From: an uncultured Clostridia bacterium
GTDB lineage: Bacteria > Bacillota > Clostridia > Christensenellales > UBA1242
Reading direction: 5' to 3'
NCBI GenBank assembly: GCA_945928645.1
Contig: CAMENR010000011.1
Location: 1-34,589 of the forward strand
DNA length: 34,589 nt
Positions 1 through 34,589 of this stretch are shown piece by piece. Position numbers and translations under genes: made by a program. Under the pieces are notes generated by a model that did not search any database, had not been told where the DNA came from, and worked only from the letters and a program-made list of their open reading frames with translations. How positions within the stretch are numbered: the stretch's first letter is position 1; every line of letters begins with the position of its first letter.

Positions 1-301
1 CACGAAGTGTAACCTTTGCACCAATCTTTTGACCAGCTCTCACTTTGAAGTTAGACACTGATTTTTTTGCCAAGGTTGCAATAGCTTTTTGCCCAGTGAT
101 TTGAGTAAGTTCGTCAAGTGCTAGGTTAAAGCTCTTTGAGTTGTCCTTAACTTCTCCAAGGCCCATACATACAACTATCTTGTCAAGTTTTGGTATTTCC
201 ATAACATTTTTGTATGCAAACTCTTTTTGCAATGCAGGAGCAATGGTTGATTTGTAATAATCAAGTAGTCTTGCATTATTTGTTGATTTATTTTCTGCCA
301 T
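1..301 (-). CDS. rplE: 50S ribosomal protein L5, C-terminus cut by window edge
   Basis: Reverse-complement translation MAENKSTNNARLLDYYKSTIAPALQKEFAYKNVMEIPKLDKIVVCMGLGEVKDNSKSF...ITGQKAIATLAKKSVSNFKVRAGQKIGAKVTLR matches the L5 family; position directly after L24 is expected. Confidence 0.95.
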   Translation of the reverse strand, partial: MAENKSTNNARLLDYYKSTIAPALQKEFAYKNVMEIPKLDKIVVCMGLGEVKDNSKSFNLALDELTQITGQKAIATLAKKSVSNFKVRAGQKIGAKVTLR

Positions 302-310
302 TTTATCCTC

Positions 311-826
311 CTACTTACCTGTCTTTTCAGAAGCATCTTGCTTCTTAGTTTCTTTTTTCACAGCAGTTTTTGCTGTTGTTTTCTTTTCTGATGTTTTTGC
401 TGTTGCAGTCTTTTTTGCTTCAGTGTTTGCAGATTTTGCTTTTTTTGCAGGAGCATCAGCAGTAGCTTCTTTCTTTGATTCTGTTTTCTTTGGTTCTACC
501 TTTTTAGAATCAAGTGATGCGCCACATTTTTTGCAAACTCTTACCTTTTCGCCCTTTGCATTCACTTCCATCTTAACACGAGTTGCCTTGTTGCAAGCTG
601 GGCAAACAATCATCACATTGCTACTATCAATCTTGCCTTCTTTTTTCACAATGCCACCCTTGTCTTGTGCAGACCTTGGTTTGTTGTGTTTGACAATCAT
701 ATTAAGACCTTTTACGGTTACTTTTCCCTCTTCTGGGAAGCACTCTGCAACAGTGCCTTTCTTGCCATTTTCTTTTCCGGTGAGAACAACAACATTGTCG
801 CCTCTTTTAACATTTAACTTTGCCAT
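311..826 (-). CDS. rplX: 50S ribosomal protein L24 with a long Lys/Ala/Thr-rich C-terminal extension
   Basis: KOW start (VKRGDNVVVLTGKENGKKGTV), CPAC...CKKC pair, operon order L14-L24-L5. Confidence 0.96.
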   Translation of the reverse strand: MAKLNVKRGDNVVVLTGKENGKKGTVAECFPEEGKVTVKGLNMIVKHNKPRSAQDKGGIVKKEGKIDSSNVMIVCPACNKATRVKMEVNAKGEKVRVCKKCGASLDSKKVEPKKTESKKEATADAPAKKAKSANTEAKKTATAKTSEKKTTAKTAVKKETKKQDASEKTGK

Positions 827-840
827 CTATTGTTTCCTCC

Positions 841-1209
841 TTAAAGAACCTCAGGAGCAAGAGAAACGATTTTCATATAACCATTTTCTCTAAGTTCCCT
901 AGCAACAGGCCCAAATATACGTGTTCCACGTGGTTGTTTTTGGTTGTCGATAATAACAGCAGCATTGTCATCAAATCTGATAGAAGATCCATCATTTCTA
1001 AGGACACCCTTGCTTGTTCTTACGATAACTGCCTTAACAACATCACCTTTCTTTACAACACCACCAGGTGTTGCTTTTTTAACAGAGGCAATAATCACAT
1101 CTCCAATATTGCCACTTCTTCTAAAAGACCCGCCAAGCACTCTGATGCACATTATAATCTTTGCACCAGTATTATCGGCAACCTTAAGTCTTGTTTGTGG
1201 TTGAATCAT
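841..1209 (-). CDS. rplN: 50S ribosomal protein L14
   Basis: [28 protein letters not shown]... family signature. Confidence 0.98.
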
Positions 1210-1227
1210 GTTCTATTTCCTCCTGTA

Positions 1228-1488
1228 TTACTTAGCTTTTTCGATTATTCTAAGAAGTCTGAAGTGTGTTGTCTTGCTAATTGGTCTTGTTTCCATAATT
1301 TCTACAGTGTCACCAATTTTGCATTCGTTATTTTCGTCATGTGCTTTGAATTTCTTAGTTATCTTAACGACTTTTTTGTATAGTGGGTGTTTTACATTGG
1401 ACACTACAGACACAACAATTGTTTTGTCCATTTTGTCACTTACAACAACACCTATTTTTGTTTTTCTATTATTTCTTTTTTCTTCCAT
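1228..1488 (-). CDS. rpsQ: 30S ribosomal protein S17
   Basis: [18 protein letters not shown] motif; ATG at 1488 is preceded by AGGAG with 8 nt spacing, preferred over the GTG at 1497. Confidence 0.95.
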
Positions 1489-1499
1489 CTCGTTCACTC

Positions 1500-1724
1500 C
1501 TATGCCTTAACCTTTTTGTCGGACTCGACATTTTTGCCAAGTTCTCTTTCGGTAAGAACAGTTTTGATTTTTGCAATGTCTTTTTTCAAAGAGTTCAAAA
1601 GCATTGGATTTGCAAGGTTTCCTGTTGCATGTTGAAATCTAAGATTGAAGAGTTCAGTTTTTGTTGCGACCAACTTTGCATTAAGTTCGTCGTTGGTCAT
1701 ACTTCTTATATCTTTTATTTTCAT
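1500..1724 (-). CDS. rpmC: 50S ribosomal protein L29
   Basis: [18 protein letters not shown]...[18 protein letters not shown] overlap with the L16 stop. Confidence 0.96.
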
Positions 1725-2179
1725 TAAACTGCACCACCTTCTACAACGTTTTCTTCAGCTTTAGCAGTGGATTGTTCTCTGGCAATAATCTTTGTAACAC
1801 AAGGAAGTTTGTGTGAAGCAAGTCTCAAAGCTTCTTTTGCTATTGCTTCATCAACACCCTTAATTTCAAAGAGCACTCTGCCAGGTTTTACAACTGCAAC
1901 CCAGTATTCTGGGTTTCCCTTTCCGCTACCCATACGAGTTTCAGCAGGTTTTTTGGTAATTGGCTTGTCTGGGAATATATCAATCCATACTTTGCCACCA
2001 CGTTTTGTATATCTTGTCATAGCGATACGAGCGGCTTCTATTTGGTTGGAAGTAATCCAGCATGGTTCGGTGGTTACTAGGCCATAATCGCCATAAGCAA
2101 GTTTATTGCCACGAGTTGCAACACCTCTCATTCTGCCACGTTGAACTTTTCTTCTCTTAACCTTTTTTGGCATTAACAT
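1724..2179 (-). CDS. rplP: 50S ribosomal protein L16
   Basis: [22 protein letters not shown] 9 nt before the first ATG; TAATG overlap with the rpsC stop. Confidence 0.97.
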
Positions 2180-2844
2180 TAGACGTTACCTCCTTTTTCA
2201 GCAGGAACTTTTTTTGAGAAAATTTCGCCATTATAGACCCAAACTTTTATTCCCAAAATTCCAAATGTTGTCTTTGCTTCAGCAAAACCATAGTCGATAT
2301 CTGCTCTCAAAGTTTGAAGAGGAAGGCTACCTTGATGATATTGCTCTGTTCTAGCAATGTCTGCACCATCAAGACGACCTGCAACCATAGTTTTGATACC
2401 TTTAACACCAGCTTTCACTGCCTTTTGCATAGCCATCTTCATAGCACGTCTAAAGTGAACACGTTTTTCTAGTTGGCTAGCAATGCTTTCTGCAATCAAA
2501 GTTGCGTCTGTGTCTGGATTTTTGACTTCCTTTATGTTGATAGAAATTGAATCAGCGGAAGTCAATTTCATAATTTCTTTCTTAAGGGCTTCTACTCCAG
2601 CACCTTTTTGCCCAATAAGAACACCTGGGCGAGCGGTGTATATAGAAACAATAACTCTCTTTGCAGTTCTTTCAATAACAATCTTTGAAATAGCGCAAGC
2701 ATAGTATTTTTTCTTGATGAAAGTTCTTATGGTGTTGTCTTCTTTCAGATTTTTTGCAAAATCAGCTTTTCCGACATACCACAAGGAATCCCAGCCCTTA
2801 TTGATACCTATTCTAAGTCCGTTTGGACTAACTTTTTGTCCCAT
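2179..2844 (-). CDS. rpsC: 30S ribosomal protein S3
   Basis: [26 protein letters not shown] and C-terminal S3 motifs. Confidence 0.98.
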
Positions 2845-2858
2845 TTCTTCGCTCTCCC

Positions 2859-3245
2859 TTACTTAACAGTGTCCAATATAACAGTTATATTGCTTGTTCT
2901 TTTTAAGATTTGGTCTACTCTGCCCCTACCACGAATATTTTGTCTTTTGTAGGTTGCGCCTTGACCAGAGTAAATTTCTGCAACATAAAGGTCTTGTTTG
3001 TTAAGTCCTTTGTTGTTTTCAGCATTTGCACCAGCAGATTCCACTACTTTGCAAATAAGTTCAGCAGCCTTGTTTGGAGTATTTTTCAAAATAGCAACTG
3101 CTTCATTGTATCCCTTACCTCTAACAAGGTCCATAACAATGTCAAGTTTGGAAGAACTAAGTCTTAGGAACTTTGCCTTTGCATATGGTCTTGTATCACG
3201 AGTTTGGTTTATTTTTTCTGTTTTTTCTTTAATTCTCTTTGCCAT
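2859..3245 (-). CDS. rplV: 50S ribosomal protein L22
   Basis: [23 protein letters not shown]...[18 protein letters not shown]. Confidence 0.96.
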
Positions 3246-3256
3246 TTCCCTTCTCC

Positions 3257-3532
3257 TTATTTGCCCTTAGCCTTGTCTGCGCCGTGGCCTCTAAAAGTTC
3301 TGGTTGGAGCAAATTCACCAAGTTTATGTCCAACCATTTCGGCTGTGCAATACACTGGGATATGCTTCTTTCCATTGTGAACAGCGATTGTGTGTCCAAC
3401 AAATTCTGGATAAATGACAGATGCTCTTGACCAAGTTTTAACAGGTTTCTTTGTGTTAGACTCGTTCATTTCTTTGATGCGATTGAACAATCTTTGTTCA
3501 ACGTATGGTTTTTTCTTTAATGATCTACTCAT
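3257..3532 (-). CDS. rpsS: 30S ribosomal protein S19
   Basis: [19 protein letters not shown]...[17 protein letters not shown]. Confidence 0.98.
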
Positions 3533-3552
3533 CTTACATAACTCCTCGTAGT

Positions 3553-4377
3553 TTATGACCTACTAATAATAAATTTGTTCGTGCTCTTCTTCTTATTTCT
3601 TGTCTTATATCCAAGAGCAGGTTTGCCCCATGGTGTAACAGGACTTGGTCTGCCGATTGGAGACTTACCTTCACCACCACCATGTGGATGGTCGCATGGG
3701 TTCATAACAACACCACGAACTGTTGGTCTAACACCCATATGTCTTTTTCTTCCAGCCTTACCAATGGAAATGATTTCGTGGTCAACATTGCCCACTTGCC
3801 CAAGAGTTGCTCTGCACTCTGCTGGCACCATTCTCATCTCTCCACTTGGCATCTTAAGTGTTGCATACTTTCCTTCTTTAGCCATAAGTCTTGCAGAGAT
3901 ACCAGCACTTCTAGCAATCACTGCACCTTGGTTTGGTCTAAGTTCGATGTTATGAACAACACTACCTACTGGGATATTTTTAAGAGGCATACAGTTTCCG
4001 ACTTTTACTTCTACTTCAACACCGCTCATAACCTTGTCGCCAACGTTTAGTCCAACAGGAGCCAAGATATATGATTTTGCACCATCTGCATAGTGCAAAA
4101 GAGCAATGTTTGCAGTTCTATTTGGATCGTATTCAATAGCTTCAACTTTTGCAGGAACATTGTCGTGATTACGTCTAAATTCAATTATTCTATATTTTTG
4201 TCTGTTTCCACCACCATGATGTCTAACAGTGATTTTGCCCTGTGCATTTCTTCCAGCGTGTTTGTTTTTAACAGCAAGAAGAGATTTTTCTGGTTTTTTC
4301 TTTGTAAGTTCCGAAAAATCGGCAGTAGTCAAAAATCTTTGTGATGGTGTGGTTGGATTGTGTCTTTTAATTGCCAT
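3553..4377 (-). CDS. rplB: 50S ribosomal protein L2
   Basis: [17 protein letters not shown]...[22 protein letters not shown]. Confidence 0.98.
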
Positions 4378-4394
4378 TTTATCTTTCTCCTACC

Positions 4395-4697
4395 TTAATT
4401 TAAACTCTCAAAGAACTCAATAGGTTTGCTTTCTTTGGTGAGCCAAACAATCGCCTTCTTGTAATCACTTGTTTTGCCAACGCTTCTGCCTTGTTTGGTG
4501 TTTTGAGTCTTAACTTTTCCCTTGACAATAAGGGTGTTTACTTGTTTAACCTTAACCTTAAATATTTCTTCAATTGCTTGTCTAATTTGAACTTTGTTTG
4601 CGTTTAGGTCAACAATAAATGTGTATTTCTTGTCGGAAATTGTTGCATAACTCTTTTCCGAAAGAAGTGGCTTTTTGATAATGTCGTATGCGTTCAT
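4395..4697 (-). CDS. rplW: 50S ribosomal protein L23
   Basis: [13 protein letters not shown]...[22 protein letters not shown]. Confidence 0.97.
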
Positions 4698-5323
4698 TGT
4701 TTATAAGCCTCCTCTATTTTTTTAATTGCATCTTTTGTGATGTAAAGTCTTGAATTTGCAACAACGTCATATGTTCCAAGCACATCTGCATAAGTAACAT
4801 GTGCATTTGGAATGTTGTTTGAAGCACGAAGAATTTCGTCATTCTTTTGATCAAGAACAAACAAAACATTCTTTTTGCCTACCTCAAAGTTGTCCATAAT
4901 TTGTTGGAAGAACTTTGTTTTTGGGGCTTCTAGTGATACTTGGTCAAGAACAACAACTTCGTTGTCTGCAACTTTTGCACTGATTGCACTCTTGAAAGCA
5001 GATACTTTCATTGCTTTGTTTATTTTTTGAGAGAAATCTCTTGGCTTTGGTGCAAATATGATACCACCACCCTTCCATTGAGCACTCTTTGTAGAACCTT
5101 GTCTTGCTCTACCTGTGCCTTTTTGACGCCAAGGTTTCTTTGCATGTCCTCTCACTTCGCTACGAAGGAGGGCAGATTTTGTTCCTTGTCTTTGATTGTT
5201 GTTGTAAGCGACTACAACTTGGTGGATAAGTGGTTCGTTATATTCGCAACCAAATACTTCTTCAGAAAGGGTAGCTTGACCAACAACTTCTGCTTTTGTG
5301 TTATAAACTTTAACTTTAGGCAT
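4694..5323 (-). CDS. rplD: 50S ribosomal protein L4
   Basis: [33 protein letters not shown]. Confidence 0.97.
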
Positions 5324-5336
5324 TTTTAACTACTCC

Positions 5337-5975
5337 TTATCTTTTGATTTTTTTTGCATTGCAGATGAACACAAGTCCGTCTTTGCTTCCAGGGATACTA
5401 CCCTTAACAAGCATAAGATTTCTTTCTTCATCAATTTTTACGACTTTTAGATTTTGTTTTGTAACTCTGTCGTTACCAAATTGTCCAGGCATCTTACGAT
5501 TTTTGAACACTCTAGCTGGGGTTGAGCTTCCACTCAAACCACCTACTTCTCTGTGCACAGGTCCTGTGCCATGGCTCATTCTGAGACGTCTAGCGTTCCA
5601 TCTCTTGATAACACCGCTAAACCCATGTCCCTTTGAAGTCCCTGTAACGTCAACCAAATCTCCTTCAGCAAACACTGAACATTTGATTTCGTTACCAACT
5701 TCTAGGTTTGATGTGTCAGAAAGTCTAAATTCTCTAAGATATTTCTTTGCTTCGACATTAGCTTTCTTAAACACTCCCATCTCTGGTTTGTTTTTGGATT
5801 TTTCTTTTGCTTCGCCAAATCCAACAACCACTGCATCATATCCATCTTTATCCACGGTTTTCTTTTGGACAACGGTGCATGGTCCTGCAAGGATAACAGT
5901 TACTGGAGTAACCTTTCCATCAAGGTCGAATACTTGAGTCATCCCCAATTTTTTTCCTAAAATAGCTTTTTCCAT
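5337..5975 (-). CDS. rplC: 50S ribosomal protein L3
   Basis: MEKAILGKKLGMTQVFD...GTSKGHGFSGVIKRW. Confidence 0.98.
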   Translation of the reverse strand: MEKAILGKKLGMTQVFDLDGKVTPVTVILAGPCTVVQKKTVDKDGYDAVVVGFGEAKEKSKNKPEMGVFKKANVEAKKYLREFRLSDTSNLEVGNEIKCSVFAEGDLVDVTGTSKGHGFSGVIKRWNARRLRMSHGTGPVHREVGGLSGSSTPARVFKNRKMPGQFGNDRVTKQNLKVVKIDEERNLMLVKGSIPGSKDGLVFICNAKKIKR

Positions 5976-5992
5976 TTTTCACCTCTCGACCT

Positions 5993-6301
5993 TTATAGTT
6001 TGATATTGATATCAACGCCTGCAGGAAGGTCTAGTTTCATAAGTGAATCAACAGCCTTGCTTGATGGTGTGTAGATATCAATTATCCTTTTGTGTGTTCG
6101 CATCTCAAATTGTTCACGACTATCTTTATCTTTATGAGGTGCTCTGATGATTGTCACCACTTCTTTCTCTGTTGGAAGTGGGATTGGCCCAGCAACCTGA
6201 GAGCCAGACTTTGACGCAGCTTCCATAATTCTGGAAGTGGCAAGGTCAATCAAGTTGTGGTCATAACTTTTTAATTTGATTCTGATTTTTTGTGTTGCCA
6301 T
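5993..6301 (-). CDS. rpsJ: 30S ribosomal protein S10
   Basis: [24 protein letters not shown] at 6301 preceded by AAGGAG, favoured over the listed 6319 start. Confidence 0.97.
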
Positions 6302-6372
6302 ATACTCTCCTTCTACCATGCTGGCACATTCAATACACTTTACCGTGTGTTTCGTATCGAAAGTCCTTAAAA

Positions 6373-6418
6373 AAAAATCTTAAAGATTTTTAGCCAGCCC
6401 GCTTGAATTTTAATTCAA
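6373..6418 (-). promoter_or_regulatory. Two adjacent AT-rich inverted repeats in the S10 operon leader
   Basis: TTGAATT/AATTCAA at 6403-6418, then AAAAATCTT/AAGATTTTT at 6373-6391 with the U-run continuing on the minus strand. Confidence 0.4.
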
Positions 6419-6496
6419 ACTTGTCCACGCAAATTCTCCAGTTTTGTTGCTAAAAGTGGTAACTTTGCGCTTCATCCCATATTTCACGGTGAAGAC

Positions 6497-6525
6497 ATTT
6501 TACACCAGAACATACGATTAGTCAA
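6497..6525 (-). promoter_or_regulatory. Sigma-A-type promoter of the S10 operon
   Basis: Minus strand TTGACT - 17 nt - TAAAAT. Confidence 0.8.
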
Positions 6526-6554
6526 CCCTTTTTTTCTAAAAAAATGCGCTTTTT

Positions 6555-6588
6555 CTTAAAAAAAATAAATTTGTGCAAACTGCACAAA
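6555..6588 (-). terminator. Intrinsic terminator just upstream of the S10 promoter
   Basis: Minus strand TTTGTGCA-GTT-TGCACAAA followed by TTTATTTTTTTT. Confidence 0.65.
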
Positions 6589-6899
6589 AATATAGTGATT
6601 TATATATGTTCATTTTTTTTGTTATTTTTAGAGATTCAGCCAAATTATTACAAAATACCCGAAATTTTCCCTATATATATAATAGGTTGCTTTTTGAGCA
6701 AAATCTACCCACCGAAAGTTGTTAATTTTAACATATTTCCCTTTGCAAGAAATTTTTTGATTACTATTAGTGATTTTTTGATAAAAGCCCCCGCTACACT
6801 ATATTCTCTGTTTCGAAAAATGCTAATAAAAAAGGTCGCTCCCTTGCAACCCTTCCTATTTCAAAAACATTAACCTAAACTGTTTAACAGAAAAATTGA

Positions 6900-7118
6900 T
6901 TATTTTTTGCAGTTTTTCTTTGCTGGAATCAAGTCTTCATTCAACTTTTTTACCATAAAATCTACATCCAAGCCATGAACAGCCCCAGCCTCCTCAACAG
7001 TTTCCATTTGACTCATTGGGCAAGAAAAGCAGTGCATTCCAAACCCACGCAAAATATCTTCTGCATTAGAATATTTTTTCAATATTTCTCCAAGTGTTGT
7101 ATCTTTGGTTATTTCCAT
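6900..7118 (-). CDS. DUF1858 domain-containing small protein
   Basis: MEITKDTTLGEILKKYSNAEDILRGFGMHCFSCPMSQMETVEEAGAVHGLD resembles the DUF1858 pattern; SD AAAAGGAG. Confidence 0.8.
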   Translation of the reverse strand: MEITKDTTLGEILKKYSNAEDILRGFGMHCFSCPMSQMETVEEAGAVHGLDVDFMVKKLNEDLIPAKKNCKK

Positions 7119-7189
7119 ATTTATCTCCTTTTAAGAATATATCTTGTGCATCAATCCTTACAAGGTTACTTGAAAATCTGCACACCAAC

Positions 7190-7218
7190 ATATTACACCT
7201 TATAGTAAATTTCGTCAA
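7190..7218 (-). promoter_or_regulatory. Promoter of the DUF1858 gene
   Basis: Minus strand TTGACG - 17 nt - TAATAT. Confidence 0.65.
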
Positions 7219-7300
7219 TATTTTTCATATCATAAGTCAAAATCTCTACACTAAACTAATTAATTTTCCACGCTCAAACAATAATCGTCCAAGTATTTTG

Positions 7301-8752
7301 TTATAATTTGCTTTTACAAACCATACATATTTCGTTCCCAGCCAAATTTTTTGCTCCACAGCAAGAGCAAACAACCAACCCTCCAATTTGTACCCCACAA
7401 TTCTTACAAAAATTTGAGTCCCTTTCTATTCTCATCCCACACTTTTTGCAAAAATTTTTATCTGTTGATTCTTCATTAGACGAACTATCTTGCAAACTTT
7501 CTCCCTTTTGTTTGAAAACTTCTTCCTTGCAATCGCTTCCATAATAAAGGACATCTTCTTCCCTTCTTTCTATTTTATTCTTTTTATTAAAAGGATAGTC
7601 TTGAATGGTTTTATTGTTCTCATTATTAGCAAATAATATTGGCTCTTTCTGCAAAACATTATCAAAGTTATTTTCAGCAACATTATCACAACCCATTATA
7701 TTTGTCCTATCCCTATAGGCACTTTCTGCCGAAAAATCATCAAACTCTCCTGTTGAAAGTCTTTTGGACTGGCTACTTGATGATAAATTACTAATTATAT
7801 CATTATCCACAGAGGCATTAGACAATTTATTTTCCCTAATATTGTTGTATGAAGTGAAATCACTCATATTTCCATAAGTTTTATTCTCATGACTATTGGC
7901 AGGTTCCCTACCTTGCCCACTGTTTTCTCCTAAAACTATTTTATTGTTTGACGAAGTTACAAATACTTTTTCCTTTTCTTCCTGAGCAGAATTTATCGAA
8001 TTTTCCACTTCGCTTAAAAATTCATCATCTTTGTGCCGTTGCAGTGCCAAGTCGTGCAATTTTTTCTGCCTTTTAGACACAATCAGGTCTTCAATTCTAA
8101 CTTTGGTGATGTCAATGCCATAGGTTGCACAAAACTTACTTAATTTTGATAATATTAAGCTCTCAACTTTTTCCTTACAAGTGGAATATATATCAAAACT
8201 TAGCCCTGCTTTATTCAAAATTTTCGAAACTTCATCTCCTAATACAAAGGATAATTCTTTTTTTAGGGAATTATTTTTAACAAAAGCAAACTCTGCACAA
8301 AACAAACTCATAAATTTTCTCATATCTTTTATGCAAAAATCAAAATTGCCAGTAATACGCATTTTCATTTTGCCATTTGGTGTTTTGCAGGAAAATTTTT
8401 CGTGAGTTTTGAACTTTAGATTATGCCCATCTATTTTGACAAAATACAAGTCGGCAGACAATTTTCTTGGAGCAACAATGCCTAGTTTTGTTAGCGTATT
8501 TCCCCGCTCCTTAAAAAGTCTAGGGAGAGTAACATCTTCAAGTTTTATCAATCCTACTTCGTTGATAATGTCCAAAACATTATTATCGTAAGCAACTACC
8601 ACATTATACCCTTGCTCAACCTGTATATTTTCCCCTAGTTTTACCGAGCCATTTTTTGTGGGAATCAAATATACAATATCCCCTTTATTTTTTTCTGGCA
8701 AGGATATTGGTTTCTTTTTTATTAAGTTGGAAAAAAAATTAAAAATTCCCAT
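7301..8752 (-). CDS. SPFH/Band-7-like protein with C-terminal double zinc ribbon
   Basis: N-terminal beta-rich region plus 'LSKFCATYGIDITKVRIEDLIVSKRQKKLHDLALQRHKDDEFL' (SPFH-like ending); C-terminal CKKCG...CKNCG and CSCCG...CMVCK. Confidence 0.55.
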   Translation of the reverse strand: MGIFNFFSNLIKKKPISLPEKNKGDIVYLIPTKNGSVKLGENIQVEQGYNVVVAYDNNVLDIINEVGLIKLEDVTLPRLFKERGNTLTKLGIVAPRKLSADLYFVKIDGHNLKFKTHEKFSCKTPNGKMKMRITGNFDFCIKDMRKFMSLFCAEFAFVKNNSLKKELSFVLGDEVSKILNKAGLSFDIYSTCKEKVESLILSKLSKFCATYGIDITKVRIEDLIVSKRQKKLHDLALQRHKDDEFLSEVENSINSAQEEKEKVFVTSSNNKIVLGENSGQGREPANSHENKTYGNMSDFTSYNNIRENKLSNASVDNDIISNLSSSSQSKRLSTGEFDDFSAESAYRDRTNIMGCDNVAENNFDNVLQKEPILFANNENNKTIQDYPFNKKNKIERREEDVLYYGSDCKEEVFKQKGESLQDSSSNEESTDKNFCKKCGMRIERDSNFCKNCGVQIGGLVVCSCCGAKNLAGNEICMVCKSKL

Positions 8753-8864
8753 ATATTCGTCACAATTTTACCACAGCAAACAAAAAAATGCTAGCAAATG
8801 AAATAATAAATGGCAAAAAATTAACATATATTTAAGTATTGACTCACACAGAAAGGGAGAAAAA

Positions 8865-9584
8865 ATGAAACTTTTAACTGATATTATTGCAAAAAAGGTG
8901 TTAAACCTCAGTTCTGGACAAATTGAGGGAACAATAAAGAACGCCTGCTTTGATAAAAATTTCAAAAAAATAGAAAATTTTAAGATGTTTGACAATGACG
9001 ATGAAGAATATTTGTTGAACACAAAAAAAATTTATGCCATTGGTCAAAACGCAGTGGTTATAAAAAACAAGGAAGCGATGATCCTTGCTATCAATGAAAA
9101 TGATTGCAGTGATTTTTCTACAATGAATATGTCAGTTTATACTGCTGATGGCAATAAACTTGGCAGAATAACAGACCTAGAATTGACGGACAACTTTCGG
9201 CTAAAACATCTTGTGGTTGGTGACGAAAGACTTTCTCCCGAAAATATAATTAGCATAGGCGAAGTTGTTGTTGCAAAAGGGACATCTCCAGTAAAATTGC
9301 TTACAAAATCACGAACAAATCCCTTCAAAAAACCAACAGACAAAATCCAAACTGTTACTATTCTTGCTCCAAAAATAGAATCGGAAACATCATCTCCCTC
9401 TACCCCTGCCCGTGCAGTTGCCTCTCCTAACTTTTTGCTGGGAAGAAAAGCAACAAAAACTATCTATGGTATGAACAACGAAATAATAATCCGCAAAGAG
9501 AGTGCTGTAACAGCAGTAACACTGGAATCTGCCAAAAGACATGGCAAATTGACCGAACTTACTGTATTCTCCCGTTCCAACTAA
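8865..9584 (+). CDS. PRC-barrel-like domain protein
   Basis: Repeated short beta units, e.g. MSVYTADGNKLGRITDLELTDNFRLKHLVVGDERLSPENIISIGEVVVAKG; SD AAGGGAG. Confidence 0.6.
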   Translation: MKLLTDIIAKKVLNLSSGQIEGTIKNACFDKNFKKIENFKMFDNDDEEYLLNTKKIYAIGQNAVVIKNKEAMILAINENDCSDFSTMNMSVYTADGNKLGRITDLELTDNFRLKHLVVGDERLSPENIISIGEVVVAKGTSPVKLLTKSRTNPFKKPTDKIQTVTILAPKIESETSSPSTPARAVASPNFLLGRKATKTIYGMNNEIIIRKESAVTAVTLESAKRHGKLTELTVFSRSN

Positions 9585-9675
9585 TAATTATAATAATGTT
9601 ATTTCATATTTTTATCTGCTATACCTATTTTATTAGATACCTTTAGTTACTATGTTAAACTGGTAGAAAGAATAT

Positions 9676-9718
9676 AAAAATACCCAAAGGATTTATTCCA
9701 TTGGGTATTTATTTTTAT
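9676..9718. terminator. Bidirectional intrinsic terminator between convergent genes
   Basis: AAATACCCAA ... TTGGGTATTT with T-rich flanks on both strands. Confidence 0.8.
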
Positions 9719-12198
9719 TTGTTGGAGTTAAGAAGTTTTTGCATTTCTGCATTCAATGCATCAATTTCCGAATTATTCTTACGGGTGGTTGTTTTCTTAC
9801 CTCGTGTGGCAGAAGTTCTCCCCCTTACAGATTGTTTGCGCTCCTTTCTTGCTGGTCTTGTTGAAGGTTCTTCCTCGTCTATTTCTTCCACTTCTTCCAC
9901 ATCTGGTTGCTCCTCTGGCACATTACTTTGTGGAGGTTGAGGTTCCACTTGTGGTGCTGGTTGAGCAGTAGGCTGAGCCATTTGGATAACTATAGGTTGA
10001 GGCTGTTGTTGAGGTTGTGGTTGAGGAGCAACATATGGTTGACCGTATCCTTGTGGGTATCCCTGTGGATAAGGAGGATAGCCTTGTGGGTATCCTTGAG
10101 GATATTGAGGATAGTTGTATCCATTATACCCATTAAATTGCCCTGCTGGCGCTTGAGAGTCCATTTTTGATATTGTGTTATTTAACTCTTGCTCTAGTTG
10201 TTCTCGCTCTCTCTTTAACCTATTATTCTCTTCTTCAATTTGCTTTTGAATTAGTTGCAAATCATCTGCAGTTGCTTCATTGGAGCCATCTCCGTCATCG
10301 TTGTCATCATCGTCATCTTTCTTGAAGAAGTCTGCGCCATCAATATTCTCTTCCTTACTCTTATCCTCTATTTTTTCTTGCTCTTTTGATTGTTCCACAT
10401 TAGAGGCATTTTCTGTATCCTGAGCCCAATATTGCTGGTCCTCAGGTTGTTGAACATTATCTGTTGTTGGGTTTTCTTCTTGCCATGGTTGTTGTTCATA
10501 TGGCTGTTGCTCGTATGGTTGTTGTGCATTAGCATCTTCATATGCTTGTTGTTCATATTGCTGTTGTTCGGCAGGAGCATAACCTTCTGCTTGATTTGAG
10601 GTTTCAAAATTATTTTGTTCTGTGTTTACAGATTGAGATTGGTCTGCATAATTAACCTCTTGTGGTTGAGCATACTGTCCAGCATTATCACTATTTGCAT
10701 CCATAGCATTTTCTTCACTTTGACTTATCTCTTCAATATTGTTTTGATTTAGAGGATAAAGCTCGTCAGTGGTTATTTCTTCCCCATGGATAAGGTTTGT
10801 GCTTGGATCAAGTTGTTCATTGGTCATTCCACCAACACCCTGCAAGTCTGTAAGCAATGCCTTAAGGTCGCTATTTTCTTGTGCAAGAGAAAGCAATTTT
10901 TCATTGCCCACTTCAGCAGCCTTTTGAGTAAGTGCCTTGTAAAGTGTATTTGCATAATGCTTAAATTCAAGGAGCATAGCCTGTTGAACAAAGTTTTTCT
11001 TCTCCTCTATTTCTGCTTCACGCTTCTTGATTTCCCCTTCCAATGCTTCTTGCTCATTGTTGAACTTTGTTGTTGCTTCTTCTAGGTCTTTTTCAAGTTG
11101 TTGTTGTTTCTTTATTTCATCACTTTGTTGTTTTCTTATATAGTTACTTTCAATACGGTTTGTAGAGGCCTCTTGTTGTGAACGCAAACTATCCAAGTTT
11201 TCTCTTGAGGCTTGCAACTTTCTTTGCAAATCTTTGCTAGTTGTTTCAAAATTTTTCTTATAATTCTCTTTTTCTGCCTCAATAGCGTCACTTTCGTCTT
11301 GAAGTCTTTTTCTAACCTTAATAAAAGTTTCGCTTTCCTTCATTGCTCTTTCCAAGACAAGCGAACCGTCAATCCCAAGGTCGCCAAAATCATATTCTTC
11401 GCAGGCTACAGAATTTTCTCTTGCCTTTTCAAGTTCCTTCTGTTCGACCAAAGCACGTTTTTCGAGATACTGTTGCAGGATAGGAATACCCTCTTTAATT
11501 TCCTGTTTTGTAAACAATATTTCATAGTCAACATATGCTGGCAAGGTTGTAACTGCTTTTTCAAGATTACGTTCAAACACTGGGAAGTTTTCAAAAAGCA
11601 ATGAGTATATTTCATTTTTTCGCAATCTTGCAAATAGGACATATATTGAATAAATTGCAACCACTGCAAGTGGACAAAGGACTGCGACCAAAAGTCTTAA
11701 ATTTTCTTCCACCACAGCAATGCCCGCTTTGTATGAATATGCCAACCCCACCGAAAACGAAAGGACTACCATCAAAATTGTAAAGATAGAAAAGTTGCCT
11801 AGATGTTTTTCGATAGAAGATGATCTAAGAGGCTTGTCCACACAAGTGCTTGTATTGATATATTTGGTTGGACCGTCTTCTCTGTTCAGCATATATATCT
11901 GCCAAGAATTCCTAAGTGTTTTTGGCACTCTTTTCATCTTCAAATTAAATTCTACCAAATTTTCCTCTGTTATAAATGGCTTTGCCAAAAAATATTTGTT
12001 GAGTTTGTTGATGCTTTTTAGAAGTTTATTTTCGTAAGAGCCTTTAACAAGAGATATCATCACTAGCACTGCCAAAAGCATTAGCCCCACAAAAATAGCA
12101 GGCCAAAACCATTGTTGCGCAAGGCTAACAAAAAGGTTTACGACAAAATTTCTTACAGTGTCAACTATCTCCGAACCACTGAGTCCAAGCAAATTCAT
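9715..12198 (-). CDS. Membrane protein with long coiled coil and Q/P/Y/G-rich low-complexity C-terminal half
   Basis: Several hydrophobic segments in the first ~200 aa, Glu/Lys/Gln heptad-like region, QQPYEQQPYEQQPWQ and YPQGYPQGYPPYPQGYPQGYGQ repeats, basic tail. Confidence 0.85.
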   Translation of the reverse strand: MNLLGLSGSEIVDTVRNFVVNLFVSLAQQWFWPAIFVGLMLLAVLVMISLVKGSYENKLLKSINKLNKYFLAKPFITEENLVEFNLKMKRVPKTLRNSWQIYMLNREDGPTKYINTSTCVDKPLRSSSIEKHLGNFSIFTILMVVLSFSVGLAYSYKAGIAVVEENLRLLVAVLCPLAVVAIYSIYVLFARLRKNEIYSLLFENFPVFERNLEKAVTTLPAYVDYEILFTKQEIKEGIPILQQYLEKRALVEQKELEKARENSVACEEYDFGDLGIDGSLVLERAMKESETFIKVRKRLQDESDAIEAEKENYKKNFETTSKDLQRKLQASRENLDSLRSQQEASTNRIESNYIRKQQSDEIKKQQQLEKDLEEATTKFNNEQEALEGEIKKREAEIEEKKNFVQQAMLLEFKHYANTLYKALTQKAAEVGNEKLLSLAQENSDLKALLTDLQGVGGMTNEQLDPSTNLIHGEEITTDELYPLNQNNIEEISQSEENAMDANSDNAGQYAQPQEVNYADQSQSVNTEQNNFETSNQAEGYAPAEQQQYEQQAYEDANAQQPYEQQPYEQQPWQEENPTTDNVQQPEDQQYWAQDTENASNVEQSKEQEKIEDKSKEENIDGADFFKKDDDDDNDDGDGSNEATADDLQLIQKQIEEENNRLKREREQLEQELNNTISKMDSQAPAGQFNGYNGYNYPQYPQGYPQGYPPYPQGYPQGYGQPYVAPQPQPQQQPQPIVIQMAQPTAQPAPQVEPQPPQSNVPEEQPDVEEVEEIDEEEPSTRPARKERKQSVRGRTSATRGKKTTTRKNNSEIDALNAEMQKLLNSNK

Positions 12199-12311
12199 AT
12201 TCTCACCTTCCTAAAGAATTTTTTGTAGTATATCACAACAAATCAACAATTAAAAACGATTTACGATATTTTTTTTATTTTTTTGCAAATTTATTGACCA
12301 AACGGTTTGGT

Positions 12312-15300
12312 TTATAGAACTCTAATTAGTTTGTCCAAAGCAAAAGAATAGATGTAAGCACCATCAATCTTTTGTCCCAATGCATATTGTAGGCATTTTT
12401 GGTATAGCATAAGTTGCACTTTATATTTTTCGACCAACTGGTCGGGACGCGAAGCCTTAGTTGTCTTATAATCTATCAGCCAATTATGCTTTCCGTCACT
12501 TAACAACATATCGGCGACCCCTTGGACCAAAATTTTCTTATTTGTCCCCTTGCCAAATATCTGGTTGTATGGGAGATAACTCATAAATGGTATCTCTCTC
12601 CCTACAACTATTTTGCCCAATTCTTTTATATTATTTTCGCAAGTTGCAATTTTTTCAAAATTGATAATATTTTTATACTCTTCTGGCAAATTTATCTTGT
12701 CTAAAATTTTTGCAAATTCTTCCCTGTCAAGAGGTTTCTCCCAATCAATTTGCTCCATAATTTTATGATAAGCAGTGCCCAATTTCCCCTTGTCTATATT
12801 GTCATTTTTAGACTCATAAATGCTTAATGTTTGTGGAGAAAAATTAAGACTCTCTTCTGCGCTACTATGCTCTGCCAAAAGACTAGATACCGAATTTTTT
12901 AGTGCAATGTTGCAAGGTTGTGGCATCTTTTGTAGTAGGTTTTCTTTTATTTCTTTAGTCAAATTTTTGTCGTCTTCTGGAAAAACTATTTTCCTGTGAT
13001 TTTCCTCATCAAATCTAAAATCTGCCACATCAAAAACCTGCAACAAAATCTCGCCACCACCAAGTTTTTTTGAGATGTTATGCTTACCCATTGCTATAGC
13101 CTTTTGCTCTGCAGGTTTTAGATAAGTCATCACCCAATTTAGATAGTTGTTTGCACCCTCTGCATTTTCTTCAGAGAACACTTCATCATCTTTTTCTCCA
13201 ATAACAATCAAGTGATTTTTTGCACGAGTAAGTGCCACATACAGCAACCTCATCTCCTCGCATTTTTCTGCTCTTCGTTTGTTTATTAAGATACAGTTTC
13301 GAGCATAATTGGTTGACCTAAAAAAACTTTCACTGTCAAAACTTTGCATCGCCAAACCATAATTTTTGTCTTTCAAGACATCTTCTCTAAAAGTTTTTGT
13401 TGGGAAGTTGTTGCCACATCCTGCGACAAAAACAATGGGATATTCCAGCCCTTTGCTTGCGTGAATGGTGCTTAATGTAACACCACTATCACTGGTCGCT
13501 AGCATAGAGGCAAATCTGCCTTCAAATGCATAATTTTTTACAAAATCCAAAAAACCAACAAGGTCATAATTGTAGTCAGCCCCCTCAAAACTATCCACAA
13601 AATCCCTTACAATTTTTTCCCTTGCAAAGCCATCTGGCAAGCAAGTTAGATAGTCATAATATTCAAACTTATCACATAGCGAATTTAATATTTCATGCAA
13701 GGAAGAGTATGTTAACATTTCACGCAATTCATTCAATAAGTTTTCAAATTTGACTAATTTCTCTACAATAGTTATGTCAAAATTTTCCTTTATTGATTGT
13801 GAAAGTTTATCTTGACTGTTATTTGAAGATAATTCCTCCCCGTTTATCCTCTCCTCTGTGTCAGCTAGGTAGTTTTTCACCGCTTGATAAAAATATTTTT
13901 GTTCCCCATACGCCTTTCTTATATGCGCAAGGTTGGTTGGCGAAAGGTTTCCAAAAGGACTAAGAAGTGCTGTTGCAAGTGCATTGTCATCATGATAATT
14001 GTCAATTAGTTTTAGCAGGGCAAGCAATGGTGCAATGTCTTTGTTTTGATAGATATTGTCTTTTGTGTTTATTTTGGTTGGAATTTTTAGGTCGCTTAGT
14101 TGTTTGGAAATTTCTTTTAATGTTTGATTATTCCTGCACAAAATTGCAATATCTCCAAAGTTAATCTTTGTCGCCTTTTGCTGTTTTGCATCATATATTT
14201 GATAGCCATTTTTCATCATATCCAATATTTTTTTTGCAATCAAAAGCCCTTCACATTTTGTTTCGGAGATTTCATTTTGGTATGCCATTTTGTCATTAGA
14301 AATAGAGTAAACTCTTGGCAAGTCTATTTCTTCTTCGCTTTCTTCTTGCTTTGTATTGATTAGGTCAACCTCTACCACAGGCAGTGGAGATAAATGTTCA
14401 TATTTTGCAAGCCCCCTAAACATTCCGCAGTTTTTATAATCAATCCCACCAAATTCCATTGTCATACACTTGGAAAATATTTCATTTGAAAATTGTAGTA
14501 TTGTGGCATCACTTCTAAAATTATCATTTAGTAGTCTGAGAGAACCATGTTGGCTGTTATTAAGATAATCTGCACTTTTGTAGGCAAAAATCTCTGGGGT
14601 GCTATTTCTAAAAGCATAAATACTTTGCTTTACATCTCCTACCATAACGAGTTTTGCATTTTTTATAACTCCAGCAATAATTTCCTCTTGCACATAGTTA
14701 ATATCTTGATATTCATCTACAAAAACATAGGAATATTGAAGTGTTTTTTGAACGTCTTTTAGCCTAGAAATTTCCAAAAACTTTCTTTCCAAATCGGCAA
14801 AATCAAGACCATTTCGCTTGTTTTTTTGTGCTTCGTAATGTTTTTCAAAAATCTGCTCCACTTCCACCAGTTTTTTTATCAACTTTCTTGTATTATTTAG
14901 TTCTTCCATTGCCTCTTGTTCTGTCTTTTGAGGTATATATTGCTTTATGGTTTTTAATTTTGACTGCACTTCTGCCCAGAGTGGCTTGAATTCTTCCTTA
15001 AAGGATTGCTCATCGTCTGATAATTTTTTATTGGACATCCTTGGCATAGTTATGCTATGCAAAAATTCAACTCTTTGCCAAAAATTCTTACCCTGCATTA
15101 TATAAGCCATTTGAACAATCGCCTTTTGTAAAAACTCTACAAAATAAGTTGCATTTTTTATCTTTGCTTGTTCCTGCCATAATAAAAGTTGTGAATGAAC
15201 AAATTTAATATTTTTTTGCAAATAATCATCCAAAAATTTGATTGCTTTGTTATCTTTTGAGTCATAACAACAAAATGCAGTCGTTTTGATATATTCCTCC

Positions 15301-15842
15301 CTATCCACAATGCCCGTCAAAAAGTCTTGCAAAGAAAGAATACTGGACTTCAATCCCTCAAACTTTCTCCCGCCACCAAAACTAGAAGACAACACAACAA
15401 ACTCTTCATCTTCACTCTCGGCATATTGTTTTATTGTCTTATCCAGAGCCTTTGCCTTTAAGAAACTTGAAGCATTGTCATCTAGCACTGCAAAATTTGG
15501 TTTTATCCCTGCCAAAAAGAAGAATTTTCTCAACATTTTTGCACAAAAAGCATGTATTGTGCTTATATCCCCCAGTGGCAGTTTTGCAAGTTGAGTTGCA
15601 ATAAATTTGTTGTCTTTTGCATATTTTGACAGAGTGTCTTTTAACCTAATTTTCATCTCTGCACTTGCGCTTTCTGTAAATGTTATAACCAGCAAATTGG
15701 TTATATCTATATGTTTGTCTGCTATCAACCTTGCAATTTTCTCAATAACAGTCATAGTTTTTCCACTGCCTGCAGATGCAGATACAAGCAAATTATCACT
15801 GTCGCTTGCAAGCACTTGTTCTTGGTCTTCCGTCCACTTCAT
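12312..15842 (-). CDS. addA: ATP-dependent helicase/nuclease subunit A (AddA)
   Basis: UvrD-type motifs (SASAGSGKTMTV, VFVDEYQDIN, STIHASKGLEYPIVFVAG, LLYVALTRAKNHLIV) and C-terminal nuclease (WLIDYKTT); overlaps addB. Confidence 0.95.
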   Translation of the reverse strand: MKWTEDQEQVLASDSDNLLVSASAGSGKTMTVIEKIARLIADKHIDITNLLVITFTESASAEMKIRLKDTLSKYAKDNKFIATQLAKLPLGDISTIHAFCAKMLRKFFFLAGIKPNFAVLDDNASSFLKAKALDKTIKQYAESEDEEFVVLSSSFGGGRKFEGLKSSILSLQDFLTGIVDREEYIKTTAFCCYDSKDNKAIKFLDDYLQKNIKFVHSQLLLWQEQAKIKNATYFVEFLQKAIVQMAYIMQGKNFWQRVEFLHSITMPRMSNKKLSDDEQSFKEEFKPLWAEVQSKLKTIKQYIPQKTEQEAMEELNNTRKLIKKLVEVEQIFEKHYEAQKNKRNGLDFADLERKFLEISRLKDVQKTLQYSYVFVDEYQDINYVQEEIIAGVIKNAKLVMVGDVKQSIYAFRNSTPEIFAYKSADYLNNSQHGSLRLLNDNFRSDATILQFSNEIFSKCMTMEFGGIDYKNCGMFRGLAKYEHLSPLPVVEVDLINTKQEESEEEIDLPRVYSISNDKMAYQNEISETKCEGLLIAKKILDMMKNGYQIYDAKQQKATKINFGDIAILCRNNQTLKEISKQLSDLKIPTKINTKDNIYQNKDIAPLLALLKLIDNYHDDNALATALLSPFGNLSPTNLAHIRKAYGEQKYFYQAVKNYLADTEERINGEELSSNNSQDKLSQSIKENFDITIVEKLVKFENLLNELREMLTYSSLHEILNSLCDKFEYYDYLTCLPDGFAREKIVRDFVDSFEGADYNYDLVGFLDFVKNYAFEGRFASMLATSDSGVTLSTIHASKGLEYPIVFVAGCGNNFPTKTFREDVLKDKNYGLAMQSFDSESFFRSTNYARNCILINKRRAEKCEEMRLLYVALTRAKNHLIVIGEKDDEVFSEENAEGANNYLNWVMTYLKPAEQKAIAMGKHNISKKLGGGEILLQVFDVADFRFDEENHRKIVFPEDDKNLTKEIKENLLQKMPQPCNIALKNSVSSLLAEHSSAEESLNFSPQTLSIYESKNDNIDKGKLGTAYHKIMEQIDWEKPLDREEFAKILDKINLPEEYKNIINFEKIATCENNIKELGKIVVGREIPFMSYLPYNQIFGKGTNKKILVQGVADMLLSDGKHNWLIDYKTTKASRPDQLVEKYKVQLMLYQKCLQYALGQKIDGAYIYSFALDKLIRVL

Positions 15843-18800
15843 CTTTCACCTCCACCAAAACTCTCAATGTCTATATTTACATTGGGAGTTCTCTTTTCGT
15901 TTGCAAAAAATTTATCAAATCGGCAAAGGGCAGAATATTCACACCTTGCACATGGATCATCAGACAATACAAGTGGGCAAGGCTCTATGATGCAATTTGA
16001 AATATCCTCACAAGCCTTTTTGATAAGTTCAAAGGCATAATCTGCAAGGCTGTCCAGTTGAGATTGCCCCACCACCTTTGAATATCTCGAGTGTATCATC
16101 TCTCCGTCATTTTGAGAAAATCTCACTTCCACTACATCACTGTTTTTTTGACCATCTGCAAATCTTCTATCGCTGGCTAGTATAACATCAATATCATCAA
16201 GAGTTCTCCCCTTTAACGAATATTTTGCTTGCAAAGTTGTTTTTTCATCGGCAAAGCCCGCCTTTATTGGCAAATAATATGCGCCCGCTGGTTTTAATTT
16301 AAGAGAAGACTTTACCGTCTTTATGTATGCTTCCAACTGAATTTTCTTGCCAAAAAACAACTCCTTAAAAGATGTATCGCACACCCCTGTTTTGTAGTCT
16401 ATTACCCTAAAAAATTGGTCAAAAATATCAATCCTATCCACCTGACCTACAAGAGATATTATCTTATCTCCCGCTTTAATTTTTAGTGCCTTAATTTTGC
16501 TTTTGTCGTCAAATCGCATTTCAAAATATTTTGGTTTGAATTTTGATACTTTCGCCTGCTCATTTAGTGCCAAAGCAAACCTCTTGGCCTCTGCTCGCAA
16601 ATTTTTCAACAAGACCTTATTTTTACCATTAGCCTGCAAGGAGAGATATTTATCCTTTGCAACTATGTTATCAAATATGTCGTCAACTTTTGGCAATAGG
16701 ACATCATTGTCTATTGGGAGTTCGTTGCCTCTTAATAATAAACAAGCCACTTCATGAAGAATATTGCCTATGTTAAGCGCATCAAATACCCCCTCCTCCT
16801 TTGGCGCAAGCCTAAGCCCATATCTAACAAAATGCAAATATGGGCAAAGCATAAAGCACTCTATTTCGGAGATGCTTGTTTTGTTTTGCAAAAAGAAGGG
16901 AGATTGCTCAATTTTTGGATGATTTTGAAAGTTAAACCTTTCAAGATAATCGCTTGATAAGTTGCCTTTTAGTGCCTCAAAAAGAGAAGAATCAAGAGAA
17001 GTTAAATCACACGAACCATCAGCATAAGTCCTAAGAGATTGTGTCAAAATTTGCCTGCAAAGAGGCTTTGAATTAAGTGCCACCGATTGTGGTAGGGTAT
17101 TAAACTCATATTGCTCTAGTGGCTGAAATTCCCCTTCCCTTTCCACCACAAACATTTTTTTTATCTCACCAATTATGCTAGATGCTGGAGAACAAACATT
17201 GCTTGACAAAAACAACCTCTTTTTTGGTCTGCACAACAACTCAAAAGCCTTAAATCTTTCCTTTTGATTAAGTTCAAAAATAGTTGGATCCAACTTGTAA
17301 CTGCTTTCAAGTTTTCCAATCTCCTGGTCGCTAACAAGCCCACAATCTGTTATGTTTTTTGGGAAACTACCTTCGCTTGCTGATAATATAAAACCAAAAT
17401 CACGCCCTTCAAAAAAACTGGAACTGCAATCACCCACAAACACCGCATCACAAGAGAGTGGAGTTGTAGATATTTTGACACTGCAAAGTCCCACCTTTAG
17501 CGTGGAATAAAACATCTTGTGGTCACATTCCTCTTCTCCAAGGAGTGATGTAATCTGCTCCATAATGTCGTAAAAAGCTGAATAATATTGCTCAAACAAT
17601 TTTGCTTGTTTTAGGTTGCCCTTTTCAAAAAAACTATGAGCCATATTATTCAATTTTTCTTGCAAATTCAACCCTTCCAACAAGGATTTGTAACTTGCTA
17701 CAAAATCTGCAAAGGTATCCGCCTTGGCTATGTCATTTACAAAAGGAATAACTACATCAAAAAGTAAGGCTCTCGTCTTTTCAAAGCCTTCATAATATTC
17801 GCTAGTTTCATAATTTTTCTGCAAAGAAGCAAAGTCTTCTATGGAATAACAAAGGATATAATCATCAAAATCTTCTACATCCGAAAAATTTGCACCGAAC
17901 AATGGATTTTTGAGTATTCTTAGCATTGACTTTTGCGAAAAATTTTCTTGAACAACATCAAATATGCTATCAACAAATTGTGGCAATATAGTTTTTGAAA
18001 AATCCTGTGGCAAATCCACAAAAAAATTTATATCATTTTTTGCCAGTTCCCTTTCCACTATTTCTTTTTTACTAGCCAAATTAGGTATGGCAACAAATAT
18101 TTGCTCAAAATCACTTCCCTTTTTTATCAAACTCCTTATTTCCCCTATGCAAAACTGCAATTCCTCAAGGAAGTTTTTGCCTTGAAACAACACCACAGGA
18201 GAATGCTCTACCTTAAGGGTGTTTGGTGCAAAAGAAAACAAATTGTTTGACAAAAATTCAAATTCTTTATTTCTTGTTGAAGGAGCAACAATAACCTTGG
18301 CATTAGGAAGCATTTTTAACACATTTTCTGCAAAAGATTTTATATAAATATGCTCATTTGAGGGATTTTCGGGATATGTCAATGCAACACAAAATTTTTT
18401 GCATACCCTGGCACATTGCGACAACACAGCAAAACCTTGAAAAGTCCAACCATCAAAATTAGTTATGTATATACTAGACGACCTAATCAGTTCGCTATTT
18501 TTGACATAATCTTCTACTATATTTAGCCTGTCCAAACTATCACAAAGTCCACGTTTTGCCAGATTTTTTTGATACTCCTCATATATCAAAGAGATGTCTG
18601 CTAGTTTGTTGGCGAGCAATTCATCACAATTCGCCTTACATACATCTTCTGGAGAAACTTTGCAACTCTTAAATTGTGCAATAGTCCCAAAGATTGTTTC
18701 TGCCAAATCAGCAGACAATCCCTTACCAAAGTATTTCAGTTTATCCCTATTTTCTATCAGTATTTTTTGCACTAGCATAACACTTGTATTTTTGGTTATG

Positions 18801-19078
18801 ACTGATGTATCTGGCAAAATTCTGCTACACAACCTCGAAATAGTAACTACTTCTATATCACAGGTGGAGCATATCCCAAGTTGCTCAAAAATCCTTTTTT
18901 CACACACCACAGTCATTCTGTCTGGCACAATTATTATTCTATGCCCACTATCTTTGCCCACCAAATCTATGGTTTGTTGCAAAAGGTCATCACTTGTCTT
19001 GCCAAATATTATTGTAGTTTTGTTGCTACTAATTTTCTCCCCAAATGGTTGCCCGCTATACTCAAAACACTTATCCAT
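15839..19078 (-). CDS. addB: ATP-dependent helicase/nuclease subunit B (AddB)
   Basis: IFGKTSDDLLQQTIDLV start, C-terminal nuclease FRVIDYKTG and Fe-S type cysteines ending CARCEYSALCRFD; 4-nt overlap with addA. Confidence 0.93.
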   Translation of the reverse strand: MDKCFEYSGQPFGEKISSNKTTIIFGKTSDDLLQQTIDLVGKDSGHRIIIVPDRMTVVCEKRIFEQLGICSTCDIEVVTISRLCSRILPDTSVITKNTSVMLVQKILIENRDKLKYFGKGLSADLAETIFGTIAQFKSCKVSPEDVCKANCDELLANKLADISLIYEEYQKNLAKRGLCDSLDRLNIVEDYVKNSELIRSSSIYITNFDGWTFQGFAVLSQCARVCKKFCVALTYPENPSNEHIYIKSFAENVLKMLPNAKVIVAPSTRNKEFEFLSNNLFSFAPNTLKVEHSPVVLFQGKNFLEELQFCIGEIRSLIKKGSDFEQIFVAIPNLASKKEIVERELAKNDINFFVDLPQDFSKTILPQFVDSIFDVVQENFSQKSMLRILKNPLFGANFSDVEDFDDYILCYSIEDFASLQKNYETSEYYEGFEKTRALLFDVVIPFVNDIAKADTFADFVASYKSLLEGLNLQEKLNNMAHSFFEKGNLKQAKLFEQYYSAFYDIMEQITSLLGEEECDHKMFYSTLKVGLCSVKISTTPLSCDAVFVGDCSSSFFEGRDFGFILSASEGSFPKNITDCGLVSDQEIGKLESSYKLDPTIFELNQKERFKAFELLCRPKKRLFLSSNVCSPASSIIGEIKKMFVVEREGEFQPLEQYEFNTLPQSVALNSKPLCRQILTQSLRTYADGSCDLTSLDSSLFEALKGNLSSDYLERFNFQNHPKIEQSPFFLQNKTSISEIECFMLCPYLHFVRYGLRLAPKEEGVFDALNIGNILHEVACLLLRGNELPIDNDVLLPKVDDIFDNIVAKDKYLSLQANGKNKVLLKNLRAEAKRFALALNEQAKVSKFKPKYFEMRFDDKSKIKALKIKAGDKIISLVGQVDRIDIFDQFFRVIDYKTGVCDTSFKELFFGKKIQLEAYIKTVKSSLKLKPAGAYYLPIKAGFADEKTTLQAKYSLKGRTLDDIDVILASDRRFADGQKNSDVVEVRFSQNDGEMIHSRYSKVVGQSQLDSLADYAFELIKKACEDISNCIIEPCPLVLSDDPCARCEYSALCRFDKFFANEKRTPNVNIDIESFGGGER

Positions 19079-19140
19079 TGTTCCCTATCCTTTACTTTCT
19101 TACATTCTATCAAAAAAACAACAAAACACAAAGTCATTTT

Positions 19141-19452
19141 TCATTTGCGAGCCAGCTTTTTTAGTAAGTCGGTTATTTTCTTTTGCTGTGTTGCCACGAT
19201 GTTCTCTAGATAACTATTTCTTTCTATTTGTTTTTTTAGTCTTTCCTCTGCAATTCCAAGGTCCACTATAGTTGTGCGAAAATTTTCTGTAGCCATATCA
19301 CACTCCCTTTTTAGTTCCTCCTGAACTTGAGTTATGGCATACCTTTTTACAATCTTCACAAGTCCTTGAAACAAAGCATTTATTTCCTGATCGCCAATCG
19401 TTTTTGCATATTTACTTTTGGCTTTTGCAAATTCTATCAAAGTTTTTTCCAT
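19141..19452 (-). CDS. Hypothetical small coiled-coil protein
   Basis: MEKTLIEFAKAKSKYAKTIGDQEINALFQGL...; ATG at 19452 has SD GGGAGA, better than the listed 19542 start. Confidence 0.6.
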   Translation of the reverse strand: MEKTLIEFAKAKSKYAKTIGDQEINALFQGLVKIVKRYAITQVQEELKRECDMATENFRTTIVDLGIAEERLKKQIERNSYLENIVATQQKKITDLLKKLARK

Positions 19453-19530
19453 ATACTTTCTCCCAAAAAGAATATTTCCAAAATAATCAATTCTAAACGC
19501 AAAAAAATTGTCGAAAGCATAGTGATTGTG

Positions 19531-19578
19531 TTGCAAACTCATACTTTTATATTATAAAAAATAAAGATATATTAACAA
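19531..19578. promoter_or_regulatory. Overlapping divergent promoters
   Basis: Minus: TTGTTA -16- TATAAT (-10 at 19551-19556). Plus: TTGCAA -16- TATAAA (-10 at 19553-19558). Confidence 0.5.
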
Positions 19579-19596
19579 AAAAATATGGGAGAAACT

Positions 19597-20580
19597 ATGC
19601 AAAAATATCTACATATCAAACCAACATTTGATGCCTTGGTGGAAATAAAAAATGAAAGTTTTGAATTAACTTCAAACAAAATAACTTCTTTTTTGCTAAA
19701 TTTGGAAGAAAACAATATAAAAATTAACTTCTATCCGTTGGACAACAAAAACAAGACCTCCATTCCCTTTTGCTTGGTTGCAAATCTTGAAAAGGGGGTT
19801 GTGGTTACTAAAAGCGAAAACACCTCACTAATAAAATATCCCCACGACAACCTACTACTTGAAGTGGAGCCTTTTTTGCTTTACGACAGCACCTTGGGGG
19901 AGCATACAAAAAAATTATCCTTGCAAGAAGGCGACTGCACCATATACTATTCTCGTGGCTCGGCAGGACTTGTAAAAATTGAAAACAGTGCTGACACTTT
20001 ACAATTTCAATTCTCAAAAGGCATCAACACACTAGATGCAAGGGCAAGCAAAAATACAATCTTTATTTGGGCAGAAAATGACAACAAAAAATATTCTATT
20101 GCCATAGTCAGCAAAAATAATAATCAATTTGAGTTGAAAAGATTGGAAAATGTTGACTTGCTAGAGATTGATAGCAACTATATAAAAACATTTAGAAACC
20201 TCCACACAACCCTTGGCCATGGGATTGTGGGAGAATATCCAATAAAAACTCTTATTGGCAAATATAAACTGGTAAAAACAGAAAATAGACCCACTTTCTG
20301 CTCAAATGAAAAACTTATTCCCTATTACTTTCTAGATGCAATAAAGGTAAAAGATTTTGCATTGGCGAGAAGTTATCTTTCCCAATCGTTGTCAAGTAGT
20401 TTAGATGATATTCATCTAGAGTCTTTTTTTGATAATTTTTATGACTTTGGTCAAAATCTTGGCGAAAATATATTCCCAGAAGATGTAGCACTTTTTTATG
20501 AGCAGAATGGCATAAAAATTGCAAAAATATATCATTTTTCTATAGAAAAAGGAAAAATTGCCGACATAACCGAAGTATAA
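19597..20580 (+). CDS. Hypothetical protein, no family recognised
   Basis: Long ORF; ATG at 19597 preceded by GGGAGA at normal spacing, whereas the listed ATG at 19585 has none. Confidence 0.75.
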   Translation: MQKYLHIKPTFDALVEIKNESFELTSNKITSFLLNLEENNIKINFYPLDNKNKTSIPFCLVANLEKGVVVTKSENTSLIKYPHDNLLLEVEPFLLYDSTLGEHTKKLSLQEGDCTIYYSRGSAGLVKIENSADTLQFQFSKGINTLDARASKNTIFIWAENDNKKYSIAIVSKNNNQFELKRLENVDLLEIDSNYIKTFRNLHTTLGHGIVGEYPIKTLIGKYKLVKTENRPTFCSNEKLIPYYFLDAIKVKDFALARSYLSQSLSSSLDDIHLESFFDNFYDFGQNLGENIFPEDVALFYEQNGIKIAKIYHFSIEKGKIADITEV

Positions 20581-20711
20581 TAGAAAGAATATTCAAAATA
20601 AAACATTTAATAAAAGCAAAATTAAATGGTATTTGAAAATTTTTTTGTTATAAAATATCCTTGCAAAAATATATCAAATAATCATAGCTATCCAAAAACT
20701 ATTCAAAATGA

Positions 20712-20740
20712 TTGTTATTTTGTAATAAAAATGATAAAAT
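20712..20740 (+). promoter_or_regulatory. Promoter of the zinc metallopeptidase gene
   Basis: TTGTTA - 17 nt - TAAAAT, about 10 nt before AGGAGA. Confidence 0.65.
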
Positions 20741-20762
20741 AATAATTAATAGGAGAATTATT

Positions 20763-21494
20763 ATGTTTTTTTCTGCTTATTGGGAATATTATTTAATGGG
20801 GATTATACTTCTCCCTGGACTTATACTTGCAATGTATGCACAGCACAAAGTTTCTTCTACTTATTCAAAATATCGCAAAGTTATGAGTCAAAAACAAGTT
20901 ACTGCAAGTGATTTTTTAAGAGGTCTGCTACCAACTTGCGACCTGGGACATATAACCGTAAAAAAAGTATCTGGCGAACTTACAGATTATTATGACCCAA
21001 GGAAAGAGGAAATTTGTTTGTCTAGTGGGGTGTATGACTCTCAATCTGTTGCTAGCCTTGGCATTGCCTGCCACGAACTTGGTCATGCTTTACAGAAAAA
21101 GGAAAAATATCTACCTTATCAAATAAGGCATTTCCTTGTGCCTGTTACAAACATTGCGTCTACACTCCTTTGGCCATTGGTCGTTATTGGTCTTATACTA
21201 AATATTGGTGCAACTGATGGCAGTTTGATAGGAAATATTTTTCTTTGGAGTGGGATTGGATTTTTTAGCTTGGCTGTGATATTTAATTTGGCGACATTGC
21301 CTGTGGAATTTAACGCATCAAAAAGAGCAATTTCTATACTGCAATCTACAGGGACTTTGAATGATGAAGAGCTAGAACAAACAAAAGAAGTCCTCAATGC
21401 TGCAGCCCTAACATATGTAGCAGCGCTTGTAGTGTCTATTCTCAACTTCTTACGTTTTCTGATTGTTATACTTAGTAGAAGTAGGCGAGATTGA
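20763..21494 (+). CDS. Membrane zinc metallopeptidase, YugP-like (COG2738 type)
   Basis: ACHELGHALQ (HExxH) between transmembrane segments, YDPRKEEICLS, LPVEFNASKRA; SD AGGAGA. Confidence 0.9.
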   Translation: MFFSAYWEYYLMGIILLPGLILAMYAQHKVSSTYSKYRKVMSQKQVTASDFLRGLLPTCDLGHITVKKVSGELTDYYDPRKEEICLSSGVYDSQSVASLGIACHELGHALQKKEKYLPYQIRHFLVPVTNIASTLLWPLVVIGLILNIGATDGSLIGNIFLWSGIGFFSLAVIFNLATLPVEFNASKRAISILQSTGTLNDEELEQTKEVLNAAALTYVAALVVSILNFLRFLIVILSRSRRD

Positions 21495-21538
21495 TCATTT
21501 ATCTACTCAAAAAAATCTATATAAGATAATGTTTACAC

Positions 21539-21577
21539 AAAAATACTCTATTGCATTAGACAACAGAGTATTTTTTT
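21539..21577 (+). terminator. Intrinsic terminator after the metallopeptidase gene
   Basis: AAATACTCT ... AGAGTATTTTTTT. Confidence 0.75.
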
Positions 21578-21655
21578 ATCAAAAGTTTGTTTCCTTCATT
21601 TTATTTAACAAATCAAAAATAAATTACAAAAATGTATTTCATTACAATTATATCC

Positions 21656-22351
21656 TTAATTGCTGAAGTTTAGATATTTTACAATACCACATGCTATTGC
21701 ATAACATATCTTTGTTTGATATTGCTTTGTTTGAAGCAATATTTCTTCTTGCGGATTGCTCAAAAAACCACATTCCACAAGGACAGAAGGAATATCTGTG
21801 CAGTTTACTATATAATAATCTCCCACCTTGGCAAGTTTTTTTGCATCTGGGATTTGAACACCCAACTCGTCTTGCACACATTGAGCAAACTTTTCCCCTT
21901 GCTCGCTACCCTTCTTAAAAAAAGCTTGAGCACCACAACAGCTGGACAACGGAAAACTGTTCATATGCAAAGAAACCACAAGTTCTGGGTTGCAATCTTC
22001 AATGATTTCCTTTCTTTTCTTCATATCACTTTTTTTAAGATTTTTTTGAGAAGAATCATACAATCCATTTCCGTCGTTTCTTGTTAGTTTCGCACTTACT
22101 CCCAAATTTTCCAACTGATTGGCAAGGTTTTGAGCAAAGGCTAGGTTCAACTCACTCTCAAACACTCCAGTATTTTTGCCCACACAACCGCCATCAATAC
22201 CACCATGTCCTGCGTCAATGACCACTGTATATTCTGTTTTTGGAGAATAGCCCACTTCCTTGACTGCAAAATAAGTTCCAAACACACCCACTATCGCCAC
22301 AATAATCAAAATCGCAAATATTACTATCTTTTTTCTAATACAAACAATCAT
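21656..22351 (-). CDS. N-acetylmuramoyl-L-alanine amidase, Amidase_3 family (CwlD-like)
   Basis: VVIDAGHGGIDGGCVG, ESELNLAFA, VVSLHMNSF, PSVLVECGFLSNPQEE; ATG at 22351 with SD GAGG. Confidence 0.9.
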   Translation of the reverse strand: MIVCIRKKIVIFAILIIVAIVGVFGTYFAVKEVGYSPKTEYTVVIDAGHGGIDGGCVGKNTGVFESELNLAFAQNLANQLENLGVSAKLTRNDGNGLYDSSQKNLKKSDMKKRKEIIEDCNPELVVSLHMNSFPLSSCCGAQAFFKKGSEQGEKFAQCVQDELGVQIPDAKKLAKVGDYYIVNCTDIPSVLVECGFLSNPQEEILLQTKQYQTKICYAIACGIVKYLNFSN

Positions 22352-22599
22352 ATTATCCTCATAATATCTTATTAAAATATGATGTTTTATATGCAACAAA
22401 CACTTAAGGATATCAAAATATTAGAAAAAAATGTTACAAAAAAACAACCTAAATTATAAAAGTAAACTTTATATTATTATATAAACTATAATAACTTATT
22501 TACCATTTATAATAAGATTGTTTTAACTAGTTAATTTGTTAGTTTTACTTAGTATTTTATGTTAATTGTATTGATAAATTCTTTTATTTTGACAATTGT

Positions 22600-23652
22600 T
22601 TATAGTGGGATATTGGACACTGCACCAAGGTTTATGTCGCTTAGCCCAACATTGTTTATGAGATTAAAATATCCCTGGCTAGCAATCATTCCGGCATTGT
22701 CTGTGCAAAGTTTCATATCTGGCAAAAATACTTGAATACCTTCTTTTTCTGCCTTTGATTGCAATGTGCTTCTGAGATAACTATTTGCTGATACCCCACC
22801 TGCAACACATAGTTTGTTGCAGTTATATTCTTTGCAAGCTCTTATACATTTTTCTATCAAAGGGTCAAAGGCTTCTTTTTGAAAAGATGCACAAATATCT
22901 TCCACAGGGATTGGTTTATTCTTTTGAGTAAGAGTGTGGACATAATTTATTATTGCCGTCTTAAGCCCACTAAAAGAGCAATCATAAGAATGTTTCAAAT
23001 TATCCTTAACAAAGCGAATATTTGCTTTGCCTTGTTTTGCCAATTTATCAACTTTTGGGCCACCAGGATAGCCAAGCCCCATAACTCTGGCAATTTTGTC
23101 CCCGGCTTCTCCCACTGCATCATCAAGGGTAGAACCTATTGTTTCAAAATTTATATAATCTTTGGCATAAACTATCGCAGTGTGGCCACCACTTACAATA
23201 AGGCTCACAAAAGGTGGAGTTAAGTCTTTGTGCGAAACATAATTGGCGCTAATATGTCCACGAATATGGTTTACAGCAACGAGAGGAATATTAAGGCTGT
23301 ATGCAAGAGTTTTGGCAAAAGATACCCCCACCATCAATGCTCCAATAAGCCCCGCGCCATATGTAACCGCAATGGCATCTATGTCTTGCAATGTTATCCC
23401 AGCAGTTTTTAGTGCCTCATCTAGCACCCCCATAATAGCCATAACGTGATTTCTGCTAGCCACCTCTGGCACAACTCCACCAAACCTTGTATGTATATCT
23501 ATTTGTGTCGAGATAACATTTGACAATACTTCCCTGCCATTTTTCACCACTGCCATAGAGGTTTCATCGCAACTGCTTTCTATCCCCAGCACCAAAATAT
23601 CTTTTTGATTTTTCAGTTTTTCAACTTTTTTCTGCATTTCTTCAAAATACAT
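22600..23652 (-). CDS. tsaD: tRNA N6-threonylcarbamoyladenosine synthase subunit TsaD
   Basis: LGIESSCDETSMAVV, VNHIRGHISANY, VSGGHTAIVYA, GGVSANSYLRS. Confidence 0.97.
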   Translation of the reverse strand: MYFEEMQKKVEKLKNQKDILVLGIESSCDETSMAVVKNGREVLSNVISTQIDIHTRFGGVVPEVASRNHVMAIMGVLDEALKTAGITLQDIDAIAVTYGAGLIGALMVGVSFAKTLAYSLNIPLVAVNHIRGHISANYVSHKDLTPPFVSLIVSGGHTAIVYAKDYINFETIGSTLDDAVGEAGDKIARVMGLGYPGGPKVDKLAKQGKANIRFVKDNLKHSYDCSFSGLKTAIINYVHTLTQKNKPIPVEDICASFQKEAFDPLIEKCIRACKEYNCNKLCVAGGVSANSYLRSTLQSKAEKEGIQVFLPDMKLCTDNAGMIASQGYFNLINNVGLSDINLGAVSNIPL

Positions 23653-23663
23653 TTTTCACCGCC

Positions 23664-24762
23664 TTATAGGCTCTTTTTGAGATAGTCCAAAATAAATGGC
23701 TTTATATCTCCGTCCATAACACCCTCTACATTTGATGTTTCATAACCAGTTCTGTGGTCTTTGACCATGGTGTATGGGCAAAAAACATAAGACCTTATTT
23801 GGCTTCCCCATTCAATTTTCTTTATATCGCCTTTGATATCATTAAGATTCTTTCTTCGTTCTTCTTCTTTTAGGGCAATAAGTTTGCTCTTTAATATCTT
23901 AAATGCCATTTCTCTATTTTGTATTTGGCTACGTTCGTTTTGGCAAGTAACAACTATCCCTGTTGGGAAGTGAGTTATCCTTATTGCACTGTCCGTTTTG
24001 TTGACGTGTTGCCCACCTGCGCCACTGCTCCTGTAGGTGTCAATTCTGATGTCGTCAGGTGAAATTTCCACTTCGTTGTCATCAGAAATCTCTGGCATAA
24101 CTTCTAGGCTGGCAAAACTGGTGTGTCTGCGCTTGTTTGCGTCAAATGGCGAAATTCTAACCAATCTATGAACACCCATCTCTGCCTTAAGATAACCATA
24201 TGCCTTGTCGCCTGACACTACAAATGTTACACTCTTTATCCCAGCCTCATCACCGTCTAGCATATCGACAACATTCATATCGTAGCCATTTTTTTCACAA
24301 AATCTGGCATACATTCTATAAAGCATACTCGCCCAATCCTGCGCTTCTGTACCACCAGCACCAGCATGAATGGACAATATAGCATTGCAATCGTCATATT
24401 CCCCATTCAGCAAAGTTGAAATTGTATTTTCTTCCAAAAATTCGTCAAACTGATTTATCTTTGCAATGAGTTCATTGAAGGACTGTTCGTCATCCTCCAG
24501 TTCCAAAAGTTCCAGCAAAAATTCTATATCTTCCTCATATTTTTCACAAGAATATATAACCGAAAGTTTGCTTTCTATATTTTTTATTTCCTTTCCATTC
24601 TTTTTGCTTTTTTCTAGGTCATTCCAAAAGTCAGGATTTTCTTGCTCTTTTTTCTTTTCTTCTAAAATTTTTAACAAGTTTTCCTTGTCAAAGACACTCC
24701 TTTAAGTAATCACTCTTGTCTTTGAGTTTGGAAAAAATTTCTCTTTGTTCGTCAACTACCAT
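23664..24762 (-). CDS. prfB: Peptide chain release factor 2 with in-frame UGA at codon 25 and +1 programmed frameshift
   Basis: GAGGTEAQDWA, SSGAGGQHVNKTDSAIRITH; upstream frame MVVDEQREIFSKLKDKSDYLKECL-UGA joins after CTT to DKENLLKILEEKKKEQ. Confidence 0.96.
24687..24702 (-). promoter_or_regulatory. prfB +1 frameshift signal
   Basis: Minus strand AAGGAG TGT CTT TGA C: internal SD, 3-nt spacer, slippery CTT, UGA stop, C. Confidence 0.95.
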
Positions 24763-24775
24763 TTTTTTTCTCCAA

Positions 24776-27448
24776 TTATTTTCCGCAACAATGTTTATAT
24801 TTTTTGCCACTGCCACATGGGCATGGGTCATTTCTACCCACCACCTTTTTGCTTACTGCTTGGCTAGGCTTTTGATTGGTTTGCAAATTTCGAGGTTGAT
24901 TGCTTGGCATTTGCTGTGTTACTCGTTGAAATTGAATATTAAGAAGATGTGTGCAAGTGTCTTCTCTTATTTGCCTTATCATCTTTTCAAACATATCAAA
25001 GCCATCACGCTTGTATTCGACAAGTGGGTCATGACCACCGTATGCCTGAAGCCCAATTTCTTTCCTTAACATATCCATAGTGTCAATATGTTCCATCCAC
25101 AACACGTCAACCACACGAAGAAGGAACAAACCCTCAAATTTTGCAAAATTAAGCCCCATTTCTTGTGCTTTTTGGGTAACATTTTTATATCTTTCCTCAA
25201 CATAACTCAAGACTTTGTTATATACATCTTCTACCTCGCAGTCTTCTACAAAGTCTTCAGTTATTAGGTTAGTTCCCTTCTCTACCAATCTAACTTCTAG
25301 TTCTTTGTTAAGTTTTTCAAGGTCCCAATCATAATAAGGGATATCATCATCAATGTTGTTATAGACTACTTCTTTTACAACATCTGGGAACATATCCAAC
25401 ACTTCTTGATGAATGTCCACTCCAGCCAAAACTTTATCTCTTTCGGCATAGATAAGTTCACGTTGTTGGCTCATAACATTGTCATATTCTAAAACAAACT
25501 TACGCATAGCATAGTTTTGTGCCTCAATCTTTCTTTGGGCGGTTTCTATTTGTTTGGATAGGAATTTTATTTGGAATGGGGTGTCGTCATCCACACGGAA
25601 TGCCCTTGCAACTGCTTTCATTTTGTCCCCACCAAAACGCCTAATAAGGTCGTCTTCCATAGAAACATAAAACACACTGCTACCTGGGTCGCCCTGACGT
25701 CCTGCACGACCACGAAGCTGATTGTCTATACGCCTGCTCTCGTGTCTATCTGTGCCAATAATGCAAAGACCACCAAGTTCCACCACTTCTTTCTTTTCGG
25801 CATCTGTTATTGCCTTGTTTTTGGCGAGCAAATCGAAATACTGTTCTCTAAGTTTTTGCAAGTCATCACTCAAATTGGCTATATAACTTGACGCCAACTC
25901 CAATTCGTTGGCATTTATACCCTTGTCTTTTAGTTGTTTTTTTGTCAAAAATTCTGGATTGCCACCCAGCAAGATATCTGTTCCACGACCAGCCATATTG
26001 GTTGCTATGGTTACTGCTCCTTTTCTGCCTGCTTGAGCAACAATTTCAGATTCCTGCTCGTGATTTTTGGCATTTAACACCATATGCCTTACTTTTTCTC
26101 GTCTTAACATTTCACTGAGTTTTTCACTCTTTTCTACTGTTGATGTGCCTACCAATATTGGTCTACCTGTTTCGTGAACTTTAACAATCTCTCTGACAAC
26201 AGCACGAAATTTGCCTTCTTCTGTGGTGTAGATAATATCTGGCAAATCTTTCCTTATAACAGGAAGATTGGTTGGAATGGTTACAACGTCTAGGTTATAA
26301 ATGCCATTAAACTCTGCTTCTTCTGTTTTTGCTGTACCCGTCATACCACTGAGTTTGTTATACAGTCTAAAGAAGTTCTGGAATGTAATAGTTGCCAAGG
26401 TTTTGTTTTCGTCCTTAATCTTAACACCCTCTTTGGCTTCTATTGCTTGATGCAACCCTTCACTGTATCTTCTGCCAGGCATAAGACGACCAGTAAACTC
26501 GTCAACAATGATAATTTCGTCATCTTTAACTATATAGTTGTCATCTCTTTTCATAATGAAATTGGCTCTAATAGCATTGTTTATGTGGTGGTTAAGTTCT
26601 ATATTATTTATATCCGAAAGATTTTCTACCTTGAAAAATCTTTCTGCCTTTGCAATACCACTTTCAGATAGTCTTATTGCCTTTTCCTTTTCGTCAATTT
26701 CATAATCTTCTGGGGTCAAATTCTTTGCAAATCTTTGTGCAGTATAATACATTTCGCTAGACTTAAACCCTTGCCCAGAAATAATAAGAGGAGTTCTTGC
26801 TTCGTCAATAAGAATACTATCCACTTCGTCCACAATGGCAAAATTTTGACCACGTTGCACTTTGTCTTCTAGCCTTTGGACCATATTATCTCTAAGATAG
26901 TCAAAGCCAAGTTCGTTGTTGGTGCAATATGTGATGTCGCAATCGTAAGCCTTTTTCTTCTCTTCTTTGCTCATATCCGAAAGGTTCACCCCAACGGTCA
27001 GTCCCAAAAATCTGTGAACCTTGCCCATCCATTCGGCATCACGCTTGGCAAGATATTCGTTTACCGTAACTACATGCACACCTTTGCCAGCAAGAGCATT
27101 GAGGTATGCGGGAAGTGTTGCCACAAGAGTTTTACCTTCACCAGTTCTCATCTCTGCAATACGACCTTGATGCAATGCAATGCCACCTAACAGTTGCACA
27201 TGAAAGTGCTTCATATGCAATACCCTTTTGCTTGCCTCCCTAACTGTTGCATAAGCCTCGGGCAATATGTCGTCAAGAGTTTGCCCTTGTTTTAGTTGCT
27301 CCTTAAGATAAGGAGTCATTGCCACCAATTCTTCGTCAGACTTTTTAGAAAACTCTTCATCAAGAGCCTCAATTTGTTCTGCAATTTTTTCTAGTTTTTT
27401 TATGTTTCTTGTGTTATCTGATGGAAACAATTTTGAAAATAATCCCAT
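24776..27448 (-). CDS. secA: Preprotein translocase subunit SecA
   Basis: MRTGEGKTLVATLPAYLNAL, TNMAGRGTDILLGGNPEF, C-terminal SEC-C motif GRNDPCPCGSGKKYKHCCGK. Confidence 0.98.
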   Translation of the reverse strand: MGLFSKLFPSDNTRNIKKLEKIAEQIEALDEEFSKKSDEELVAMTPYLKEQLKQGQTLDDILPEAYATVREASKRVLHMKHFHVQLLGGIALHQGRIAEMRTGEGKTLVATLPAYLNALAGKGVHVVTVNEYLAKRDAEWMGKVHRFLGLTVGVNLSDMSKEEKKKAYDCDITYCTNNELGFDYLRDNMVQRLEDKVQRGQNFAIVDEVDSILIDEARTPLIISGQGFKSSEMYYTAQRFAKNLTPEDYEIDEKEKAIRLSESGIAKAERFFKVENLSDINNIELNHHINNAIRANFIMKRDDNYIVKDDEIIIVDEFTGRLMPGRRYSEGLHQAIEAKEGVKIKDENKTLATITFQNFFRLYNKLSGMTGTAKTEEAEFNGIYNLDVVTIPTNLPVIRKDLPDIIYTTEEGKFRAVVREIVKVHETGRPILVGTSTVEKSEKLSEMLRREKVRHMVLNAKNHEQESEIVAQAGRKGAVTIATNMAGRGTDILLGGNPEFLTKKQLKDKGINANELELASSYIANLSDDLQKLREQYFDLLAKNKAITDAEKKEVVELGGLCIIGTDRHESRRIDNQLRGRAGRQGDPGSSVFYVSMEDDLIRRFGGDKMKAVARAFRVDDDTPFQIKFLSKQIETAQRKIEAQNYAMRKFVLEYDNVMSQQRELIYAERDKVLAGVDIHQEVLDMFPDVVKEVVYNNIDDDIPYYDWDLEKLNKELEVRLVEKGTNLITEDFVEDCEVEDVYNKVLSYVEERYKNVTQKAQEMGLNFAKFEGLFLLRVVDVLWMEHIDTMDMLRKEIGLQAYGGHDPLVEYKRDGFDMFEKMIRQIREDTCTHLLNIQFQRVTQQMPSNQPRNLQTNQKPSQAVSKKVVGRNDPCPCGSGKKYKHCCGK

Positions 27449-27654
27449 GTAAGTTTTCCCTTCTACTAAATATTTTTGTTTTCGTATATTATCAAAAGTT
27501 TTCCCTTTTGAAAAAACAAAATTTCATTTGTTAGTTTACTATACTTTTTATTAAAATAAAAGACTTTTTTTACAATTTATCCAATTATTGCCCATTTTAT
27601 ATAAAATTCGTATAAATTTTAATCAAAATTCTCAATAAAAACATTCAAATTGCC

Positions 27655-28362
27655 TTATGCATGACAAAATGTTATACCATAAATACTTCTTGCTTTGCTT
27701 CTTTTCAGGACTTTGGTTATTTCGTCCATAGTTGCTCCTGTTGTGAACACATCATCAACCAGCAATATTGTTTTATTTGACACATCTTCTTTGCTTATAC
27801 ACTCAAAAGCATCAAGCAAATTCTCTTTTCTTTCTGCCTTTGTTAAGTGTGTTTGTGTGGGGGTATCTTTTGTCCTTGATATACAACTATTTATGGGTAT
27901 ATTCAAAATATCTGACAAATGTCTTGCCAATAGTTCTGCCTGATTGTATCCCCTTGACTTCATTCTCTGCTTGCTTAATGGAACAGGGATAATAAGGTCA
28001 ATCTTTTCTTTGCACCCTTGCAAGACCTTTTCCGCCATAAACTCTGCCATTGTCCTTGCAATATATTTTGCTTCGCCATATTTTAGGCTATAAACCATAT
28101 GCTTTGCAACCCCTTCAAATTTGCAACAACAAAATACTCTGTCAAACTTATGCTCAGTTTGCTTACAGTTGTTGCAATACAGAGTGCAGTCGTTTACATT
28201 ATCTCCACACTTGTTGCAACCAAAGGTTATCCAATCTATGTTGCCATAGCAATCATCGCACAGGTAGTGATGGTCATTTTGCAACCTTTCATTAGAACAA
28301 TTTGAGCATTCAAACTTTTCTGCAAACAACTCATTTTCAAATTTTTGTAAAATTTCTTTCAA
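27655..28362 (-). CDS. ComF/GntX-type phosphoribosyltransferase
   Basis: N-terminal Cys pairs, LIIPVPLSKQRMKSRGYNQAELLA and PRPP motif ILLVDDVFTTGATMDE; TTG start. Confidence 0.9.
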   Translation of the reverse strand: MKEILQKFENELFAEKFECSNCSNERLQNDHHYLCDDCYGNIDWITFGCNKCGDNVNDCTLYCNNCKQTEHKFDRVFCCCKFEGVAKHMVYSLKYGEAKYIARTMAEFMAEKVLQGCKEKIDLIIPVPLSKQRMKSRGYNQAELLARHLSDILNIPINSCISRTKDTPTQTHLTKAERKENLLDAFECISKEDVSNKTILLVDDVFTTGATMDEITKVLKRSKARSIYGITFCHA

Positions 28363-28374
28363 TTCCCCACCCTT

Positions 28375-30612
28375 TTATGAATAAAGGCTATCCGCTTTTG
28401 ACTTTTGAAGTTTTAGCAGTTCCTCTAGCATACTATATCTTTTGGCTGTGTAGTTGTTAAAAATCATTCTTGCAATATTCTTTTTTGGTCCAACCAGCAC
28501 AACAAGTTTTTTTGCCCTTGTAACTGCTGTGTAAAGCAAGTTTCGAGTAATAATTTGATTGGAGCCAGCAACCACAGGCACAATCACTGCATCAAATTCA
28601 CTGCCTTGACTTTTGTGGATTGTAGTGGCATAGCAGATATATAGTTCGAACAAATCTGCCTTGGAATAAACCACCTTTCTGTCGTCATCAAAGATAACTG
28701 TAGTTTCCCCTGTTTGATAATCAATCTTTTCTATTTTTCCTATATCCCCATTAAACACACCTTTGCCAATTTCGGTCATATCCTTCCCATAGTCTTTGCT
28801 CCACTCTAAGTCATAATTGTTAACCGTTTGCATAACTTTATCGCCTTCCCTAAGGCATCTTGTTTCAAAGTTAATCTCCGTTTTGCGTAACATATGAGGA
28901 TTGATTACTTCTTGCAATTTTTTGTTTAGATTTTCCACCCCACAAACCCCAGATTTCATAGCACACAGCACTTGTATTTCTTCTGGCTTGCAGTTTAGAA
29001 ATTTTGGCAATCTCTTGGTAGCCAGTTGGACTACAGTTTCATACATTTCTTGAGGGTCTTGTCTATTTTCATAAAAAAAGTCCTTTGACTTATTGCTAAG
29101 GTCGGGCATTTTGCCCTCATTTATAAGATGAGCATTGGTTACAATCAAACTTTGATCGTCTTGACGATATATTTGCGAAAGTTTTACAACAGGGATTGTC
29201 TTGCTTCCTATTATATCATGCAACACATTTCCTGCCCCCACACTAGGGAGTTGGTCCTTATCCCCAACCAAAATCACTTTGCATGTTGCTGGAAGGGCCT
29301 TTAGCAAACTGTAAAACAACGACACATCAACCATACTCATTTCGTCTACTATTACACAGTCGGCAATCAATTTGTTTTTTTCGTTGTAATTAAAAACCGC
29401 TTGCTCTCCCTCTTTGTAGGTCATTTCAAGGGCTCTATGAATAGTGCTTGCCTTGTGGTTGCAAGCCTCCGACAATCTTTTTGATGCCCTGCCTGTAGGA
29501 GCAAGCAATAACACTCTGTTAGTCCATTTTTTCAGTGCTTGTAGAATGCATTTTACAATAGTTGTTTTTCCTGTTCCTGGGCCACCTGTTATCACAGTAA
29601 CTTGCCCCAAAACAGCCTCTCTCACTGCCTCTTTTTGCGTTTCGTGGAGTTTAATTTTGTTTATTCTTTCGTATTCTGCTATTTCCCCCTCAACATCGAC
29701 ATTTTGTTCCACCTTTGACATACTTTGCATTATCAGTTTGGCAGAAATACTGCTTTCCATATAATAAAATTTTTTCAAGCACACACAAGGGGCATCTTTA
29801 TAGTCAAAAACCTTTATAACGCTTTCAATCTCCAATCTTTCTATCTGATTTTCAAAAATAGGAGATAATATCTCGACCTCCAACCCCAAAAGGTCAACCT
29901 CTGCCGAAAATAATTGTTCTTTTGGAATGTATGTATGTCCATTTTTGTCCGAAAACTCAGACAATAGGTGCAATATTCCCGCCCTAATTCTAAAATCCGA
30001 TGTAGCCTCTATGCCCATCTTGAATGCAATCCTGTCCGCAGACAAAAACCCCACGCCAGTGATATCTTCCACCAACACATAAGGGTTTTGGGATACTGTT
30101 TCTATCGTTTTGTCCTTATAGTAATTGAATATCTTTACAGATAAATTGGTGGATATATCATATTGTTGCAAAAAGATAACAGCATTTTGCATTTTCTTTA
30201 TATCCCCATAGTTTTGTGCTATTTCAAATGCTTTTTTTTCGCTTATTCCTCGCACTTCCTTAAGCCTTGTAGGAGCATATTCCAGCACACTTAAGGTGTC
30301 TGTTCCAAACTTTCTAACAATAGCCTCTGCTGTTACCGGGCCAATACCCCTTATAAGCCCACTTGCTAAGTATTTTTTTATACTTTCCACTGATTTTGGC
30401 TCTACTGTTTCTATTTTTACAAAGGCAAACTGCTCACCAAATTTACTGTTTTGGACAAAATCTCCCTCCATCTCCACATCTTCGCCTACATTAGCAGACA
30501 CAGTTTTGCCCACGCATGTCAAAAGTCTGCCCTTGTAATCTATGTTAAGGACAGTGTATCCATTTTCGGAATTTTTGTATATTATGTCTTCTATAGAGCC
30601 AGTTATCTTCAT
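28375..30612 (-). CDS. recD2: RecD2-type ATP-dependent DNA helicase
   Basis: HhH-like N-terminus (GIRGIGPVTAEAIVRKFG / LKEVRGISEKKA), TGGPGTGKTTIVK, VDEMSMVD, YATTIHKSQGSEFDAVIVPV. Confidence 0.93.
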   Translation of the reverse strand: MKITGSIEDIIYKNSENGYTVLNIDYKGRLLTCVGKTVSANVGEDVEMEGDFVQNSKFGEQFAFVKIETVEPKSVESIKKYLASGLIRGIGPVTAEAIVRKFGTDTLSVLEYAPTRLKEVRGISEKKAFEIAQNYGDIKKMQNAVIFLQQYDISTNLSVKIFNYYKDKTIETVSQNPYVLVEDITGVGFLSADRIAFKMGIEATSDFRIRAGILHLLSEFSDKNGHTYIPKEQLFSAEVDLLGLEVEILSPIFENQIERLEIESVIKVFDYKDAPCVCLKKFYYMESSISAKLIMQSMSKVEQNVDVEGEIAEYERINKIKLHETQKEAVREAVLGQVTVITGGPGTGKTTIVKCILQALKKWTNRVLLLAPTGRASKRLSEACNHKASTIHRALEMTYKEGEQAVFNYNEKNKLIADCVIVDEMSMVDVSLFYSLLKALPATCKVILVGDKDQLPSVGAGNVLHDIIGSKTIPVVKLSQIYRQDDQSLIVTNAHLINEGKMPDLSNKSKDFFYENRQDPQEMYETVVQLATKRLPKFLNCKPEEIQVLCAMKSGVCGVENLNKKLQEVINPHMLRKTEINFETRCLREGDKVMQTVNNYDLEWSKDYGKDMTEIGKGVFNGDIGKIEKIDYQTGETTVIFDDDRKVVYSKADLFELYICYATTIHKSQGSEFDAVIVPVVAGSNQIITRNLLYTAVTRAKKLVVLVGPKKNIARMIFNNYTAKRYSMLEELLKLQKSKADSLYS

Positions 30613-30627
30613 GTTCAGCCTTTTATC

Positions 30628-31212
30628 TTAGTCGTCATCGTCATCATCGTCATCATCGTCATCATCGTCATCGTCATCGTCGTCATCGTCGCAATCGTCG
30701 CAATCGCAATCGTCATCACAATTACAGTCGTCGTCGCAGTCGCAATCATCGTCGCAGTCGCAATCATCGTTGCAATCACAATCGTCGTCATCACAATTGT
30801 CATGACAATGTCCGCCACAACAGGAGCAATCGTGAGTGCAATCGTAATAATTTTCGTCGTCGTCTGTTGCATATACATTGATGTCCAAATATGCTATCTT
30901 ATAATCAGGATACTGTTGCAAAAGTACATCGTCTTCTGCCACAGGAGGCAAAGACTTACCAAACACAACCAACTCCTCTACCTCGTCGTCAAGCATATCT
31001 TGAAGATACTCTACACATTCGGATTCGTCTTCTACCCCCTCCACTTGTGCAAATTCAAACCCAGGCAAAAAGCCCTTGAACAAGGTCTTTCCCCCTGCAA
31101 CATAACTTGTAATCATTGCCGGAAAGCCAGCAACCATAATTGTATGTTTTTTTAGGTCGTGATTGTAAATAATATCACCAAATTGTTGTTTATTGTTATT
31201 TTCTTTCTTCAT
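30628..31212 (-). CDS. HicB-antitoxin-like domain fused to a Cys/Asp-repeat and poly-Asp tail
   Basis: FLPGFEFAQVEGVEDESECVEYLQDMLDDEVEELVVFGKSLPPVAEDDVLLQQYPDYKIAYLDINV fits the HicB pattern; tail DCTHDCSCCGGHCHDNCDDDDCDCNDDCDCDDDCDCDDDCNCDDDCDCDDC-D20; ATG at 31212 is 7 nt after GAGG. Confidence 0.75.
   Translation of the reverse strand: MKKENNNKQQFGDIIYNHDLKKHTIMVAGFPAMITSYVAGGKTLFKGFLPGFEFAQVEGVEDESECVEYLQDMLDDEVEELVVFGKSLPPVAEDDVLLQQYPDYKIAYLDINVYATDDDENYYDCTHDCSCCGGHCHDNCDDDDCDCNDDCDCDDDCDCDDDCNCDDDCDCDDCDDDDDDDDDDDDDDDDDDDD
30631..30797 (-). repeat. Asp/Cys-coding repeat tract including 20 consecutive Asp codons
   Basis: (GTC/ATC)n on the plus strand at 30631-30690, then repeats of the type gtcgcagtcgcaatcatc. 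Confidence 0.9.
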
Positions 31213-31249
31213 AATCATTCCTCTTATCTTATTATATCAAACTTTTTAT

Positions 31250-31287
31250 AAAAACAAAAATAAAACCCAAGGGTTGCCCCTCAGGTT
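31250..31287 (-). terminator. Terminator of the rpsF-ssb-rpsR operon
   Basis: Minus strand AACCTGAGGG-GCAA-CCCTTGGGTT then TTATTTTTGTTTTT. Confidence 0.85.
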
Positions 31288-31325
31288 TTGGAATAAATTT
31301 GAATATATATCAAATCAAAATACAA

Positions 31326-31610
31326 TTATTCTCCTCTAAATGGGAGCAAAGCAACATTTCTAGCACGTTTAACAGCCACAGTGATTTCTCTTTGGTGCAT
31401 AGCACAAGTGCCTGTTTGACGGCGAGGGACTATTTTCCCTTTTTCTGTTACAAATCTCTTAAGAGTTACAACATCTTTGTAGTCGATAACCTTGCTTCTG
31501 TCGGCACAAAACATACAAACTTTTTTCTTGTTTACTCTCTTTGGCCTTTTAGCAATTTTCTCAGCTGATTCTGCAACTTCTTTTGCAGGAATGTTTTGTT
31601 GTTCTGTCAT
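31326..31610 (-). CDS. rpsR: 30S ribosomal protein S18
   Basis: [48 protein letters not shown]. Confidence 0.97.
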
Positions 31611-31639
31611 TTCATTTCTCCTTTTAATTGGATGTAAAT

Positions 31640-31759
31640 TTATTCTTCACTTTCTTCGTCATCGTCATCATCGTCGTCATCATCGTCATAAGAACAACCA
31701 CAGCAATGTTCACAGTCGTGGTCGCATGACATAAAGAATCTATCATCTATTTCAAACAT
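31640..31759 (-). CDS. 39-aa Cys/His-cluster plus poly-Asp small protein (not in the ORF track)
   Basis: [46 protein letters not shown] 6 nt before ATG; 11 bp after the ssb stop; no ORF overlap on the same strand. Confidence 0.75.
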
Positions 31760-31770
31760 ATTTTGCCTCC

Positions 31771-32163
31771 TTAAAATGGCAAAGTATCGTCCTCAATAGG
31801 TTGAAGTTCTGCCGATTGAGAATCACTTTGCGAAGATTGTTCATTTGAAGTCTTTGAACTCAGAAATTCAACTTCCTCAGCCACAACTTCAGTAACATAT
31901 CTCTTTGTGCCATCTTGGGCATCATAACTTCTGGTTTGCAAACTACCAACAATGCCAGCCTTGCTACCTTTTCTGAGATATTTGTGGCAGTTGTCCGCTT
32001 GAATTCTCCAGACCACAATGTTGATAAACTCGGCATCTCTTTCACCACTTTGAGCAAATCTCTTTGGCACAGCCAATGTAAATCTGCAATAGTTGATACC
32101 ACTGTTTGTGGTGGACAACTCTGGGTCTTTTGTTAAATTTCCAACCAAAATTACTTTGTTCAT
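31771..32163 (-). CDS. ssb: Single-stranded DNA-binding protein
   Basis: MNKVILVGNLTKDPELSTTNSGINYCRFTLAV; C-terminal EDDTLPF. Confidence 0.97.
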   Translation of the reverse strand: MNKVILVGNLTKDPELSTTNSGINYCRFTLAVPKRFAQSGERDAEFINIVVWRIQADNCHKYLRKGSKAGIVGSLQTRSYDAQDGTKRYVTEVVAEEVEFLSSKTSNEQSSQSDSQSAELQPIEDDTLPF

Positions 32164-32189
32164 AATTCTCTCCTAATTTTTGCAAATAA

Positions 32190-32474
32190 TTAGTCTTTGC
32201 AGACAATAATGTTTCTCAAAATGCTATCAGTAATAAGCAAAAGTTTGCCCATAGCGATGCTTGTTTCTTTTGGGGATTCAAAAGTCATAAGGACATAAAA
32301 TCCTTCCTTTTTGAACTTGATTGGATATGCAAGAGTCTTCATACCCCATTTGTCAATACCGCTTACTGTTCCGCCATTTTGTTCAACATAATTCTTGAAC
32401 TTTGCAATAACCCCTTCTCTTTCTTCTTCAGAAAGTGATGGTGAAATGACATAAAGCACTTCGTATTTTGACAT
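32190..32474 (-). CDS. rpsF: 30S ribosomal protein S6
   Basis: MSKYEVLYVISPSLSEEEREGVIAKF...IDKWGMKTLAYPIKFKKEGFYVLMTF; ATG at 32474 with SD AGGAGG. Confidence 0.96.
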   Translation of the reverse strand: MSKYEVLYVISPSLSEEEREGVIAKFKNYVEQNGGTVSGIDKWGMKTLAYPIKFKKEGFYVLMTFESPKETSIAMGKLLLITDSILRNIIVCKD

Positions 32475-32498
32475 TTTTATACCTCCTTTGGACTTATT

Positions 32499-32514
32499 CG
32501 GCCAATTGCTTGGC
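32499..32514 (-). promoter_or_regulatory. Candidate rpsF leader hairpin with adjacent CCG
   Basis: Minus strand GCCAA-GCAA-TTGGC followed by CCGAATAA, just before the SD. Confidence 0.4.
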
Positions 32515-32554
32515 AAGAGAAATAATTTTGAAATTCAAAAATTATTCGGACATA

Positions 32555-32583
32555 ATAATATCAAACTATTAACCAAAAATCAA
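32555..32583 (-). promoter_or_regulatory. Promoter of the rpsF-ssb-rpsR operon
   Basis: Minus strand TTGATT - 17 nt - TATTAT. Confidence 0.65.
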
Positions 32584-32707
32584 GAGTTTTTTCAAAAAAG
32601 TATCTATTTCTATGTTATTTTTCAAAAAAACATTTATTTTCATTTATTATATACACTATTTACCCAACAACTGCAATCCCCCTTGTCAATTACCCCCACC
32701 ATTAACC

Positions 32708-32737
32708 AAAAAACTCCCTCATACGAGAGAGTTTTTT
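32708..32737. terminator. Intrinsic terminator downstream of the BspA-like gene
   Basis: AAAAAACTCCCTC-ATAC-GAGAGAGTTTTTT, 13-bp stem with A/T tails on both sides. Confidence 0.85.
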
Positions 32738-32818
32738 GTATTCATTTATAACATTTGCTAATATCTTTATCTAGTTTTGCAACAATACACATCAATATAT
32801 CATATTAACAACATATTA

Positions 32819-34333
32819 TCAATGCTTGGTCAATGTAACCTTGCTACTTGCTGTGGAGCATGCCACCGTTGTGCCACTGGTTGTTGTTCCAATTGTGCTG
32901 TATGGTCCAGCCGAGCCATTGTAGAATGTACTTGCTGGCAAATCTATTGTATATCCACTCTGCAAGTTGTATGGCAGTGTTATGTTTGCAAGTGCAGAGC
33001 ATCCATAAAACATATCAGTAAAGTCTGTGCAACTCTCAAGATTGAAATTGCCAAGATCTAGACTGGTGAGTGATGAGCAATTATTAAACATATTCCACAT
33101 ACCTCTTACTTTACTTGTATCAAAATTACTTACATTTAGACTGGTTAGAGAAGAACAACCCAGAAACATATAGCTCATCCCTTCTACTTTATTTGTATCA
33201 AAATTACTTACATTTAGACTGGTTAGAGAAGAACAACCCATAAACATATAGCTCATCCCTTCTACTTTATTTGTATCAAAATTACTAAGATCTAGGCTGG
33301 TTAGTGAGGAGCAACCATTAAACATCTGAAACATACTTGTAACTTTGCTAGTATCAAAATTATTAAACTCAATTGACCTAAGACTTCTAAAAAAATCTGG
33401 CTCAGAAGGATCTACTACAAATAAACTACCTGAATTTTGTGGAGCATATATTGTCCCTGGAGAGTATATCACTATGGTAGATTTATCACTGCCCCAATAG
33501 GCTGTTACATCACTTATTGTATCAGATGTTACATATGCAGAAGTGTCAGTTTCGCTATTAGTTCCCACAGATACACTATTGGTGAGTCCTGCTATTTCTG
33601 ATTCGACTTTCGTAAATTTTATTGTAGTAGTTGTATTTATTAGAGATGTATAATCACCTATCCTGCTTATCCAGTTCCTTGTAAGGTATGCTACTGTCTC
33701 CACTTCTACATGCTCTGCGGTGGTCAATGTAAAGGCGAATTTGTTGGTGTTGTCGGCTAGGTAACTAGCGACTGTGCCTGGGGTGATTTCGAGGAGCATA
33801 TATATTCTGCCTGTTTCTTGGTAGCCTAGGACTAGTTTTTTGGAAGATAGTGAGGAGTTGTCTATGCCAGAGTTTTTGATAGTAGTTCTTTTGGCAGATA
33901 TGTTAGAGGAAGATAGGTCGCCGAAGTAGTATTTCCTTGTCATATTAGTTACTTTTCCATTGTCGGTTAGGGTTATTGTTAGGTCGTAGTTTTCCATAAG
34001 GTTTTTGTTTTGAAAAGTAAACTCAAACACTACATATGTATTGCTATCGTCCAGTTGTAATGCACTGCTTGTTGCTTCCAAAGTTGCATTTGTTGTTGTG
34101 CCACCATATCCAAAACTTAGGTTACCATTCTTGAATGCAATGGCACTAGAGTCGTTAGTCCTTTGATATGTTGCACTAGTATCGCATACTACTTGTGGTG
34201 TTGGTGTGTATGTAACAAGCAGTCCTGATGTAACATTAACTTGTGTAGCAGCCAGAGCCCAAAATACCAGCCCCACAGCGCCAACAAACACCGCACAGGC
34301 AGTAAATATTAGTAGTGTTAGTCTTTTCTTCAT
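32819..34333 (-). CDS. Exported BspA-like (DUF285) leucine-rich-repeat protein
   Basis: N-terminal signal/TM segment and repeats of MFxGCSSLTSLDLSNFDTxKVxxMxxMF. Confidence 0.9.
   Translation of the reverse strand: MKKRLTLLIFTACAVFVGAVGLVFWALAATQVNVTSGLLVTYTPTPQVVCDTSATYQRTNDSSAIAFKNGNLSFGYGGTTTNATLEATSSALQLDDSNTYVVFEFTFQNKNLMENYDLTITLTDNGKVTNMTRKYYFGDLSSSNISAKRTTIKNSGIDNSSLSSKKLVLGYQETGRIYMLLEITPGTVASYLADNTNKFAFTLTTAEHVEVETVAYLTRNWISRIGDYTSLINTTTTIKFTKVESEIAGLTNSVSVGTNSETDTSAYVTSDTISDVTAYWGSDKSTIVIYSPGTIYAPQNSGSLFVVDPSEPDFFRSLRSIEFNNFDTSKVTSMFQMFNGCSSLTSLDLSNFDTNKVEGMSYMFMGCSSLTSLNVSNFDTNKVEGMSYMFLGCSSLTSLNVSNFDTSKVRGMWNMFNNCSSLTSLDLGNFNLESCTDFTDMFYGCSALANITLPYNLQSGYTIDLPASTFYNGSAGPYSTIGTTTSGTTVACSTASSKVTLTKH
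33121..33354 (-). repeat. 78-bp tandem repeats encoding 26-aa LRR units
   Basis: 'caaaattact' anchors at 33121, 33199 and 33277 and a 'caaaattatt' variant at 33355, exact 78-bp period; copies 33121-33198 and 33199-33276 differ at one base. Confidence 0.93.
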
Positions 34334-34430
34334 ATTCTTCTCCTATTGTTGTTTTTCATATTTATCCTCTACTATTAGAATCTCAAATATTAGGCAAAAT
34401 TATGTAAACAAAAAAAAGAGTTCTGCACCA

Positions 34431-34586
34431 TTATACAGTGGCACATAACCCTTTATTCTGTGTTGTTATATCGGTTGTAACGAGGTTTCTCTTAAGAGAT
34501 TTTTCCCACCCCCTTATACTTGCTGTTTTTGTGGCTAAAATCTTCATTTTGGGGGTTCTCCTTTTATCTAAAATTCTTGCCCTCAT
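34431..34586 (-). CDS. Possible small basic ORF upstream of the BspA-like gene
   Basis: MRARILDKRRTPKMKILATKTASIRGWEKSLKRNLVTTDITTQNKGLCATV*; internal ATG has AAAAGGAG upstream with long spacing. Confidence 0.25.
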   Translation of the reverse strand: MRARILDKRRTPKMKILATKTASIRGWEKSLKRNLVTTDITTQNKGLCATV

Positions 34587-34589
34587 TAT

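Follow-up and report, generated by a model that had tools for sequence, protein, structure and literature searches.

The question raised by this locus is whether a very short open reading frame between ssb and rpsR is a gene of its own and, if so, what its product might do. The window, i.e., the whole stretch of 34,589 nt that was analyzed, contains on its minus strand rpsF for ribosomal protein S6 (32190..32474, PF01250, with a Shine-Dalgarno (SD)-supported ATG at 32474), ssb (31771..32163, PF00436, E=4.3e-35), and rpsR for ribosomal protein S18 (31326..31610, PF01084, E=5.8e-26). A 504-aa protein with a signal-like start adjoins rpsF (32819-34333, minus strand); its repeated SLTSLDLSNFDTxKVxxMxxMFxxCSSL-like units give it the appearance of a leucine-rich surface protein. 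The initial annotation had placed an ORF of 39 codons between ssb and rpsR, and its sequence, coordinates, and start context all proved to be correct. This microORF extends over 31640..31759 on the minus strand and starts with an ATG at 31759, 11 nt past the ssb stop codon. Its SD sequence AAGGAGG (31766..31772, minus strand) overlaps the ssb stop codon, and the spacing of 6 nt between GGAGG and ATG makes it a strong SD at the proper distance, as is characteristic of a protein-coding gene. The stop codon is followed after 29 nt by the ATG of rpsR, which has a separate SD sequence (AAGGAG, 31618..31623, minus strand). The encoded microprotein has two conspicuous features. Five Cys are clustered within 11 residues (12-22; 31694..31726, minus strand), four of them in the arrangement Cx3Cx2Cx2C and the fifth in addition to it, and ten consecutive Asp codons, a mixture of GAC and GAT, lead into the sequence EESEE (Asp run: residues 25-34; 31658..31687, minus strand). 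The microORF is present in a single copy in its own genome.

Start signals of this quality mostly mark genes in the window. Twelve strict pairs of SD and start codon (AAGGAG or AGGAGG together with an ATG) were found on both strands of the 34.6 kb, and the microORF was among them. Ten of the other 11 pairs begin ORFs of 72-209 codons, mostly recognizable ribosomal protein genes, and the remaining one is an accident of four codons. When the 163-nt ssb-rpsR gap was subjected to 5,000 dinucleotide shuffles, a single one produced an ORF that was led by an SD and reached 39 codons or more. Pfam, NCBIfam, and PDB sequence searches yielded nothing for the microORF: no Pfam family came up to E=1, and none of the PDB chains was similar or matched the sequence in a meaningful way. 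We infer that the microORF is translated, and the 39-residue protein with its Cys cluster and its Asp run is probably real. The occurrence in one draft genome only (30 contigs), together with Asp codon repeats that resemble those found some 1 kb further downstream, would fit a chance ORF or a MAG assembly artefact. However, such an origin is very unlikely in view of the shuffling result, the lack of a second genome copy of the Cys-cluster insert as the source of a misjoin, and the recurrence of the motif in other genera described below.

The conservation of the site was analyzed in related genomes. As had been proposed, rpsF-ssb-rpsR is conserved and normally uninterrupted, and relatives retain it with a short gap between ssb and rpsR. 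In contrast to the gap of 160 nt found here, the gap is 18-41 nt and free of ORFs in all 10 congeneric species that have the junction. A positional counterpart of the microORF was absent from 30 whole-genome loci and from 74 clostridial junctions of a second, partly overlapping collection, in which the gap is mostly 8-60 nt and the few longer gaps contain no similar ORF. A search with the 39-aa sequence in 299 genomes of the family retrieved only its own copy with high confidence; the rest of the match list consisted of a 28-aa ORF in genome G250 and of fragments of unrelated proteins or frames. Because the frame was found neither in the 10 congeners nor at any of the other clostridial junctions examined, the sequence comparison characterizes the insertion as specific to one species among the genomes examined. 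The notion of a conserved component of the operon thus had to be given up, as the intergenic insert is missing in close relatives, while the proposal of a translatable gene at this site in this genome stands.

Although no counterpart was found by position, the Cys spacing recurs elsewhere in the family. The motif CxxDCxxCxGC was found nine times in 311 family genomes, versus not at all in the reversed control. Four of the nine matches lie in unlikely frames, and the other five lie in plausible proteins, i.e., the microprotein described here, an SD-led ORF of 28 aa in G250, an SD-led ORF of 34 aa in G135, a GrpE protein (G028), and a pyruvate:ferredoxin oxidoreductase (PFOR, G096). The last of these has the sequence CNSDCVNCIGC in a linker (L206, G096:C3). 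The 28-aa ORF is located immediately upstream of typA. In G135, two tandem ORFs of 33 and then 34 aa, which are similar to each other, lie between hrcA and grpE, and a 22-aa ORF MDKKCNGECTNCGQCNCDNDEE occupies the same interval in G016; typA, hrcA, grpE, and PFOR were named from reading the translations, and GrpE additionally by a Pfam model. In both G016 and G135 the GrpE protein itself has an N-terminal extension rich in Cys and acidic residues. Weaker relatives with differently spaced Cys precede grpE in genus g51 (20 aa and 48 aa in G090, 64 aa in G111), and the 48-aa and 64-aa ORFs resemble each other. Among the loci inspected were also a 44-aa ORF with an SD, MCENCNSDCPVCGCPIVNDEVKGEGCINGACPTNKEEEQEESCN, which lies past an SDR-like gene on its downstream side (L187, G069:C102), and SD-led ORFs of 58 aa with 15-19 Cys and Pro runs (L231 and L232 in G031 and G069), which represent a different type of Cys-rich peptide.

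We define a group of Cx3Cx2Cx2C microproteins as the products of SD-led ORFs of less than 50 codons with this spacing. It comprises the microORF described here, those of G250 and G016, and both ORFs of G135, and this count shows recurrence rather than an unbiased frequency of microORFs, several of the loci having been fetched by motif. A wide SD-led Cx3Cx2Cx2C pattern at the DNA level gave mostly out-of-frame matches and served only for choosing the in-frame cases. The peptides align on the Cx3Cx2Cx2C spacing. The alignment of the microprotein with the 28-aa peptide of G250 is ungapped with 46% identity over 26 residues; all four Cys of the latter are matched, and none of 2,000 core shuffles scores as well. 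The G250 peptide is not conserved inside its own genus, and likeness among short, compositionally biased peptides can also reflect convergence. The start signals and the recurrence of the Cys spacing in other SD-led microORFs make a translated acidic microprotein that is a candidate metal binder, as suggested initially, the best reading of the locus.

The position between ssb and rpsR could suggest a dedicated partner of S18, acting as a zinc donor or acidic chaperone, or else an acidic nucleic acid mimic acting on SSB. It had been pointed out that the S18 protein carries CxxC and C..H residues, and this was confirmed, since it has the zinc-site form with CxxC and CxxH. However, this site is present in 71 of 72 S18 sequences independent of any microORF, the microORF is missing from all 10 congeners, and the related microORFs of other genera adjoin typA or grpE and are not near rpsR. 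A specific role for either of the two neighbors is accordingly very unlikely, and this part of the initial proposal was not retained.

The proximity to rpsR also raises the question whether translation of the microORF, rather than its product, might be important. The Cys cluster and the ten Asp codons might pause or destabilize the ribosome, in response to Cys supply or Mg2+, and thereby tune the translation of rpsR, with the peptide itself being inert. In mycobacteria, short Cys-rich ORFs are cysteine-responsive attenuators, according to the title of Canestrari 2020 as cited in PMC9094748, and stretches of roughly ten acidic residues close to the N-terminus have been described to lead to intrinsic ribosome destabilization (PMC9718836). 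The arrangement would be suitable, with the Asp run beginning at residue 25 and rpsR only 29 nt beyond the ORF. As in mycobacteria, a short Cys-rich ORF is located upstream of an operon gene; however, the polycysteine attenuators are leaderless, whereas the microORF has a strong SD, is internal to an operon, and lacks an attenuator structure. An RNA attenuator was in fact rejected as a candidate, as neither an alternative structure nor a terminator was found: folding gave a z-score of -1.23 and was equalled by 23 of 200 shuffles, and a terminator-type T run is absent between the microORF and rpsR. In addition, rpsR has its own strong SD, and the parallel microORFs of other genera retain Cx3Cx2Cx2C without an Asp run, which argues against a codon sensor, because a sensor would not need such a spacing. 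A regulatory upstream ORF is thus unlikely.

A further clue comes from the gene directly after rpsR, which encodes a protein of 196 aa (30628..31218, minus strand). No family match was obtained for it in Pfam, NCBIfam, or a PDB profile search, and a HicB protein is thus not recognizable at the sequence level. However, its AlphaFold2 model exceeds a pLDDT of 90 over the greater part of the core, and the best 12 matches to PDB structures are all HicB-type antitoxins or toxin-antitoxin complexes (probability 0.95-1.00, E 0.02-0.16). Therefore, the core is predicted to adopt a HicB-type alpha/beta fold. The neighbors of the gene are rpsR and a gene for a RecD2 helicase; HicA was not seen among the neighboring ORFs by inspection. 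The gene follows rpsR throughout the genus, and one relative was found in another genus. A long acidic tail with poly-Asp was likewise seen at the end of a HicB-like protein from another genus (L170, G033:C9:21438-21692). The tail of the 196-aa protein begins with CTHDCSCC and continues with CDDDC repeats and an Asp run. In the genus the tail is variable, is composed of Cys, Asp, and His, and starts with CxHDCxxC in most species. It is fast-evolving and occurs in two types, one with CDDDC repeats and one that is acidic and ends in YMEY[KR]DDD.

The motif CxHDCxxC is also present in the microprotein. A DNA search in 12 congeneric genomes yielded 11 matches, versus none in the reversed control; seven belong to the tail of the HicB-fold protein, one to the microORF, and three to one radical-SAM-like protein. 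At the level of sequence, the microprotein and the HicB-fold protein of the same operon thus have a rare motif in common, a link between the microORF and the Cys/Asp tail that the initial annotation had not drawn. The shared motif, the acidic run, and the common operon could indicate that the microORF is a recent partial duplicate of this tail, a non-functional or barely functional fragment that has gained a start. In a core-shuffle test the similarity to the HicB-fold tails was moderate, with a best value of z=3.7 for the tail of one congener (G003). A simple origin from the tail encoded in its own genome was rejected, however, as this alignment is no better than shuffles (z 0.7). The perfect SD and the intact frame also stand against a decaying fragment, as do similar microORFs in genera in which no HicB-fold gene of this kind was detected. 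A duplicate of the tail is therefore improbable.

Another fusion partner of Cys-rich and acidic segments in the family is GrpE. At least four Cys within the first 90 residues were found for GrpE proteins from 61 of 118 loci, with up to 26 Cys, and all 61 loci belong to the family of the window, outside its genus. A Cys-rich GrpE N-terminus of this kind was absent both from the 14 loci that represent other families of the order and from the nine loci of the genus of the window. The extensions are long, rich in Cys, Asp, Glu, and His, and contain CxCxxxCxC repeats (L251, L265, L270, L273-L359; e.g., L309, L331, L350). The HicB-fold tail thus occurs in the very genus that lacks the extension of GrpE, a complementary distribution that is no more than suggestive. 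It is tempting to speculate that this one family of Clostridia with small genomes has a common metal- or redox-sensing module of Cys and acidic residues, which is either fused to proteins linked to proteostasis and translation (GrpE, HicB-fold protein next to rpsR) or free, with microORFs in the same operons (before grpE, typA, and rpsR), and that free and fused forms exchange metal and thus tie chaperone and ribosome function to the metal or redox state; this wider view is tentative. A limited search of the open literature returned neither a description of small proteins encoded within rpsF-ssb-rpsR nor one of GrpE extensions rich in Cys, and the recurrent microORF pattern was likewise not found described in the literature searched.

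Taken together, we consider it most likely, with modest confidence, that the microORF is a real, translated, and young microgene, the product of which is a free-standing module for the binding of metal (Zn or Fe) or for thiol buffering. The microgene would have been inserted between ssb and rpsR in one species, and recently on an evolutionary scale. Its product would be a small cytosolic peptide that combines the thiolate cluster Cx3Cx2Cx2C with a carboxylate-rich tail. The thiolates could bind a metal ion or a cluster, the radical-SAM-type spacing Cx3Cx2C not being decisive for the kind of metal, while the acidic run might add weak metal sites or solubility. The peptide might then serve as a free-standing buffer or donor, and it would be the stand-alone counterpart of the low-complexity Cys/acid segments that are fused to the N-terminus of GrpE and to the HicB-fold protein as its tail. 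Metal binding and the buffering role are both proposals. If the microORF is translated, it would be a clear example of a very young microgene within an operon that ranks among the best conserved in bacteria. The same Cys spacing in other genera suggests a class of small proteins that has been overlooked by annotation owing to their length. The connection with the N-termini of GrpE and with the tail of the HicB-fold protein leads to the idea that this lineage couples products of chaperone and ribosomal genes to the metal or thiol state.

The proteins discussed here can be compared with several known systems. The 196-aa protein and the HicB antitoxin family are predicted to be alike in fold, but in the former a Cys/Asp tail replaces the DNA-binding domain. 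The microprotein has the Cys spacing Cx3Cx2C of the radical SAM motif CX3CX2C, and its CxHDCxxC motif is also present in the radical-SAM-like protein of its congeners; however, it has neither the barrel domain nor a SAM site, so that the ligand spacing alone is shared with radical SAM enzymes. Bacterial metallothioneins of the SmtA/BmtA type are small, Cys-rich, cytosolic proteins that bind metals via thiolates. The microprotein differs from them by its 39 aa, its five Cys with Cx3Cx2Cx2C spacing, its Asp run, and the lack of a match to a known family in Pfam or the PDB. Nevertheless, it resembles them in being small, Cys-rich, and presumably cytosolic, and by analogy metal binding via thiolates would be expected for it as well.
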